A stretch of DNA of 64,000 nt from Aeoliella mucimassa. GTDB lineage: Bacteria > Planctomycetota > Planctomycetia > Pirellulales > Lacipirellulaceae. Location of the stretch: the NCBI RefSeq assembly GCF_007748035.1, contig NZ_CP036278.1, positions 1,550,001 through 1,614,000 on the forward strand, given 5' to 3'. How positions within the stretch are numbered: the stretch's first letter is position 1; each line of letters begins with the position of its first letter. The position numbers and the translations under genes were made by a program. Below are positions 1-64,000 of this stretch, one piece after another. The notes under the pieces were generated by a model that had not been told where the DNA came from, did not search any database, and saw nothing but the letters and a program-made list of their open reading frames with translations.

Positions 1-1689
1 CTGGTGCCGGAAAACACGATTCTACAGCCTGGCAGCGCACTGGTGCTGGTGGGCGACGCGGCGACGTTCGATGCCCAATGGGGCACGGGATTGCCGAGGG
101 TGGAGCTGAGCAATTTTCCGTCGCTCAGTAACACGCCGACCAACGGCAACGAACGACTCGCGTTCTACAACCCGGTAACGAACCAGGGCGACACGGTTAC
201 CTACGACGATACCAACGGTTGGCCGACCGACAGCCCCGATGGGTCGAGCATCATGCTGCAACCCGAGTACCTGCATCCCGCGCACAACAACGCGGGCGGC
301 GCCTGGTTGCCTTCGATGTGGGGCGTATACGGTGCCGAGTATCGTACCTCGCCCGAAGGGACCCAAGATCGGGCCTCGCCGGGCTTCGTCGATCGGGTAC
401 CTCAAACAGCGTTCGAGCCCTCGCCCGACGCAGCCTGGTCGATGGTGGTGATGCCCGACTCGCAGAACTACGTGAAGAACTCGGCCGACGTGCACATCTT
501 GCGAGAGATGAACGAGTGGATTCGCGACCAGCGCGATGCGTTCAACATCCAGCTGGTGATGCACGAAGGGGACATTGTCAACAATAACAACACCAGCACG
601 CCGACCAGCGGCAACCAAACCGGCGATCAGCAATGGCAAAACGCCAAGGCCGCGATGAGCGTGCTCGACGGAGTGGTGCCTTACGTCTTCTCGCCAGGAA
701 ATCACGATTACGGAACCACCAGCGCCCAAACCCGCGAGACACAGTTTAACGACTACTTTAGGGAGACCGATAATCCGCTGGTCGACCCCGCTCAGGGGGG
801 CATCCTGGTCGACACCCTGATACCGGGGCAACTCGACAGCGCGTATTTTGAGTTCACCGCGCCGGATGGTCGTGAGATGCTAATTCTCACGCTCGAGTGG
901 GGACCTCGTCAGTACGTAGTGAATGCAGCGAACCGGGTGATGTCGGATCCCAAGTACGCGGATCATACTGCGATTATGATGACGCATGCCTACATGTATC
1001 ACGACGAGACTCGCTACGATTGGAGCCGTAATCAGGACTCCGATCCTAACAACAACCAGGGCGGCAATCCTTACTCGTACGGCACGGCCAACGACACGAA
1101 CGATGGCCAGGATCTGTGGGAAGAGCTGGTGAGTCAGCACGATCAGTTCGAGATGGTGCTCAGCGGGCATGTGGGTGGCGACGGTGTTGGGTACCAGGTC
1201 GATCCCGGCAGCGACGGCCAACTCGTGCATCAGATGCTGTTCAACTCGCAATTCGAAACCAATGCAGGCAACGGTTGGATTCGGATGGTTGAGTTCCTCG
1301 ACGACGGTAAGACCGTACGCATTCGCACTTACTCTCCGCTGCACGACTTGCAAAAGACCGACTCGGCCAATTCGTTTACGTTCGAAATCACTCCGCTCCC
1401 CACGATCTTGTCGGGCGACTTTAACGACGATGGTATCGTCGACCTGGCCGACTACACGCTCTGGCGCGACAGTCTCGGTGCCCCGGCCGGCACGTTGCTG
1501 AACGATCGCTCCGGCGAGGTAATCGGCACCGCACAGTACCAGCTGTGGAAGGACAATTTCGGCCGCACCTCGGCCGACCACGTGCAATCGGGCGCTACGC
1601 AGGTTCCGGAGCCGGCTTCGCTGGTCTGGTATGTCGTGCTGATTTCAGCAACCGTAGCTGGCCGATTCGCCCGCCGAGGCGATCACTGA
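1..1689 (+). CDS. Secreted metallophosphoesterase with dockerin-like repeat and PEP-CTERM anchor (5' partial)
   Basis: The reading frame is open from the first base, so the true start and signal peptide lie outside the window. The first residues resemble the end of a lamin-tail domain (...LQPGSALVLVGD). A calcineurin-like phosphoesterase domain follows, with its metal-binding motifs: D-S-Q near 457, GD near 571, GNHD at 697-708, and GH near 1165. A dockerin-like Ca-binding pair follows near 1417-1570 (GDFNDDG..., NLADYT-like core, then QLWKDNFG). The end is VPEPA plus a hydrophobic helix and basic tail, the PEP-CTERM sorting signal. It probably cleaves an extracellular or cell-surface phosphoester; the substrate cannot be read from the sequence. 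It heads a block of secreted carbohydrate-active genes on the same strand. Confidence 0.85.
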   Translation: MVPENTILQPGSALVLVGDAATFDAQWGTGLPRVELSNFPSLSNTPTNGNERLAFYNPVTNQGDTVTYDDTNGWPTDSPDGSSIMLQPEYLHPAHNNAGGAWLPSMWGVYGAEYRTSPEGTQDRASPGFVDRVPQTAFEPSPDAAWSMVVMPDSQNYVKNSADVHILREMNEWIRDQRDAFNIQLVMHEGDIVNNNNTSTPTSGNQTGDQQWQNAKAAMSVLDGVVPYVFSPGNHDYGTTSAQTRETQFNDYFRETDNPLVDPAQGGILVDTLIPGQLDSAYFEFTAPDGREMLILTLEWGPRQYVVNAANRVMSDPKYADHTAIMMTHAYMYHDETRYDWSRNQDSDPNNNQGGNPYSYGTANDTNDGQDLWEELVSQHDQFEMVLSGHVGGDGVGYQVDPGSDGQLVHQMLFNSQFETNAGNGWIRMVEFLDDGKTVRIRTYSPLHDLQKTDSANSFTFEITPLPTILSGDFNDDGIVDLADYTLWRDSLGAPAGTLLNDRSGEVIGTAQYQLWKDNFGRTSADHVQSGATQVPEPASLVWYVVLISATVAGRFARRGDH

Positions 1690-1738
1690 GTTCAAGCTAT
1701 AGAAGTCGCTAAACCTGCGGCTCCACGCGACACTTTCC

Positions 1739-1762
1739 CCTCCTGATTGTTTTTACAGGAGG
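1739..1762. terminator. Inverted repeat after the phosphoesterase gene
   Basis: CCTCCTG (1739-1745) and CAGGAGG (1756-1762) form a 7-bp stem with a T-rich 10-nt loop, 50 bp after the stop codon. There is no T-run after the stem, so termination activity is a guess. The rest of the gap up to the next gene shows nothing else. Confidence 0.3.
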
Positions 1763-1903
1763 ACAACGGGCGCTGTTGCGGGTAAACTATTTTTAGAAAT
1801 ACACGGCGGCGTGTAGGTGAGCATTCGATGCTTCGCTGCTCGCGGAAGCTGGCCGGAACTCCGGGCGCTTCGCTTTTCAATAGCTTGGAAGATGGTTGAA
1901 ACA

Positions 1904-4324
1904 ATGCGCAAGGCTCTGCAAGTTGGTTTACTGGTACTCATGGTCGCAACGATGCGATCGGCCTCGGCGGCCCCGGCCGGCGACACTCCCCACGCGAGTC
2001 CCTATCCGGTCTCGGCAGTGCGACTAGGGGCTGGGCCTTTCAAGGACGCCGCGGCGGCGAATCGCGAGTACCTGCTGGCGCTCGACGCCGACCGGCTGCT
2101 GGCTCCATTCCGCACCGAAGCGGGCCTCGAACCTCGCAAACCCTTCTACGGCAGCTGGGAGAGTGGTGGGCTCGGCGGCCAAACTGGTGGGCACTATCTG
2201 TCGGCGCTCTCGCTAATGGTCGCCCTCGGCGAAGACACCCCCGATGGTGAGCTGAACCGCCGTCTCGACTACGCCCTCAGCGAGCTGGCTGAGTGTCAGC
2301 AGGCCTATGGCAACGGCTACGTCGGCGGCGTGCCAGGCAGCCGGCAACTGTGGGCCGACGTACGTGCTGGAAACATCGATACGCATGGTTTCGGGCTGAA
2401 CGGCAAATGGGTGCCTTGGTACAACATTCATAAGACCTTTGCTGGCATTCGCGACGCGTATGTGATTGCCGAAAAGCCGGTTGCCAAAGAGCTACTGGTG
2501 AACCTCGGCGACTGGTGTGTCGAGCTGATGTCGCATTTGGATGACAATCAAATGCAGGTCATGATGCGAGCCGAGCATGGCGGCATGAACGAGGTGCTGG
2601 CCGACCTGTATGCCATTACTGGCGACGAAAAGTACCTGCAAGCGGCCCAGCGATTCTGCCATCGCCAGGTGCTCGACCCGCTCCGCCGACATCAAGATCG
2701 ACTCACCGGGCTGCACGCGAACACGCAGATTCCCAAAGTCATCGGTCTGAAACGCATCGGCGAACTGGCCGGCGACGAACAGGCGAACTCGGCCGCCAAG
2801 TTCTTCTGGCAAACCGTTTCGCAAGAGCGAAGCCTGGCGTTCGGCGGCAACAGCGTTGCCGAGCACTTCAACGATCCCAACGACTACTCGTCGGTGCTGG
2901 AGCGTCGCGAAGGCCCCGAGACCTGCAACACTTACAACATGCTTCGCCTTACCGAGCAGTTGTTCGCTGCCGAGCCGTCGGCCAATTACATCGATTTTTA
3001 CGAGCGGGCGCTCTACAACCACATTCTGGCGGCCATTAATCCTGAGCATCCCGGCTTCGTGTACTTCACGCCGATTCGGCCGCAACTGTACCGAGTGTAC
3101 TCGACGCCGGAGAACTGTTTCTGGTGCTGCGTCGGTACCGGCATCGAGAACCCCGGACGCTACGGTAAGCTGATTTACTCTGCAGCCGACGACGGTGGCA
3201 TCTACGTCAATCTGTTCATCGCCAGCACCCTTACGGCCAGCGACAACGTACAAATCACGCAACAAACGAGCTTCCCTGACGAACCGAGCACACAGCTGAC
3301 GCTGAAGCTCAAGCAACCGGCGAGTTTCGCGCTGCGAGTCCGTCATCCCGCGTGGGTACCGGCCGGTGAGTTCCAGGTACGCGTCAACGGCGAGCTGATG
3401 CAAGTCGAATCGCAGCCATCGTCGTACGCGGAAATCTCCCGCGAATGGCAAAATGGCGACGTGGTCGACGTGGCGCTGCCGATGCACACTACGACCGAAC
3501 GTCTGCCGGATGGTTCCGACTGGGTAGCTCTGTTGCGAGGGCCGATTGTGCTGGTGGCTCCCGCAGGCACGCACGATCTGGTTGGGTTATTCGCCGACAA
3601 CGAGCGAATGGCCCACGTGGCCGAAGGGGAATTGGTTCCGTTCGAAGAGGTGCCAGTGCTGCTAACCACCGAAGAAGACTTGCCATCGCACGTGGTTCCG
3701 CAATCCGGCGAGGGGCCCATGCACTTCGAACTAACGGATGTCGTGCAGCCGCCGGTAGGCGACGGAGTGTCGTTGGTGCCGTTCTTCCGTCTGCATGAGC
3801 AGCGTTACCAGATGTATTGGGAGCTTACCACCCAAGAGCAAATGCAAGCACGCAAGCAGCGTTTCGCGGCCGAGCAGCGCGCTCGGGAAGCACTTGAGCG
3901 AGCCACGCTCGACCGCGTTGCCATCGGCGAGCAGCAACCGGAGGTCGAACACCAGTTTGCCGGTAGCGAGACCGAATCCGGTAGCCATCAGGGACGCCGC
4001 TGGCGACATGGGAAGTGGTTCGAGTACACGCTCAACACCCGCGGCGAGTCAAAAGCGACACTCATGGTCACCTACTGGGGAGGCGATAATGGTCGCAGCT
4101 TCGACATCCTAGTGAATGGCGAGAAGCTGGCCAGCGAGACCCTTACCGCGTCGCATCCGACAGAGTTCTTCACCCAGAAGTATCCAATCGCTCCCCAAAC
4201 CCTCACCCAGGCAGCCGATGGCAACCTGACCATTCGGTTCGAAGCCACTCGCGGAGTCGCGGGGGGAGTCTACGATTTACGGTTGCTGAACCCCTCGGAG
4301 CTCCCCTCCGAAAGTAATCCATAA
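1904..4324 (+). CDS. GH127-family beta-L-arabinofuranosidase (DUF1680)
   Basis: Glycoside hydrolase family 127 releases beta-linked L-arabinofuranose. From ATG 1904 the protein has 806 residues and begins with a signal peptide (MRKALQVGLLVLMV..., cleavage near ASA-AP), so it is exported. The family's zinc-thiolate centre is intact: Glu339 and Cys341 in the ETC motif and the adjacent pair Cys408-Cys409 in CCVGTG. In characterised GH127 enzymes the first Cys of this pair is the nucleophile. The C-terminal ~130 residues form a beta-sandwich-like accessory region (KWFEYTL...GRSFDILVNGE). ATG 1892 or GTG 1817 are possible starts, but only 1892/1904 give a clean signal peptide. With the GH43/GH51 genes downstream it points to arabinose-containing polysaccharides. 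Confidence 0.88.
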   Translation: MRKALQVGLLVLMVATMRSASAAPAGDTPHASPYPVSAVRLGAGPFKDAAAANREYLLALDADRLLAPFRTEAGLEPRKPFYGSWESGGLGGQTGGHYLSALSLMVALGEDTPDGELNRRLDYALSELAECQQAYGNGYVGGVPGSRQLWADVRAGNIDTHGFGLNGKWVPWYNIHKTFAGIRDAYVIAEKPVAKELLVNLGDWCVELMSHLDDNQMQVMMRAEHGGMNEVLADLYAITGDEKYLQAAQRFCHRQVLDPLRRHQDRLTGLHANTQIPKVIGLKRIGELAGDEQANSAAKFFWQTVSQERSLAFGGNSVAEHFNDPNDYSSVLERREGPETCNTYNMLRLTEQLFAAEPSANYIDFYERALYNHILAAINPEHPGFVYFTPIRPQLYRVYSTPENCFWCCVGTGIENPGRYGKLIYSAADDGGIYVNLFIASTLTASDNVQITQQTSFPDEPSTQLTLKLKQPASFALRVRHPAWVPAGEFQVRVNGELMQVESQPSSYAEISREWQNGDVVDVALPMHTTTERLPDGSDWVALLRGPIVLVAPAGTHDLVGLFADNERMAHVAEGELVPFEEVPVLLTTEEDLPSHVVPQSGEGPMHFELTDVVQPPVGDGVSLVPFFRLHEQRYQMYWELTTQEQMQARKQRFAAEQRAREALERATLDRVAIGEQQPEVEHQFAGSETESGSHQGRRWRHGKWFEYTLNTRGESKATLMVTYWGGDNGRSFDILVNGEKLASETLTASHPTEFFTQKYPIAPQTLTQAADGNLTIRFEATRGVAGGVYDLRLLNPSELPSESNP

Positions 4325-4620
4325 ACCCGCAAACGGCTTGTTTTTCGGCCTCAATCGGGTGTTTCCAAGGTTAATTGCCGGAAACCCTCCCTGAGCGGAG
4401 GCCGATTACTGGACAAACCGCGGTTTTCTAGAAAAAATTAAGGAAATGCGTCGGCGCGGCGTTTTCCTCCCCGCCCAGCGCGTGCGTGCAGCATTCCCTA
4501 ACCAGGCTGGGCTCCTCCGTTGGCTACTCGCCGGGAAGCTGCGACGAGGAGCTGATGTTGTGAAGTGTCGGTTGGCATGCGACCGACTGCGACGAGTACT
4601 TTTCAGAGAGCAGGCAATCG
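4325..4620. other. Intergenic region before the beta-propeller gene
   Basis: No convincing gene on either strand. A short inverted repeat, GTCGGT (4567-4572) and ACCGAC (4582-4587), lies 33 bp before the next start codon and could be an operator or leader hairpin. T-rich stretches near 4340 and 4430 may be promoter or terminator material, but no clear -35/-10 pair is visible. Confidence 0.35.
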
Positions 4621-7600
4621 ATGAATCGGCGGACAGTAATCTGGACCGGGCGCTCACTGTTTGTAGCCTTACTTGGCTACATGCTGTCGGTGGTGCCTGT
4701 CAGCGGTCAGGACCAGCTGAGCTTATCAAACGACATGGTGCTCGACGCCCAAGCGTTGCTCATGCCGCGCAATGCTGTATACGGGCCGGTGATCAACGGG
4801 GCCTCTTACCAAACCGAAGCGCTCACGACGGTTGGCGACTATCAATACGCTACCTGGTACCACTACTCCGGTAATCAGGAATACGTCTATCTCGGCCGAC
4901 GTGAGCTGGGAAGCACTACATGGGATGTCGCCAACACCGGTCAGACATTCGACGATGGAGATAACTCGTGGGACGCCCACAACGTGATTTCTATGGGCAT
5001 CGACACCGATGGTCAGATTCACCTCAGCTACGACCATCACAACAGCTATCTGAACTACCGCAATACCAGCGATGGGGCTGCCTGGGCGAGCGAGTGGAAC
5101 CCCACGCTGAATGCCGAGCAGAATACGCTCAACTCGAACATCAATCCACCGCCGTCGCCGTTTAACGATGTTACCTATCCACGGTTCATCAACGACCCCT
5201 CGACCGGCAATCTGGTAATGACCTTCCGCAACGGTACCAGTGGCGACGGCAACGTCTACATTGCTACCTACGATCCTGCGTCCAATGTGTGGGATACCCC
5301 TCACATGATTATCAATGGACGCACGGGTACTTACAGCGACGCGCTTGGTTCTTCCAGTAGTCGCAATGCCTATTTGAATGGGCTCGACATCGATTCCAAC
5401 GGGCGGATGCATACCACGTGGACCTGGCGCGAGAGCGCTGGCGGCACGAACCACGACATCATGTACGCTTATAGCGACGACGGTGGCGACACCTGGCTTA
5501 ACAACAGCGGAACCGTGATCGGCACTCTCAACAATCCGATCAATCTAAATTCAGCCGGCGCGACGGTCGTATCGATGGATCGTCGCAATACGTTGATGAA
5601 TCAGCAAACGCAGCTTGTCGATGGCGATGGCACTGTGCACTCCATCATGTGGCACGCGACCGACGACAATGCCGATGCCGTCAATGGCTTTACTACTGGT
5701 CCGGCTGCTTACTATCACTATTTCCGCAACGCGAACGACGTGTGGGAGCGAACCGAATTGCCGACCGATCGCAAGGTTGGCTCTCGCCCCGACATGGCTG
5801 TCGACTCCGATGGCAACCTGTATGCCTTCTATGTTTCGCCCGGTGCAGGCGACGGGGCAGGGGTGCTCGACTACTACACGAATGGCGACTTGGTGATCGC
5901 CACTGCATCGCGAGCCACCGGTTGGCAAGACTGGGAAATCGTCTACACCGACACTCGCGACTTCGTCGGCGAACCCCAGGTCGATCGCAATCGGTTGCTG
6001 CAAGATGGGGTGCTCTCGGTCTATTTGCAAGAGAATGGCAACAACCTGAGCGGCTCGACTGGATCGGCACTGCATGTATTCGAACTCGATCGTCTTGCGC
6101 AACACCTGGTGTGGGCAGGCACCGCCGCGGGTGAGTGGAACACCGGTGGCACCAACGATTGGGACAGCTACGGCGACAACCAGGGAGATACCACGTTTGC
6201 CAATGGTTACCGAGTAACCTTCGACGACGGCGGCGGTACGATGGCCGTGAACATCACCGAAGCAGTGGCCCCCTCGTCGACGACCTTCAAAAACAACGCC
6301 CGCAACAATTACACCCTCACCGGCCAGGGGATTGCTGGTTCGGGAAGTTTGCGAGTCACTGGTGGTGGTTTTGTGACGCTGAATAATGCGGCCAACTCTT
6401 ACTCCGGCAACACGCAGGTGGAGTGGGGCACGCTCTCGCTCTCTGGCGAGGCCACGATTGCCGCATCGCCGGTGATTTCGGTGAGCGACAATGCAACACT
6501 CAACGTTTCGGCCCTTAACAGCACGTTCTCCGTCGCGGCGGGCCAAGTGCTCGAAGTCGCTACTGAAGGGCGCGTGATCGGCGACACACAGGTCGGTTCC
6601 ACGGCAGCAATGCACGCATCCGGCAGTGTCTATGGTTCGCTCGTGGTGCAGTCAGCCGGCATGCTTCGCGTCGGCGCCGCTGGTCTCACTCAGCAGGTTG
6701 GCAACAGCAGTTACAGCCTGATCGACAACTTCGACTCGTACAACAATGCTACGAACCAGAACATCGGCAGTCACAGTTCGGGCGATGTTACCAACGGAGC
6801 GTGGGATGGCGTGTTCGATGGCACCAACAACGCCCAGGTGGTCGACGAAGGAACCTCGAACCAGTCACTAGAGGTCTGGGGGCTTCCTGCTCAAGGTGGT
6901 AACGGCTGGCGCGGAGCGAAGACCGACTTGTCGTCGAGCTACGACCTCGATTTCACGGTTGAAGACTCCGAGACCACCACGCTGTTCTTCCAATTCAAAG
7001 CGCTCGACAACACCGGCGTGTTCGACACCATGTTCGGCCTGTCCGACGACGTGGCCAACATCGACAACGCCGACGCCTGGCAAGACTTTGCCGTAATGCC
7101 CTTCCTGGCTGGTGGCGGAATCGGAGCCGCCGACTTCAAGGCGAGCACCACTACGGGCGATCAGATTGCCATCGAGAACGTCGCGGCCGATCAGTGGTAC
7201 AACGTGTGGCTCGTGGTCGATACTCAGACCAATCTGTTCGATATCTACACGTCGCTCGGCGACGACGATGGCACACTGGCTGTGTCCAACGCCATTTTCC
7301 GAAATGGTTACGGCAACAGTTCGATGGCCGCCTTTGGCATCAACGGACGGGAAAGCGGCCGAGTGCAGATCGATAACCTCTACATGTCGCTCGGCGCGAA
7401 CACCGCCAACCCGCTCACTGGTAGCGGTGGTGGGGTGTACGCAGTCGAGTCGCTGCTGGTCGAGGGGGATCTAACCCTCGAGCAGGGAGCCCTACTGCAA
7501 CTCGATATCGCTACTGCAGGTGTTAGCGACACCATCGAGGTTACCGGGCAGATGACGTTGGCAGGAACTCTTGAACTCACCTTGGCCGAAGGAGCCACCG

Positions 7601-8043
7601 CTCCCGAACTGGGCGAAGGATACGACTTGTTCGAGTTTGCGTCGGCGGTCGGCGCATTCGACGACTTTGTGCTGCCGGAGTTGGCCGACGGCTGGGGATG
7701 GAATACCACCCAGCTAGGCATTAGTGGAATGCTATCCGTGGGGCTGGCCGGCGATTACAACGGCGACGGAACCGTGAATCTGGCCGACTATACGGTTTGG
7801 CGGGATCATCTCGGCAGCGATTGGATTAGCAATCGCGATACGCTCCTCACGGGAGTCGTAGGCCTCGATGATTATCAGGTGTGGAAAGACAATTTTGGTG
7901 CTACGCTTCCAGCGGGAGAGTTCGCCGCGCAGGCAGTGCCCGAGCCAGCAACCTTGGCATGGTGCAGTCTGGTTTTCGCGAGTCTATTGCTATATCACGC
8001 GTCGCAACGGTACCGTGGGGTGCAAACGAGACTCTGCCGATAA
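4621..8043 (+). CDS. Secreted BNR_4 beta-propeller protein, ulvan-lyase-like, with dockerin and PEP-CTERM
   Basis: 1140 residues. Residues 1-29 are a signal peptide. Residues ~35-490 match the BNR_4 family, a seven-bladed propeller fold that includes the PL24/PL25-type ulvan lyases. The stretch DAHN (His120) followed by SYDHHNSYLNYR (His139/His140) resembles the paired catalytic histidines of those lyases. Residues ~500-610 look like an autotransporter-associated beta-strand repeat. Residues ~705-930 resemble a concanavalin-type domain (LIDNFDSYNN..., LFFQFKALDN). A dockerin-like repeat (GDYNGDG...NLADYTVWRDHLG) and a VPEPA PEP-CTERM segment finish the protein. Family membership is clear; lyase activity and substrate are inference. 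ATG at 4621 gives a typical signal peptide. Confidence 0.8.
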   Translation: MNRRTVIWTGRSLFVALLGYMLSVVPVSGQDQLSLSNDMVLDAQALLMPRNAVYGPVINGASYQTEALTTVGDYQYATWYHYSGNQEYVYLGRRELGSTTWDVANTGQTFDDGDNSWDAHNVISMGIDTDGQIHLSYDHHNSYLNYRNTSDGAAWASEWNPTLNAEQNTLNSNINPPPSPFNDVTYPRFINDPSTGNLVMTFRNGTSGDGNVYIATYDPASNVWDTPHMIINGRTGTYSDALGSSSSRNAYLNGLDIDSNGRMHTTWTWRESAGGTNHDIMYAYSDDGGDTWLNNSGTVIGTLNNPINLNSAGATVVSMDRRNTLMNQQTQLVDGDGTVHSIMWHATDDNADAVNGFTTGPAAYYHYFRNANDVWERTELPTDRKVGSRPDMAVDSDGNLYAFYVSPGAGDGAGVLDYYTNGDLVIATASRATGWQDWEIVYTDTRDFVGEPQVDRNRLLQDGVLSVYLQENGNNLSGSTGSALHVFELDRLAQHLVWAGTAAGEWNTGGTNDWDSYGDNQGDTTFANGYRVTFDDGGGTMAVNITEAVAPSSTTFKNNARNNYTLTGQGIAGSGSLRVTGGGFVTLNNAANSYSGNTQVEWGTLSLSGEATIAASPVISVSDNATLNVSALNSTFSVAAGQVLEVATEGRVIGDTQVGSTAAMHASGSVYGSLVVQSAGMLRVGAAGLTQQVGNSSYSLIDNFDSYNNATNQNIGSHSSGDVTNGAWDGVFDGTNNAQVVDEGTSNQSLEVWGLPAQGGNGWRGAKTDLSSSYDLDFTVEDSETTTLFFQFKALDNTGVFDTMFGLSDDVANIDNADAWQDFAVMPFLAGGGIGAADFKASTTTGDQIAIENVAADQWYNVWLVVDTQTNLFDIYTSLGDDDGTLAVSNAIFRNGYGNSSMAAFGINGRESGRVQIDNLYMSLGANTANPLTGSGGGVYAVESLLVEGDLTLEQGALLQLDIATAGVSDTIEVTGQMTLAGTLELTLAEGATAPELGEGYDLFEFASAVGAFDDFVLPELADGWGWNTTQLGISGMLSVGLAGDYNGDGTVNLADYTVWRDHLGSDWISNRDTLLTGVVGLDDYQVWKDNFGATLPAGEFAAQAVPEPATLAWCSLVFASLLLYHASQRYRGVQTRLCR

Positions 8044-8123
8044 CTTGTTCGCAAGTAATAAACTAAATCAAGCGACGTTGCCGTCGATTGGGTGCGACGT
8101 CCAGCAGCACTTGGGAGGAACAA

Positions 8124-9137
8124 ATGACTTGTTCACGTGTGTGGTCGCTTTTCGTCTTGTCGATCGTCCTGGCTTGGGCGAACATCGCTTCGGCTGAAAA
8201 CGTTCTGTTGTTTCCTTACTTCGACAGCAACGGCGAGAACGGCGTGTTCCTGGCCTGGAGCAGCGACGGCCGAACATTTCATCCCGTGAACGACGGTCGG
8301 CCGATCTTCACTCCGCCGAAATGGAGCGAAGGACAGCATCTTACCCGCGATCCTTCCATCGTGTTTCACGATGGCTTGTTCCACATGGTGTGGACTTCCA
8401 ATTGGGATGGCCGTTGGTTCGGCTACGCCTCGTCGCCCGACTTGAAGCAATGGTCCGAGCCAGTGAAGATTCAGCCCTTTGCCGATGGGAAAGAACAACC
8501 TAACAACGTGTGGGCGCCTGAGTTGTTTCGCGACCCCGTGGCGGGGGACTTCAAGATCGTGTGGTCTTCGACGTTGCCCAGCGAGTTGAACGACGACGAT
8601 GGAAGTGCCGATACGCATGGCCACGATCACCGGATGTATTACATCAGCACCAGCGACTTCAAGTCGTTTAGCGAACCGAAGTTACTGTTCAACGACGAGA
8701 ACTACAGCGTAATCGACGCCCAGGTGGCATTCGATCCTCAAGATTCCGACGATCCGCACGAGGGACGTTGGATCATGGCCCTCAAACGCGAAACGCCCGT
8801 TCAGCAGGATGGCAAGAACATCCGTCTGGCGTTCAGCCCTGCTGAGATTTCTCCCGAGAGCTTCACCAACGCGACCAAGCCGATTGTCGGTGCCAGCACC
8901 AGTATTCAAGGCCGTGACATGGCCGAAGGGCCTACGCTGATTCACTGGAACGGGGAGTGGCTGCTGTATTGGGATAGCTACGGCGCTCGGCACTACTCGC
9001 TGGCTAGCTCGCCCGACTTGGTGCAGTGGACCGATATTTCGCGAGAACTATCGCACCCCGCCCGCCACCCCCGACATGGCACCGTGTTCGCTGCCGAGCG
9101 TGATGCGATCGCCTGGCCACTCGAAGCCAAACCATAG
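8124..9137 (+). CDS. GH43-like five-bladed beta-propeller glycosidase, secreted
   Basis: 337 residues from ATG 8124, chosen because GGGAGGAA (8113-8120) sits just upstream and a signal peptide follows (...LSIVLAWANIASA). The fold signature is GH43/GH32-like: TRDPSIVFHDG, FHMVWTSNW, NVWAPELF, SVIDAQV and MAEGPTLIHW. The last resembles the catalytic-Glu strand of GH43, and RDP marks the general-base strand. The N-terminal third of the next gene has the same motifs in the same order, so the two arose by duplication. Likely substrate is arabinose- or xylose-containing glycan, judging from neighbours; the exact linkage is unknown. Confidence 0.75.
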   Translation: MTCSRVWSLFVLSIVLAWANIASAENVLLFPYFDSNGENGVFLAWSSDGRTFHPVNDGRPIFTPPKWSEGQHLTRDPSIVFHDGLFHMVWTSNWDGRWFGYASSPDLKQWSEPVKIQPFADGKEQPNNVWAPELFRDPVAGDFKIVWSSTLPSELNDDDGSADTHGHDHRMYYISTSDFKSFSEPKLLFNDENYSVIDAQVAFDPQDSDDPHEGRWIMALKRETPVQQDGKNIRLAFSPAEISPESFTNATKPIVGASTSIQGRDMAEGPTLIHWNGEWLLYWDSYGARHYSLASSPDLVQWTDISRELSHPARHPRHGTVFAAERDAIAWPLEAKP

Positions 9138-9221
9138 CGGTCGACCAGACGCAGTTCGATCGTAAGGCTACTGTTCTGTAGCTCGCTTCTCACAATACTC
9201 CTCTCAACCAGGCGCAACCCC

Positions 9222-12200
9222 GTGAACCGCTTACACTCTATAGCGATCGTTCGTTTATTTTTCTGTTTGACCGCACTGTTGATGGTCGACGCAAGCCAAG
9301 CCGATTGGCTGTTTACTTCGTTTCGCGGCAGCGGCGATGGGCTGCATTTGGCTTATAGCAACGATGCCCGCAATTGGACCGAGATTCGCGGAAACCGCTT
9401 GAAGCCAGAAGTTGGCAGCAAGCTGATGCGCGATCCTCACATCGTTCGCGGACCCGACAACACGTTTCACATGGTCTGGACCAGCGGGTGGGGCGACAAA
9501 GGCATTGGCTACGCCAGTTCGCAGGACTTGGTGAACTGGTCGGAACAGAAATTCCTGCCGTTGATGGAGCATGAGTCCGACTGCCGCACCTGCTGGGCGC
9601 CGGAAGCTATTTACGATGCTCGCAATCGGCAGTTTATTGTGATGTGGTCGTCCGATATCCCTTCGGCGTCGCCCGAGGAGAATCCCAAGGGTGGGTACCA
9701 CCGCGCCTACTACGTAACCACGCGCGACTTCGAGACCTTTTCGAAACCGAAGATGCTATTTGACCCTGGCTTCAACAACATCGATACCACGATGCTGAAG
9801 GTCGGCAATAAGTATCGCATCGTGTTCAAAGAAACCGACGATCAACCGGCCGGCATCTGGGGCCGCATCTGCGGAGCCGAAGCCGACAGCCCCACCGGCC
9901 CATTCAAACTGCTCGAGAAGCCGATCATCGCCAACGAGCGCGTGGAAGGTCCCGCGGTAGTTGAGGTCGATGGCAGCACGCTGTTGTACGTCGACTACTA
10001 TGCGAACGGGCGGTACGGGTGCCGCGAGTCGAGCGACTGGCAAAACTGGCGCGATGTGACTAGGGATTGCACCATCATCGATGGCCAGCGACATGGCAGC
10101 ATTATCGAGGTCTCTCACGAGGAGCTAGCCAAGATCGATCCCTCAGCCGGTGCCGAACCACCCCAAGCTGTGCTAACAGGGGTGAATGCCGACCCGCATA
10201 TCGCTTTCTTTGGCGACCGTTGCTACCTGTATCCCACGACCGACGGAACCGAAGGATGGAGGTCGACCTCGTTCCAATGTTGGTCGTCGGACGACTTGGT
10301 GAACTGGAAGAACGAGGGAGTGATTCTCGATCTTCCTCGCGACCTCGAGTGGGCCGATCTGCACGCCTGGGCTCCCGCGTGTGCTACGAAGAATGGCAAG
10401 TACTATTACTACTACAGCGCCGACAAAAACATTGGAGTCGCAGTAGCCGATCGTCCCGAGGGGCCATTTCGCGATCCGCTTGGTAAACCACTCGTGTCGT
10501 CGAGTGACTACTCCCGCATGCAGGCGATCGATCCCATGGTGTTCGTCGACGACGATGGCCAAGCTTATTTGTTCTGGGGGCAGGGACGTTGCAAGGCGGT
10601 GCCGCTCAACGACGATATGATCTCGTTCGATCCCAAGGAAGTACGCGATATCACCCCGCCCGGCTACAACGAAGGCCCTTTCGTGCACAAACGAAAAGGA
10701 CTGTACTACCTGACGTGGTCGGAGTTCGATACCCGCGACCCTCGTTATTCAGTCGCCTACGCAACGAGTAGTTCGCCGCTGGGACCTTACACGAAAGCCA
10801 AGCAAAACCCCATTCTTAAACAAAAGGGTATCGTCAAAGGAGCAGGGCATCACTCGCTGGCCAACATCCCTGGCACCGACGATTGGGTGATCGCCTACCA
10901 CCGCTTCCGCATCCCCGGCGGCGATGGTTATCATCGCGAAACATGCCTGTCTCCCTTGCGATTCAACGACGATGGGTCGATCGAGCCGGTTGACGTTTAC
11001 GAAGCGGTGAAACCAACTAAGTGGTCGGCCGCAGAGTCTGCTGCTCCCGCTACGAAGGTCGAGATCGATCTGTCGCAACCTGGCAAAGAGATTAGCGCCG
11101 ATCTGTTTGGCATCTTCTTCGAAGATCTCAACTACGCGGCCGATGGTGGTCTATACGCCGAACTCGTGGAGAATCGTTCGTTCGAGTATTCGGTTTCCGA
11201 TAACGGAAGTTGGAATGCCCTGACCAACTGGCGACTCCTCGAACGCGATGGGGGCAAAGGTCATGTGGTGGCCGAGTCGAATCAGCCGCTGCACGCGAAT
11301 AACCCGCACTACGCCGTGCTAGGCGTGATTCGCAACGAGGGCCTCGTTGGCATCGAGAACCGCGGTTTCCAAGGATTGCCGATCGAGAAAGGCAAACCGT
11401 ACGACTTCAGCCTCTTCGCACGTCAGATCGCTGGCTCCGATGGCGACTTGTTGGTGCGACTCGAAGCAGAAGATGGAGCAGTGCTCGCCGAGGCCAACCT
11501 TGGCAAACCGACTAGCAGTTGGAAGCAGCTGCAAGCCACGCTGACTGCCGAAGGATCGACCGACAAAGCCCGCTTGATAGTAGCTTCACGCGGCATCGGG
11601 CGGGTGGCTCTCGACATGGTGTCGCTCTTTCCGCAGGACACCTTCAAAGGTCGTAAGAACGGGCTCCGCAAAGATCTGGCTCAAACTATTGCCGACCTCA
11701 AGCCGAAGTTTGTCCGATTCCCAGGCGGCTGCCTGGTGCATGGCGATGGGCTCGACAACATGTATCGCTGGCAAGACACCATTGGCCCGGTGCACGAGCG
11801 AAAGAGCCAACGCAACATCTGGACTTACCATCAAACGTTTGGGCTCGGCTACTTCGAGTACTTTCAGTTCTGCGAAGACATCGGTGCCAAACCGGTGCCG
11901 GTAGTGCCAGCCGGAGTCTGCTGCCAGAACGCGGGCGCGCGGATCACCCGTAAGTGGGGGGAAGGCCAACGCGGCATTCCACTGGACGACATGCCGGAGT
12001 ACATCCAGGAGGTGCTGAACCTAATTGAGTATGCCAACGGACCGGCCGACTCGCCGTGGGGAAGCAAGCGTGCTGCGGCCGGGCATCCCGAACCATTTGG
12101 TCTCGAGTACCTCGGTATCGGTAACGAGGATGCCATTACACCAGAGTTCGAAGAGCGTTTTCGCATGATCCACCGCGCGGTCGAGGCCGCCCATCCCGAG

Positions 12201-12938
12201 ATCACGGTCATTGGCACGGTCGGGCCGTTCTCCGATGGCGAAGATTTCGACAAGGGATGGTTGATCGCCAACGACATGCACCTGGCGATGGTCGACGAGC
12301 ACTACTATCGCACGCCTGAGTGGTTCCTCGAAAATCTTTCGCGATACGATTCGTACGACCGCGAGAAATCGGCCGTATATCTTGGCGAGTACGCTGCCCA
12401 CGAACGCGACCGCCGCACAACGCTTCGCTCGGCCCTGGCCGAGGCCGCCTACATGACTCACCTCGAACGCAACGGCGACATCGTGCGTTTGTCCTCGTAT
12501 GCTCCGCTGTTGGGCAAGGTGGGCAGGACGCAGTGGAATCCCGATTTAATTTACTTCGACAACCAGAGCGTGTCGCCGACCATCAACTACTACGTTCAGC
12601 AGATGTTCTCGGCCGGCAGCGGTGATACCTACCTGGCGACCGAGTGCGAACAACCGATGTCGGTGGTTCGCGACCACGCGACAGGCGACGTGGTAATCAA
12701 ACTCGTAAATCTAGAATCCACAGCCCGCAAGTTTGAGTTCGAACTCTCCGGCGCGGCTGGGCTCGCCTCGTCGGCAAGTTGTACGACGCTCACCGGGCCG
12801 TTGATGCACGACAACAAACTAGGAGATACCGGGCGTGTGGAACCAGTCAATTCGACTATTTCCGTGGGACCAGAGTTCGAGTACACCGCTCCAGGCAACT
12901 CGCTCACGGTGATTCGGCTAACTCCCTCTGGCAAGTAG
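9222..12938 (+). CDS. Three-module glycosidase: GH43-like + GH43 + GH51 alpha-L-arabinofuranosidase
   Basis: 1238 residues, GTG start, signal peptide to about residue 27. Module 1 (~28-300) is a GH43-like propeller paralogous to the preceding gene. Module 2 (~315-610) is a complete GH43 domain with the expected base Asp324 (NADPHI), modulating Asp437 (AIDPMVF) and acid Glu484 (NEGPF). Module 3 (~620-1238) is a GH51-type arabinofuranosidase: N-terminal [16 protein letters not shown], a sugar-binding insertion, and a barrel with acid/base Glu969 (GIGNED) and nucleophile Glu1056 (VYLGEYAAH). All three propeller/barrel modules are continuous in frame with no stop. It probably removes arabinofuranosyl side chains outside the cytoplasm. 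No strong Shine-Dalgarno is visible before the GTG. Confidence 0.85.
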
Positions 12939-13015
12939 TGTTTCGCAGCAGTCGCAGTGGTACGATGTTGAGCAGCTATAGCGGTTCCCGTCACCCGAAC
13001 ATCGGAGCGCCACGC

Positions 13016-14194
13016 ATGCTGTACTCATCACTCCCGAAAATTGCTGTTATCGTTTTGTTCGCCGCTGGAGTTGCTTACGCGGCCGAACCGGCAAGCACCG
13101 AAGCCGATCAAGCGGAACGTTTGCGGGTGGGCTACGCCCAGACCGAAGCCGAAGCGGTTGCCGAGCTACAGTCGATTCGCGACGAAGTACCCGACCTGGC
13201 GAGCTGGAAGCAGCGTCGGCAGCAAGTGATCGAGGCGATGTGGCGCGGGGCAAAGCTCGAAGAACTGCCTGAGCGGACTCCCCTCGAGCCGATCGTGACT
13301 CGCCGCGCAGAGTTCGATGCCTACACCATCGAGAACGTCGCGATACAAAGCTCGCCGGGCTTCTACGTCACCGGCACCTTGTATCGTCCCGCCAAGCCTC
13401 AGGAGTCGTACGCTGGCATTCTCTGCCCGCATGGCCATGGCGGACGCTTTGGCGAAAATCGCCAAGCCCGCTGCGCGTTGCTCGCTGCGATGGGAGCCAT
13501 CGTGTTTCAGTACGACATGGTCGGCTACGGCGATTGGCAGGAAGCTGGTTGGGACCACAAGCAGGTACCCGAGTTGCTGCGATTGCAGACTTGGAACAGC
13601 ATTCGGGCGCTTGACTACTTGCTATCGCTCGATAAGGTCGATCCCAAGCGTATCGGCATGACCGGTTGCTCCGGCGGCGGTACGCAGACTTTCTTGTTAT
13701 CGGCGCTCGACGAGCGGATTCGCGTGTCGGTACCGGTGTGTCAGGTGTCGGCCCACTTCTTCGGCGGTTGCACCTGCGAAAGTGGCATGCCGATTCATTG
13801 GAGCGATACTCACAAGACCAACAACGTGGAGATCGCCGCGTTGGCCGCTCCTCGCCCGCAACTCATGATCTCCGACGGTGGCGACTGGACCCTCAACACA
13901 CCTAACGTTGAGTTCCCGCACGTGCAGTACATTTATGGGCTTTATGGCAAGCAGTCGCTCGTGGGCAATGCGCACTTCGCCGACGAGGGGCACGACTACG
14001 GCCCCTCGAAACGGCAGGCCGCTTACCCGTTTCTGGCCAAACATCTGAAGCTGAATATCGGGCCTTTCTTGAAAGCCGATGGAACGGTCGACGAGTCGTG
14101 CTTCGTCCCGCAGTCGTACGAGGACTTGCTGGTGTTCAACAGCGACCATCCACGCCCAGCCGACGCGGTGCCGCCCAATACTCCGCTGCCCTAG
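13016..14194 (+). CDS. Secreted alpha/beta hydrolase, acetyl-xylan-esterase-like
   Basis: 392 residues from ATG 13016 (GGAG at 13004-13007), with a signal peptide (...[12 protein letters not shown]). The alpha/beta-hydrolase nucleophile elbow is GCSGGGT with Ser219. His326 in DEGHDYG is the expected catalytic His, and an acidic residue in SDGGDW (near 290) could complete the triad. The sequence belongs to the planctomycete proteins usually labelled acetyl xylan esterase or peptidase S9-like hydrolase. It closes the polysaccharide block and converges with the transporter gene at 14213, leaving an 18-bp gap. Removal of acyl groups from the same glycan is the likeliest role; a peptidase role is not excluded. 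Confidence 0.72.
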
Positions 14195-14212
14195 AGCGGG
14201 TAAGGCGAGAGG

Positions 14213-15163
14213 TCAATCCGTTTCTTTCACGCCGAGTCGGTCGACCAGCATCGTGTCAACCACCAATTGAATGATGTGATAGGCCACCATCGGCAAGATA
14301 GCCAGACCACCGAACGCCAGGGCGACGTCCAAGCCGATCATCAGGGTCTTCTGACTACCAGCAATCGCAACCGCAAGTTGGTTGCCGTGTGGCTCGCCGA
14401 GCGCGCGGCAACCAATCCACCCGGCCGCGAACAGCAACAGATGCGAGCCGAGAACGCAGCCAATCATCAAGCTCCACTCCATCAGGTTCACTGTGCCTGG
14501 CTCGATGGTTCGCAGCATGTTGCCAGCGCTAACCGCTCCGAACAGCACCATTGCGAGCATGCCGAGTTGGGCGGCTGTGCTAAGCTCTACTCGGTACTTA
14601 CCGGCCCAGTTCATCACGATACCCGAGCTTCGCAGCAGTTGTGCGAGCATCACCGGAGCGACCACCAGCATCAGCAGTCGCAAGGAAAGTGCGCCCGCGT
14701 CGAGTGAGTAATCCTCCTTTCCGAGTAATACTGAGAGCCATCCTGGCAGCACCAGAAAGCACGCTAAGTTAGTCACCAGCGTTACCACCAGCGCGATGGC
14801 GTCGTTGCCACCTCCCCGGCGGGTCCACACCGCCGCCGAGGCGAGCGTGCAAGGCACGCACGCGGCAACGATCAGGCCGATACCAAGTTGGTCGTTAAGC
14901 ACTCGTGCAATGACCCACGCCAGCGGTGGGGCCGCGACGATGCTCAGCAGCAGTGCGAGACCGACCGCTCGACGGTTACTAATCGCTCCGGTGATCTGCG
15001 AGAGCGACATCGGCAATGCGGTGATGAACATCACCAAGGCCACGAGCCAGCCGCGGGGGAATTGCGACAGCGGGCCGACCAACTCCGGCGCGAAGGCCAT
15101 GCCGATGGCCAACACCCCGAGCAGCAGCAACAGAAACCAATGTCGGCGAAAAAACGGATGCAT
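14213..15163 (-). CDS. Bile acid:sodium symporter (BASS) family transporter
   Basis: 316 residues from ATG at 15163, which is 5 bp after the stop of the upstream lipoprotein gene, so the two are probably translated from one mRNA. Eight to ten hydrophobic helices fill the protein. The BASS pattern is visible in the central VAACVPCTLASAAVWTRRGGGNDAIALVV region and the later GSQKTLMIGLD motif (E/Q-x-G-x-Q-N-x-x-L-x type crossover segment). Members move organic anions with sodium across the inner membrane. Nothing in the neighbourhood fixes the substrate. Confidence 0.85.
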   Translation of the reverse strand: MHPFFRRHWFLLLLLGVLAIGMAFAPELVGPLSQFPRGWLVALVMFITALPMSLSQITGAISNRRAVGLALLLSIVAAPPLAWVIARVLNDQLGIGLIVAACVPCTLASAAVWTRRGGGNDAIALVVTLVTNLACFLVLPGWLSVLLGKEDYSLDAGALSLRLLMLVVAPVMLAQLLRSSGIVMNWAGKYRVELSTAAQLGMLAMVLFGAVSAGNMLRTIEPGTVNLMEWSLMIGCVLGSHLLLFAAGWIGCRALGEPHGNQLAVAIAGSQKTLMIGLDVALAFGGLAILPMVAYHIIQLVVDTMLVDRLGVKETD

Positions 15164-15167
15164 ATAA

Positions 15168-17390
15168 CTATTGGGCCTGCAGACGCTTTGCTCGCAGGCG
15201 GTTGCCGCGGGCTTGAGGGCCAGTGGAACTTTCGAGCAACTCCACTGCCTTGTCGAGTTCGCCGAGGGCTTCGTAGGAGCGGGCCAGGCTGTAGTTCGCA
15301 CCGGTTTGCCAACGCTCTACCTCGCTGGCTTGCGACAGCCAGTCGGTGGCGACGCGATAGTCGCCGCGATCGTACGATAACAAGCCGAGCCAGTAAGTGG
15401 CATTCTCTTTTGCTGTGCCCCACACCCGGCGGGCGTCCTTGGCTTCTACTTTGGCAATTGCCGCGTCGGTCGGCCGGACCTGAGAGTGAATGTACAACTG
15501 CCCTGCGCTACGATGGTCGTTCACCTCGGTCTTCAGATTGCCTCGGCCAGTATCGATGGTCTCGCCTTCGTGTCCACGGAAGTGGAGCAACCGGGCTTTC
15601 CACAATCGAGGTTTGTGGACGTAAGGTTCGAACTCGATGGCCAGATTCACCCGCACCGACTTCTTGGGATCGAGCTGTTCGGCGAGCACCTGGTAGGGGT
15701 GAGCCCATAGCGAAGTCTTGGCAACACCGGCAATCTGCTCGAGCTGAGTCGACAGCTCCGCGGCATCCACGTACACCAGCAAGGCATCGCTGCTGGTCAT
15801 GCGTTCCTCGAGCAAGGCAGCCCGGCGCGAAAGCGCGAAGGGCCCGGCAACGATCTCGGCGGTCAGTTCTTCGAGCGTCGTTCCCTCCGGCAGGTAAGGG
15901 GCACCTTCTTCGTTGAACTCAGCCGCTAATGCGGAGTCGGCCTTCACCTCGGCCAGCGTCGCGGTGGCTCCCTCCGCATTCTGCAGAGCGAGTCCTAGCT
16001 CGGGATCGTATAGGTAGAGCTTTCCTTCGACCAGCGCTCCGCACCACAGCGGACCCTCGTCGCCGGCGGGACGAAGCACCACCACCGGCACGTCCAACTG
16101 GCGGCAAAGCTGCGCAAACACCCACGCCCGACCTTCGACCGTCGCGTGAGCGTACGCCAGGCATTGCCAAGGACGCAGCGGAAGCGTCTTATCGTCCTGT
16201 TCGTCGAGTTGCAACTGACGCACGGTCCAATCGAACACCAAATCGACCTGAGTCTGCTGCTGCATCTCGCCGAGCGTGAGCCAACGACTGATGTCGCGAG
16301 CCCAACTCGCTTCTTGCATCAATCGTCCTTCGTAGCCTTGGGCTTGAATGGCGCGTTCTTTTTCGGTCGGTAGCGAGAACGCGTTACGATCGAGGGCTTC
16401 GGTGCTCGCCAGCAGGGCGAGTCGTTCGTGATCGCGAAGCGATTGCGGCAACGTTTCTAACAGCGGAGTGGCCGACCACTCGACCTTCGCCGAGGTTTGT
16501 CGCAGCCATTGATTAAGCCGCTCGACGATTTGCTCGGTGGCCATTTGATCGGGGCTCGGTTCCCAGCCGAGTAGGGGTACTCCGTAATCGGTGTAACGGA
16601 ACAAATCGGTGACCAGATCGCGGAAACGGGTATCGCGGAAACGGAGCACTTCCATGCGGAATAGCCTTTCCTTCGGCATCGAAATCAGCTCCTCGGTGGT
16701 GAACTTGCTGATGTCGAACACGAGCGTCTTCGAGTCGATCACCTGATCGACGGTCAACTCATAAGCCTCGGCCGAAACGATGTCGCCGCTACCACTTTGA
16801 TTGTTGATCTCCGTTTCCATCGATTGGAGGACTTCTTGCCGACGTTCGGGGGGAAGCGCCAGCATCTTCACAAGCTCGTCGTCGCCGCCCCGGGCGCGCT
16901 GTGCAGCGATCGTGCGTTGGTCGGCTTCCGACAATGTCGTGAAGAACACATAGATCTGAATGTTCGACAGCTTCTTCTTCGAACTCCGAAACTCCTCTTC
17001 GATTTCGGATCGCAGGTTGCCATACCACTTAATTAGGTCTCCCGAGCGAACCAACGACTTAAATCGTCCGTTGTCGGCCGGCACCACCAGCGCGTTTGGA
17101 ATCGGATTGTTGGGAGCGTTGCCAAGTGTCGCGATTTCGGCCATCACATCCTGGCCATCCGTGCTCTTCTTGGCGTCCAGCACTACCGTGGGGGGGCTCA
17201 GTTCGATGATCGATTGCTCAGGCAGGTCGTCCAGTTGTCCGGTAACCGTGCTTAGCAGCGACTGGCTCCGCTCGGCGCTCGAGGCACGAGGGGTGCGCAC
17301 GGTGCGTTTGCCGTTGTTACAGCCAGCGGTGAGCGTCCACCCCGCAACGACGGCAACGAGTGCCATGGCGACTAGTTTCGATCGATTCAT
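15168..17390 (-). CDS. Large lipoprotein with degenerate transglutaminase-like core and TPR end
   Basis: 740 residues. The N-terminus is a lipoprotein signal with lipobox LTAGC (Cys24). Residues ~410-520 resemble a transglutaminase-like fold (VFDWTVRQLQL ... GRAWVFAQLCRQLDVP), but the position where the catalytic Cys is expected (GDC-type) reads GRA, so protease/transglutaminase activity is doubtful. Residues ~690-740 look like a TPR pair (YWLGLLSYDRGDYRVATDWL, LARSYEALGELDKAVELLE). It lies 49 bp after kdsA in the same direction. ATG 17402 is an alternative start adding four residues. No function is assigned; a surface scaffold in the periplasm is plausible. Confidence 0.65.
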   Translation of the reverse strand: MNRSKLVAMALVAVVAGWTLTAGCNNGKRTVRTPRASSAERSQSLLSTVTGQLDDLPEQSIIELSPPTVVLDAKKSTDGQDVMAEIATLGNAPNNPIPNALVVPADNGRFKSLVRSGDLIKWYGNLRSEIEEEFRSSKKKLSNIQIYVFFTTLSEADQRTIAAQRARGGDDELVKMLALPPERRQEVLQSMETEINNQSGSGDIVSAEAYELTVDQVIDSKTLVFDISKFTTEELISMPKERLFRMEVLRFRDTRFRDLVTDLFRYTDYGVPLLGWEPSPDQMATEQIVERLNQWLRQTSAKVEWSATPLLETLPQSLRDHERLALLASTEALDRNAFSLPTEKERAIQAQGYEGRLMQEASWARDISRWLTLGEMQQQTQVDLVFDWTVRQLQLDEQDDKTLPLRPWQCLAYAHATVEGRAWVFAQLCRQLDVPVVVLRPAGDEGPLWCGALVEGKLYLYDPELGLALQNAEGATATLAEVKADSALAAEFNEEGAPYLPEGTTLEELTAEIVAGPFALSRRAALLEERMTSSDALLVYVDAAELSTQLEQIAGVAKTSLWAHPYQVLAEQLDPKKSVRVNLAIEFEPYVHKPRLWKARLLHFRGHEGETIDTGRGNLKTEVNDHRSAGQLYIHSQVRPTDAAIAKVEAKDARRVWGTAKENATYWLGLLSYDRGDYRVATDWLSQASEVERWQTGANYSLARSYEALGELDKAVELLESSTGPQARGNRLRAKRLQAQ

Positions 17391-17439
17391 GAGGAATGGC
17401 ATGCGGGGTTGTGTGGTGGCGATAGAGAAGAGATGTAAA

Positions 17440-18276
17440 CTAAGCAAACGAGCGAACCGTCTCGCGAATCGCAAGCAGTCGCTTGACGAGAGCAGGTAGT
17501 TGGTCGAGGGGGACCATGTTTGGGCCATCGCTCGGCGAGCGGTCGGGATCGGGATGGGTTTCGCAAAACAGTCCGTCGCAGCCCACCGCCATGGCAGCCC
17601 GGGCGAGCGGCTCGACCATTTCGCGTTGCCCGCCGGTGCGACCTCCGAGGCCGCCCGGTTCCTGGACGCTATGCGTGGCATCGAACACCACCGGGGTGCC
17701 GAGCGCCTGCATCTGGGGGATGCATCGCATGTCGTTCACGAGTCGTCCGTAGCCAAAAAAGGTGCCGCGTTCGCAAAGCAGGATATTCTCGCACCCTGCG
17801 GCCGACAGTTTGCCCACGACATGCTGCATGTCGCTGGGAGCAAGAAACTGTCCTTTCTTCGCATTCACGGCCTTGCCGGTTCGCGCAGCTGCGACCAAAA
17901 GGTCGGTTTGGCGGACCAAGAAGGCGGGGATCTGCAGCAAATCGCAAACCTCCCCCGCCGCGGCGGCCTGGCTCGACTCGTGGATGTCGGTCGTTACCGG
18001 CAATCCCGTGGCGGTCTTCACCTGCTCGAGAATCCGCAGCCCTTCCTCCAGTCCAGGACCGCGAAACGAGTCGATACTCGTGCGGTTCGCCTTGTCGAAC
18101 GAGGCCTTAAACACCAGTCCCACGCCAGTCTCCTGAGCGAGCGCGGCCAGGCGTTCGGCGATCGCTAGGGCGGCGTCGGCCGTTTCGAGTACACACGGGC
18201 CGGCGATCAACAGCAGCGGCTCGGAGGGACCACAGCGGTAAGGGCCGATCTGGGCGGGCAAATTTGGCACGGGCAT
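17440..18276 (-). CDS. kdsA: 2-dehydro-3-deoxyphosphooctonate aldolase (Kdo-8-phosphate synthase)
   Basis: Condenses arabinose-5-phosphate with phosphoenolpyruvate to Kdo-8-phosphate, the first committed step of the lipopolysaccharide inner-core sugar Kdo, in the cytoplasm. Length 278 residues is normal. Family signatures: [11 protein letters not shown] near residues 21-31, [36 protein letters not shown] and a C-terminal [15 protein letters not shown]. Cys28 in AGPC is the metal-ligand Cys of class II (metal-dependent) enzymes; class I enzymes such as that of E. coli have Asn there. The gene shows the cell makes an LPS-type outer membrane. Confidence 0.95.
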
Positions 18277-18373
18277 CCCTGCTAAAATTAAAGATAACTA
18301 CCACAAAATGGGGGTAACTCATGATGACGCACCCCTGCCGGTCAATCAATCCCGACCAGCTCGCGACCGGGCG

Positions 18374-19366
18374 TTAGGGCTCCACGGCAAACCCCAACTT
18401 TTTAGCGACCAGCGGTTCGACTAAGAGATGCATCCGTCTCGGCTCAACGGAAAGCTCCACCGGAAGCAGCCCGCCGGGATCGCCATCTACCTGATAGGTC
18501 ACCGGCTGGTCTCCCAGGGCTTCGAAGCGAATCTTGTTTGCCTGAAAGGCGTGGACGTGATCGAGCAGGTGATGTCGTCGGCGGACCATGTGAGTCACGT
18601 AGCTCAGCCCCGACCACAACGATCCTCGCTCGAGCACGCAGACATCGAGCTGGCCATCGGTGCCAACCGCCGCGGGAGCGATCGGTAGCCCTAGTGCGTA
18701 ACGCGGCAGGTTCACGCCAAAGGTCCAGCAGCCGGTGGCCTCGAATGCCTCGCCTCGTAGGTTGGTCGCGGTTACTTTGATTTGCGGGTAGCGGTAGCCA
18801 GTGATGGTTTTGAACAACGGGGCCGCGTACGCCAAGTGGGTAATGTTGCCCCCTCGGCGATGGTGCACTTCGCGAACCACCTCGGAGTCGAGCCCCGCAC
18901 TAAACACGATGCAGAACAGCCGGTCGCCGGCGCGGGCGGCGTCGAGCGGGATGACCACGCCCGACTCGATCAGCGGCACAATCGACAGCGGCAACCGCTT
19001 GTGACCCACGTAGCGGGCCAGCAGGTTCTCGGTGCCGAGCGGAAAGATCAGCAGCGGCGTGCCTTGCGGCGAGCTGTTCAAAGCCAGGCTCAGGGTGCCG
19101 TCGCCGCCGGCCGAGATGGCCAGCCGCAGCTCTCCCTGTTCCATCCAGCGATGCGACAGGTCGGCAAACTCATTGGCGTCGGCCACCATCTTGGTGTCGT
19201 AGCCATGCGCTTCGAGCGACTCGATCGCCTGATGCACGACCTTCTGCCCCAAGCCGTTGCCCGCCTTGCGATTGACGAGCATCAGCACGCGACGCGCAGT
19301 ACCATCGAGCCGCTTGGCTCGTGGCAGCTCGTTGGGCTGTGGGCTGGCTATTGGGGGAGTCTGCAT
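18374..19366 (-). CDS. Diacylglycerol/lipid kinase family protein
   Basis: 330 residues with the DAGK catalytic domain: LVNRKAGNGLG near residues 30-40, the nucleotide-binding loop SAGGDGTLSLALN near 85-97, and FPLGTENLLARYVG, equivalent to the PxGTxNDFAR motif. The C-terminal half has the YegS/LCB5 beta-sandwich and ends with VDGDPGG-type residues. Members phosphorylate diacylglycerol or related lipids at the membrane. It is preceded by ~490 bp without a gene and followed 97 bp later by kdsA, so envelope lipid metabolism is a reasonable context. Confidence 0.88.
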   Translation of the reverse strand: MQTPPIASPQPNELPRAKRLDGTARRVLMLVNRKAGNGLGQKVVHQAIESLEAHGYDTKMVADANEFADLSHRWMEQGELRLAISAGGDGTLSLALNSSPQGTPLLIFPLGTENLLARYVGHKRLPLSIVPLIESGVVIPLDAARAGDRLFCIVFSAGLDSEVVREVHHRRGGNITHLAYAAPLFKTITGYRYPQIKVTATNLRGEAFEATGCWTFGVNLPRYALGLPIAPAAVGTDGQLDVCVLERGSLWSGLSYVTHMVRRRHHLLDHVHAFQANKIRFEALGDQPVTYQVDGDPGGLLPVELSVEPRRMHLLVEPLVAKKLGFAVEP

Positions 19367-19803
19367 AGGCAGGCGTGTCTCAGGTTGAGAACGCTTCGGC
19401 GAGCGGTACCACTAAATCTGGTTTGCCGAAACGCCGCGGTTGCGGCCGCGAAATCGTTGGAACTAGTTGTCGTTAAAAGGTTTAGGTCATCTTGTCTCGT
19501 TTTGAAACCGAAGCGGTTCATCACGGGGATTCTAAAGTGTTGTGTATGGTTCACCAACACTTTGTGGCATATTACACCAGCGTATCACCGCAAAAAAAGG
19601 TGGATTCTCACGCCATCGCTGCTCTCGAATGCGGTGATTAAAAATTTCTTGTCTCACACTAACCTGAGTGTTGGTAACGGGTTACGAGCAGGCTCCGAGC
19701 GCTCGCTGCACCGGCACCGTCGGTTTCTGGCACGCTGCATGCGTTATAGGCGTGTGTGAAGTGGCCGAGGTTTCCCAGGCCCTTCGCTTAACATCGCTGG
19801 CCC
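19367..19803. other. Intergenic region, possible unannotated RNA
   Basis: No protein-coding signal. The middle is AT-richer than its surroundings (19440-19680). It contains a perfect 9-bp hairpin, AAAGTGTTG (19534-19542) with CAACACTTT (19555-19563). Read on the plus strand, the region ends in the terminator-like structure at 19804-19900 although no plus-strand protein gene lies upstream. Confidence 0.4.
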
Positions 19804-19900
19804 GCGGGGCCTCGAATGATATGTGGTGAGACGGTTGACTTGCCCCTGACCGTCTCATCTGTCGGCGTGTGTCCGGCTCATTCGAGGCCCGCTTTTTTTT
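19804..19900 (+). terminator. Nested hairpins plus T8 at the 3' end of the cyclophilin gene
   Basis: An outer stem pairs 19804-19819 with 19878-19892 (15 pairs, one bulged G) and is followed on the plus strand by eight T (19893-19900). Inside it, GAGACGGT (19828-19835) pairs with ACCGTCTC (19849-19856) and covers the minus-strand stop codon of the cyclophilin gene. It has the form of a plus-strand Rho-independent terminator, although the only plus-strand sequence upstream is non-coding. Confidence 0.5.
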
Positions 19901-20802
19901 GCGCGAGCAAGTTTCCAGATGGCTGCCAGCGAAAGGGCCAGCACCCACGAAGCGGGCTCGGGCACGGTGACCGAGGTCACCCCGCCGAGCGAACTACTAG
20001 CGCCGAGGTGATCGCGCCACACGGTGTAGTCGGCCAGATTCACCAGGCCATCCCCGTTGCCATCGGCTCGCACGTCGGTAGTCGAGCCAAACGTGCTGAC
20101 CCAGATCTGGTAGTCGGCATCGTCTACCAAGCCGTCGAAGTTGTAGTCGCCATCGGGAATCGGCAGCAGCTCAACACTGGAAATCATTACCGCGTCTTCG
20201 GGGAAGATGTTTTGCTGCGCAACTACCTTGTCGACATCGAACACAGGAATCTCGTCAAAATCTTCGCCGGCAGCATCTTGCGCCACCGCCGCGTTGATGA
20301 TGTCGAGGTCCTCAATGTAGTCGACCACATCCATGCCATCGCCGACCACTCGGCCAAACACCGTGAAGCCTTGGCTATCGAGAAACGAGTTGTTGACAAG
20401 ATTGAAGAACCATTGGCTGGTGGCTCCCAGACTATTCTTGGCAAAAGACAATGTCCCACGCAGGTTAGAGAGCCCTGGTTCGTCGGGGATCGGAGCGTCG
20501 GTCTCGATGCCAGTGGCCTCGAAGATGTTGGCGTTCATCTTGAATCCGCCGCCTTGCACCACAAAGTTGCCAGGCGTGCGATGGATGAAGGTGCCTTCGT
20601 AGCGATCGGTATCAGCGTAGTTCATGAAGTTGTCGACGCTATTCGGAGCCAGGCTCTCGAACAGTCGGACATCGATATCGCCCGCGGAAGTGCTAAAGCG
20701 AACAATCGCCGACTCTGCAGACGCTGAAATGGCCATCAGACCCAAGCAGAGGATGAAAGCTGCCCTGCGAGGTTGCTTGGTAAGTGCGTTGCCGATTTGC
20801 AT
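19855..20802 (-). CDS. Secreted cyclophilin-type peptidyl-prolyl isomerase with dockerin repeats and PEP-CTERM
   Basis: 315 residues; signal peptide MQIGNALTKQPRRAAFILCL...ASA. Residues ~33-200 form a cyclophilin domain (VRLFESLAPNSVDNFMNY, FIHRTPGNFVVQGGG, SQWFFNL, FTVFGRVVGDGMDVVD), which speeds cis/trans proline isomerisation. The domain is followed by paired dockerin-like repeats (GDYNFDGLVDDADYQIW; GDGLVNLADYTVWRDHLG) and a VPEPA PEP-CTERM helix, so the enzyme is surface- or envelope-attached, perhaps acting on exported proteins. ATG 20850 is an alternative start, but the signal peptide favours 20802. The stop codon lies inside a strong hairpin. Confidence 0.85.
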   Translation of the reverse strand: MQIGNALTKQPRRAAFILCLGLMAISASAESAIVRFSTSAGDIDVRLFESLAPNSVDNFMNYADTDRYEGTFIHRTPGNFVVQGGGFKMNANIFEATGIETDAPIPDEPGLSNLRGTLSFAKNSLGATSQWFFNLVNNSFLDSQGFTVFGRVVGDGMDVVDYIEDLDIINAAVAQDAAGEDFDEIPVFDVDKVVAQQNIFPEDAVMISSVELLPIPDGDYNFDGLVDDADYQIWVSTFGSTTDVRADGNGDGLVNLADYTVWRDHLGASSSLGGVTSVTVPEPASWVLALSLAAIWKLARAKKSGPRMSRTHADR

Positions 20803-21294
20803 GAAGAAGGCCTTCAATCCCTGTTGTTTTTGCCTCGATTGCCAAACCATTAGCCTACTTGGTAGGCGGCAAACTGTCCACAATTGCGCGATTCGCTCAT
20901 CGCGAAGGAAACCTCGGTTTTTGTAGTTCCAAACGACTCCCTGCGGCCATCTCGCCTTCTGCGGCAGCGGGCGACTCGGGTGCGACTGCGAGGTCTCTAG
21001 CGTTTGCAACGGCATGGCGCACCGCCGGGCCGTGGGATGTGGTTTTTCGCAACTCGCAGAACTCGGGCGTTTCGGGGCATTTAAGGCTAAAAATCGATGG
21101 CTGGTTGTGTTACCGTTCAGGCACAATGTCGGCACTGCGATCGCTGATCGGACCGTGCGACCACCCGCGGAGCGTACTGCCCGTGGGCGTGTGTGGGGGC
21201 GATGGGGGAAGGCTCTGCCGCCGGGGGGGCGATTCCTGGTATCCTGAAACACGAGAAATCTCGCTACGAAGCCCCGAATCCATTCGCTTGCCCC
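20803..21294. other. Divergent intergenic region before the LOV kinase
   Basis: No supported gene. It separates the minus-strand cyclophilin from the plus-strand histidine kinase and should hold both promoters. A small inverted repeat GCCTAC/GTAGGC lies near 20853-20867. Two weak GG-N10-GC matches occur near 21120-21150, but their -12 boxes do not read TTGC and they are not called as promoters. Confidence 0.35.
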
Positions 21295-22764
21295 ATGACT
21301 AAGCCCTCCGATCCTCCTCCGGTCGCCGATCTCTCGACGCGTACTCAGGCCATCGAGGCCCTGCAGGTGGGCATCGCCATCGCCGACGCCCGCCAGCCGG
21401 ATTGCCCGCTGGTGTACTGCAACGACGCGTTTCAGACGATCACCGGCTACAACCTTTCGGAAGTGCTGGGGCGCAATTGCCGGTTCCTGCAGGGCGACGA
21501 TCGCAATCAGGACGCCCGCCAGCAGATCCGCAACGCGGTTCAAAAGGGCAAGTACTGCAAGGTGCTGATTCGCAACTATCGCAAAGATGGGGCGATGTTC
21601 TGGAACGAGCTGAGCTTGTCGCCGATGCGCGACGCCGAGGGGCAGCTTACCCACTTTGTCGGGCTTGCCAGCGACGTGACCACTCGGGTGGTCGGCAACG
21701 AAAAACGCCGTGAACGCGAAGCCCGGTTGCAGGCGATTCTCGACACCGCGGTCGAAGCCATCATTACCATCGACGAACGCGGTCGCTGCGAGTCGATCAA
21801 TGCGGCCGTGGAGAAGATGTTCGGCTACACAGCCGAAGAACTGCTGGGCAACAACATTTCGGTGTTGATGCCCGAACCCTTCCACAGCGAGCACGATGGC
21901 TATCTTACGAAGTACATGCACACCGGCGAGCAGAAGGTCATCGGCATCGGCCGCGAAGCGTACGGGCTGCACAAAGATGGGCATCAGTTCCCGATTCGGC
22001 TGTCGGTTAGCGAGATTCAACTCGACCGGCGTCGGCTGTTTACGGGGATCATTCACGACATTACCGAGCAGAAAAGTGCCGAAAAACGTCTGGTGCAGTC
22101 CGAGCGACTCGCGGTACTCGGCGAAGCGATGGCCCGCCTGGCCCACGAAAGTCGCAACGCCCTGCAGCGCATCCAGATCGCAGTGGAGACCGCGCGGGTG
22201 TATGCGGATGGGCTGCCACCGCTGCTGGGGCAGCTGGATGCCATTGAGCGAGCCAACGACTCGCTGAACGCGTTGCTCGAAGAATTGCGGAATTATGCGG
22301 CTCCTTTGCACTTGGAACGCAAGGAAGTGTCGCTCGCCAGCGCCTGGCGCGAGGCGTGGAACACCGTGTCGCACCACCTTACCGAACGCAAAGTGGAGCT
22401 GATCGAGCAGTCGGCCGACCCCGAGGCCAAGGCCAATATCGACCGATTCCGCATCGCCCAGGTGTTTCGAAACCTGTTCGAGAACTCGCTGGCCGCGTGC
22501 GACGATCCCGTGCGGATTGTGGTGGCAGTCGAAAAATCGGACGAGAGCGGTGCTCCTCGCTGGCGGATCAGCGTGAGCGACAACGGCCCAGGACTCGATA
22601 TCGAGCAAGCCCGGCGGGTGTTCGAGCCCTTCTTTACCACCAAGGCCAAGGGCACCGGGCTCGGGATGGCCATCGCCCGGCGGATCGTGGAATCGCACGG
22701 CGGTACCATCGCGGTGGTAGCGGCCGCTACCGGCGCGCAATTCGATATCGAGCTACCTGCCTGA
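21295..22764 (+). CDS. Hybrid-input histidine kinase: LOV photosensor + FixL-like PAS + HisKA/HATPase
   Basis: 489 residues from ATG 21295, no membrane segment, so cytoplasmic. Residues ~15-130 are a LOV domain: GRNCRFLQ with the photoactive Cys62, plus flavin-contact Asn94 (RNYRKDG) and Asn104 (FWN). Residues ~145-260 are a second PAS domain whose EHDGYLTKY and VIGIGR motifs align with the FixL oxygen sensor. His200 and Arg220 fall at the haem-ligand and distal-Arg positions; Arg206 of FixL is Lys here. The kinase core has the phospho-acceptor His284 (LAHESRN), N-box (NLFENSLAA), DNGPGLD and GTGLGM. It probably phosphorylates the divergent NtrC-family regulator at 23359-24714. A GTG start at 21193 is possible but unsupported by a ribosome site. 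Confidence 0.9.
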   Translation: MTKPSDPPPVADLSTRTQAIEALQVGIAIADARQPDCPLVYCNDAFQTITGYNLSEVLGRNCRFLQGDDRNQDARQQIRNAVQKGKYCKVLIRNYRKDGAMFWNELSLSPMRDAEGQLTHFVGLASDVTTRVVGNEKRREREARLQAILDTAVEAIITIDERGRCESINAAVEKMFGYTAEELLGNNISVLMPEPFHSEHDGYLTKYMHTGEQKVIGIGREAYGLHKDGHQFPIRLSVSEIQLDRRRLFTGIIHDITEQKSAEKRLVQSERLAVLGEAMARLAHESRNALQRIQIAVETARVYADGLPPLLGQLDAIERANDSLNALLEELRNYAAPLHLERKEVSLASAWREAWNTVSHHLTERKVELIEQSADPEAKANIDRFRIAQVFRNLFENSLAACDDPVRIVVAVEKSDESGAPRWRISVSDNGPGLDIEQARRVFEPFFTTKAKGTGLGMAIARRIVESHGGTIAVVAAATGAQFDIELPA

Positions 22765-22833
22765 CGGTTTCTAAAGGTTCCTTGTGGATGTAGAAGCATC
22801 GTAACTGGGCTCCTGTGACGGAATCGCTCACTG

Positions 22834-22854
22834 TGTGCCACACCATTCGGCACA
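22834..22854. promoter_or_regulatory. Upstream activator site candidate before the BON gene
   Basis: TGTGCC (22834-22839) and GGCACA (22849-22854) form an inverted repeat centred 83 bp upstream of the -24 element of the sigma-54-like promoter at 22926. Its half-sites match those before the regulator gene and uspA. Confidence 0.55.
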
Positions 22855-22925
22855 GCTAGCACGCTATTTCGCGATAAATGGGCGTGAACGAGCATAAAAA
22901 CCGGTAACTGCAGATGCGGCAATCT

Positions 22926-22940
22926 CGGCACGCGACTTGC
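22926..22940 (+). promoter_or_regulatory. Sigma-54 promoter candidate for the BON-domain gene
   Basis: GGCACG and TTGC boxes with exact GG-N10-GC spacing (GG 22927-22928, GC 22939-22940), matching the -24/-12 consensus except for the T before GG. Predicted start of transcription is about 22952, giving a ~60-nt leader to the BON start codon. Confidence 0.65.
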
Positions 22941-23013
22941 GTAGTTTTTGGTTAGCCGAAAATTCATGGCTACACCTATTCAAGCGAGTTTGACTGCGAG
23001 GAGGGGCCGATCC

Positions 23014-23292
23014 ATGGCAACCGCTTCATCAAAATCAATGACCGCTGCTTCCACAGATCCAACTGCGGGCGGCACGCAAAAGCAAACGCTGGTCGAGTTC
23101 GCAGGCCCCACAACCCACCCGGCGATTACGCAGATCGTCTGCGAGGTCACCGGCGATCAAGTTCGGTTGTGCGGTCAGGTACCGACCTTTTATTTGAAGC
23201 AACTAGCTCAAGAAACAGCGAGCCACGTCGAAGGGATTCGCTGCGTGTTTAACAATGTGGAAGTGTGCGCCAACCGGAGCAGCTGGCGCTAA
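23014..23292 (+). CDS. Small BON-domain protein
   Basis: 92 residues from ATG 23014, chosen because a strong ribosome site GAGGAGGGG ends 7 bp before it; ATG 22966 would add 16 residues. Residues ~30-90 look like one BON domain (THPAITQIVCEVTGDQVRLCGQVPTF... then VEGIRCVFNNVEV). BON domains are small alpha/beta modules that bind lipids or ligands and are common in osmotic/envelope stress proteins. There is no signal peptide or lipobox, so it is predicted cytoplasmic. A sigma-54-type promoter precedes it and a strong terminator follows, so it is a single-gene transcript probably driven by the neighbouring NtrC-type activator. Confidence 0.7.
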   Translation: MATASSKSMTAASTDPTAGGTQKQTLVEFAGPTTHPAITQIVCEVTGDQVRLCGQVPTFYLKQLAQETASHVEGIRCVFNNVEVCANRSSWR

Positions 23293-23313
23293 ACGACTAG
23301 CAACTGGGGGCAG

Positions 23314-23343
23314 GCTCGGCGGTGTTCAAACCGCCGAGCTTTT
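23314..23343 (+). terminator. Rho-independent terminator after the BON gene
   Basis: GCTCGGCGGT (23314-23323) and ACCGCCGAGC (23330-23339) form a perfect 10-bp stem with a 6-nt loop, followed by four T. It lies 22 bp past the BON stop and also faces the end of the convergent regulator gene. Confidence 0.85.
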
Positions 23344-23358
23344 GCTTGCGCGAAGCGA

Positions 23359-24714
23359 TTAGCTATTCACTTCGCTTCGTTCGATGTGGTATTTCTCGAT
23401 TAACCGATAGAGGCTACGGCGGCTGACGCCGAGCGATTTTGCCGCCCGCAGTTTGTTACCACCTTCGTGCTGCAGGGCTTGCACCACGCGAGCGCGGGTG
23501 AGGCTGGCCAGGTCGACATCCGGCGCCAGCACGGTGGCGCCGGAGGCATTCGCTTGACCCACCACCTCGGGCGGCAGGTTCTCTTTTCGCAGCACTTCGT
23601 CGTCGGCCAGGATCTTCGCCCGCTCGATGGCGTTGATCAGCTGACGCACGTTGCCTGGCCACGAGTAGCGCGCGATCGCCTCGCGGCATTCGCGATCGAA
23701 TTCCCAGCCTTCGCCGGCAAAATGATCGGCCAGCAGCAGGATGTCGTCGGTCGTGCGACCTCGCAGCGGAGGCAACATGATGGTCATCATGTTGATCCGG
23801 TAGTAAAGGTCTTCGCGGAACCGTTTGGCTTCCACTTCAGCACTTAAATCGCGATTGGTGGCCGCAATCATTCGCACATCGACGTGACGCTCTTTGAGCG
23901 AACCGACGCGGCGGAGCGAGCCATCTTCGAGCACCCTTAGCAGCTTGGGCTGCAGCGCTGGGGCGAGCTCGCCGATTTCGTCGATGAACAAGGTGCCACC
24001 GTCGGCGACTTCGAACAAGCCAGGCTTCGAGGCGGCCGCGCCGGTGAAGGCTCCCTTCTCGTGACCAAACAGTTCGCTCTCGAGCAGCGGTTCGGGTAGG
24101 GCCGCGCAGTTGATCACCACCAGCGGTTTGTCCGACCGGCAACTCGCATCGTGCAGCGCCCGGGCGACGAGTTCCTTACCGGTGCCGCTCTCGCCTTGAA
24201 TGAGAATCGGCTTCTCGCTGGGGGCAGCCCGCTCGATCAAGCGAAACACTTCTTCCATGGCCGGCGATTCGCCGATCATCTTGTGCTTCGAGTGGCCGCG
24301 TTGCAGCAAGGCCTTGAGCTGGCGATTCTCTTTGCGAATGTTCGCGGTGTCGCCCGCCTTGGCGATCACGGTTTCCAATTGCTTCATCCGCACCGGCTTG
24401 GTGAGGAAGTCGTAGGCCCCGAGCTTCATCGCCTCGACGGCGCGCTCGATGGTGCCTTGCCCGGTGAGAAGGATGACTTCCATTTCGGGATTGTCGTCCT
24501 TCACCTTCTCGAGCAATTGAATGCCCGACATCCCCGGCATCACCATGTCGACCACCGCCACGGCGAAGGTGCGACTCGCCAGGGTGTCGACGGCCGTCTC
24601 GCCAGAGTCGGCAGAGGTTACCCGGTGCCCCTGGGCGGTCATGTACGACACCAGTGCTTCGCGAAGTTCCGCGTCGTCGTCAACAATTAATAGGTCGAGG
24701 CTAATGTCGGCCAT
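23359..24714 (-). CDS. NtrC-family sigma-54-dependent response regulator
   Basis: 451 residues from ATG 24714 (GGAG about 9 bp upstream). The receiver domain (1-~120) has the acidic pocket at VDDDAE (12-16) and phospho-acceptor Asp56 (VVDMVMPG). The AAA+ domain has Walker A GESGTGKE, the sigma-54-contacting loop GAFTGA, Walker [13 protein letters not shown] and an arginine-finger region. A Fis-type helix-turn-helix ends the protein ([23 protein letters not shown]). It should convert a phosphorylation signal into opening of sigma-54 promoters. It faces the LOV/PAS histidine kinase and BON gene and has a near-perfect sigma-54 promoter of its own, suggesting positive autoregulation. Confidence 0.93.
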
Positions 24715-24788
24715 CGGTCGTTTTCTCCTGCAAACAGATCCACCACTCCCTCGATGAGCGACGGTAAGACAATACCCGGACCACTTAA

Positions 24789-24803
24789 GCAACTCGGGTG
24801 CCA
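24789..24803 (-). promoter_or_regulatory. Sigma-54 promoter of the response-regulator gene
   Basis: Read on the minus strand the element is TGGCAC, five bases, TTGCT, matching the -24/-12 consensus with exact GG-N10-GC spacing. Transcription would start near 24777, giving a ~60-nt leader before ATG 24714. Confidence 0.75.
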
Positions 24804-24857
24804 AGTGCAGCGGAATCTTTTGGGTGCTTTCTACAAGCGGGAATTGGGCGGTTTTGG

Positions 24858-24915
24858 GCACACTTCGCAGTGTGCGGTCACTGTGCCGCACAGTTGATGT
24901 GTGCGGCGACGCACA
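24858..24915. promoter_or_regulatory. Cluster of TGTGC/GCACA palindromes upstream of the regulator promoter
   Basis: Three overlapping or adjacent inverted repeats: GCACAC/GTGTGC (24858-24875), TGTGCGG/CCGCACA (24871-24892) and TGTGCG/CGCACA (24900-24915). Centres lie about 65, 80 and 106 bp upstream of the -24 box, a usual distance for sigma-54 activator sites. The third has the TGTGC-N6-GCACA form seen before uspA. Confidence 0.65.
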
Positions 24916-25161
24916 GCTTGTTGTACCTTATCCCCCTCGAAATCGCAGTTAGCGCGGCTCGAATAATCGCGTAAATCCTGTTTTTCTCGGTGTCGCACAC
25001 ATAGGGAACCCTGCGGCTTGTCAGGCATCGTCGATGTCGGTTTTGTCGCGCTGCAAACGTTGTATCGCTTGCGGCAAGCCGAGGGCAATAGCACCATCGC
25101 ATCCAAAGGTGAGTGATGGATCGACTCCCCCCCATCGAGTGTAGGAAGCCTCCGCGGTTTT
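24916..25161. other. Intergenic region without a gene
   Basis: No coding signal on either strand between the regulator control region and the GC-rich hairpins. One more GCACAC half-site lies near 24994. Confidence 0.4.
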
Positions 25162-25314
25162 GCCCCCACTTCGGCGAAATCGATTCGTGGGGGCTTTATT
25201 CGCTCGATAGTGCCCCCACCCACATCAAAAAACAACGCGTTTCCCCGAGGCTTCTCGTGGGGGGTGGGGGCAAAACGTTTGGCGAAGTGCCCCCGGTCGA
25301 ATCAGGTGGGGGCA
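25162..25314. repeat. Three successive hairpins sharing the stem TGCCCCC/GGGGGCA
   Basis: Hairpin 1: GCCCCCAC (25162-25169) with GTGGGGGC (25187-25194), followed by TTTATT. Hairpin 2: TGCCCCCACC from 25211 with GGTGGGGGCA ending at 25272. Hairpin 3: TGCCCCC (25288-25294) with GGGGGCA (25308-25314). The same stem sequence is used three times within 153 bp in otherwise non-coding DNA; function unknown. Confidence 0.55.
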
Positions 25315-25507
25315 GAACACCGGTCGCTGCAACATGTTGGGAGATGCTCATCGGTTCGTGATCGCTTGGGTGTGGCGGGCGGGGTATTGCGGTATGTATG
25401 TACATTACCACAGCAGGTGGCCAATTCCTAGCGAAAAATGACCGATTGCCAGGGACTCTCCAACACGCTTTAGGCTGCATTTTCAGCCGTTTGTTGTGGG
25501 GGGACCC
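25315..25507. other. Intergenic region downstream of the zinc-ribbon gene
   Basis: Nothing recognisable. It follows the stop codon of the minus-strand zinc-ribbon gene and has no T-tailed hairpin in that direction. Confidence 0.35.
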
Positions 25508-25741
25508 CTACAGTTCGCGATCGAAGTGGTCCTTGATCCGATCGCGAGAATCGGGTGCCACAAACCAGTCGACGAAGCCACAATCCGAGCACACGCGAAT
25601 GAGGAACTTCGAGCCATGGAAAAAGCCGAGTGGCAACAGCACAGGGCCATGCCCACCATTGGCGGAGACTTGCTTGCTGTAGATACGCGAGCCGTTGCAG
25701 TTTCGGCAAAAGGTTTGGGGAGGGTCGATTTTGTAGTTCAT
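25508..25741 (-). CDS. Small four-cysteine zinc-ribbon protein
   Basis: 77 residues. Two CxxC knuckles, Cys12/Cys15 (FCRNCNG) and Cys51/Cys54 (VCSDCGF), spaced as in a rubredoxin-like zinc ribbon. The middle is glycine-rich (SANGGHGPVLLPLG). No signal peptide or membrane segment. The family is not recognised; such proteins bind nucleic acid or protein partners. It lies between the sigma-54 regulator and the first uspA gene, so it may belong to the same stress locus, but no sigma-54 promoter was found before it. Confidence 0.55.
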   Translation of the reverse strand: MNYKIDPPQTFCRNCNGSRIYSKQVSANGGHGPVLLPLGFFHGSKFLIRVCSDCGFVDWFVAPDSRDRIKDHFDREL

Positions 25742-25879
25742 CGTAGGTACTCAATAAGGCGTCGAGTTCGCTAGCAGTTGGCAAACGAACCAACCGCTGC
25801 AGAACCCATTCGCTGGAGAGTATTCGCAGCAGGGGGTGACTTCTTGCAAACCACCCCTGGTGTGCTAATTGAAACCATT

Positions 25880-25895
25880 TGTGCCGGGTCGCACA
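25880..25895. promoter_or_regulatory. TGTGC-N6-GCACA site upstream of uspA
   Basis: TGTGC (25880-25884) and GCACA (25891-25895), centred 94 bp upstream of the -24 box at 25982. Same half-sites and spacing as 24900-24915. Confidence 0.6.
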
Positions 25896-25980
25896 TTTGA
25901 CCAGTTCGGCAAGAAAAGTCGGCCACGAAAAACAAGCGGTATTTCTAGGGTAAGACTCCGCAAGCGGGTAGCGGATTCTC

Positions 25981-25995
25981 TGGCATCAAAATTGC
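25981..25995 (+). promoter_or_regulatory. Sigma-54 promoter candidate for the uspA pair
   Basis: TGGCAT, five bases, TTGCA, with exact GG-N10-GC spacing; one mismatch to TGGCAC. Predicted transcription start is near 26007. Confidence 0.7.
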
Positions 25996-26011
25996 ATTTG
26001 TATAGGATTGA

Positions 26012-26037
26012 CTAGCGGGATTGCTTGGACCCGCTAG
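26012..26037 (+). promoter_or_regulatory. Leader hairpin of the uspA transcript
   Basis: CTAGCGGG (26012-26019) and CCCGCTAG (26030-26037) form a perfect 8-bp stem with a 10-nt loop within a few bases of the predicted transcription start. A second short palindrome, GGCACC/GGTGCC, abuts the ribosome site. These may stabilise the mRNA or tune translation. Confidence 0.45.
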
Positions 26038-26074
26038 CCAACTATTCAACGGCACCAGGTGCCTGGAGGCGGTC

Positions 26075-26662
26075 ATGAATCTTCATGCCATCCTATGCCC
26101 TGTCGACTTTTCGAAGTCGAGCGAGGCGGCGCTACAGCATGCTTCGGCACTCGCCGTAGAGGCCGATGCGAAGCTCTATATCTTGCATGTGATCGACGAG
26201 AGTGCAGCCTACTGCACCGAGTACACCGGCATGGGTTACATGCCCGACATGTCGCAACGCATCGAGTACGAATGCTCTCACTTGTTAGACGAGATCGAGC
26301 CAACTGAGCCGAAGGTTCGTTTCGAACGAATACTAATGCTGGGACCACCCGCCCGCACGATTGCGAAGGTGGCCGAGGATAAAAAGGTGGATCTCATCGT
26401 GATGGGATCGCACGGGCGGACCGGAGTGTCGCGACTGCTGATGGGGAGTGTTGCGGAAGAAGTGGTACGACTGGCCAAGTGCCCAGTGCTCACCATGAAG
26501 CACCCCGTGGGTGTCGACGTGGCTGGCAGCGGGGCGGTGCCGGTGATGTCGAAGGCCACTGCAGAGCAAACCAGCGGTGAGGAAGATCCTGTGTCCCGGC
26601 CACACTTGTCGGGTTCGCCGCTGGCGAATGGAGCCCAGGAGGCAAACAGAAGGCCAGGGTAA
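26075..26662 (+). CDS. Universal stress protein (UspA family) with long C-terminal tail
   Basis: 195 residues from ATG 26075, preceded by GGAGG at 26065-26069. The core (1-~145) is a single Usp domain: ILCPVDFSKSSE at the start, then the ATP-binding pattern GSHGRTGVSRLLMGSVAEEVV and LTMKHP at the end of the last strand. The final ~50 residues (from about VGVDVAG) are low-complexity and unlike the family. Usp proteins are small cytoplasmic, often ATP-binding, proteins made in stasis, hypoxia or other stress. A sigma-54 promoter and activator site precede it; a second usp gene follows 66 bp later. Confidence 0.88.
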   Translation: MNLHAILCPVDFSKSSEAALQHASALAVEADAKLYILHVIDESAAYCTEYTGMGYMPDMSQRIEYECSHLLDEIEPTEPKVRFERILMLGPPARTIAKVAEDKKVDLIVMGSHGRTGVSRLLMGSVAEEVVRLAKCPVLTMKHPVGVDVAGSGAVPVMSKATAEQTSGEEDPVSRPHLSGSPLANGAQEANRRPG

Positions 26663-26728
26663 AACGGCTGTAAGTGAAGAGGTTCCGAGGCATGTCGGAT
26701 CCAAGGCGTGAATGAAAGGAACAGGACG

Positions 26729-27160
26729 ATGAAAAACTGGTTTATGAACAAGAAAGTGCTTGTTCCGGTCGACTTCAGTGAGGAGTCGATGAAGGCCGTG
26801 GACGACGCGATTGAAATGGCCGACACGAACGAGTTGGTTCACGTGGTGCACGTGGCTCCCGATCTCGATGTGACCACCCCGGGGGTCGTGTGGGAGTCGA
26901 TCAGCGAGGACGTGCAGCGCGAGCACGTGCTGAAGACGTTCGCCAAGACGTTTGCCTCTCCCAAGTACGATGGAGTTTCCTATCACGTGGCGTTTGGCGA
27001 TGCGGGACGGGGCATCGTTAAGCACGCCGAGCAGATCGACGCCGACGTGATAGTCATGCCATCCCACGGACGCGCCGGGTTCCGGCGTCTATTGTTGGGA
27101 TCGGTTGCCGAGCGGGTGCTACGGCTGGCGCACCTGCCGGTGCTGGTGTTGCGGCACTAA
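26729..27160 (+). CDS. Universal stress protein (UspA family)
   Basis: 143 residues from ATG 26729 (AGGA at 26717-26720), normal family length. Motifs: VLVPVDFSEESMKAV, VIVMPSHGRAGFRRLLLGSVAERVL (G-2x-G-9x-G-S nucleotide loop) and VLVLRH at the end. It probably shares the transcript of the preceding usp gene and could form heterodimers with it. Its stop codon overlaps, tail to tail, that of the minus-strand PEP-CTERM gene. Confidence 0.9.
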   Translation: MKNWFMNKKVLVPVDFSEESMKAVDDAIEMADTNELVHVVHVAPDLDVTTPGVVWESISEDVQREHVLKTFAKTFASPKYDGVSYHVAFGDAGRGIVKHAEQIDADVIVMPSHGRAGFRRLLLGSVAERVLRLAHLPVLVLRH

Positions 27161-29367
27161 GCGCGTGCTGCAACAAGTGGCTGCCGCGGTAACCTGCTCA
27201 CCGCGGCAGCCATCAGTATCGCAAGCAGACAGGCGGTAGATGGTTCAGGCACCGTGGCCAACGTGGCCGCGGTGCCTGCTCCTATGGATTGGCCGAAATT
27301 CGCCTTCCAGGTGTCGTACTGGGCGGAACCAATGATGCCGCCGATCGGGTCGTTCGGTAGTACAAAATTGCTGCCGAGATGGTCGCGCCAAAGGGTGTAG
27401 TCGGCCAGATTCACCACGCCATCAGCGTTGTAGTCGCCTGGTAGCGACTCGAAGCTGCCGAGTGCGAAGGTGCCCTCGTGGTCGAGCACTGCCCAGGCGG
27501 TGTGATTGGTGGTATCGAAACCGAACTGGCTGAGGTCGGCGCTGTCGAGCACTCCGTTGCCATCGCTGGTCAGGTAGTCTTCGAACGTGCCCGAGAAGGC
27601 CGCGGTGCCGCCAACTCCACCATCGGTGTTCTGCTCGATGGCCAGCTGCCAGAGAGTGCCGGTGGTGTCGAGTTCAAGTATCGCCAGGTCCATGGGGGAG
27701 AGTTCCCCGAGCGTTGCGGGGTCGTAGGTGATTTGCAGCACGTACAGCCCGCTGGTGCCGGAGAAGTCGAGCTCGGCTGCATCGGACAGTAGTGTCGCGT
27801 TGGTGCCGGTGTTCGGTGCCTGGTCGATGCCGAGTGTTTGACCCACCGGCGAACTGCCAGCGACGATCGTCGTGGCGCTCTTCGCCGAGTTGATGCCGAC
27901 GCTGCCCGCGTACGACCCGTTTTGCGACAAGCTTGCCGAGTCGGTCGTGGTATCGGCCAGCGTGTAAGCGACCTCCCAGCTGACCATCGGTTGTTCGTTC
28001 GCGTAGTTCAGATAGCCAGCGGGCGTGGTCATCTCGACCTCGACACTCACGGTACCCGCGTAGGTGGCGCTTCGCTTGCCGAGGTGATCGAAGGTAACCT
28101 CGGCTGCTTGCGAACTGCCAGGAGCGATGAGCGTTCCGGTGGTGTCGCCCACTGTAGGGGGAAGGCCGACCAGACCAAAGCCATCGCTGGCAGTCACGGC
28201 AATCACCTCGGCTGTGGCCCGCAGTGCACCGGTGTGCGATTCGACTGCGGCGTTCGCTAGCGAAAGCCCGGGGGATGTGTCGACTTGAATGGTACTGCTG
28301 TTGTTGCCCGACAGCTCGACTGGATCGAAGACCGACAGCGTGTAGGGGACAACCTCGTCGGGATCGCTCGAGTTCAGGTCGTTCGAAATGCGAGTCTCCA
28401 GCAGATACTCGCCCGATAGCGTGTCGGCCGGAAGCGTGGCGATGTACCCGGTGTACACGCTACTGCCAGCCGGGGCATCGACTCCGGTGGGTAGCGGATC
28501 GGCCGCTTGGAACTCCGGCGAGCTGGTCGGCTCGATCGACGCGGAAAACGTGGTATCTACCAGGCTGGTGTTCTGTACGTCGAAGCCGATCGAGAAGGGG
28601 TTGGTGCCGCGGAGAAAGTTGGAGCTGATCGCGAGCGAACTGGGAGCCACCTCCGAGTTGTTGTCGGACGTGCCCGCCTGATTGACCTCTACGTTGTCGA
28701 TGGCGAACTCGAGTGGGAACGAGGGATCGGTCGGCTCGTAGATCTCGAGGATCATGTAGTCGATCTGACCGAACGGCGCGTCGGTGTAGATATCGAACAG
28801 TTGAGTCACATCGATTTCGGCATGGCCCGCCCGCCCTTCGAAGCCACCAAACGCCGAGCCTGCGTTGAACACCTCGTTCAGGTCGAGGTAGGTATACGCT
28901 TCGTACGACGAAGAGCCATCCCCCTCGTAATCAAACACTTGAATGCCAAGATAGCTCTGCGCATCGCGGCCAGCGTTGGCCCAGGCGAAGTCGAACGAGA
29001 ACGTCGTCGCCGGCCCCGAGACAAAAGGATCGAACTCGAACTCCAGCGAGTAGCCATCGACCGTCGGGTTGCCCCACCAGGCGTCGCCATCGATCACCGA
29101 ACTGTTGCCGGCTGCCTGGTAGTTGTTATCGAAGTAGGTCGTGTTGCCCGAGTAGTTGGCGTACGCCATGTTGATGTCGGGCGTGTAGAACACTTCGCCA
29201 TCGTCGAGGTCGTTGAGCCCCCCAGTCGGGGATTGATCCCACAGGAAACCATCGCCGGTGGGACCGGACGTATGTGTGTAGTACACCGATTGTGCGATGG
29301 CCGAGTGGGTGCAAATCGCGAAACTGCTAGCGAGTAACAGCAGCGTTATCAGCAAGTGTCGAGACAT
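27157..29367 (-). CDS. Secreted dockerin/PEP-CTERM protein of unknown function
   Basis: 736 residues from ATG 29367 (AGGA 8 bp upstream), signal peptide MSRHLLITLLLLASSFA...AIAQ. Residues ~30-215 look like a beta-sandwich (YSLEFEFDPFVSGPATTFSFDFAW, FGQIDYMILEIYEP). The middle has immunoglobulin-like stretches rich in Thr/Ser (SVEVEMTTPAGYLNY). A dockerin-like repeat (GDYNADGVVNLADYTLWRDHLG, then YDTWKANFG) and VPEPS PEP-CTERM helix end it. It is a surface or exopolysaccharide-attached protein; no catalytic motif is visible. Confidence 0.8.
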   Translation of the reverse strand: MSRHLLITLLLLASSFAICTHSAIAQSVYYTHTSGPTGDGFLWDQSPTGGLNDLDDGEVFYTPDINMAYANYSGNTTYFDNNYQAAGNSSVIDGDAWWGNPTVDGYSLEFEFDPFVSGPATTFSFDFAWANAGRDAQSYLGIQVFDYEGDGSSSYEAYTYLDLNEVFNAGSAFGGFEGRAGHAEIDVTQLFDIYTDAPFGQIDYMILEIYEPTDPSFPLEFAIDNVEVNQAGTSDNNSEVAPSSLAISSNFLRGTNPFSIGFDVQNTSLVDTTFSASIEPTSSPEFQAADPLPTGVDAPAGSSVYTGYIATLPADTLSGEYLLETRISNDLNSSDPDEVVPYTLSVFDPVELSGNNSSTIQVDTSPGLSLANAAVESHTGALRATAEVIAVTASDGFGLVGLPPTVGDTTGTLIAPGSSQAAEVTFDHLGKRSATYAGTVSVEVEMTTPAGYLNYANEQPMVSWEVAYTLADTTTDSASLSQNGSYAGSVGINSAKSATTIVAGSSPVGQTLGIDQAPNTGTNATLLSDAAELDFSGTSGLYVLQITYDPATLGELSPMDLAILELDTTGTLWQLAIEQNTDGGVGGTAAFSGTFEDYLTSDGNGVLDSADLSQFGFDTTNHTAWAVLDHEGTFALGSFESLPGDYNADGVVNLADYTLWRDHLGSNFVLPNDPIGGIIGSAQYDTWKANFGQSIGAGTAATLATVPEPSTACLLAILMAAAVSRLPRQPLVAARA
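27179..27211. terminator. Perfect 12-bp hairpin just past the uspA stop
   Basis: GGCTGCCGCGGT (27179-27190) and ACCGCGGCAGCC (27200-27211), 9-nt loop, starting 19 bp after the second usp gene and lying inside the 3' coding end of the convergent PEP-CTERM gene. No T-run follows in either direction, so it may act as an mRNA-end stabiliser or Rho-dependent end. Confidence 0.55.
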
Positions 29368-29545
29368 GCAAGTTCCTGTGGTGTCATGCGTGAGTGCCCC
29401 GGCAGTGCAGGTTTGCGATGCGATACCCATTCGCATCGATAGGAGTACCCCCAGTTCGGGTGTGGCCGGAATAGGCTATATCTTAGAGAAAGTTTTGCCC
29501 CGGTGGCAATCGAAAAAACTGGCGCACGGCTAGCATACAGATACG

Positions 29546-31237
29546 CTACAGAGTGTCGGCTGGCGATTCGGATGCTGATTCCCCAGCAGTCGGGGGCTCC
29601 GACGCGGTCGGCAGCCGGTAGCAGGCGGCTTCCAAGTTGTTGCGCACCAGCAACCGATCGCCGGACAGGGCGGGGTTGTTCCAGGTGATTCCCTCGTCGG
29701 TGAGCATCTGCAGGTGGGCTACTTCGCTGTACTTTTCAGGAGTGCAATCGAGCAGCACCCCTTCGCCTTGTTCGGTGATCGCAAATAGATAGTCGCCGAC
29801 CAGCAGCAGTTGCCCATGCCCAAAGTTTGGGTTGCGACGTTTCTTCCACGCTACCTTGCCTGTTTCGATCTCGACGCACGAGAGCAACGTGTGGTCGAGT
29901 CCGTAGGCATAGCCGTCGCGGATCACCAGGTTCGAGAGCTTGGTTTTCAGCACCCGCTTTTCCCAGATCGTGGTGGCTTCGAAGGAGCCGTCGTTGCTCT
30001 TGCTGATCTGCACGAGTCGGGCGCCGACGCCGTAGCCTTTGGAGACCAGCACCTGATCGTTCGGTAGCGGGATGGCCTGCGAACACGACGCATCGGCCGA
30101 CGAACTGCCAGGCTGTTCGAACCGCCACAGCTCTTCGCCATCGGTCACGCGATAGCCTCCCACGGAGCTTTCGTTGACGTGCACGACTTGCAGCACACCA
30201 CCAATGGTGGCCAGCACCGGCGAGGCGTACGACGTTGTCGGCGGGCCAGTGGACCATTGGATCTTTCCGGTTGCCAGGTCGAACGCATAGAGTGAGTTCA
30301 TGTAGTCTTCGGCCGCCTGACCAGCCGCGATCACCACCAGATTTTGCTCGGGAACGATCAGCGGCGAGCTGCTATTGCCCCACAGTAGCGGTTCCACTTG
30401 GTACTCATCGGGCATGTTGTGCGACCAGATTACGTCGCCAGTCTCGGAGTCCAAGCAGTTGACGATGCCAGTAGCGCCCATCGTGTAGACGCGCCCTTCA
30501 TGCAGGGTTGGAGTCGCCCGCGGGCCGACGCCCCCCATCCCCCCGCCGACGTCGCCGGGGTCGTGCCGCGAGGTGTCAGCATGGGTCCACACTACGTTGC
30601 CATCGTCGATGTGGTAGCAGGAGACGAGTTCCTGGTCGCCTCGCTGCTCTTGAGTCACCGCGTAATCACCCACCACGGCGAAGGCCGACCAGCCGGCGCC
30701 GATGTCTTGCTTCCACATCATCTCGGGCGGAATGGCTTGCCAATCGCCAGAGAGCGTCACGTTGGTGGCCTCGGCCCAGTAACGACCACCGAGAAAACCA
30801 GGGTAGTCGTTCGGGGTGGTCTGCCATCCGCTCGCGACTTGGTTGCCAGAGAGTTCGGCCAGTTGCTCATCGGGAGCCGCTTGCCAGGCGAAACGAACCT
30901 GCCGCCAGTTGCCGTCGCCATCGTACTGCACGTCGATGCTCATGAACCCGAGCACCAAGAGCGCTGCGACGAGCAGCCGCAGCCCCCAGCGTGGCCAATA
31001 GCCGAGCTGCTTGACCGGCGGCCAGGCAAACAGCAGCCAACCGAGCGGCACGAGGAACGACAGGTTGGCGATGGCAATCAGCGCGACGGTTTGCCGGTCG
31101 GACTCCATGCCGTGCGAACCGAGTACCAGCACCAAGGCCGCCAGCAATAGCATGAGCGCCCACCAGCAGAGTGGGAAATAACGCCGCCACCAGGCCCGCG
31201 GTTTGTTCGTGGTAACTTCAGCAGGCTCCGACGACAT
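29546..31237 (-). CDS. Membrane-anchored PQQ-like beta-propeller protein
   Basis: 563 residues from ATG 31237. Three hydrophobic helices fill residues ~18-105 (WWALMLLLAALVLVLG; ALIAIANLSFLVPLGWLLF; GLRLLVAALLVLGF). The remainder is a PQQ-enzyme/BamB-like propeller with repeated [A/L]-x-D-x-x-[T/G]-G-x-[V/I]-x-W units (DSETGDVIWSHN, DLATGKIQWSTG, EIETGKVAWKKR). No dehydrogenase active-site residues were recognised, so the propeller more probably binds proteins in the periplasm. Common in planctomycetes. It is divergent from the H4MPT operon with a 107-bp gap. Confidence 0.75.
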   Translation of the reverse strand: MSSEPAEVTTNKPRAWWRRYFPLCWWALMLLLAALVLVLGSHGMESDRQTVALIAIANLSFLVPLGWLLFAWPPVKQLGYWPRWGLRLLVAALLVLGFMSIDVQYDGDGNWRQVRFAWQAAPDEQLAELSGNQVASGWQTTPNDYPGFLGGRYWAEATNVTLSGDWQAIPPEMMWKQDIGAGWSAFAVVGDYAVTQEQRGDQELVSCYHIDDGNVVWTHADTSRHDPGDVGGGMGGVGPRATPTLHEGRVYTMGATGIVNCLDSETGDVIWSHNMPDEYQVEPLLWGNSSSPLIVPEQNLVVIAAGQAAEDYMNSLYAFDLATGKIQWSTGPPTTSYASPVLATIGGVLQVVHVNESSVGGYRVTDGEELWRFEQPGSSSADASCSQAIPLPNDQVLVSKGYGVGARLVQISKSNDGSFEATTIWEKRVLKTKLSNLVIRDGYAYGLDHTLLSCVEIETGKVAWKKRRNPNFGHGQLLLVGDYLFAITEQGEGVLLDCTPEKYSEVAHLQMLTDEGITWNNPALSGDRLLVRNNLEAACYRLPTASEPPTAGESASESPADTL

Positions 31238-31344
31238 GGGAGGTTCGACCTTGTATATTAGGAGACTTGGCAAATGCGTAGCGAAAGTGCGTGTAGCCGA
31301 CTTTAATCCTAAGGCCCTCCCATTTACACGACAACAGCAGGTTG

Positions 31345-32151
31345 ATGGCTGAATTGCCTTCCAACGTGACGAATCAAAGAAAACCACTCATGGCAGGTCG
31401 CTCCGCGGTGGTTACCGGTAGCGCGAGCGGCATCGGGCGGGCCATCGCCCTGGCGTTTGCCTACTCCGGGGCCGACGTCCACCTGCACACCCGCGCGAAC
31501 CGCGCCGGGCTGGCCGAACTGCGGGAGCAGATGACCAGTCTGGGTGTCGGCGGTAGCGACTTCGTGGGCGATCTGGCCGATTCCTCCACCTGCCAGGCGC
31601 TCGTCGCCCAGACCTGTGGTTCGGGTGCGGTCGACTTGTGGGTGAACAACGCCGGCGTCGACGTACTCACTGGCCCGGCGGCCGACTGGTCGTTCGATCG
31701 CAAGCTCGAAGCGCTCTGGCAAGTCGACGTGCGGGCGACGATGGAGCTTTCGCGGGCGGTCGGCGAGCGGATGCTCGCCTGCGGGCAGGGCAACATCATC
31801 AACATCGGTTGGGACCAGGCCGAGTTCGGCATGGAAGGGGATAGCGGGCAGATGTTTGCCGCGGTCAAGGCAGCGGTGATGGCCTTCACCCGCAGCCTGG
31901 CGCGGAGTCTGGCCCCGACGGTTCGTGTGAACTGCTTAGCACCGGGGTGGATCGCGACCAAGTGGAGCGGCAACGCGAGCGACTACTGGAACCGCCGCGC
32001 CCAGGGCGAAGCGTTGCTCGGGCGGTGGGGGACTCCCGAGGATGTCGCGGCCGCCGCGCTGTTTCTCGCCAGCGAGCAATCGCAGTTCATTACCGGACAC
32101 ACACTGCCCGTCAACGGAGGCTTCGCCGGCCCGTATCAAGGCGAGGCGTAG
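31345..32151 (+). CDS. SDR-family protein lacking the catalytic Ser and Tyr
   Basis: 268 residues from ATG 31345. The Rossmann signature is intact: TGSASGIGRA (24-33) and NNAG (101-104). Lys175 of the YxxxK motif is kept, but the Tyr is Phe171 (QMFAAVKAAV), and residues 154-161 (IGWDQAEF), where the catalytic Ser belongs, contain no Ser or Thr. The C-terminal half is normal (LAPGWIATKW, GRWGTPEDVA, ITGHTLPVNGG). It probably binds a nicotinamide cofactor but should not be a normal oxidoreductase. It is the first gene of the H4MPT synthesis cluster, 66 bp before the DHPS-like gene, so a pterin-related role is a fair guess. Confidence 0.8.
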   Translation: MAELPSNVTNQRKPLMAGRSAVVTGSASGIGRAIALAFAYSGADVHLHTRANRAGLAELREQMTSLGVGGSDFVGDLADSSTCQALVAQTCGSGAVDLWVNNAGVDVLTGPAADWSFDRKLEALWQVDVRATMELSRAVGERMLACGQGNIINIGWDQAEFGMEGDSGQMFAAVKAAVMAFTRSLARSLAPTVRVNCLAPGWIATKWSGNASDYWNRRAQGEALLGRWGTPEDVAAAALFLASEQSQFITGHTLPVNGGFAGPYQGEA

Positions 32152-32217
32152 CTCGCCAGCGTTCGCTTCATTCTTTCGTTCCTATATTCTTGCTTCCCTT
32201 CGAGACCTTCTGCTGCA

Positions 32218-33624
32218 GTGACGCGCGAGACCATTCAATTCGTGACCGGTCGACTGGCGGAGCCATCGCTTCGCAAGCAAGTGGAGACGCTTGCGCGCGA
32301 ACTCGACTTCGACTACTCGATTGCGGTGCTCCCGATCACGGTCGCCGCGCTGATGACCCCCGAGTGGATCGCCAAGAAGCTAACGCCCGACCCAAACGCG
32401 ACTCGCGTGGTGCTACCGGGTTACTGCCAGGGCAACGTGTCCGCGCTGCAACAACTGGTCGGCGAGGCGACCATCGAGCTTGGCCCGCGCGACCTGCGGC
32501 GGTTGCCCGAGCACTTTGGGCAGCACGCAGTTGCCGATGGTTACGGTAACTACGACATCGAGATCCTGGCCGAGATCAATCATTGCCCTCGGCTGACGAT
32601 CGATCAGATCGTTACCATCGCCCAGCGCTACGCGGCCGATGGTGCCGATGTGATCGACCTTGGCTGCGACCCCGGCGGTGGATGGCTCGGGGTAAGCGAA
32701 GCTGTGCAGGCAGTCCGCGACCTAGGGCTGCGGGTGTCGATCGATAGCACCGACGTTCGCGAGATTGCCACCGCGGTGTCGGCCGGGGCTGAGCTGGTGC
32801 TGTCGGTCAGCAGTGCCAACCGCGAGGCGGCTGTCGATTGGGGGGCCACCGTGATCGTCGTGCCCGACGACCCCAAGACGCTTGCTGGTCTCGACGACAC
32901 CATTGAGTATCTGGCGACCCGCTCGGTGCCGTTGCGGATCGACCCCATCCTCGAGCCGATCGGCATGGGATTCGCCGCGAGCGTGGAACGCTACATGACC
33001 ACTCGTCGGCGTTACCCTGATGCGGAAATGCTGATGGGCATCGGCAACCTCACCGAGCTGACCGATGTCGATTCGGCCGGCGTGAACGTCGTGTTGCTTG
33101 CGATTTGCCAGGAGCTTGGTATTCGCAGCGTGCTCACGACCGAAGTAATTAACTGGGCACGGTCCAGCGTCCGCGAGTGCGACCTCGCCCGGCGGTTGGT
33201 CTATCACGCGGTCGAGCAAGGCATTCCGCCAAAGCACCTGGAGCGACAACTGCTCGTGCTTCGTGATGAAAAGTTGGCGAGTCCCGCGCGCGACGAGCTG
33301 CAAACGCTTGCTGAGCAAGTGAAGGATCATAACTACCGCGTCTTTGCCACCGAAGGCGAGGTGCATCTCGTTTCGGCCGATACTCATTTGCATCACAAAG
33401 ATCCATTTGAAGTGATGAAGCAACTTCTGGTGAGCGGCCCCAACGGGTCGTCTCCCAAGAACCTCGATGCAAGTCACGCGTTCTATCTCGGTTACGAAAT
33501 GTGCAAGGCCGCGACCGCCCTGGCGCTCGGCAAGCAGTATCAGCAAGACGAATCGCTCGACTGGGGACACTTAACTCAGGACGAGCAGCGTCACTACCTG
33601 CGCGGCAGCCGGAGGCCCGAATGA
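32218..33624 (+). CDS. Dihydropteroate-synthase-like protein of the H4MPT pathway (DUF6513 type)
   Basis: 468 residues, GTG start. The N-terminal ~130 residues (FVTGRLAEPSLRKQVETLA, LPITVAALMTPEWIAKKL) are the domain joined to DHPS-like proteins in methanogens and methylotrophs. Residues ~140-330 are a DHPS-type TIM barrel (GADVIDLGCDPGGGW, VSIDSTDVREI, LMGIGNLTELTDVDSAGVN). In H4MPT organisms such proteins are placed in joining the pterin to the arylamine moiety; here that is by family and context, not proof. Its stop overlaps the pabB start (ATGA at 33621), so the two are translationally coupled. Confidence 0.82.
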   Translation: MTRETIQFVTGRLAEPSLRKQVETLARELDFDYSIAVLPITVAALMTPEWIAKKLTPDPNATRVVLPGYCQGNVSALQQLVGEATIELGPRDLRRLPEHFGQHAVADGYGNYDIEILAEINHCPRLTIDQIVTIAQRYAADGADVIDLGCDPGGGWLGVSEAVQAVRDLGLRVSIDSTDVREIATAVSAGAELVLSVSSANREAAVDWGATVIVVPDDPKTLAGLDDTIEYLATRSVPLRIDPILEPIGMGFAASVERYMTTRRRYPDAEMLMGIGNLTELTDVDSAGVNVVLLAICQELGIRSVLTTEVINWARSSVRECDLARRLVYHAVEQGIPPKHLERQLLVLRDEKLASPARDELQTLAEQVKDHNYRVFATEGEVHLVSADTHLHHKDPFEVMKQLLVSGPNGSSPKNLDASHAFYLGYEMCKAATALALGKQYQQDESLDWGHLTQDEQRHYLRGSRRPE

Positions 33625-35021
33625 GCGAGGCATTCCAGCCGGTAGTAACCGAGCTGCCGAGCCATTGGACCGCGGTCGAGGTGTTCCGTCGCTGGCAACA
33701 TCAGCCGCATTGTGTGTTCTTCGATAGTGCGATGCCCCATGCGACGCTCGGGCGGTACTCGTTCGTGGCTTGCGATCCGTTTGAGTGGATTGAGCTGCCA
33801 GCCGATGGAAGCGATGCGCTCGGTGTGCTGGCGGCGAAGCTCTCCAGATACACGGCGAAGCCGATCGCTGGTTTGCCGCCGCTGCAGGGAGGTGCCGCAG
33901 GCCTGCTGAGTTACGACTTGTGCCATAGCCTTGAGAAGTTGCCGAAGCCGCAGCACGATGAGTTCAAGGTGCCCGCTTTGGCGATGGGACTGTACGACGT
34001 GGTCGCCGCGTTCGATCACCAGACCGGGCAGGGCTGGCTCGTCTCGCAAGGCTTTCCATCCACCGAGAGCAGTGAGCGACCGCAGCGAGCCACCTCGCGT
34101 GCTCAGCAGTTTCTGGAGCTGCTAGAAACCACGGTGCCGCCACCGCCAGCCAAGTCAGCTGAGATACCAATCGGTGAATTGGCTCCGCAGTTCGACGTCG
34201 GCGATGGCATCACCAGCGATTTCTCACGCGACGATTACTTGCGGGCGGTCGCGCGGGGAGTGGAGTACATTCACGCGGGCGACATCTTTCAGGTGAACCT
34301 CTCGCAGCGGTTGATGGTGCCAGCCGAGGGGAGTGCGAGGGAACTCTACGAGCGGCTTCGCACCCGCAATGCGGCCCCCTTCGCGGGCTATTTCGATCTC
34401 GGCAATTACCAGCTGGCAAGCGCCTCGCCCGAGCGGTTCCTGCGGGTCGTTGGTCGGCATGTCGAAACGCGCCCGATTAAAGGGACCCGTCCACTGACCT
34501 CGCGTCCCGAAGCCGATTTGTTTGCAGGCGACGAGCTTACGCGGAGCGAGAAAGATCGGGCCGAGAACGTGATGATTGTCGACCTGCTTCGCAACGACCT
34601 GTCGCAGGTTTGTTTGCCGCACAGTGTGCAGGTTACTAAACTATGCGGGCTCGAAACGTATGCTTATGTGCAGCACCTGGTTTCGGCGGTGGAAGGGGAG
34701 CTGCAACCGGAGAAAACAGCGGTCGACCTGCTGCGGGCTTCGTTCCCCGGGGGCTCGATTACCGGCGCGCCAAAAGTGCGAGCGATGGAGATCATCGCCG
34801 AGCTCGAACCAACCGCCCGCGGGGCGTACTGTGGATCGCTCGCGTATATCGGCTTCGATGGCACGATGGATAGCAACCTGCTGATCCGTACGATCACCGC
34901 TGGCAAAGGTTGGTGGCAACTCCCGGCCGGTGGCGGTATCGTCGCTGCCAGCGATCCCCGCCGAGAGTACGAAGAGACCTGGCACAAAGCCCACGGCATG
35001 CTCAAAGCACGCCAGGCGTGA
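33621..35021 (+). CDS. pabB: Aminodeoxychorismate synthase component I
   Basis: 466 residues from ATG 33621, preceded by GGAGG at 33611-33615. Chorismate-binding enzyme fold with GDIFQVNLSQRL, ASPERFL, SEKDRAENVMIVDLLRNDL and GSITGAPKVRAMEII. PIKGTRP carries Lys287; anthranilate synthase has Ala there (PIAGTR), while Lys is the residue that forms the covalent intermediate in PabB. It therefore makes 4-amino-4-deoxychorismate from chorismate, with ammonia supplied by PabA, on the way to 4-aminobenzoate. The product feeds the beta-RFAP synthase three genes on, and folate. Confidence 0.9.
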   Translation: MSEAFQPVVTELPSHWTAVEVFRRWQHQPHCVFFDSAMPHATLGRYSFVACDPFEWIELPADGSDALGVLAAKLSRYTAKPIAGLPPLQGGAAGLLSYDLCHSLEKLPKPQHDEFKVPALAMGLYDVVAAFDHQTGQGWLVSQGFPSTESSERPQRATSRAQQFLELLETTVPPPPAKSAEIPIGELAPQFDVGDGITSDFSRDDYLRAVARGVEYIHAGDIFQVNLSQRLMVPAEGSARELYERLRTRNAAPFAGYFDLGNYQLASASPERFLRVVGRHVETRPIKGTRPLTSRPEADLFAGDELTRSEKDRAENVMIVDLLRNDLSQVCLPHSVQVTKLCGLETYAYVQHLVSAVEGELQPEKTAVDLLRASFPGGSITGAPKVRAMEIIAELEPTARGAYCGSLAYIGFDGTMDSNLLIRTITAGKGWWQLPAGGGIVAASDPRREYEETWHKAHGMLKARQA

Positions 35022-35061
35022 CCGTACCATTTGAGAAGCCTTTGCGACTAGCAGCGACGCT

Positions 35062-35727
35062 ATGATTTTGATCATCGACAACTACGACAGCTTCGTGCAT
35101 AACCTGGCTCGCTACATCGAGCGGCTGGGAGGGCAAACGCGCGTAGTACGTAACGATCAGATCACCATCGACGAGGTGCGCAAGCTTGATCCGCAAGCGG
35201 TGGTGCTCTCGCCTGGTCCGTGCACCCCCGACCAAGCGGGGTGCTCGTTGGAGTTGGTCCGCGAGCTGCATCTATCGGTGCCGATGCTGGGAGTCTGCTT
35301 AGGGCATCAGACCATTGCTCAGGCCCTGGGGGCCAGCATCCTTCGCGACGAGCAGCCTTACCACGGGCGGTCGTCGGCGATTCGCCATACTAGCGAGGGG
35401 GTGTTCGCGGGCGTGCCATCTCCCGTGACCGTGGGGCGGTATCACTCGTTGGTGGTCGATCCGGTGACGCTGCCTGATTGTCTACTACCGACAGCGTGGA
35501 CCACAGAAGGGGACACGTTAATGGCCTTCGCGCATCGCGAGCTTCCCCTGGTGGGCGTGCAGTTCCATCCCGAGTCGATTCTCACCGAATATGGTTACAC
35601 GATGCTTGCCAATTTCTTGCAATTGGCAGGTGTGCAAATAGCGTGCGATTTTGCCAGTTTAGGAAAGTCGGAGTTGCGAGAGCCGGTCGAGCCTCGACCG
35701 ATGCCCGGTCGACCGGTTACCTTTTAG
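35062..35727 (+). CDS. pabA: Aminodeoxychorismate/anthranilate synthase glutamine amidotransferase
   Basis: 221 residues, class I glutamine amidotransferase. It begins MILIIDNYDSFVHN as in PabA/TrpG, has the nucleophile Cys79 in GVCLGHQ and the His-x-Glu pair in VQFHPES. It releases ammonia from glutamine for PabB, and may serve TrpE as well. The last ~30 residues (EPVEPRPMPGRP) extend beyond the usual end. It lies 40 bp after pabB and 40 bp before the DUF447 gene on the same strand, consistent with one operon. Confidence 0.9.
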   Translation: MILIIDNYDSFVHNLARYIERLGGQTRVVRNDQITIDEVRKLDPQAVVLSPGPCTPDQAGCSLELVRELHLSVPMLGVCLGHQTIAQALGASILRDEQPYHGRSSAIRHTSEGVFAGVPSPVTVGRYHSLVVDPVTLPDCLLPTAWTTEGDTLMAFAHRELPLVGVQFHPESILTEYGYTMLANFLQLAGVQIACDFASLGKSELREPVEPRPMPGRPVTF

Positions 35728-35767
35728 GAATCGTTCGCACGTTCTTTTCTTCTGCCCGAATAGTGCC

Positions 35768-36382
35768 ATGATGAATTACCACGATTGTCCGCTGCTCGAG
35801 GGTGTGATCACGACCCAGAACGAGGACGGTAGCCTGCATATTGCCGCGATGGGACCGCGAGTCGACTGGCCGATCACACGCATGCTGCTGCGACCGTTCA
35901 AATCAGCAGTGACGTTCCACAACCTGTGCCGCACGCGCCGTGGCATTCTGCATGTAACCGACGACGTGCTGCTGCTCGCCCGGGCGGCAATTGGTCGGCT
36001 GCCCGAGCAGCCAGCCACCGAGCCAGGGCCCGAGGGCTACCCCCCGCGCCTGGCCGACTGCGTGCGCTGGTACGCGTTCGAGGTCGAGACGATCGACGAT
36101 TCGCAGGAGCGGTCGAAGATGGAATGCCGAGTGACTGACGAAGGGCGGGTGCGCGACTTCTTTGGCTTGCATCGCGCCCGCGGCGCAGTCATCGAAGCGG
36201 CCATTCTGGCAAGTCGGTTGTCGCTGATCCCGATGGAAGACGTGCTCGATCGCTACAACGAGTATGGCATGATCATCGACAAGACCGCCGGGCCCGACGA
36301 GCGGATGGCCTTCGCCGAACTGCAAGGGTTCGTCAACGAGCGAATGGCCGAAGGCGAAACCCGCACGATGTTCGATTCGTAA
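35768..36382 (+). CDS. DUF447-family protein of archaeal-type C1 clusters
   Basis: 204 residues. Matches the DUF447 family, known in methanogens, methylotrophic bacteria and planctomycetes, usually beside H4MPT genes: LEGVITTQNEDGSLHIAAMGP at the start, RPFKSAVTFHNL and WYAFEVETIDDSQERSKMECRV in the middle, and GAVIEAAILASRLSLIP near 135-150. The fold resembles flavin-reductase-type split barrels, but no activity is established. It lies between pabA and beta-RFAP synthase, so a step in H4MPT synthesis is likely. Confidence 0.8.
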   Translation: MMNYHDCPLLEGVITTQNEDGSLHIAAMGPRVDWPITRMLLRPFKSAVTFHNLCRTRRGILHVTDDVLLLARAAIGRLPEQPATEPGPEGYPPRLADCVRWYAFEVETIDDSQERSKMECRVTDEGRVRDFFGLHRARGAVIEAAILASRLSLIPMEDVLDRYNEYGMIIDKTAGPDERMAFAELQGFVNERMAEGETRTMFDS

Positions 36383-36413
36383 GCCCCCTTTCGTGAGAAC
36401 GCAGCGGCCGACG

Positions 36414-37403
36414 ATGAGCAACCCGCAGTCCATCGAACTACGTACGGCCGCTCGCCTGCACTTTGGGTTGTGGGCCTGGGGCCCCATGCACCCCCGCCAG
36501 TTCGGTGGGGTCGGCCTGATGATCGAGCAGCCGAAGCTTACCGTGCGGGCGACGGGTGCTTCCCAGTTCGAAGCTCGTGGGGCGTTTGCGAGTCGCATGC
36601 TTGCGGTAGCCGAACGTTGCCGCACTGCGTGGAGGCTTAACTCGTTGCCAACTTGCGTGCTGGAAGTCGTGGAATCGCCTCCTACGCATGCGGGGTTTGG
36701 AGTCGGTACGCAGCTAAGCCTGGCCGTGGCCCAACTGCTGAGCGCGTGGAGCGATCCTCTGGAGAGGCACACTGCCAAGCTAATGCCCGGCGAGGAATTG
36801 GCTCGCGCTGCGAAGCGGGGCCGACGCTCGGCAATCGGCACCCACGGCTTCTGCCGAGGAGGATTGCTGGTCGATGCGGGCAAAGCGGCTGACGAACCGC
36901 TGGGGCAACTGGAAACTCGTGTGGAGTTCCCCGAGCCCTGGCGCGTGGTGCTGCTCACACCTGACAACCAGCAGGGCAAAGCGGGCAAGGAAGAGCAATC
37001 GGCGTTTGCCAAGCTGCCAGCGGTTCCTATGGCGACCACGCACCAGTTGCAGCAGATTGCCCGCGAGCGGATCGTGCCAGCATGTCAGCAAGGCGACTTC
37101 AACGAGTTTGCCACCGCGGTGTACGAGTACGGGCATCTCGCCGGGCTGTGCTTCGCCGAAGTGCAGGGGGGAGCCTACTCGAGTGATCGCATCGCGGAAA
37201 TGGTCGCCGCGCTACGTGAGCGTGGTGTCGCGGGGGTGGGCCAAAGCTCGTGGGGGCCGACCCTGTTTGCCATGCAGCCAAGTCAAGCAGCGGCCGAAAA
37301 GCTGGTTGCCGAGCTACGGAGCGATACTACCGCGAATCGCTGCACGATTACCATCACTCCCGCCCGCAATCGCGGGGCGGAGTTGGTCGTCGATCCGGTA
37401 TAA
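36414..37403 (+). CDS. Beta-ribofuranosylaminobenzene 5'-phosphate synthase
   Basis: 329 residues from ATG 36414; GTG 36393 is an alternative. GHMP-type fold with AARLHFGLWAWGP at the start, the nucleotide-like loop PPTHAGFGVGTQLSLAVA and a C-terminal GVAGVGQSSWGPTLFA. The enzyme joins 4-aminobenzoate to PRPP with loss of CO2 and pyrophosphate, the first committed step of tetrahydromethanopterin synthesis. Its presence beside pabA/pabB shows that the cell makes this C1 carrier, as known for several planctomycetes. It ends 20 bp from the convergent dapA. Confidence 0.88.
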   Translation: MSNPQSIELRTAARLHFGLWAWGPMHPRQFGGVGLMIEQPKLTVRATGASQFEARGAFASRMLAVAERCRTAWRLNSLPTCVLEVVESPPTHAGFGVGTQLSLAVAQLLSAWSDPLERHTAKLMPGEELARAAKRGRRSAIGTHGFCRGGLLVDAGKAADEPLGQLETRVEFPEPWRVVLLTPDNQQGKAGKEEQSAFAKLPAVPMATTHQLQQIARERIVPACQQGDFNEFATAVYEYGHLAGLCFAEVQGGAYSSDRIAEMVAALRERGVAGVGQSSWGPTLFAMQPSQAAAEKLVAELRSDTTANRCTITITPARNRGAELVVDPV

Positions 37404-37423
37404 GCTGACGCTATCCGAGGCCG

Positions 37424-38311
37424 TTACAGCAGCCCGTAAGCAGTGAGCGTCTTGCGAAGCACGTCCACTTCGTGCGGCTCGAGCGGAGTCATCGGCAGCA
37501 GCATCTCGCCCGAATCGCGGCCGACCAACTGCATGGCCGACTTCACGGGAATTGGGTTGGTGGCCAGGCCGAGCATGTCGCGACAGAGGGCAAACAGCTT
37601 GTAGTGCCACTCGCGAGCGCGGGCGAAGTCGCCTTCATTCACCGCCGCGATCAGCTGCAGCATGTCACCAGGCACCAAGTTGCCGACCACGGAGACTACG
37701 CCGTGGGCACCGACCGCCATGAGCGGCAACGTCAGGCTATCGTCGCCCGAAAGCACGGTGAGGTTCGTCGCGGCGATGATCTGCGAGGCTTGATCGAGCG
37801 AGCCAGTGGCTTCCTTCACCAGCTTGATGTTCTCAAGCTCGGCCAGGCGAATGATGGTCTCCGGCTCCATGTTCTTCGCGGTGCGGCCGGGGATGTTATA
37901 GATGCACTGAGGGATGCCACACTCTTCGGCCAGTACGCGGAAGTGCTCGTAGAAGCCCTTTTGCGTTGGCTTGTTGTAGTAGGGAGCTACCTGCAACGCC
38001 GCGTCGGCACCGACGCGCTCGGCGAACTTGGTGAGTCGCAAGGCTTCGGCGGTGCTATTGCTACCGGTGCCAGGCATTACCTTGATGCGGCCAGCGGCCT
38101 TTTCCACCACAAAGGCGATTACCCGCTCGTGCACTTCATGGCTGAGCGTGGGGGATTCGCCGGTGGTGCCAACGGGGCACAGGCAGTTGGTGCCAGCGGC
38201 AATTTGGAATTCGATCTGCTCGCCGAACTTGTCGTAATCGACTTCGCCGTTGGTGATGGGGGTAGTGAGCGCAACGGAAAGTCCAGCAAACGCCTCGCCT
38301 TTGGTCGTCAT
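37424..38311 (-). CDS. dapA: 4-hydroxy-tetrahydrodipicolinate synthase
   Basis: 295 residues, class I aldolase that condenses pyruvate with aspartate semialdehyde in lysine and diaminopimelate synthesis. Motifs: [14 protein letters not shown] (48-61), the Tyr138 of IYNIPGRT and the Schiff-base Lys166 in [22 protein letters not shown] is also typical. Length and residues are complete. Diaminopimelate points to peptidoglycan or lysine need. The gene stands alone, convergent with the H4MPT operon. Confidence 0.95.
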
Positions 38312-38440
38312 CCGGGGACCTCATTTGTAAAGATTTTCAGTGGTCCGGTATGATACCGAGCGACCCGCCCGGCAGGCTAGGGGCGGCACCCTCGGCCGAC
38401 GAGCCAAAAAGGCCTTTTAAGAGCGATTTATCGCCATTCG

Positions 38441-39166
38441 CTAGGCGTCGCAGCCGGCCACCAAACGCTTCATATCGCGCACTGCCTGCTCCATGCCGAC
38501 CATCATCGCGCGGGCCATGATGCTATGGCCGATGTTGAGTTCGTGCATGTTGGCAATCGCGGCCACGGGGCGGACATTTCGGTACGTGAGCCCATGCCCG
38601 GCGTTGAGAATCAGCCCGCCATCGGTGATCTGCCGGCCCGCTTCGGTGAGCGTCTTGAGTTCTCCCTCGGCGTTGCCATGGTCCGACGCGTGGGCGTAGG
38701 CACCCGTATGTAGCTCGATGGCCTCGGCCCCGGTCGCGATACCAGCTTCGAGCTGACGCGGATCGGGATCGAGAAACAAACTGACGACGATGCCCGCGTC
38801 CTGCAATCGCTTGACCGCCTCGCCGACCTTGGCTTGCTGCCCGATGACGTCGAGTCCCCCTTCGGTGGTGACCTCTTCGCGTCGTTCAGGCACCAGCGTC
38901 ACTTGCGACGGTCGCAGCTCGCAGGCAATCTGCAGCATCTCGTCGGTGGTCGCACACTCGAGATTCGTCGGCACGGCCACGGTTTGCACCAGCAGGCGAG
39001 CGTCGCGGTCCTGGATGTGCCGGCGATCTTCACGCAGGTGCAGCGTGATGCCGTCGGCGCCTCCGAGTTCAGCGAGCGCGGCCGCCCATACGGGGTCGGG
39101 CTCGTTGGTCTTACGAGCCTGGCGGACGGTTGCCACGTGATCGATATTAACGCCGAGTCGAGCCAT
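38441..39166 (-). CDS. pdxJ: Pyridoxine 5'-phosphate synthase
   Basis: 241 residues from ATG 39166. Last step of the DXP-dependent vitamin B6 route: joins deoxyxylulose phosphate with aminoacetone phosphate. Clear family pattern: [15 protein letters not shown] at the start, [60 protein letters not shown] and [11 protein letters not shown]. It follows the zinc-ribbon membrane gene by 31 bp on the same strand and may be cotranscribed. Confidence 0.95.
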
Positions 39167-39197
39167 GAGTTTTCGAGGTCGCTTATGTAAGGTGGGG

Positions 39198-39854
39198 CTA
39201 AGGGGAGACCGGCTGGGCAAACACTTGCCGGCGGTCGAATCGGCCGTCGCGGTTGGTATCGGACTCCAGCAGCCAGGTTTGGGTCGCCGCATCGTAACTC
39301 AAGCGATGTTGCACCTGTCCCCCGGGCGAGGTAGCCACCAGCGGACGACCGATCGCAGCAATGGCCTCGGCCAGGGCCTCGTCGGGGCGTTGCGGAGTGT
39401 CGCGTGCCCGTTGTTCTGCGATTCGATGGCCGAGCCATAGTATCGCTAAACCAGCCAGCGCCATCAAGGCGACCGGGCGCCAGATCACTAACTGAAGCGG
39501 TTCCTCGGTAATAGGTTCGCCAAAGTCGTTGTATTCAGGTTGTTCGTCTTGTAGGGCTGCTGCTTCGGTTCGTACAATTTCGGCCGCTTGTTGGCGATAC
39601 TCCGATGGTACCTGCAGCACGTAGTCGCTGGCCCAGCTGCCGGAAGTCGCGCTGAACGATTCGGCATGCACGAGCCGGGCTTCGATTTCGTGGTATTCCA
39701 AAAAACTCACCAGATAGCCCGCTTCGGCCAGATTCGGTACCCGCGCGACGTCGCTCCAGGGGGCATCCTCCGCGGCCGGCTGACAGGTGGGGCAAACGCC
39801 GGTTGCTTGCTGCTGGCGGGAAATCAAATGCTGGCATTTCGGGCAAAGCGGCAT
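39198..39854 (-). CDS. Zinc-ribbon protein with one membrane helix, unknown function
   Basis: 218 residues from ATG 39854, chosen because GGGAG lies 6 bp upstream. N-terminal zinc ribbon CPKC...CPTC (Cys4, Cys7, Cys21, Cys24). Residues ~35-95 resemble a DUF2007-type domain ([24 protein letters not shown] ... [17 protein letters not shown]). One hydrophobic helix at ~128-145 ([16 protein letters not shown]) is followed by a tail with a dockerin-like DTNRDGRFD. No function can be assigned. It precedes pdxJ. Confidence 0.6.
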
Positions 39855-40392
39855 ATCAGTCTCCCAGGGGCCTGAAGGTTCGAGCGGCGGTGCAAAAGGT
39901 GCCATCCGACATTGTTGCGGCGACCACCGAGGATGTCCACGAAATACCGCGGAGGGTGCTCGGCAGGTAGCTGAGAATTTTTCAGCTTTTTTACTCCCTT
40001 TCGTACCAGACCGATTGTGGTTAGCCATGCCAGTTGTGCCAATTTTGGGCGTGACAGCTTGGCCGGAAATATCGATTTTCCCATCGCTATTCCTCACCTC
40101 GAAGGGGAAAACCGACACACCCGTGGCAGCGAAACGACACCCCCCAACGGCTGATGTTGTTGTTTTGCAACCGTGCTTATTTGTGGCTTCATCAGTCGAC
40201 GGTTCGACGATTCGACGCTGTCGAATACTGAGCTACCTTTGTGCGTCCCGGCAGGAACGCCGACTGAGATCGGACGCCCGCACTAAGCGAGGCAAGTAAC
40301 AAACCAAGTGAAGTTCGACATAAGATGGTCGGGCACACCAAGCGGAAAGCGACAACCCCTTGAACGCACATCTTGAGACAAAGGCCTCGGCC
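39855..40392. other. Divergent intergenic region of 538 bp
   Basis: No supported gene on either strand. It contains the terminator-like hairpin at 39969-39992 and should hold promoters for the zinc-ribbon gene (minus) and the small gene at 40393 (plus). Confidence 0.4.
39969..39992 (+). terminator. Terminator-like hairpin with T-run on the plus strand
   Basis: AGCTGA (39969-39974) and TCAGCT (39982-39987), 7-nt loop, then five more T. It has the shape of a Rho-independent terminator but lies upstream of any plus-strand gene. Confidence 0.5.
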
Positions 40393-40728
40393 ATGAACTG
40401 CCATTCTTTAGCTTGCAGAATCGAAGACCTGCAGCCCGAAGCAACGCCCCAGGACGTCGCCCGGTTGTGTCTTCTTTTGACAAATGAGTATGCGGATCTG
40501 GAACAGCTAGTCGACGGACCGACCCTGCAACGCGCCTGGCGAGAAACCGGTTTGCGTTTGCAGCTAGCAACCGATCAGCATGCTGCGATGGCTCAAGAAC
40601 TCGAAGAGCTGGCGAGCGGCGACCCCAAGAGCTTCACGCAGGAGCAAATCTGGGTGCTGATTCGCGCCATCAAGGTGCAGAGTCAGATCTTGCAGATGTA
40701 CGTGGGCCATCCTTTGTTGGATGTGTAG
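40393..40728 (+). CDS. Small hypothetical protein
   Basis: 111 residues from ATG 40393; a TTG at 40360 would add 11 residues. Mostly helical with charged heptads (EDLQPEATPQDVARLCLLLTNEY; AAMAQELEELASGD). No signal peptide, metal site or recognised domain. The family is not known to me. Codon use is like its neighbours, so it is probably real. It converges with mgtE, 32 bp away. Confidence 0.55.
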   Translation: MNCHSLACRIEDLQPEATPQDVARLCLLLTNEYADLEQLVDGPTLQRAWRETGLRLQLATDQHAAMAQELEELASGDPKSFTQEQIWVLIRAIKVQSQILQMYVGHPLLDV

Positions 40729-40760
40729 TCGCGACGCTTCGATAGACGAAAGCGGCTTGG

Positions 40761-42167
40761 CTACGACATCGACGATAGCAGGCCGGCCGCCACGTTCATG
40801 TAGATCACGATTCCTGCGATGTCGATGATGCCGGCCACAAATGGGTTGCTCATCAACGCGGGATCGAGCCCCAGTCGGCGAAAGATCATCGGCAAAGTAC
40901 CGCCGCATAAGGTGCTGCAGATCACCACTAGCACGAGGGTAATGGGCACCACCAGTACTTCGTGCCAACTCGGTGGTTGAAAGGTTGCTGCGACCTGCGG
41001 GTCGTCGGGTTCAAACGTGCTGAGAATGCCCATCGCGCATAGATAACCGCCGATGGCGAGCATGCTGCCCAGGCAGAAGCCCATCCAGACTTCGCGCTTA
41101 ATCACGCGCCACCAGTCGCTGAGCTTTACATCGCCATGGGTCATGGCGGTAATCACCAGCGTGGCCGATTGACTTCCCGAGTTACCACCGCTGGAGATCA
41201 CTAGCGGGATGAATAGCACGAGCCAAGGGACTCGCTCGAACTCGCCTTGGTACTCGCCGAGCGCGAACGCGGTGAACAAGGCCCCCAGGAACAAGATGCT
41301 GAGCCACATGCCCCGCTTCCAGGCCAGCGTGAACCAGTGCGTTTCCAGGTAACTATCGTCTAGCGGATCGACGGCCGCGGCCATGTGAGCGTCTTCGGTG
41401 GCCTCTTCACGCAACACGTCGATGATATCGTCGTGCGTGATGATGCCGAGCAGGTGCTGATGATCGTCGACTACCGGAATGGCGATGAAGTCGAAGCTGG
41501 CCACTTTTGCGGCAACTGTTTCCTGATCGTCGGTTGCCAGCACGGTTACTACGTCGCGCTGCATCAGGTCGGTGATTTTGGTGTTGGGTTTGCCGAAGTG
41601 AGTCACCAGCTGACGAGCCGAAATCAACCCTCGCAGTCGGTTGTCCTCATCCACAATATAGTTGTAATACACCGTTTCAAGGTCTTCGCTCTGGCGGGCG
41701 ATAGCTTCCAAAGCCTGGTGCACGGTGAGTGTTTCGCTCAGCCGCGCAACCTCGGTGGTCATCACGCTACCAGCGGTTCCCTCAGGGAACTCCATCAGCC
41801 GGAGTGTTTCGCGTCGCTCCTCGGCCGGCAGCAACGGAAGCATCTCTTCGACCACGTCGGGATGCACGTCGCTAATTAGGTCGACACGGTCGTCCGCAGG
41901 CAGATCGGCTACCAGCGACGAGGTCTCGGTCGGCGATACCGTTTCGAGGATGTCGACCTGCATGCTGTCGGGCAAGAAGCCAAACAGTTCGGCTTGCCGA
42001 TTCGAATCGGCGGCCTGCAGCACCTGCCAGGCTTCCTGCGGATTGAGCCCTTCCATAAATTCCGCCGCACGGGCGGGGTGCAACGCTGAACTAAACTCGC
42101 GGAGACCTTCGGTATCGCCGGAAGTCAGCATTTCGCGCAGTTCGGGGAGTAGCAGCGTATTAATCAT
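40761..42167 (-). CDS. mgtE: Magnesium transporter MgtE
   Basis: 468 residues from ATG 42167. Cytoplasmic N-domain of helical MgtE repeats (1-~130), two CBS domains (~135-255; VMTTEVARLSETLTVHQAL, LMQRDVVTVLATDDQ) and a five-helix membrane part beginning near 300, with the conserved SSGGNSGSQSATL pore motif and the last helix pair (GGTLPMIFRRLGLDPALMSNPFVAGI). It moves Mg2+ into the cell; the CBS/N domains sense internal Mg2+ and close the pore. Complete and of normal length. Confidence 0.93.
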   Translation of the reverse strand: MINTLLLPELREMLTSGDTEGLREFSSALHPARAAEFMEGLNPQEAWQVLQAADSNRQAELFGFLPDSMQVDILETVSPTETSSLVADLPADDRVDLISDVHPDVVEEMLPLLPAEERRETLRLMEFPEGTAGSVMTTEVARLSETLTVHQALEAIARQSEDLETVYYNYIVDEDNRLRGLISARQLVTHFGKPNTKITDLMQRDVVTVLATDDQETVAAKVASFDFIAIPVVDDHQHLLGIITHDDIIDVLREEATEDAHMAAAVDPLDDSYLETHWFTLAWKRGMWLSILFLGALFTAFALGEYQGEFERVPWLVLFIPLVISSGGNSGSQSATLVITAMTHGDVKLSDWWRVIKREVWMGFCLGSMLAIGGYLCAMGILSTFEPDDPQVAATFQPPSWHEVLVVPITLVLVVICSTLCGGTLPMIFRRLGLDPALMSNPFVAGIIDIAGIVIYMNVAAGLLSSMS

Positions 42168-42392
42168 GAAGCGGGTCGAATTCTTGCAATAGGCGGCATT
42201 TTTCGAGGGGCGAGGGGCGTCCCAGCAGTTTAGTTTCCACACCTTAGACCGTAAACGCCCAGCGACAAGCGAAACCGCATGATTTACCGAATTAAAATAC
42301 CTTTCTTGAGCCCGGATAGGCTTCGACGCAACCGTGGTTACAATGGGAGATTCGTTATTCCCCCGGCGTTACCAGTACGATTGCCGCCTACC

Positions 42393-42899
42393 ATGAGCAG
42401 TCCCTTGTTACGATTGGCCACCGAAGCGGATTTGGCGGCAATCAACGACATTCACAATCACTACGTGGTCAATACCACCAGCACTTACGCGCTCGAGCCA
42501 ATGACGCTCGAAGCCCGCCGTGCGTGGTTTACCAATCGCGCCGAGATTCATCCGGTGACCGTGGTGGAACGCGACGATCGCATCGTCGCCTGGGGCGCGC
42601 TGGGCGTATTCCGCTTGCTGGCTGGATACCGCACCACGGCCGAAAACTCAGTGTACGTGCATCCCGACTTTGTGCGGCAGAAGCTCGGCTCGATGATCCT
42701 GGCCGACCAAACCCGCCGGGCGGTGGAGCTAGGGCTGCACAGCATCATTGCAGTGATCGATAGCGAGAAGGTCGCCAGCATCGAAGCCCATCGCAAGCAT
42801 GGGTTCAAGGAAATCGGTCGCCTGATGCAAGTCGCCCGCAAGTTCGACAAGTTCCAGGACGCCATGTTCATGCAATGGCTGCCGAGCGAACCGTCGTAA
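42393..42899 (+). CDS. GNAT-family N-acetyltransferase, phosphinothricin-acetyltransferase-like
   Basis: 168 residues from ATG 42393. The GNAT fold is shown by LRLATEADLAAINDIHNHYV, the VAWGALGVFR strand, AENSVYVHPDFVRQKLGSMIL (acetyl-CoA loop, in which the usual R/QxxGxG/A reads RQKLGS) and ASIEAHRKHGFKEIGRL. The family acetylates small amines such as amino acids or phosphinothricin-like compounds in the cytoplasm. The substrate is unknown. It stands alone, divergent from mgtE by 225 bp. Confidence 0.82.
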   Translation: MSSPLLRLATEADLAAINDIHNHYVVNTTSTYALEPMTLEARRAWFTNRAEIHPVTVVERDDRIVAWGALGVFRLLAGYRTTAENSVYVHPDFVRQKLGSMILADQTRRAVELGLHSIIAVIDSEKVASIEAHRKHGFKEIGRLMQVARKFDKFQDAMFMQWLPSEPS

Positions 42900-42948
42900 G
42901 CGTCAGCGGTCCGTCATGGCAGCCGGCGTCGCTCTGCTCACATGATCG

Positions 42949-43452
42949 CTAGAAGACTTCTGGCGGCCACAGGTGGTACAGCATCACGTATACCACCACT
43001 CCGGTTACCGACACGTACATCCACACGGGAAACGTGATTTTAGCCCACCAGCGGTGCAGTATCCGCATTCGCTGCATGTACTCGCTTTGCTCGGCTTCGC
43101 TGGCGAGCTTTACCTGCGTTGGTAACCAGTCGCCATGGGCCCGCAGGCCGAGGTAGATGGTCCATACAGCGAGAAACGGAACGTTCATCGCCAGGGCGAT
43201 ATGCGACAGCAGTATCGTGAGGTACAGGAACTTCACAAGCCCGTCGCCGCCAAACGGGGTCTGCAAGTTCAGCACCAGGTGGTAGTACAGGTAGCAGCCC
43301 AGGAACACGATCGACGCCCCAAACGCGGCCAGCATGGCCCATTTGTGCGCCTGCTCCTTGCGGCGTTTGATCAGCAAGAAGCCAACGATCAGCAGCACAG
43401 TAGCCAGCAGATTCAGCGACGCGTTGACATGAACAATCGGGTGCGGGCTCAT
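42949..43452 (-). CDS. DUF420 membrane protein
   Basis: 167 residues from ATG 43452, whose ATGA overlaps the stop of the permease gene upstream, so translation is coupled. Four or five helices with His pairs (HPIVHVNASLNLLATVLLIVGF; HKWAMLAAFGASIVFLGCYLYYH; HIALAMNVPFLAVWTIYLGL; HRWWAKITFPVWMYVSVTGVVVYVML). This DUF420 family accompanies cytochrome oxidase assembly genes (YozB/CtaM-like). It is the last gene of the haem A / ABC cluster. Confidence 0.82.
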   Translation of the reverse strand: MSPHPIVHVNASLNLLATVLLIVGFLLIKRRKEQAHKWAMLAAFGASIVFLGCYLYYHLVLNLQTPFGGDGLVKFLYLTILLSHIALAMNVPFLAVWTIYLGLRAHGDWLPTQVKLASEAEQSEYMQRMRILHRWWAKITFPVWMYVSVTGVVVYVMLYHLWPPEVF

Positions 43453-44249
43453 GACTTCAAATCCCCTTGGGTGCGGGTGCGGACCGCCATCGAGGCCAGT
43501 GCCAGCATCACCACGGCAAAGGCAATTGTTACGATCCACGACACGCTGAGCGAAGGTAGCCAGCTGTCTTCAATCACTTTCGATTCGGCCAACAGGTGAC
43601 GCAAGCCAGCGACGCCGTAAGTGAGCGGATTGATCGTTACCAGGTAGCTGAGCAGGCTATCTTTAGGGGGAGCGAAAAACGCCCCGCTGAGCAGCCACAT
43701 GGGAAACAGCAACAAACTCATCATTGCGTGGTAGCCCTGGCTCGAATCGGTTTTCCAAGCCAGGTAGAAACCGAGCCCTGTGAGGGCGATCGACAGCACC
43801 ATCATCAAAACCATCGACAGCAGCACGCCGGTGATGGGGGGGTGAATCTCGGATATTGTTAGCCAGCCGAGCAGCAGAAAGAGCATCGCCTGCAGCCAGG
43901 CGATGGTCGCTCCACCGAGTACCTTGCCGAGCACCATGGCCCACCTCGGCACCGGCGAGACCAGCACGCCTTGCAGGAAGCCTTCGTTGCGGTCTTCGAT
44001 CACCGAAATCGTGGTGAAGATCGCCGTGAACAGCAGGATCATCGCCAGGATGCCGGGGAACTGGTAGGCGTAGCCGAGATCGACCGACTTGAATCCTTCG
44101 CTGAACATCAGCCAGAAGATGATTGGTTGGCCTAACGCCCCAAACACGCGAGTGCGTTGGCGGAAGAACCGAATCAGCTCGCGCCAGGCCAGCGTGACGA
44201 TTGCAGGCACTACAGGAACAGAGCGTACAGCAGGCGAAGCGGTAGACAT
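43449..44249 (-). CDS. ABC-2 type transporter permease
   Basis: 266 residues with six hydrophobic helices and the ABC-2 signature region (PLTYGVAGLRHLL before the last helix). The start MSTASPAVRSVPVVPAIVTLAWRELIRFFRQRTRVFG is typical of drug/polysaccharide or cytochrome-related exporters. It partners with the ATP-binding protein 45 bp upstream. Its place between ctaB and DUF420 suggests a role in respiratory-chain assembly, but the substrate is unknown. Confidence 0.88.
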   Translation of the reverse strand: MSTASPAVRSVPVVPAIVTLAWRELIRFFRQRTRVFGALGQPIIFWLMFSEGFKSVDLGYAYQFPGILAMILLFTAIFTTISVIEDRNEGFLQGVLVSPVPRWAMVLGKVLGGATIAWLQAMLFLLLGWLTISEIHPPITGVLLSMVLMMVLSIALTGLGFYLAWKTDSSQGYHAMMSLLLFPMWLLSGAFFAPPKDSLLSYLVTINPLTYGVAGLRHLLAESKVIEDSWLPSLSVSWIVTIAFAVVMLALASMAVRTRTQGDLKS

Positions 44250-44294
44250 GGCAACAGAATTCGGTTCGAAGGACAGGCTCGAAAGGGCGGGCGA

Positions 44295-45251
44295 CTAGTG
44301 GCTGGCAGGCGTAGGTTCGTTCTCGACTTCGGCAAAGAACTGATGACCCGTGCGGGCGATGAACACGTCCTCGAGCGTCGGCTTGCCTAGCGTGACCGCG
44401 TCGATTTGTTCGCCGAGTCCTTCGATCAAGCGGGGAACAAGCTCGTGCCCGTTGGGTTGTTCGAGTCGCACGGTGCCATCCACCACGCTGGCTTCGAGCT
44501 GGAGCTTCTCGCGGATTGCCTGGCACAACGCCTGGGAATCGGCCGTGCGAAGGATCAGCGTGTCGCCACCGAGCGACGCCTGTAGCGCGGTCGGGGTGTC
44601 GAGGGCCACGAGTTCGCCGCGATGCATGATGCCTAATCGGTCGGCCCGCTCGGCTTCCTCCAGAAGGTGGGTCGTGAGCACGATGGTCACCCCTTCTTCC
44701 TTCAGGCCAGCGAAGTACCGCCAAAGGTCGCTACGAGCCCCCGGGTCGAGCCCGGTGGCTGGTTCGTCGAGGATGAGCATCTTGGGGGCGTGCAGCATGG
44801 CTTGCGCCAGTTCGACACGACGACGCTGACCACCGGAGAGTGTTTCGACATAGGCCTTGAGCTTTTCCGACAGGCCGAGGCGATCGATCATGCCGACCGC
44901 TTTTTGCTTGAGCTGGCTCCCTCCCAGGCCGTAGAGTCGGCCATGATGCATCAAGTTCTCGAGCACGGTCAGCTTCTTGTCGATGCTCGGTGCCTGGAAC
45001 ACGACCCCGATCTGCCCACGTACCGCAGCACCCTGCGTGCGAACGCTATGGCCGAGCACATCGATCTCGCCTTGTTGCAGGGGAACGAGTGTCGAAATCA
45101 GGCGGAAGAGCGTGGTTTTGCCGCTGCCGTTGGGGCCTAACAGAGCGAAGACTTCGCCCTTGGCAACCTCGAACGAGACACCGCGAACCGCTTCGTGGTC
45201 TCCGTAACGGTAGCGCACTTCGCGGATGGATAGGGCAGGGGAGTCGGGCAT
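44295..45251 (-). CDS. ABC transporter ATP-binding protein
   Basis: 318 residues. Complete nucleotide-binding domain: Walker A GPNGSGKTT, Q-loop VFQAPS, signature LSGGQRRRVELAQ, Walker B MLILDEPATGLDP and switch His in TTHLLEEAE. The C-terminal ~85 residues form the accessory domain common in ABC-2 (CcmA/NatA-like) ATPases. It powers the permease encoded next. Located 59 bp after ctaB in the same direction. Confidence 0.92.
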   Translation of the reverse strand: MPDSPALSIREVRYRYGDHEAVRGVSFEVAKGEVFALLGPNGSGKTTLFRLISTLVPLQQGEIDVLGHSVRTQGAAVRGQIGVVFQAPSIDKKLTVLENLMHHGRLYGLGGSQLKQKAVGMIDRLGLSEKLKAYVETLSGGQRRRVELAQAMLHAPKMLILDEPATGLDPGARSDLWRYFAGLKEEGVTIVLTTHLLEEAERADRLGIMHRGELVALDTPTALQASLGGDTLILRTADSQALCQAIREKLQLEASVVDGTVRLEQPNGHELVPRLIEGLGEQIDAVTLGKPTLEDVFIARTGHQFFAEVENEPTPASH

Positions 45252-45310
45252 TTGGTGGCGCGGGGCGAAAGGGAAACTGGAGGCAAGTGCATGATTTTAC
45301 AGCGATGCGG

Positions 45311-46222
45311 CTAAATCGCCACCAGGAATAGCCCCAAAATCCAGCAAGGTAGGTAAATCAAGCTGGCCCGCAACAGCAGGCGGGAACTCACATCGCCGGG
45401 CGAGCGAGCAAATACCACCGAGGCCCACAAATAGACGCCTGCCAGCAGCACGCACCAAATCGCGTACGCACTGCTCAGCAGCATCGAATCCGAAACCATG
45501 ATCGGTACCAAACTCACCGGAATCAGCAGCAGCGAGCCAATGATTGCCAGCTGACCCGCGCGTCGTCCGCTGGGGTCGACCGTGGTGCTCATCACGTATC
45601 CGCCGCGTTGGTAGTCGTCTTTGCATCGCCAGGCGATGGCCATGAAGTGAGGATATTGCCACAGGTAAAGCACGCCAAAAAGCGCACAACCGACCCAGTC
45701 GAGCTTGCCACCCGCGGCGACCCACCCCATGACAATCGGCAGCGAACCGCTTGCTGCGCCGACCGCAGTGTTGAGCGTCGAGCGTGTTTTAAGCGGCGTG
45801 TAAATCACTACGTACAAACACCAGCAAATGAGGCCAAGGGTGAGCGTGGGGGCGCCGGGGCCGATCGCCAGCAAGGCAACTCCGCCAGCCAGCAGCAACA
45901 GCCCGTACACGACCGCGTGCCAGGGAACCACTCTGCCAGCAGGGAGCGGGCGATTCGCGGTGCGAACCATCATCGCATCCAGGTCGCGCTCAAGCCACAT
46001 GTTCAGGGTGCTCGCACTTCCAGCAACCAAACCGGTACCAAGCAGCGTGGCCACCAACACCAATGGCGACCACTGGCTACCAGCGGCCAGATAAAATCCC
46101 ATGGCAATCGTGATCAGCTCCATGGCCACAATGCGCGGCTTGGTTAATTCCCAAAAATCAGCGAATCGGGAGGTCCAAGCAACGCGGTCGGTCATGACGC
46201 CAGTCGTGGTGGGAGTGCTCAT
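45311..46222 (-). CDS. ctaB: Protohaem IX farnesyltransferase (haem O synthase)
   Basis: 303 residues from ATG 46222; its ATGA overlaps the stop of ctaA. UbiA-type prenyltransferase with eight or nine helices. The Asp-rich prenyl-diphosphate site is NMWLERDLDAMMVRTANRPLP and the second loop is YTPLKTRSTLNTAVGAASGSLPIVMGW. Also diagnostic is LWQYPHFMAIAWRCKDDYQRGGYVM. It adds a farnesyl group to haem B to give haem O, the precursor of haem A for terminal oxidases. Confidence 0.95.
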   Translation of the reverse strand: MSTPTTTGVMTDRVAWTSRFADFWELTKPRIVAMELITIAMGFYLAAGSQWSPLVLVATLLGTGLVAGSASTLNMWLERDLDAMMVRTANRPLPAGRVVPWHAVVYGLLLLAGGVALLAIGPGAPTLTLGLICWCLYVVIYTPLKTRSTLNTAVGAASGSLPIVMGWVAAGGKLDWVGCALFGVLYLWQYPHFMAIAWRCKDDYQRGGYVMSTTVDPSGRRAGQLAIIGSLLLIPVSLVPIMVSDSMLLSSAYAIWCVLLAGVYLWASVVFARSPGDVSSRLLLRASLIYLPCWILGLFLVAI

Positions 46223-47295
46223 CGGGTGGTTGCTCCTTGCTCGAGTCGAGCAGTCGGCTCGTTCCAGCGGAGTGAGTGCGGGGCGTTCTCGTTGGCCACG
46301 CCGGGAGCCATTCGCCAACTCAAGAGCAGCACAATCGTCGTCGTGCCGAGCAATAACGCGCCGGTTGCCTGGTGGGCGGTCACTACGTGCGACTGCCACC
46401 AGCCGTCGGCCAGCACGGCCTCGGGCGACATCGGCAAGATGCCCCGCAGCCAGAGGGGAGTGCCGTACTTCAAGATCCAGGTTGCCAGCCCCAGCAGCAA
46501 TTGAAAGAGCATGGCGAAGTTCAGCACCCATCCACTGCGACGAAGAAACTTGGGGAACTCCGCCCGGGTGGCGAGCCACGCCATGCGCAGCACCAGCACG
46601 GTCACCAGACCAGCCAGTACCACATGCACCCGCGTGGCATGCGTAAACGCGGTGGTGACAAACGTAACCGGCATGTGACGTATTAACGCGCCGACGATCA
46701 TCTGCAGATAAACCAGCACGCAAGTCAGTCGGGCGATGCCGAACAAGCGACCTGCAAGCGGTGAGTTTTCGGGCAATTCGAGTTCGTTCCAGCTGCGCGA
46801 GGTCCACACCACCAGAGCGGCCGTGAGGGCAAAAAACAGCGGACCAACGCAGCCATGAATCATGGCCAGGATCCGGTCGTCGAGCAGCACGCGGAATCCG
46901 CCGAGCGCGCCTTGGGCGATCACTCCGATCACGGTGACGATGCCAGCCCACCGCATCCAGCTGCGAGAGTCGTACTTCCACAGTAGCCCCGCGATCAACA
47001 GGCTCAAGAGGCCGATAATCGTGGCCAGCAACCGGTGGCCATGTTCGACAAACAAATCCCACGGGCCCGACCACCAGGTCGACAGTGGGTAGAGGAACAT
47101 GTTGTAGCCATAGGTTCCCGGCCAATCGGGAACCGCCATGCCCGACTTCGTGGTCGTGACCAGCCCGCCGATCCAGAGCAATGGAAAGGTGAGCACACAG
47201 AGCACCCAGGCGACCCATCGCGTCCAGCGGAGCCCGGCCGGTAGCTTTTCGGCCGAAACTTGGCTGTCACGTACTTTTGCCGACTGGGTTGCCAT
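46219..47295 (-). CDS. ctaA: Haem A synthase (COX15/CtaA family)
   Basis: 358 residues, eight helices. Conserved His residues lie in pairs expected for the family: VEHGHRLLATIIG, AMIHGCVGPLFF, HATRVHVVLAGLV and SHVVTAHQATGALLL. The early segment LWIGGLVTTTKSGMAVPDWP is typical. It oxidises the methyl group of haem O to give haem A. Translationally coupled to ctaB; the five genes ctaA-ctaB-ABC-permease-DUF420 form one minus-strand operon. Confidence 0.92.
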   Translation of the reverse strand: MATQSAKVRDSQVSAEKLPAGLRWTRWVAWVLCVLTFPLLWIGGLVTTTKSGMAVPDWPGTYGYNMFLYPLSTWWSGPWDLFVEHGHRLLATIIGLLSLLIAGLLWKYDSRSWMRWAGIVTVIGVIAQGALGGFRVLLDDRILAMIHGCVGPLFFALTAALVVWTSRSWNELELPENSPLAGRLFGIARLTCVLVYLQMIVGALIRHMPVTFVTTAFTHATRVHVVLAGLVTVLVLRMAWLATRAEFPKFLRRSGWVLNFAMLFQLLLGLATWILKYGTPLWLRGILPMSPEAVLADGWWQSHVVTAHQATGALLLGTTTIVLLLSWRMAPGVANENAPHSLRWNEPTARLEQGATTR

Positions 47296-47442
47296 GCAAC
47301 TGAAACCGAAGGGGTGAGACCGGGGGGAGTGCGCATCGAGGGCGGGAAATTGGATAGCCCGGTATTATAAGGCGTGACCACCTGTCGGCAAAAGCGGTCA
47401 AAATGTCGCACCTAAAGGCGACTTGCCTCCCGAAACGTGCAA

Positions 47443-47862
47443 TTATTTGCCTGATTTCAGCTCCCGAGCCTTCACTCGTAGCTCTTCGCTGGTCCAGCCT
47501 TCGCGGTTTGCGGCTGCCAGTAGCTTCCGCTGCTCGGGCGGGGCGAGCCGGGCCACCGCGGCGTGGGCCGACCACGACAAATTGGGATGCCGGTTCTCGA
47601 ACGGCACCCGGCGGGCCACCGACGCGTAGCGGCTGAGCATTTCGGTCGACACCATCCCCTCGCACATTTGCGAAAAGGCCTCGCCGAAGCCATCCTCGCC
47701 GGCGTTGATCAGGTCGCCAATCCACCACGGGCCCGCTCGTTGGCACCAAATGGCAAACTGCAGCGGGCCATTCCAGTCCTCCATCGAAGGCTTGCCAGAG
47801 ATACGAATGCCCGTCGAAAAAAAGTGGAACGGGCCAACGGAAATCTTAGGGCGTTGGCTCAT
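47443..47862 (-). CDS. Small hypothetical protein
   Basis: 139 residues from ATG 47862. Rich in Trp in the first half (MEDWNGPLQFAIWCQRAGPWWIGDLINAGEDGFGEAFSQ), followed by a helical second half (SAHAAVARLAPPEQRKLLAAANREGWTSEELRVKARELK) resembling the helical part of ParB-like or phage regulatory proteins. No signal peptide. The family is not recognised. It is divergent from hemB with 164 bp between. Confidence 0.5.
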   Translation of the reverse strand: MSQRPKISVGPFHFFSTGIRISGKPSMEDWNGPLQFAIWCQRAGPWWIGDLINAGEDGFGEAFSQMCEGMVSTEMLSRYASVARRVPFENRHPNLSWSAHAAVARLAPPEQRKLLAAANREGWTSEELRVKARELKSGK

Positions 47863-47966
47863 AGTGGCAGTGAAATCGAAAGGAGGGGACAAAGGTAGCA
47901 AGCCGGTAGTACGCAATGCGTCGCGCTGCGTGAGTCGGTAGATTTTACTGGCAGCGACACAGATAA

Positions 47967-49040
<1,074 letters not shown>

Positions 49041-49050
49041 CGTGCCCGAG

Positions 49051-49968
49051 CTACCGATGCTCGTAGCCAGTTGCCAGCAGAGCTTCGCGAGTGCCATCGG
49101 CATTCAGTTGCACCAGGCTCGTGTCGGCGGTGAACTCCCCGACGTCGGTCAATCCACAAGCGAGTGGTTGGGTTGCCAGGAGTTCGGCACTCACCGCTGG
49201 CGGTACTGCGAGCAGTAGTTCGAAATCCTCTCCATCGCTCAGCGCATGCATCGCAGGCGACTTGCCGCTGTCGACCGCCGCTCGTGCTGCCTGCTCGGTA
49301 ATCGGCAGCTTGGCCAGCTCGACGACCGCTCCCACATGGCTCGCCTTGGTCATCCGGGCAAGGTCGAGCGAGAGCCCGTCGCTCAGGTCCATGGCCGCGT
49401 GGATGTCGTACTGGCTCGCCAACTGCAGGGCCTCGGCCACGCGCGGCGTGAAGTCGAGGTGATGACCTTGCAGGCTGCCACCGAGTTTGCCAGTCACCAA
49501 CATGCGATCGCCTGGCTTGGCGCCGCTACGACGCCAAGCGGTGCCAGCGTCGACCGTGCCGAACGCGGTGACGCTGATCACAAGCGGGCCACGAGTGACG
49601 TTGGTGTCGCCGCCAATCACCGGACAGCCGAGCTGTTCGGCCAGCGGAATCATGCCCTCGGTGAGCTGCTCAGCCAGCTGGCGAGGCTCGTGCTCGCGCG
49701 GCAGGTTGAGCGATACCACCGCAGCCAACGGTTCAGCCGCCATGGCAGCCAGATCGCTCAGGTTCACCGCTAAAGCCTTGCGACCAATACGTTCGGCTGC
49801 GTGCAGGCCGAGGTCGAAGTGCACCTGGTCGGTGATCATGTCGCTGGTCACCACCAGTTGCCGACCGGGCTCGATATTCACCACTGCAGCATCGTCGCCG
49901 ATCCCCAGGGCTATCGGGCCACCGGCCGAAAGCTGTTCGGTGAGCCAGCGAACGTAATCGAGTTCCAT
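49051..49968 (-). CDS. thiL: Thiamine-monophosphate kinase
   Basis: 305 residues from ATG 49968. Phosphorylates thiamine monophosphate to the active cofactor thiamine diphosphate. Family pattern: ALGIGDDAAVV near 20, TSDMITDQVHF, NLSDLAAMAAEPLAAVVSL, CPVIGGDTNVTRGPLVIS and AAMDLSDGLSLDLARM, the metal-binding Asp residues of the PurM-like fold. The AGGA ribosome site 9 bp before ATG lies within an inverted-repeat leader (49974-50046). It follows the HtrA-like gene on the same strand. Confidence 0.93.
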   Translation of the reverse strand: MELDYVRWLTEQLSAGGPIALGIGDDAAVVNIEPGRQLVVTSDMITDQVHFDLGLHAAERIGRKALAVNLSDLAAMAAEPLAAVVSLNLPREHEPRQLAEQLTEGMIPLAEQLGCPVIGGDTNVTRGPLVISVTAFGTVDAGTAWRRSGAKPGDRMLVTGKLGGSLQGHHLDFTPRVAEALQLASQYDIHAAMDLSDGLSLDLARMTKASHVGAVVELAKLPITEQAARAAVDSGKSPAMHALSDGEDFELLLAVPPAVSAELLATQPLACGLTDVGEFTADTSLVQLNADGTREALLATGYEHR

Positions 49969-49973
49969 GGCAA

Positions 49974-50046
49974 GGTTCCTGTCGAGTCGTATGGTGAGCT
50001 TTGGTTCCTGCTCACTATTCTTGCAGGAACCACCGCTCTCGACAGG
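49974..50046 (-). promoter_or_regulatory. thiL leader with two alternative hairpins, one covering the ribosome site
   Basis: On the minus strand, CCTGTCGAG (50046-50038) can pair with CTCGACAGG (49986-49978). TGGTTCCTG (50032-50024) can pair with CAGGAACCA (50010-50002). A second CAGGAACC (49981-49974) includes the thiL ribosome site AGGA and can compete for the same GGTTCCTG arm. Both the outer stem and the alternative stem cover part of the ribosome site. Confidence 0.6.
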
Positions 50047-50060
50047 GGCACTCCACCAAG

Positions 50061-50076
50061 ATCGCTCGCGAGCGAT
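50061..50076. repeat. 16-bp perfect palindrome at the HtrA stop
   Basis: ATCGCTCGCGAGCGAT reads the same on both strands; it ends on the first base of the HtrA-like gene's stop codon. It may be the 3' mRNA end structure of that gene or a protein-binding site. Confidence 0.5.
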
Positions 50077-51452
50077 TAACGACGAATCGTACTTCGTGAG
50101 GTCGCCGAGGCGACGTTGATGTCGGTGTACAGCGTTTCGTTGTTACGAACGATGTAGAACCGAACTTCGCGGAGCTGGTCGATGTTCGACTTCTTCAGAA
50201 TGTAGTCGATGTCGTTCATCGAAGCGGTCTGCCAGCGGTGCATGCCGACCAGGATGTCGCCCGATTCCAGGCCTTCGCGTTCCGCGGGGCTGTTGGGACG
50301 CACGTCGACGATCTTCAGACCGCCGCGATATTGCGAGTCTTTACTAAACAGGTTCTTAGGAGCCGGCTCAAGCTCGACACCCAGCGTTTCCCAGGCGTCG
50401 GAGTGGTAGGACTTGGCAGCCACGATTGGAGTGCTGCCGTTCGAGCGGAGTGGTTCGGCAGCCAGTTTCAAGCCAACCGACTCGCCGGAGCGAGCCACTG
50501 CTACATCGACCGCACGGCTGTTGGTGCCGATCAGTGCTCGCTCGATGTCGAGCCGACGGTGGGCTTCGATCTCGCCGATGCGCTCAATCACGTCGCCACG
50601 GGTGAAGCCGTACTTATCGGCAGGGCTACCCTCCGCCACGTGTTCCACAACCACCTGCCCCTCGGCTGCGTCGGTACGAAGGGTGAGCCCGTGCCACATG
50701 TTCTCGGTCTCTTCCACGCTAATCAGGCGAGCCGCAACTTCCATGGCCGAATCGACGGGGATGGCAAAGCCAATACCCTGGGCACCAGCTCGCACGGCGA
50801 CGTTCACGCCGATCATCTCGCCGTCGATGTTTAGCAGCGGGCCACCCGAGTTGCCAGGGTTGATGCTGGCATCGGTCTGAATCAAATCGTCGTACGACTG
50901 GGTGTCGCTCACCTGCACGTCGCGGTGCAACGCCGACACAATGCCGACCGTCACGGTGTGCTCATAACCAAACGCGTTGCCAACGGCCACCACGGTTTCA
51001 GCAGGCATCAAATCGCTGGAGGTACCGACGTTGATCGTGGGCAGCAACTGCGAAGTGCGAACACGAATCACTGCCAGATCGGTACGGGGGTCGAACGCGA
51101 CAACCTTGGCTACGTACTTCCGACGATCAGCAAACGTCACGTTGATCTGACGCACTCCGTCGACCACGTGATTGTTGGTGAGGATGTAGCCCCGGGGGTC
51201 GATCACCACGCCGGTGCCCATGCCGTTCACTTGTCGCGTGGCATCGTGCGTGCCAGGCGATTGATCGGTAACCGTTTTCTGTCCTTGAATGTTCACCACA
51301 GCAGGGCTCGCCTTTTGTACGGCGCGAACCAGCGGAGTTAACCGCTCCGGCGTTACCTCCCGGCCATGGCACGTGCCTGCGACAAAGCAGGCGGAAACAA
51401 GGAAGATATTCAGCAGTCCACCCACTAGGCGGGCATGTCGGGTTTGGGGCAT
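50076..51452 (-). CDS. HtrA/Deg-like secreted serine protease with two PDZ domains
   Basis: 458 residues from ATG 51452; signal-like helix LLNIFLVSACFVAGTC with Cys28 possibly a weak lipobox (AGTC). Trypsin-like domain ~35-250 with catalytic His95 (TNNHVV), Asp125 (RTDLAVI) and Ser202 (NPGNSGGP). Two PDZ domains follow (~265-335 and ~360-440, the second with GLKIVDVRPNSPAEREGLESGDILVGM). It should degrade or refold damaged envelope proteins. The PDZ gene at 52689 is divergent, with the lipoprotein gene between. Confidence 0.9.
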   Translation of the reverse strand: MPQTRHARLVGGLLNIFLVSACFVAGTCHGREVTPERLTPLVRAVQKASPAVVNIQGQKTVTDQSPGTHDATRQVNGMGTGVVIDPRGYILTNNHVVDGVRQINVTFADRRKYVAKVVAFDPRTDLAVIRVRTSQLLPTINVGTSSDLMPAETVVAVGNAFGYEHTVTVGIVSALHRDVQVSDTQSYDDLIQTDASINPGNSGGPLLNIDGEMIGVNVAVRAGAQGIGFAIPVDSAMEVAARLISVEETENMWHGLTLRTDAAEGQVVVEHVAEGSPADKYGFTRGDVIERIGEIEAHRRLDIERALIGTNSRAVDVAVARSGESVGLKLAAEPLRSNGSTPIVAAKSYHSDAWETLGVELEPAPKNLFSKDSQYRGGLKIVDVRPNSPAEREGLESGDILVGMHRWQTASMNDIDYILKKSNIDQLREVRFYIVRNNETLYTDINVASATSRSTIRR

Positions 51453-51657
51453 GGTGGGTACTGGGTCGGTGGAGTCCACGCCAACGGGCGGGTGCGTGGA
51501 TGCGGGCAGGGTGATAGCAAACGAACGTGCCTGCCCGGGCCAAAGCTGGGCGTGCTTGGGTGTGATCGACCATCCGTTACGATCGGCTTAAAACGCATAA
51601 GCCGAGGCCGGTAGAGTCGCCCTAGCTTCACGCGCTGCTAGCACCAAATTTGCCGAA

Positions 51658-52431
51658 TTACTCTGACGCCCAGCTCTCGGCGCGAGGAGCAAACACCGGA
51701 CGCGATGGCACCGGAAAGAACCTGCTCGGCGGTGCCGACTGCAGTGGTGGCTGAAAATAAGGGCTCACGTTCGGCAGAGAAGGGAGCCGGCAACCAAGTC
51801 CACTGAACGAGGGGAGCACCATCACCGGCACTCCGCTCGCGTTGCACTCGCAAGGCGAACACTCGCAGTACATGCAGTCGTCGCAAGCTTGTGGGCCTAT
51901 GGTTGGCTGTGGATGGACCATGGCCTGCGATTCACCAGCTGTCTGTGGATCGACGATTGCTAGCGGTTCGGGCATGGTCGCCGAGGGATCGCTTTCGGTG
52001 GGCTCGCCGCCAAGTGTCGGCCGCGGCGGCATGTTTTTCCGATCAGACAGCGGACCACGAATCTCCTCAGCCCGAGTCGGCTCTCCCTCAGCGCTCGGCA
52101 GCTGCTCAGCATTGGTTTGCCGCACCTTTGACTGCAGTTGCGGAATCCCCTGCATGGCGAGCGGCTGTGGTGGAACCATCCGCGGCTGAGCCGCCGGGCG
52201 GGGCTCTGGTGGCCCGTCGTCCACCACGTATCGATCGAAGGCTCTTACCAGCGAAGTGAGCGGATCCTCCCCATAATCGCCCGGTTCTGACTGCACCGCG
52301 GTCATCGGCTGCCCGCTCTGCATCGACGGATTACCCGCCATGTCGAAGCTGGCGCAGCCCGAAAAACTGCTCAGCCCGGCCAGGGCTAGCAGCGAAAAAA
52401 CAGTGCGAATTGGGGGGAACCAGCGATTCAC
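51658..52431 (-). CDS. Pro-rich lipoprotein of unknown function
   Basis: About 257 residues if GTG 52431 is the start; ATG 52497 would add 22 residues. Signal and lipobox are clear: TVFSLLALAGLSSFSGCASF. The rest is low-complexity and Pro/Gln/Glu-rich, with a Cys cluster near 200 (CDDCMYCECSPCEC) that could bind metal or form disulfides, and a Pro/Phe-rich end. No domain is recognised. It lies 205 bp upstream of the HtrA-like gene in the same direction. Confidence 0.55.
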   Translation of the reverse strand: MNRWFPPIRTVFSLLALAGLSSFSGCASFDMAGNPSMQSGQPMTAVQSEPGDYGEDPLTSLVRAFDRYVVDDGPPEPRPAAQPRMVPPQPLAMQGIPQLQSKVRQTNAEQLPSAEGEPTRAEEIRGPLSDRKNMPPRPTLGGEPTESDPSATMPEPLAIVDPQTAGESQAMVHPQPTIGPQACDDCMYCECSPCECNASGVPVMVLPSFSGLGCRLPSLPNVSPYFQPPLQSAPPSRFFPVPSRPVFAPRAESWASE

Positions 52432-52688
52432 GAGTGGCAATCGCAGCAATTTGGGGGGTAAAATGATAACAGCGAAGCTCCAGCGTTCCGCTGCCATGCG
52501 CAACTCGAAACACCCGGGGCTTTCGTTTCCATCGACTCCCCAGCACCATAACTTTTGCACGACCGGCAAACTCGCGCTATTTTATCTAAGGTGCTGCTAG
52601 CATCCGGCATCGACGTAGCCGGCATCGCCGTCGTTCGGTACAGTCCGCCATTCGTTTCCTTCCGCCCATCCTTTCCCAGCCCGAGTCC

Positions 52689-53750
52689 ATGATGCGAGAG
52701 TCTCTCGTTGCCCTGACACTCACGTTTGCCCTGGCGCTGTTGATCCCCGGTGCGTTGGCAGCCGAACCGGCTCCTCCCGTAACTTCCACCAGCGAGTCGC
52801 TGGCCGACCAGCCACAGCAGCCGGCCCCGCCGACCGAGGCGGAACTCGAAAGCTGGCTCGCCGGGCTCGACGCGAACAAGTACGCCCAGCGCGAAGCAGC
52901 AACCGATGCACTGGGCGAAGCCGGCGCGGTAGCGGTTCCCTACTTGCGACGCGCAGCACTCGGCGATTCGCTCGAAGCCGCCGATCGCGCGGTCTGGATC
53001 CTGAAGAAGTTCGCCGAGTCGACTGACGAACAGTTGAAGTTGGACGCGTTGACTGTGTTGGCCGACACCGAGCGTTTTCCCGGCATCGTTCGCGAAGCCG
53101 AACTGGCACTCGCGGAAATCTATGAACAGCTTTGCCAGACTCACCTCGAAGAACTCGGCGCCGAGTTCACCATTGAGCAAGGTGGGGTGAACCTGGTGAA
53201 TCTCGATGCCGAGGTGATTAAGGTGAACACCAACCGTGAGCAGTGGAAGGGCACCGTCGACGATGTGATGATGCTTGCAAAGTTGCGACAGGTCGCCATG
53301 CTGCGGGTTGCTTGCAGTGAACTCAAAGACGAGCATGTTCGCCAGCTCGCTGGCATCGAAGGTCTTGAGATCATCGAGTTGGTCGAAACCAAAACCAGCA
53401 TCGCCTGTGTCGACGAACTCAAGCAAACCCACCCACAGCTTCGCGTGCGACTCAAGAACCGCACCATGCTCGGCGTGAAGCTTAGCGATTTGGGCGCGCC
53501 GACCGTGCGTACCATCTACCCCGACAAGCCGGCCGCAAAGGCTGGCATGCGTACCGGCGACGTCATTCTGAAGTTCGATGGGCACGATATCCTTACGTTC
53601 GATGAACTCACCACTCGCATCTCGCAGCATCAACCGGGCGACAAGGTGGAGATTGTTGTCGACCGCGAGGGGAGTGAGGAAACCCTCATCGCCGAGCTGG
53701 AGCAAGTCGATTGGTCGAAGGACGACCCGTTGAGCGAAGAGGACGAATAG
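52689..53750 (+). CDS. Secreted HEAT-like / PDZ protein
   Basis: 353 residues; signal peptide MMRESLVALTLTFALALLIPGALA. Residues ~50-155 are helical, resembling HEAT repeats (LDANKYAQREAATDALGEAG; LEAADRAVWILKKFA). Residues ~155-265 resemble a leucine-rich or alpha/beta segment (VAMLRVACSELKDEHVRQLAGIEGLEIIEL). A PDZ domain ends it (~268-340: MLGVKLSDLGAPTVRTIYPDKPAAKAGMRTGDVILKFDG). It probably binds protein termini in the periplasm. No catalytic residues are visible. Confidence 0.7.
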   Translation: MMRESLVALTLTFALALLIPGALAAEPAPPVTSTSESLADQPQQPAPPTEAELESWLAGLDANKYAQREAATDALGEAGAVAVPYLRRAALGDSLEAADRAVWILKKFAESTDEQLKLDALTVLADTERFPGIVREAELALAEIYEQLCQTHLEELGAEFTIEQGGVNLVNLDAEVIKVNTNREQWKGTVDDVMMLAKLRQVAMLRVACSELKDEHVRQLAGIEGLEIIELVETKTSIACVDELKQTHPQLRVRLKNRTMLGVKLSDLGAPTVRTIYPDKPAAKAGMRTGDVILKFDGHDILTFDELTTRISQHQPGDKVEIVVDREGSEETLIAELEQVDWSKDDPLSEEDE

Positions 53751-53762
53751 TCCTCCGCAAAC

Positions 53763-55490
53763 TCAGCCTCGCTTAATGAGCTTGCTCATCGCTTTCCAGC
53801 TGCGTGTGTTCGCGACATCCTTTGCCGTTAGTCCGGCTCGCCGGGCTTGCAGCACGCCGTAACGCAGTACGTCGAGCCCGTGAATGCTGTGCGCGTCGCT
53901 GTTGATCACGATCGGAATGCCTAGCTGTTTCGCGCGGGCGCAGTGCACATCGTCTAGATCGAGTCGCGCAGGGTTAGCGTTCAGTTCCAGTAGCTTGCCG
54001 TTTGCCTTGGCCGCCTGCATTACTGCTTCGAGGTCGACCGCGTAGCGATCGCGCTTGTTGATCAACCGGCCCGTCGGGTGGGCGATGGCCGATACCCAGC
54101 GGTTTTCGAGCGCACCAAGAATGCGATCGGTAATCTGCTGCCGCTCCTGGTTCTGTCCGTAGTGCACGCTTGCAACCACCCAGTCGGCCTCGGCCAGCAC
54201 ATCGTCCGGCAGGTCCATTCCACCTTTTTCGAGGATGTCGCACTCGATCCCTTTAAGCACCAGGATGCCTTCGACTTCGTCGTTGACCTTGTCGATCTCG
54301 TCCCACTGCGTTCTTAGGCGATCGGCATCGAGCCCGCGAGCCATGGTCACCCGCTTCGAGTGATCGGTAATCGCAATGTACTTGAGCCCTCGCTGCTGGG
54401 CGGCCGCTACCATTTCGCGGATGGTTTGCTTGCCATCGGTCGCAGTGGTGTGCATATGCAGGTCGGCCACCAGGTCGTCGAGCTCTAGCAGTTTGGGCAG
54501 GTCTTTCTTGCTGGTGTAGTCGAACTCACCGCGGTTCTCACGCAACTCTGGCGGATAGCACGGCAAGTCGAGCGCCGCATACACGTCGGCTTCCTGCGCG
54601 CCGGCCAGGTACTCCTCGTTGTCGCCATCGACTCGAAATACGCCCCACTCGTTGATCTTCAATCCGCGATCTTTGGCCATGCTGCGGAGGACGACGTTGT
54701 GTTCCTTCGAGCCGGTGAAGTACTGCAGCGCGGCCCCGAACGACTCGGTCGGCACCACCCGCAGGTCGACCTGCATGCCCGAGTCGAGCCGCACCGACAT
54801 TTTCGTATCGCCGCGGGCGATGACGTCGGCCACGTCGTCGAATTCGCCGAGATGATCCATCACCGACGCGACGTCGCTCGCGTCGACCAGAAAATCAAGA
54901 TCACCAACCGTTTCGCGACCCCGTCGGTAGCTGCCGGCAACGGCCAGTTGCTCCACCGCTTTACAGTTTTGCAGGTGCTCGTGAATGCGCTGCACGATCT
55001 CATCGGCCGTGGCCCAGTACACCCGCTCGCCCGCCCGCTCGGCCAGGGCAATGCCATCCATGATGGTCTTCTCGGTCTTCGCACCGAAGCCTTTGAGATC
55101 GCGCACCTTCTCGGCTTCGCACGCCTCGCGAAGTTGTTCCAACGTTTCGACCCCCAACTCTTTGTAGATCACCGAAGCTTTCTTTGGCCCCAGCCCCGGG
55201 ATGCGCATCAACGCGAGCACCCCCTCCGGAATCTCGGCCAGCAGCTCTTCGAGCTGCGGCAGGCTGCCGGTTTTGACCAGCGTGGCGATCTTCTCGGCCA
55301 GGTCCTTACCGATGCCATCGAGCTTGGTCAGGTCGCTCTCCTGCTCGACCAACACCGCAATCGAGTCGGGCAGGTCCTGCAACCGCCGCGAACCGTTCCG
55401 GTACGCCCGGACGCGAAACGGATTGGCCCCCTGGAACTCCAGAAGGTCGGCCATTTTCTCAAACACAGCAGCAATCTCGCGGTTGTCCAT
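53763..55490 (-). CDS. polX: DNA polymerase/3'-5' exonuclease PolX
   Basis: 575 residues, the usual length for bacterial PolX. N-terminal family X polymerase (~1-315): helix-hairpin-helix LMRIPGLGPKKASVIYKELG, nucleotidyltransferase motif AGSYRRGRETVGDLDFLVD and VDLRVVPTESFGAAL. C-terminal PHP domain (~335-575) begins DLHMHTTATDGKQTIREM, continues ITDHSKR and GIECDIL, and ends with NSDAHS: a metal-dependent nuclease. It fills gaps in base-excision repair. Complete. Confidence 0.95.
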   Translation of the reverse strand: MDNREIAAVFEKMADLLEFQGANPFRVRAYRNGSRRLQDLPDSIAVLVEQESDLTKLDGIGKDLAEKIATLVKTGSLPQLEELLAEIPEGVLALMRIPGLGPKKASVIYKELGVETLEQLREACEAEKVRDLKGFGAKTEKTIMDGIALAERAGERVYWATADEIVQRIHEHLQNCKAVEQLAVAGSYRRGRETVGDLDFLVDASDVASVMDHLGEFDDVADVIARGDTKMSVRLDSGMQVDLRVVPTESFGAALQYFTGSKEHNVVLRSMAKDRGLKINEWGVFRVDGDNEEYLAGAQEADVYAALDLPCYPPELRENRGEFDYTSKKDLPKLLELDDLVADLHMHTTATDGKQTIREMVAAAQQRGLKYIAITDHSKRVTMARGLDADRLRTQWDEIDKVNDEVEGILVLKGIECDILEKGGMDLPDDVLAEADWVVASVHYGQNQERQQITDRILGALENRWVSAIAHPTGRLINKRDRYAVDLEAVMQAAKANGKLLELNANPARLDLDDVHCARAKQLGIPIVINSDAHSIHGLDVLRYGVLQARRAGLTAKDVANTRSWKAMSKLIKRG

Positions 55491-55952
55491 AGTGCGAAGG
55501 GAGTCAGGTAGATGGAGGGGGAGGTAAAAGAGGAAAGGGAGGAAGTCTGAATTGCTAGCGGACGATGCACTTACAGCGTTCGATAGTTTCCCATTTCCCA
55601 GAATACGATTGTTTGGGAAAATTGATTTCGCCGCCAGGGATGGTTGTAAGTGCTTGGTATGGAACCACTTGGGGAAAGTGGGCTGCTCGGAGTCGGGAAT
55701 TATATTTTCCCATATGGGAATCTATTTTCGCGGGAGTGGGAAACTAAGTTCGCACCGAACAACCACACGGAACGGCCAACGACCGCCAGGTCGGCGCAAA
55801 CCGGCGGCCACTGCGCGATGCGCACAAATGTTCATTAGACCAGGTTGGTGGCCAATTTCAAGCAAAAAGTGGGGAGGAAACAGTGCCCAAAAACTGCGAT
55901 CGGAAGTCGAGTTTTTGTTCACGTCCTGTTCGGCCTGTGGTAAAATTCAGGC
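55491..55952. promoter_or_regulatory. Intergenic region with TTTCCCA/TGGGAAA motif cluster
   Basis: No gene. Between polX (minus) and vapB (plus) lie TTTCCCA at 55587-55593 and 55594-55600 (tandem), TGGGAAA at 55614-55620, the perfect palindrome TTCCCATATGGGAA at 55707-55720, and TGGGAAA at 55737-55743. Such a cluster looks like an operator for a repressor, possibly the VapBC antitoxin or a regulator of polX. The region is AT-richer than most of the window. Confidence 0.55.
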
Positions 55953-56165
55953 ATGAGCGCAATTTCGATAGAACATCTGGCCAGGCAGATTGAGCAGCTA
56001 ACTCCTGCGGAGCGTGAGCGGCTTGAGCAAGTATTGCAAGAGCATGCAAACAAGGTCCGCAACGGCGAGCCGTCTAGCATGGTGCAGGCGGGCTGGGCGA
56101 AGGGGCTTGTGATGAGCGACGACTTCGACGAGCCGCTGGAAGACTTTCGGGAGTATGCCGAGTAG
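55953..56165 (+). CDS. VapB-like antitoxin
   Basis: 70 residues. The first half is a charged helix (ISIEHLARQIEQLTPAERERLEQVLQEH) and the second half is acidic (SDDFDEPLEDFREYAE), as in small antitoxins paired with PIN toxins, where the tail plugs the toxin active site. The stop TAG shares one base with the GTG start of the toxin gene. A TGTGGTAAAAT stretch just upstream could be an extended -10 promoter giving a very short leader. Confidence 0.75.
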   Translation: MSAISIEHLARQIEQLTPAERERLEQVLQEHANKVRNGEPSSMVQAGWAKGLVMSDDFDEPLEDFREYAE

Positions 56166-56551
56166 TGAGAATTCTGCTCGATACACACGCCTTGCTCTGG
56201 TATGCGGCCGACAGCCCGAAGCTAAGCGGGGCGGCACGGTCGCTTATCGAAAGCGATGAGAACGAAAAGTGTTTGAGTATCGCTTCGTGTTGGGAAATTG
56301 CCATCAAAGTGAGCCTCGGCAAACTGACGCTACCAACGAGCATTGAGAAGTTCTTTTCCGTTCCCCTGGCCTCGTCGAAGTGGAGTCTCCTCTCGCCGGG
56401 AATCGATGAGATGGTGATCGTCAGCGAACTTCCGTTCCACCATCGCGATCCTTTCGATAGGCTCCTTGTAGCACAGGCCATCTCGGAGAGTTTGCCGCTT
56501 GTCAGTAATGACAGCCTGCTGGACCAGTACTCCATTGACCGCAAGTGGTGA
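56165..56551 (+). CDS. VapC-like PIN-domain toxin ribonuclease
   Basis: 128 residues, GTG start overlapping the antitoxin stop. PIN domain with Asp6 (MRILLDTHALLW), Glu44 (CWEIAIKVSLGKL) and Asp95/Asp98 (HHRDPFDRLLVAQA), the acidic residues that hold Mg2+ for RNA cleavage. VapC toxins cut tRNA or rRNA when the antitoxin is lost. All catalytic residues are present, so the toxin should be active. Confidence 0.88.
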   Translation: MRILLDTHALLWYAADSPKLSGAARSLIESDENEKCLSIASCWEIAIKVSLGKLTLPTSIEKFFSVPLASSKWSLLSPGIDEMVIVSELPFHHRDPFDRLLVAQAISESLPLVSNDSLLDQYSIDRKW

Positions 56552-56573
56552 CTGTTGTTGAGCGGTTGGGTAG

Positions 56574-56635
56574 CACCGACAGTCGGCCGCAGGGGCTCGG
56601 ACATTGTGGCAAGCTTGTTCTGCCGATTGTCGGTG
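56574..56635. repeat. Long imperfect inverted repeat after the toxin gene
   Basis: CACCGACAGTCGG (56574-56586) is the complement of CCGATTGTCGGTG (56623-56635) at 12 of 13 positions, with a 36-bp loop. It starts 23 bp after the vapC stop, with no T-run; it could be a terminator, a small mobile remnant or a recombination site. Confidence 0.4.
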
Positions 56636-56733
56636 TCGCTTGCGGTAGAATGCCTTAACGTTCTTTGGCTGCCAGCGGAGTGGTTCTGACAACTTGTGCG
56701 ACCTGGTACTCTGAAAACGGCATCCAGGCGAGG

Positions 56734-57474
56734 CTATCGAGGGTTAGCTCCGTTGACGAAGGGATCCTTCCAGGCATGATCCGTGTTTTCATATAGAATC
56801 TTGATCGAGGGGTGCTTGATACTAGTCAAACTCTTAGCAGTGGGATCGCGGTCATCTATCCTAACGAGGATTCCATAGTCATAGAGTTTATTCTCTGCTT
56901 TGTAGGCTTCCAGGGCATCTTCTCTCATAAGTACGACATGGTCGTTAATTGTCACTTTTGTGTATTCATCCAGTCTTGCAGCGAGGGTTATATGGCCATT
57001 GGCTAAGAAGCCATATGCTTCCGAAAAATAGATGACATCTGAATTGGCCACGCATTCGCCGGTTATCTCATCTTGTTCAATTAAGCCGCCTATAGAAACG
57101 TCCGTGAAATATCGCTTTCGATACGTCAGGAATTTCGAGTAGTGGCCCGCTGCAGGTTCGATAGCAATGACTGTCCCCGTGTATCCTTCAACTTCGGAGG
57201 TTGATGCATAGATACCGCACCAACTATCTAGGGGGGAGTTCGAGCTATCTAGGGGGGAGTTCGAGGTGGAGTCGATCTCAGTCGTGATGTTTTGTGGGGG
57301 GTGCGGTTCAGACTCTTGGTTCTGAGATGGTGGATTGTCCGCTGTTAATACCGTGTGATTAAGTCCTGGTGGACTCTGATTCTCTGAATCGTCAGCGCAT
57401 CCGCTGAGAAGAGCGATTAGAAATGGTAGACAAAGGATGCGAGCCAGAGAGTATGGGCTGCAAGTCAATGACAT
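56734..57474 (-). CDS. AT-richer lipoprotein of unknown function
   Basis: 246 residues. Lipoprotein signal with lipobox LLSGC (Cys26, after LARILCLPFLIALLSG). Residues 27-85 are Ser/Pro/Asn-rich linker holding two copies of a 7-residue unit (SNSPLDS). The remaining ~160 residues look globular (WCGIYASTSEVEGYTGTVIA ... YGFLANGHITLAARLDEY). No family is recognised. Base composition is visibly lower in GC than its neighbours, and it lies beside a toxin-antitoxin pair, so recent acquisition is likely. Confidence 0.6.
   Translation of the reverse strand: MSLTCSPYSLARILCLPFLIALLSGCADDSENQSPPGLNHTVLTADNPPSQNQESEPHPPQNITTEIDSTSNSPLDSSNSPLDSWCGIYASTSEVEGYTGTVIAIEPAAGHYSKFLTYRKRYFTDVSIGGLIEQDEITGECVANSDVIYFSEAYGFLANGHITLAARLDEYTKVTINDHVVLMREDALEAYKAENKLYDYGILVRIDDRDPTAKSLTSIKHPSIKILYENTDHAWKDPFVNGANPR
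57224..57265. repeat. 21-bp tandem duplication inside the lipoprotein gene
   Basis: Two exact copies (57224-57244 and 57245-57265) of a 21-bp unit containing GGGGGG. It is in frame, adding seven residues. Identity of the copies indicates a recent slippage event. Confidence 0.85.
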
Positions 57475-57541
57475 TTTGGTCGCTCCTTTGCAAGTGGATA
57501 ACGTGGCCAGCCTCTTTGTCGGGCAGAACTTGACTCCCGCT

Positions 57542-58222
57542 CTACTCCGCCAACCAGTCGACTAATGCTTGGGCGTCTTCCAGTGTTTCCACGGCTAGGT
57601 CGGGGTTGGCCGCGCGGAGTTCGTCCATCGGAGTGAAGCCGGTCGGCACGGCCACGGCGTACGCGCCGATGGCTCGGGCGCAGGTGATGTCGTGCACTGT
57701 GTCGCCGATCACGACCAGGCGTGAGTCGTCGTTGCGGGCGAGCTTCAGGTGATCGCTCGCGGCCAGCACTGCCGAGCGGGCGATGTCGTCGCGATGGGGA
57801 TGGATATCGCCATAGCCGCCGAACGCAAAATGGTGCCAGAGCCCAAAGTGGGTGAGTTTGGCCTCGGCTCCGCGGATCACATTACCGGTGAGCAGCCCGA
57901 GCCCGACGTCGTCCATTGTCTGTAACTGGGCAATCAGTGCTTCGACCCCTGGCAACACCTGGCCATCGCAAGCGACCAGAGTCTCGGGAAGCGTCGCCAG
58001 GTAGACTTCCTGAAACTCGTGCCAAGTGTCCTCGGTCGCTTCGATGCCATGCAGCGTCATCAGGTCGAGGGCGATCGCGCGGTCGCTCCGCCCAGCGAAT
58101 GGCACGTCGCGAGTGAGATCGGTCACCCCGTACAAATCGCGAAACGCCCGGGCGAACGCCTGGTAGCCTGCGCCGTGGCTGAGGATCAAAGTACCGTCGA
58201 TATCGAAGAAGCAAACTTTCAT
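57542..58222 (-). CDS. HAD-superfamily hydrolase, phosphoglycolate-phosphatase-like
   Basis: 226 residues from ATG 58222. HAD motifs: motif I FFDIDGTL (Asp7 nucleophile, Asp9), motif II LLTGN, motif III Lys in the AEAKLTHFGL region, and motif IV VVIGDTVHDITCARAIG. A helical cap follows motif I (residues ~15-85). Members hydrolyse small phosphate esters; phosphoglycolate is one candidate. The 95 bp to the next gene upstream suggests its own promoter. Confidence 0.85.
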   Translation of the reverse strand: MKVCFFDIDGTLILSHGAGYQAFARAFRDLYGVTDLTRDVPFAGRSDRAIALDLMTLHGIEATEDTWHEFQEVYLATLPETLVACDGQVLPGVEALIAQLQTMDDVGLGLLTGNVIRGAEAKLTHFGLWHHFAFGGYGDIHPHRDDIARSAVLAASDHLKLARNDDSRLVVIGDTVHDITCARAIGAYAVAVPTGFTPMDELRAANPDLAVETLEDAQALVDWLAE

Positions 58223-58317
58223 AGCTCGAATTGTAAGGGGTGAGGTCCGCACGGGGTAGGATTGCCGGCCGAGCGAGCGCGTGGGCGGGGATAGCGGGCC
58301 CGCTTTGCAAAGTGCAT

Positions 58318-58812
58318 TCACTTGAGGGGGTGGAGTCCCCGCTCGGTTCGCTCCTGGTTAAGCCGCGTGAATGGCGATGTCGACTTCTTCAGCAGGTTCA
58401 CCAACTGGGTGGCCGACACGCCAAGCTGATCGGCCGCCTGACGGGTGTCGAAATCATGGGCTGCCAGGTGGTTCAGGGCCTCGGCCACCAGGGCGGCGTA
58501 GTCCTCGTGCTGCACGTTCACCGCGATTCGTCCCCCTTGGGTCCGACGTTTCCACCGCTCGCTCAGTGGTTCCACTGCGGTGCGGAATTCCACGGCCAGC
58601 CGCAGACGCAAACGCTCGAGCGCCTGCTCGCGGTTTGCCTGCTGGCTACGGCGCTCGTTCGCCTCGGCCGAGATGCCAGTCGGCTCGTGGGTGAGCACCA
58701 CCGCGGTTTCCACTTTGTTGCGATGCTGCCCGCCGGGGCCGGAGCGTCGGGTAGTGGTCGCTTTGCATTGGGCGGCGAGTTCTTGCGGATCGAGTTGGGC
58801 GGGGTGCGTCAC
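58318..58812 (-). CDS. Peptide chain release factor-like protein (GGQ domain)
   Basis: 164 residues, far shorter than RF1/RF2. It has the peptidyl-tRNA hydrolysis motif GPGGQ (25-29) in TTRRSGPGGQHRNKVETAV, but no codon-recognition domain. A basic middle (RWKRRTQGGRIAVN) and a C-terminal helix pair (ADQLGVSATQLVNLLKKS) follow. It resembles ribosome-rescue factors of the ArfB/RF-like group, which free ribosomes stalled without a stop codon. It stands alone. Confidence 0.82.
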   Translation of the reverse strand: MTHPAQLDPQELAAQCKATTTRRSGPGGQHRNKVETAVVLTHEPTGISAEANERRSQQANREQALERLRLRLAVEFRTAVEPLSERWKRRTQGGRIAVNVQHEDYAALVAEALNHLAAHDFDTRQAADQLGVSATQLVNLLKKSTSPFTRLNQERTERGLHPLK

Positions 58813-58995
58813 GGGGCAGGGCGGGGGGCAGGAGTTTACACGTTGGCAAGCGTTGGTTGGCTGATCAGGACCTCGACTGGCACCTTGCGAACAGCTGCGA
58901 CGAAGTGTCGCACAGGCAGCAGGCCCATGGTCAGAGGGGCCCCAACTGGCTAGGCTGACAGGGGTAGTTCCACGGTTCTGATGCAGGGATTATTC

Positions 58996-60288
58996 ATGTT
59001 TTGGCGGTCTTCGAAAAGTCGACTTCTGGCTGGTTTTGGGCTCCTGGCGTCCCTTGCGCTGGTCGCAGGGTGCGAAACCTCCGCGCCCGAGTTCCAACCC
59101 AACGGCATGGCCGCCGCCGACGCTCGGCTGATTCTTGAGCACCAGCAGCAGATCGCTGCGGTGATGCTCGACCTGTTCGGCACGCCCGACGATCCCCAGG
59201 TGCCCGACGGGGTAGAGCTCGATCTCGAGTTGCTCACCATGGCCTCTGGCGCGGCTGGCTACGAGGGACACATCGAGGACGACGATCACCTGCAGCGTGG
59301 GCTGTATCGTCAGCATTGTGCGACCTGCCATGGCGTGACCGGGCGGGGCCGTGGGCCGGCGGCCGGCATGATGGTACCCGCTCCGCGTGACTTCACCGCG
59401 GGACTGTTCAAGTGGAAATCGACCTACCTGAAGGCGAAGCCGACCGACGATGACCTGCGAGACGTATTAATCCGCGGGATTCCCGGCACCGCGATGCCAT
59501 CGTTCGCGTTACTCGAAGACGAGAAGGATCAGGAGGAAGAAGATAAACGACTCGACGCGCTGGTGGAGTACACCAAGTACCTGGCCATCCGCGGGGCGTT
59601 CGAGCAGCAGTTGATCGCGACTGTCGGAGAGCAGCTTGATGCCGACTTTGTGGAAGGGACCACCGACGAGCCGTTCGATCCCGCGACCGACGAGGCCGAC
59701 CAACAGATCGTCGACCAGTTGCTCACGCAGATCGCTGCCGATTGGCGCGACGCCGAAAGCCAAGTGGTGGTGCCCGATCCCGCGCTGATGCCGGGTGCCG
59801 AACGCAGCGAGCAAGCGATTGCCGACTCGATCGCGGCCGGACAGGAGCTGTATAAGTCGCTTCGCACGAAGTGCACCGATTGCCATGGCCCCGCCGGCAA
59901 AGGGATGGAGCTGAAGGAAATGGACGTCTGGAACCAGCAGCTCGCCGACTATCAAAAGGAGACCGGCGTACTGGAGGAATCGATCGAGTTCCGCCAGGCC
60001 CAGCGGCATCAATCCGAAGCGGAACTCGTAGCAGATCGCCAGTTGCTAGTGCGTCGCAAGCGGGCGGCCGATCGTCAGCTCTACGCCCGCAAGGCAACCG
60101 CCCACGATCTAACGACCGGCGTGTTCCGCGGCGGCAGTGAGCCGATCGATTTGTTTCACCGCATCCACCAAGGGATCGCAGGCACGCCGATGCCGGGCCA
60201 GGGATCTCCCCGCCCCGGCGTGGACGGGGCTCTCAGCGAGCAGGAAATCTGGCAACTAGTCGACTACATTCAGTCGATTTCCAAATAG
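58996..60288 (+). CDS. Dihaem cytochrome c lipoprotein
   Basis: 430 residues from ATG 58996 (AGGGA 7 bp upstream); ATG 58981 is possible. Signal with lipobox LVAGC (Cys26). Two c-type haem sites: Cys108-x-x-Cys111-His112 (CATCH) and Cys293-x-x-Cys296-His297 (CTDCH). Each is followed by a possible Met ligand (PGTAMPSF; AGTPMPGQ). A long acidic and charged linker separates them. It is an electron carrier on the outer face of the cytoplasmic membrane or in the periplasm; no partner oxidase gene is adjacent. Confidence 0.88.
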   Translation: MFWRSSKSRLLAGFGLLASLALVAGCETSAPEFQPNGMAAADARLILEHQQQIAAVMLDLFGTPDDPQVPDGVELDLELLTMASGAAGYEGHIEDDDHLQRGLYRQHCATCHGVTGRGRGPAAGMMVPAPRDFTAGLFKWKSTYLKAKPTDDDLRDVLIRGIPGTAMPSFALLEDEKDQEEEDKRLDALVEYTKYLAIRGAFEQQLIATVGEQLDADFVEGTTDEPFDPATDEADQQIVDQLLTQIAADWRDAESQVVVPDPALMPGAERSEQAIADSIAAGQELYKSLRTKCTDCHGPAGKGMELKEMDVWNQQLADYQKETGVLEESIEFRQAQRHQSEAELVADRQLLVRRKRAADRQLYARKATAHDLTTGVFRGGSEPIDLFHRIHQGIAGTPMPGQGSPRPGVDGALSEQEIWQLVDYIQSISK

Positions 60289-60300
60289 CTCAGCCACCGG

Positions 60301-61536
60301 CTACGCCTGACCAGCCAGACGCATGGCGCGGGCCACCCGGTCGATGCCCACCATGAATGCTGCGGTGCGGAGCGACACATGACGTTCGACCGCCAGGTCC
60401 CACACCTGCTCGAAGGCGGTGGAGAGCATGTGGTCGAGTTCGCCGCGAACGCGGTTCAGGTTCCATTGGTAGAATTGCCGGTTCTGCGCCCACTCGAAGT
60501 AACTCACGGTCACACCGCCGGCGTTGGCCAGGATGTCGGGCAGGATCGGGATGCCGCGCTCGGTCAGCACTTTGTCGGCGTCGGGGCGAACCGGAGAGTT
60601 AGCCGCTTCGACAATGAGCTTGGCCTTGATGCGATCGACGTTTTCGCAAGTGATCACCCCACCCAAGGCGGCGGGAATAAGCACCGTGACGTCGAGTTCC
60701 AGCAGTTGGTGGTTGGTAACCGTCTCGGCCTCGGGGTACCCAGCCAGCGAGAAGCCATGTTCGCGCGAGTAGCGGGCTGCCTGCAGGATGTCGATACCGT
60801 TGGGGTTGTAGTACCCGCCCGACAAGTCGCTGATGGCGACCACTTTGCACTCCGCTTCGCTCAAAAACTTGGCCGCGTGCGAGCCAACGTTGCCGAAGCC
60901 CTGGATGGCGATCGTCGACTTGGCTGGCTTACGACCGATGCGGCCAAGCGCCTTGATGGTGAGAATGCCGACTCCACGGCCGGTGGCTTCTTCGCGGCCT
61001 GGAATGCCATAGTGCTCTACCGGCTTGCCAGTGACCACGGCCGGGTTGAAACCCGCGTACTTGTTGTATTGGTTGACGAACCAGGCCATCACTTCGTGGT
61101 CGGTTCCCATGTCGGGAGCCGGAATGTCCTTGTCGGGGCCAATCAGCTCGTGCACCTCATCCACGAATTTGCGCGTGATACGCTCCTTCTCGCGTTTGCT
61201 GATCGCACGACTGTCGACGGCCACGCCCCCTTTGGCTCCGCCGAACGGTATGTTGACTACCGCGGTTTTCCAGGTCATCAGCGAGGCCAGGCTGCGGGTT
61301 TCGTCGAGATCGACCTCGTGGTGGTACCGCAGTCCCCCCTTCATGGGCCCGCGGGCGCGGTTGTGCTGCACCCGGTAGCCGATGAGCGACACGAGTCGGT
61401 CGTCGTCCATTTGAACCGGGATCTGCACGGTGATCTCGCGCTCGGGCAGCGCCAGCAGGGGACGCAGATCGTCCTCCAGCTCGAGTTCGTCGGCAGCCAT
61501 GTTAAAGTAGTGTTGAACAGCCTCGAAAGCTTCCAT
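60301..61536 (-). CDS. gdhA: Glu/Leu/Phe/Val dehydrogenase (glutamate dehydrogenase)
   Basis: 411 residues from ATG 61536; a TTG at 61554 would add six. Substrate domain: GPMKGGLRYHHEVDLDE with catalytic Lys residues, MTWKTAVVNIPFGGAKGGV and PAPDMGTDHEVMAW. NAD(P)-binding domain: ATGRGVGI, then IAIQGFGNVGSHAAKF. C-terminal EAANSPVRPDAD and ILPDILANAGGVTVSYFEW. It interconverts glutamate and 2-oxoglutarate plus ammonia. Length suits the hexameric class. Confidence 0.93.
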   Translation of the reverse strand: MEAFEAVQHYFNMAADELELEDDLRPLLALPEREITVQIPVQMDDDRLVSLIGYRVQHNRARGPMKGGLRYHHEVDLDETRSLASLMTWKTAVVNIPFGGAKGGVAVDSRAISKREKERITRKFVDEVHELIGPDKDIPAPDMGTDHEVMAWFVNQYNKYAGFNPAVVTGKPVEHYGIPGREEATGRGVGILTIKALGRIGRKPAKSTIAIQGFGNVGSHAAKFLSEAECKVVAISDLSGGYYNPNGIDILQAARYSREHGFSLAGYPEAETVTNHQLLELDVTVLIPAALGGVITCENVDRIKAKLIVEAANSPVRPDADKVLTERGIPILPDILANAGGVTVSYFEWAQNRQFYQWNLNRVRGELDHMLSTAFEQVWDLAVERHVSLRTAAFMVGIDRVARAMRLAGQA

Positions 61537-61813
61537 TGCAGTTCTCTCAAACAACGTTGCTAGATGTTGTCAGCCGGGTTGAATGCCTTAAGCTGGGGTA
61601 TTGTAGGAGCTTGTCGGATTTGCCCCCAAGAAACTTTGCCATTTGATCAGAACCACTGCCGTTGGCTCACCGCGTGCTGCCATCGGCCATCAGCAACGGC
61701 GCGTGCCACGAGCGAGGACCGGAATAAGCCCTGCCCGATTGCTGAAAGCTAGAGAGAGAACGCCTGTGGAGCGTTTGAACGCGCGGCAAACGTAGCCAAG
61801 ATCAAACGACTTA
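61537..61813. other. Divergent intergenic region before gdhA and the next gene
   Basis: No gene recognised. It should hold the gdhA promoter (minus). No clear operator apart from the palindrome at 61814-61834. Confidence 0.4.
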
Positions 61814-61834
61814 CTTAGAGTATCCTACTCTAAG
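61814..61834. promoter_or_regulatory. Perfect 9-bp inverted repeat with 3-nt loop
   Basis: CTTAGAGTA (61814-61822), TCC, TACTCTAAG (61826-61834), followed on the plus strand by a T-rich stretch (TTTTGTTTTAT). It ends 30 bp before the next start codon. It could be an operator or a leader terminator. Confidence 0.5.
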
Positions 61835-61864
61835 GTACCTTTTGTTTTATATGGTCGGACCCTC

Positions 61865-63481
61865 ATGCCGGACTTTGAAATTCGTACCGACACCGTTTCG
61901 CTAGCAGAGAAGCGGGCCGCCAAACGCAAGAGTAAACTGCCGGGCCTAGTGATCGCGGCCGTGTCTGCCGCCTGCGTGGTGTTGGTGATACTGATCGTAG
62001 CGACTCTGATGCGTGGCGGAGGGCAACCTGCCGATCCGCTGGCGGAGCAGGCCACCGGCCAGGCTCCTGCGAACCGTTCGCCCAACGAGTCGCGTGCGAC
62101 CAGCGAGCCCGATCACGTCGAACCCGCCGAACCAGCGCTGGTGGAGGACGATGGCAAGACCATGTGGGTTTCGCCGACCGCAGGGCCACCCATCGATTTG
62201 GCGGGGCTGCCGATGGGGTGCGAGATGTTTCTCGCCATGCGCCCTGCCGACTTGATGGCGACCCCCGAAGGGGAGAAGTGGCTGGCCGCGCTCGGACCAC
62301 GCGGCGGGCAGGCTGAGCATTATCTGGAACACCAAACCGGTTTGACCTTTCGAGAGATCGACCAACTACTGATCGGCGTTCGCCCAACCGGCGAGTTCGC
62401 CACCGAGCTGACCCTAGTAGTGACACCTCGCGAGGGGGCGTCGCAGCGGCTGAGCAGTCAGCATTACTTGCTGGTGGGCCGCGAGCCAACGTTCGTGATC
62501 GCCTCGCCGAATGCATTGGCCGAGATCAAAGAGCTAAAGGGGGCGGCTCCACCGCTGCGTCGCGAAGTGGAATTGGTGGTCGGCTCGACCGACTCCAGTC
62601 GGCATGTTACGCTGGTGGCCGCTCCAGCGTTTCTGTTCGGCGAAGGACGCAGCATGTGGCAAGGTGCCTTGGCGGGCCTTCGCGATCCCCTGTTCAACCT
62701 ACTGCCCGACAGCACCCGATGTGCGGCGGTGAGTTTGCATGCCGGCGACGACTTCTTTGCCGAGGTGCGTCTCGCTGCGACCATCGACCAAAAGCCGTGG
62801 ACGTTTGCCAATCAGTTTGCCGACAAAATCGCCAGCTGGCCGGCCGAAGCCGAACGGGCAATCGCTGGCATTACCGCGACTTCTTACAGCGCTGCAGTGG
62901 TGGCTCGCTTGCCAGCCATGCTACGGACGCTTAGCCGATACCAGCGAGTGGGGGCCGACAACGATCAAGCCTTGCTGCGGGTGTATCTGCCGGCTCCCGC
63001 GGGGCATAACCTGCTGATGGCTGGCGAACTGTTGCTGTCGGAAACCATGGCTGCCGGCGGGGCGAGCACTCCCCAGGTAGCGGGCAACCAGCCGCCAGCG
63101 CAGAGCATCGAGGAGCGACTCGCCCAGCGCACCTCGTTGAGCTTCGCCCGCGATACGTTAGAGACCGCCGTGCAGTTGCTAGGAGACGATATCGGAGTCG
63201 ACATCGTGCTGATGGGGGGCGATCTGCAGCTCGACGGCATCACGAAGAATCAGTCGTTCGGGCTCGACGAGCAAGACAAGCCGGCCGCCGAAATACTGGT
63301 GAGCATCCTCCGCCTGGCCAACCCCGACAAGACTGCCAGCGGGCCTGACGATCCGAAGCAGAAGCTGGTCTATGTGTTGGGTACCCGTCCTGGTTCGATC
63401 GATCCCGCAGTACTGGTGACCACCCGCGCCCAGGCCGAGAAACGGGGGGATGAGCTGCCGGAGATCTTTGTGCCGAAGTAG
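61865..63481 (+). CDS. Membrane-anchored hypothetical protein
   Basis: 538 residues. Basic N-terminus (EKRAAKRKSK), one helix at ~27-49 (GLVIAAVSAACVVLVILIVATLM), then a Pro/Glu-rich linker to ~95. The remaining ~440 residues are extracytoplasmic and alpha/beta (MGCEMFLAMRPADLMATPEGEKWLAALGP; HVTLVAAPAFLFGEGR; LLMAGELLLSETMAAGG). The last 120 residues (LETAVQLLGDDIGVDIVLMGGDLQLDGITKNQSFGL) resemble a secretin-N-like domain seen in planctomycete proteins. The family is not assigned. Confidence 0.6.
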   Translation: MPDFEIRTDTVSLAEKRAAKRKSKLPGLVIAAVSAACVVLVILIVATLMRGGGQPADPLAEQATGQAPANRSPNESRATSEPDHVEPAEPALVEDDGKTMWVSPTAGPPIDLAGLPMGCEMFLAMRPADLMATPEGEKWLAALGPRGGQAEHYLEHQTGLTFREIDQLLIGVRPTGEFATELTLVVTPREGASQRLSSQHYLLVGREPTFVIASPNALAEIKELKGAAPPLRREVELVVGSTDSSRHVTLVAAPAFLFGEGRSMWQGALAGLRDPLFNLLPDSTRCAAVSLHAGDDFFAEVRLAATIDQKPWTFANQFADKIASWPAEAERAIAGITATSYSAAVVARLPAMLRTLSRYQRVGADNDQALLRVYLPAPAGHNLLMAGELLLSETMAAGGASTPQVAGNQPPAQSIEERLAQRTSLSFARDTLETAVQLLGDDIGVDIVLMGGDLQLDGITKNQSFGLDEQDKPAAEILVSILRLANPDKTASGPDDPKQKLVYVLGTRPGSIDPAVLVTTRAQAEKRGDELPEIFVPK

Positions 63482-63790
63482 CCTCGAGGCTCTACGATTT
63501 TCGGCCGCAATGGGTCGTCGCAGGCGAAGTGTCCGGTGCTGGTTTTGCTTGGAAATTGGTAACGCACGAATGCGGGCATCGGCAAAACGCCACGACAACT
63601 GTAGAGATTGAGGGAGAATCCTGTTTTTCTCGTAATCTTGCCTGTTGCCTTTGCTGATTTCTCCGATTGTGCTGCATACCGTATCGTACGAGTGTGGTAA
63701 GCTGGAATATTCATGTGATCCCCAGGCGAATGGCCTACGTAGAGATCACACCGGCTTGCCCTACTTCCTCCTCGTTATACACCGGTCGCA
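63482..63790. other. Intergenic region before the last gene
   Basis: No gene recognised. It begins with the 12-bp palindrome AGCCTCGAGGCT (63480-63491) at the upstream stop codon, and the AT-richer part at 63600-63720 probably holds the promoter of the gene at 63791. Confidence 0.4.
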
Positions 63791-64000
63791 ATGGAACCCT
63801 TCTCGATTGTCTGCGAAACCTGCGGAGCGAAGCTCAAGGTCCGCGACCCGGGGACTATCGGGCAAATCCATGCGTGTCCGAAGTGCGAGAGTATGGTGCT
63901 GATTGCAGCCCCCGCGGCCCTGGCTGATCCGGCGACGCCGGCGTCCGCAGCTCCAAGCCCCTCCGCTCCAATCGCAACGGGCCAGCCACCCGTGGAAGGC
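63791..64000 (+). CDS. Zinc-ribbon protein, cut by the window end (3' partial)
   Basis: The 70 residues seen run open to the end of the window. Cys8/Cys11 (IVCETCGAK) and Cys29/Cys32 (HACPKCESM) form a zinc ribbon of the kind found at the N-terminus of many planctomycete membrane proteins. An Ala/Pro-rich linker (ALADPATPASAAPSPSAP) begins near residue 42. What follows cannot be seen, so the function is unknown. Confidence 0.65.
   Translation, partial: MEPFSIVCETCGAKLKVRDPGTIGQIHACPKCESMVLIAAPAALADPATPASAAPSPSAPIATGQPPVEG

Follow-up and report, generated by a model that had tools for sequence, protein, structure and literature searches.

A planctomycete histidine kinase joining a LOV domain and a FixL-type PAS domain: a possible sensor of both blue light and oxygen

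Can one soluble histidine kinase read both blue light and oxygen? The question is raised by a gene of Aeoliella mucimassa lying in a stretch of 64,000 nucleotides, here called the window, for which the original prediction proposed a LOV-PAS-histidine-kinase protein at 21295-22764 (+). This architecture was borne out: the ORF list and the translation revealed an intact frame of 489 codons with an ATG start and no internal stop, and Pfam assigned PAS_9 to residues 34-129, PAS to 144-256, HisKA to 276-335 and HATPase_c to 383-488, the HisKA score (25.4 bits) being just below its cut-off of 26.9 and HATPase_c above its own. Along the + strand follow the LOV domain (about residues 17-131; 21343..21687), the FixL-type PAS domain (about residues 139-257; 21709..22065) and the DHp and catalytic domains (22066..22761). 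The phospho-acceptor, His284, is at the expected position, and the kinase boxes (H284, N393/N397, D429-G433, F443-K450 and G453-G457) fall in columns that are invariant or nearly so among 24 sequences. The best NCBIfam match is FixL (NF041777; residues 64-489, 239 bits against a cut-off of 850); with the score under the cut-off and an NtrC-type regulator as neighbour in place of a FixJ-type partner, the sequence does not make the kinase a FixL proper. The protein looks soluble and appears to join a blue-light domain to what is probably a haem-based oxygen domain. We favour, with a rough probability of 0.6, a dual-input soluble sensor kinase that low oxygen would activate and blue light would modulate, the oxygen input being the better supported of the two. 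That the protein may sense both signals is backed by its sequence, its predicted fold, conservation in orthologues, the swapping of sensors among relatives and the predicted targets.

In the PDB, the LOV part is best matched by LOV chains of a histidine kinase and of phototropins; it aligned at E 2e-39 with 9vf7_A, an entry that bears the title 'histidine kinase' and contains the LOV motif. The adduct-forming Cys62 is present in GRNCRFLQ (pattern GXNCRFLQ), as are the two asparagines of the flavin ring, Asn94 and Asn104, and to this extent the domain is the canonical LOV that had been claimed. However, the glutamine of strand I-beta (FxGxQxD), kept in all five PDB LOV alignments shown, is Ala125 here, so that 'canonical' is too strong, and the unqualified term was rejected. 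In the four other LOV-bearing orthologues the position holds Met, Thr, Cys and Cys; Cys62, both Asn and the remaining flavin-contact motif are conserved in the five species, which belong to three genera. The loss of Gln in all five LOV-bearing orthologues found would suit an oxygen-only haem-PAS kinase, in which the LOV domain is uncoupled or serves as a passive PAS-A-like spacer or dimer contact, and the PAS-A of FixL, which is not known as a haem sensor, counts on the same side. We regard this as rather unlikely, since the retained Cys, Asn and flavin-contact motif are hard to explain without photochemistry, and published replacements of the glutamine also speak against it. Dietler et al. 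(PMC9098866) report from a reporter assay that most replacements in YF1, Ala and Cys included, largely spare light signalling, with exceptions that include Pro, His, Trp, Tyr and Arg, and that YtvA Q123A is slightly impaired in light signalling; the same source gives about 350 natural Gln-less LOV receptors, one of which, with Met, responds to blue light. Because Gln is described there as generally dispensable for signalling, we filed the window domain as a Gln-less LOV; on those results with YF1 and the natural receptor, the loss of Gln weakens the word 'canonical' and does not refute light sensing.

The oxygen input of the favoured dual-input kinase would reside in the second PAS domain. Among its 20 PDB matches at E<=1e-3, the 13 best are all FixL or DosP/Dos haem-PAS chains, with S. 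meliloti FixL (E 1.8e-32) and B. japonicum FixL (2.1e-28) followed by E. coli DosP; below these 13 come the multi-sensor kinase 10jx (4.3e-11) and then YtvA (1.1e-5). By homology, the domain would thus be a FixL/DosP haem-PAS. In the alignment with FixL, whose residue numbers we assume for the aligned positions (206, 214 and so on), His200 falls on the proximal His of helix F and Arg220 on the distal Arg, as the original prediction had stated, and the equivalents of Tyr203, Leu236 and Gly251 are retained. The distal Arg of FixL favours O2, and DosP has Met in its place. The domain differs from FixL at positions 206 and 214, both Lys, and at 215 and 238, both Val. Arg206 and His214 of B. japonicum FixL contact the haem propionates, a secondary feature that the two lysines of the window domain do not reproduce; S. 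meliloti FixL has Arg and no His at 214, and the sequence of the FixL entry 2cmn, which we take to hold haem, carries Ala at 206. A caveat had been raised that Arg206 of FixL is Lys here. The Lys was confirmed, but it makes no strong objection to haem because the position varies among PAS domains that carry both His and Arg (R in 11, N in 10, K in 4 and other residues in 9 of 34), and we rejected it as a serious case against haem binding. A ferrochelatase is present, which was counted in favour of the dual-input kinase.

We then asked how often the two residues occur together. Among 107 unique PAS domains from all loci gathered, 84 had letters at both positions and could be compared: 34 carry His and Arg, 9 His alone, 6 Arg alone and 35 neither (Fisher p 1.8e-9), in a sample that was seeded with the query's family and uncorrected for kinship, and this co-occurrence supports a joint site and nothing further. 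A census of PAS domains (PMC10468136) describes this His as what chiefly decides whether haem is bound; about 60% of the FixL/DosP cluster (cluster 3) carry it, and for these members haem binding is suggested only. The 40% of that cluster without the His (PMC10468136), together with the circumstance that most of its members are presumably uncharacterised, could be taken to favour a blue-light kinase whose second PAS holds no haem and acts as a relay only, as is presumed for the PAS of Brucella LOV-HK, a natural LOV-PAS-HK with a non-FixL PAS that is known structurally (6ph4, 6pps). Such a kinase seems improbable to us. The 20 PDB matches at E<=1e-3 include FixL and DosP and none of the Brucella LOV-HK chains, His and Arg coincide in 34 of the 84 domains of the query-seeded and kinship-uncorrected sample, the orthologues without LOV retain the PAS, and sister kinases carry a protoglobin.

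An AlphaFold model of the kinase, made with 24 sequences (mean pLDDT 87.2, pTM 0.55), was compared with known structures by Foldseek. It matched the haem-bound FixL tandem PAS 8js5_B with a target TM of 0.80 and an rmsd of 3.5 A over 256 columns; the LOV-FixL chimeras 8a7f and 4gcz ranked first and fifth by E-value, with poor whole-chain superposition, and the Brucella LOV-HK entries 6ph4 and 6pps were also among the matches. In the model, the LOV-PAS tandem resembles the haem-bound PAS-A/PAS-B tandem of FixL. The linker from LOV to PAS is 18 residues long in all five LOV-bearing orthologues, and the linker from PAS-A to PAS-B in FixL 8js5 is also 18 (residues 126 to 144, counted from the numbering). 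From the PAS to the DHp His the spacer is 29 in the six rows measured, whereas that of FixL is 36, one heptad longer.

The kinase was searched for in the 43 genomes of the window's GTDB family at E<=1e-60 (genomes are labelled G and loci L), and 16 of them gave a match. Reading of the frames revealed LOV-PAS-HK in G000 and G004; an extra PAS followed by LOV in G018, G001 and G002; PAS-HK without LOV in G005, of the same genus, and in G014, G021 and G039; and a non-LOV PAS followed by the FixL-type PAS in G025 and G024. The remaining five, sister kinases at a greater distance (G027, G028, G030, G033 and G036; loci L020-L024), differ at the N-terminus, where another sensor precedes an ordinary PAS and the kinase core that all share; the sensor is Protoglobin by Pfam in all three that were scanned, another type of haem protein than haem-PAS on that core. 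All 11 haem-PAS orthologues retain the His/Arg pair of the FixL-type PAS. LOV is present in five of these and absent from six, one of which is of the same genus, and that the haem-PAS residues stay where LOV is missing is a further point for the oxygen-only kinase. Given this absence, the core signal of the dual-input kinase seems to be oxygen, with light as an added modulator; we infer that the constant theme would be haem oxygen sensing, with light as an option. In the kinase-core tree (16 rows), 7 of 13 inner branches are well supported and three are open, and the five-member globin group forms one clade with support 100/99. The presence of LOV needs three changes on this tree, and the label shows no strong clustering, 54 of 500 shuffles being as low. 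Three changes on the best tree mean that LOV would have been gained or lost more than once, a result that holds on the best tree and that the well-supported branches alone are insufficient to force. In the window genome's order, four loci (L106-L109) carry a LOV-like domain without the Cys, such as GETPEIFH, before a FixL-like PAS; these are possibly former LOV domains. The window genome itself has a second FixL-like PAS protein (L005, contig position about 4,350,000) in a frame of 729 residues, HDSYLQAYLTTGERKVIGIGR.

The probable partner of the kinase is an NtrC-type sigma-54 response regulator (23359..24714, -), in which Pfam finds receiver, AAA+ and HTH domains and whose start we set at the ATG of MADISLDLL. 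Its gene lies on the opposite strand with its end 594 bp beyond the kinase gene, and in between is the gene of a small BON-domain protein (22966..23292, +), the match of which is just below the Pfam cut-off. We compared neighbourhoods in stretches of up to 20 kb at 10 other haem-PAS loci and four protoglobin loci. Besides the window, 7 of the 10 have the regulator close to the kinase (69-84% identical), and it is found at all four protoglobin loci examined (58-61% identical); universal stress proteins are nearby at 7 of 10 and 3 of 4, respectively, and the BON gene at 6 of 10 and none of the 4. In the haem-PAS genome G014, the regulator is on a separate contig (L168). Directly after the regulator gene, L126 (12630-13397) and L130 (4206-4985) encode a membrane protein that by eye is VIT1/CCC1-like. 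A parallel pairing was seen on a Mesorhizobium plasmid (L193, 1407-4568), where a FixL-like kinase and FixJ adjoin a universal stress protein gene.

Sigma-54 promoter-like sites stand ahead of the regulator gene (TGGCACCCGAGTTGCT, 24788..24803, -), ahead of the genes for universal stress proteins 1 (26075..26662, +) and 2 (26729..27160, +) (TGGCATCAAAATTGCA, 25981..25996, +), and ahead of the BON gene (a -24/-12-like site at 22926..22941, +, with 10 of 12 scored positions), and they recur before some of the same genes in relatives. Upstream of such sites lies a palindrome, TGTGC-N6-GCACA, represented by TGTGCGGCGACGCACA (24900..24915), 112 bp upstream of the regulator's promoter, and by TGTGCCGGGTCGCACA (25880..25895), 101 bp upstream of the universal stress protein promoter; when half-site pairs with spacers of 2-10 were counted in the window and 14 loci, the spacer was 6 in 13 of 16 exact pairs. 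Between these two enhancers, at 25160-25315, there are two copies of GTGGGGGCA and two of its inverse, TGCCCCCAC, with no others in the window. Taking as a pair a promoter score of at least 10 and a palindrome with at most one mismatch 70-120 bp upstream, we found 23 pairs in 319,483 bases from 15 loci; 60 dinucleotide shuffles gave 0.12 on average and never more than 1. Raising the promoter score to at least 11 left 14 pairs against 0.02. No pair was found in L124, L131-L135 or L137. Of the 43 genomes of the family, 9 contain the strict pair, with 17 rows in all, some of the rows being one palindrome common to two divergent promoters; the reversed-pattern control gave 0. Among the 11 genomes that encode the haem-PAS kinase, six have the strict pair and five do not, and three of the nine pair-bearing genomes (G011, G015 and G023) are without a kinase match at E<=1e-60.

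The exact palindrome alone occurs at 10 sites in the 6.6 Mb of the window genome (reversed control, 1), where about 6-8 would be expected by our own estimate from base frequencies; since this is near chance, the weight rests on the palindrome-promoter pairs only. Seven of the 10 sites (L138, L139, L140, L143, L144, L145 and L147) are without a sigma-54 site (score of at least 9, 50-250 bp), and the palindrome alone was rejected as a regulon marker; for the same reason, the acetyl-CoA hydrolase/transferase of L147 is a lead only. The regulator probably drives sigma-54 promoters through the shared TGTGC-N6-GCACA enhancer.

In the window genome, the predicted targets linked to a pair are the regulator itself, the universal stress protein genes and a membrane pyrophosphatase (L146). 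Searches with half-sites returned 15 loci, of which L149, L150 and L158 are the regulator and universal stress protein region of the window and L154 is the pyrophosphatase; L152 and L156 have two mismatches, the frame after L156 being by eye like a LuxR-type regulator, and eight others were dropped with palindromes of 4-5 mismatches. PEP carboxykinase (PckA; L161, also among the 15) and BON are weaker candidates. The former has a good sigma-54 site and a palindrome with three mismatches; the BON gene has a promoter-like site and, over the 270 start positions covered by the scan, no palindrome with at most two mismatches. For pyruvate:ferredoxin oxidoreductase, the window genome has two POR_N loci, both without a convincing enhancer/promoter pair, and in G039 an exact palindrome precedes this gene without a clear sigma-54 site.

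In relatives, the pair-linked genes again include the regulator itself and universal stress proteins, and in addition a hemerythrin-domain protein (L163, confirmed by Pfam; similar by eye in L170), a malate synthase-like protein (L166) and the formate transporter FocA (L169, in G015, a genome without a kinase match). A DHOD-like protein lies before the regulator gene on the same strand in L126/L179 and L127/L173 (families scanned for L126), and PQQ-like, CBS-domain and cytochrome-like proteins were recognised by eye in the other pair rows (L167, L175, L176-L178). In L126, cytochrome c552 nitrite reductase and its NapC/NirT-type partner are encoded behind the universal stress protein genes, on the same strand. 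Many of these candidates suit low oxygen or low energy; against a low-oxygen regulon, the pyruvate:ferredoxin oxidoreductase genes of the window genome fall outside the set, malate synthase is not anaerobic, and universal stress proteins and energy genes serve other stresses too. Haem-PAS proteins vary in ligand, and the nitrite reductase genes behind the universal stress protein promoter of G001 could indicate that the haem PAS reads NO, CO or the haem redox state instead of oxygen. This too seems improbable, as the Arg at the FixL distal position is kept in 11 of 11 orthologues and the named targets are mostly stress and energy genes, none of which, besides nitrite reductase, was recognised as NO-handling.

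In the mechanism that we propose for the dual-input kinase, the FixL-type PAS would bind haem b via His200, with Arg220 on the distal side, and the departure of oxygen from the haem would switch on the kinase at His284, which would phosphorylate the neighbouring NtrC-type regulator. The latter would bind TGTGC-N6-GCACA, located roughly 80-110 bp ahead of sigma-54 promoters, and turn on a low-oxygen or low-energy programme of universal stress proteins, membrane pyrophosphatase and the regulator itself, to which relatives would add the formate channel, the hemerythrin-like and DHOD-like proteins, and nitrite reductase behind the universal stress protein operon. The LOV domain would occupy the place of the FixL PAS-A; under blue light, an adduct between Cys62 and the flavin would form, and its signal would travel along the same coiled-coil linker to the haem PAS and the kinase. 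By analogy with the LOV-FixL construct YF1, blue light would most likely lower kinase activity, so that output would be highest in the dark without oxygen. We advance tentatively, at somewhat less than even odds, a stricter form in which the Gln-less LOV and the haem PAS make a natural two-signal gate, the programme running only when it is both dark and oxygen-poor, on a chassis refitted in evolution: the same kinase and regulator with protoglobin, with haem-PAS alone, or with haem-PAS plus LOV.

How rare is the tandem? A sample of the phylum gave matches in 19 of 392 genomes, among them that of the window, with the best up to six candidates scored per genome; a LOV with Cys followed by a FixL-type PAS was found in none of the 18 other loci, among the matches listed and in frames of up to 900 residues, and one of them (L110) has a LOV with Cys and Gln and another kind of PAS. 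By pattern, none of the best 80 matching loci on genome contigs had both the LOV and the His/Arg motifs. Among plasmids, 270 records matched, and 3 of the 11 examined (L180, L181 and L192) had both; three further loci had a LOV-like motif without His/Arg (with Cys in L189 and L191, with Ser in L190). In L180, L181 and L192, a Cys-bearing LOV is followed by a FixL-like PAS (His...Pro-Arg) in large hybrid kinases on plasmids of the marine Gammaproteobacteria Vibrio coralliilyticus, Vibrio europaeus and Pseudoalteromonas xiamenensis. At least one further lineage has thus come by the tandem, whether through separate origin or through spread. EAL-domain genes adjoin all three. We found no report of a natural LOV and haem-PAS kinase in full-text literature, a scope that most subscription journals and supplementary files fall outside. 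The claim that the combination is rare therefore stands within the scope searched, tempered by the three marine kinases, by the known LOV-PAS-HK of Brucella with its non-FixL PAS and by a published engineered protein, YHF: LOV-PAS kinases, YHF and the marine tandem exist, and a described natural soluble kinase with LOV and haem-PAS was not found in the literature searched.

If the favoured dual-input kinase is real, a dual sensor made in the laboratory would have its equivalent in nature, and a natural test of whether a Gln-less LOV signals through a second PAS domain would be at hand. YHF showed that one kinase can carry LOV and haem PAS in tandem and integrate light and oxygen; the relatives with LOV, without it and with protoglobin would allow tests of how such sensors are gained, lost and coupled in evolution, with the candidate target promoters as read-out, and a low-oxygen regulon is proposed for a family of planctomycete type.

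Compared with known systems, the kinase shares with FixL of Sinorhizobium meliloti and Bradyrhizobium japonicum the His200/Arg220 haem-PAS, the PAS-PAS-HK layout and the length of the PAS-PAS linker; unlike FixL, it has LOV for PAS-A, Lys at 206 and 214, and an NtrC-type sigma-54 regulator as neighbour where the partner of FixL is FixJ. The LOV-HK of Brucella abortus (6ph4, 6pps) is natural and has the same LOV-PAS-HK order, but its PAS is not FixL-like by sequence; its LOV keeps the Gln, and its kinase belongs to another family. The marine hybrid kinases have about 1,590 residues, with a membrane part, further PAS, receiver and HPt-like parts recognised by eye, against 489 residues here; their LOV-PAS linker is 33 (L180, L181) against 18, and two of the three keep the Gln. 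YHF, reportedly an engineered fusion of LOV, haem-PAS and the FixL kinase credited to Moglich in 2010, has the sensor order and the output of the window kinase; it is man-made and derived from YF1, whereas the window kinase occurs naturally and has a Gln-less LOV, another partner and another regulon. YHF is described as answering blue light and oxygen with positive cooperation (PMC6798134), and engineered LOV/haem kinases are also cited in PMC9614035. AppA of Rhodobacter, a natural protein for blue light and haem/redox with BLUF and a haem-binding SCHIC domain (PMC4844311), has domains unrelated to those found here and acts on the repressor PpsR, not as a kinase. With the Gln-less LOV receptors (LOV-delta-Q, PMC9098866), the window protein shares the retained Cys and flavin contacts and the replacement of Gln by A, M, T or C; the natural case tested in that work is a diguanylate cyclase, whereas the window protein is a kinase.
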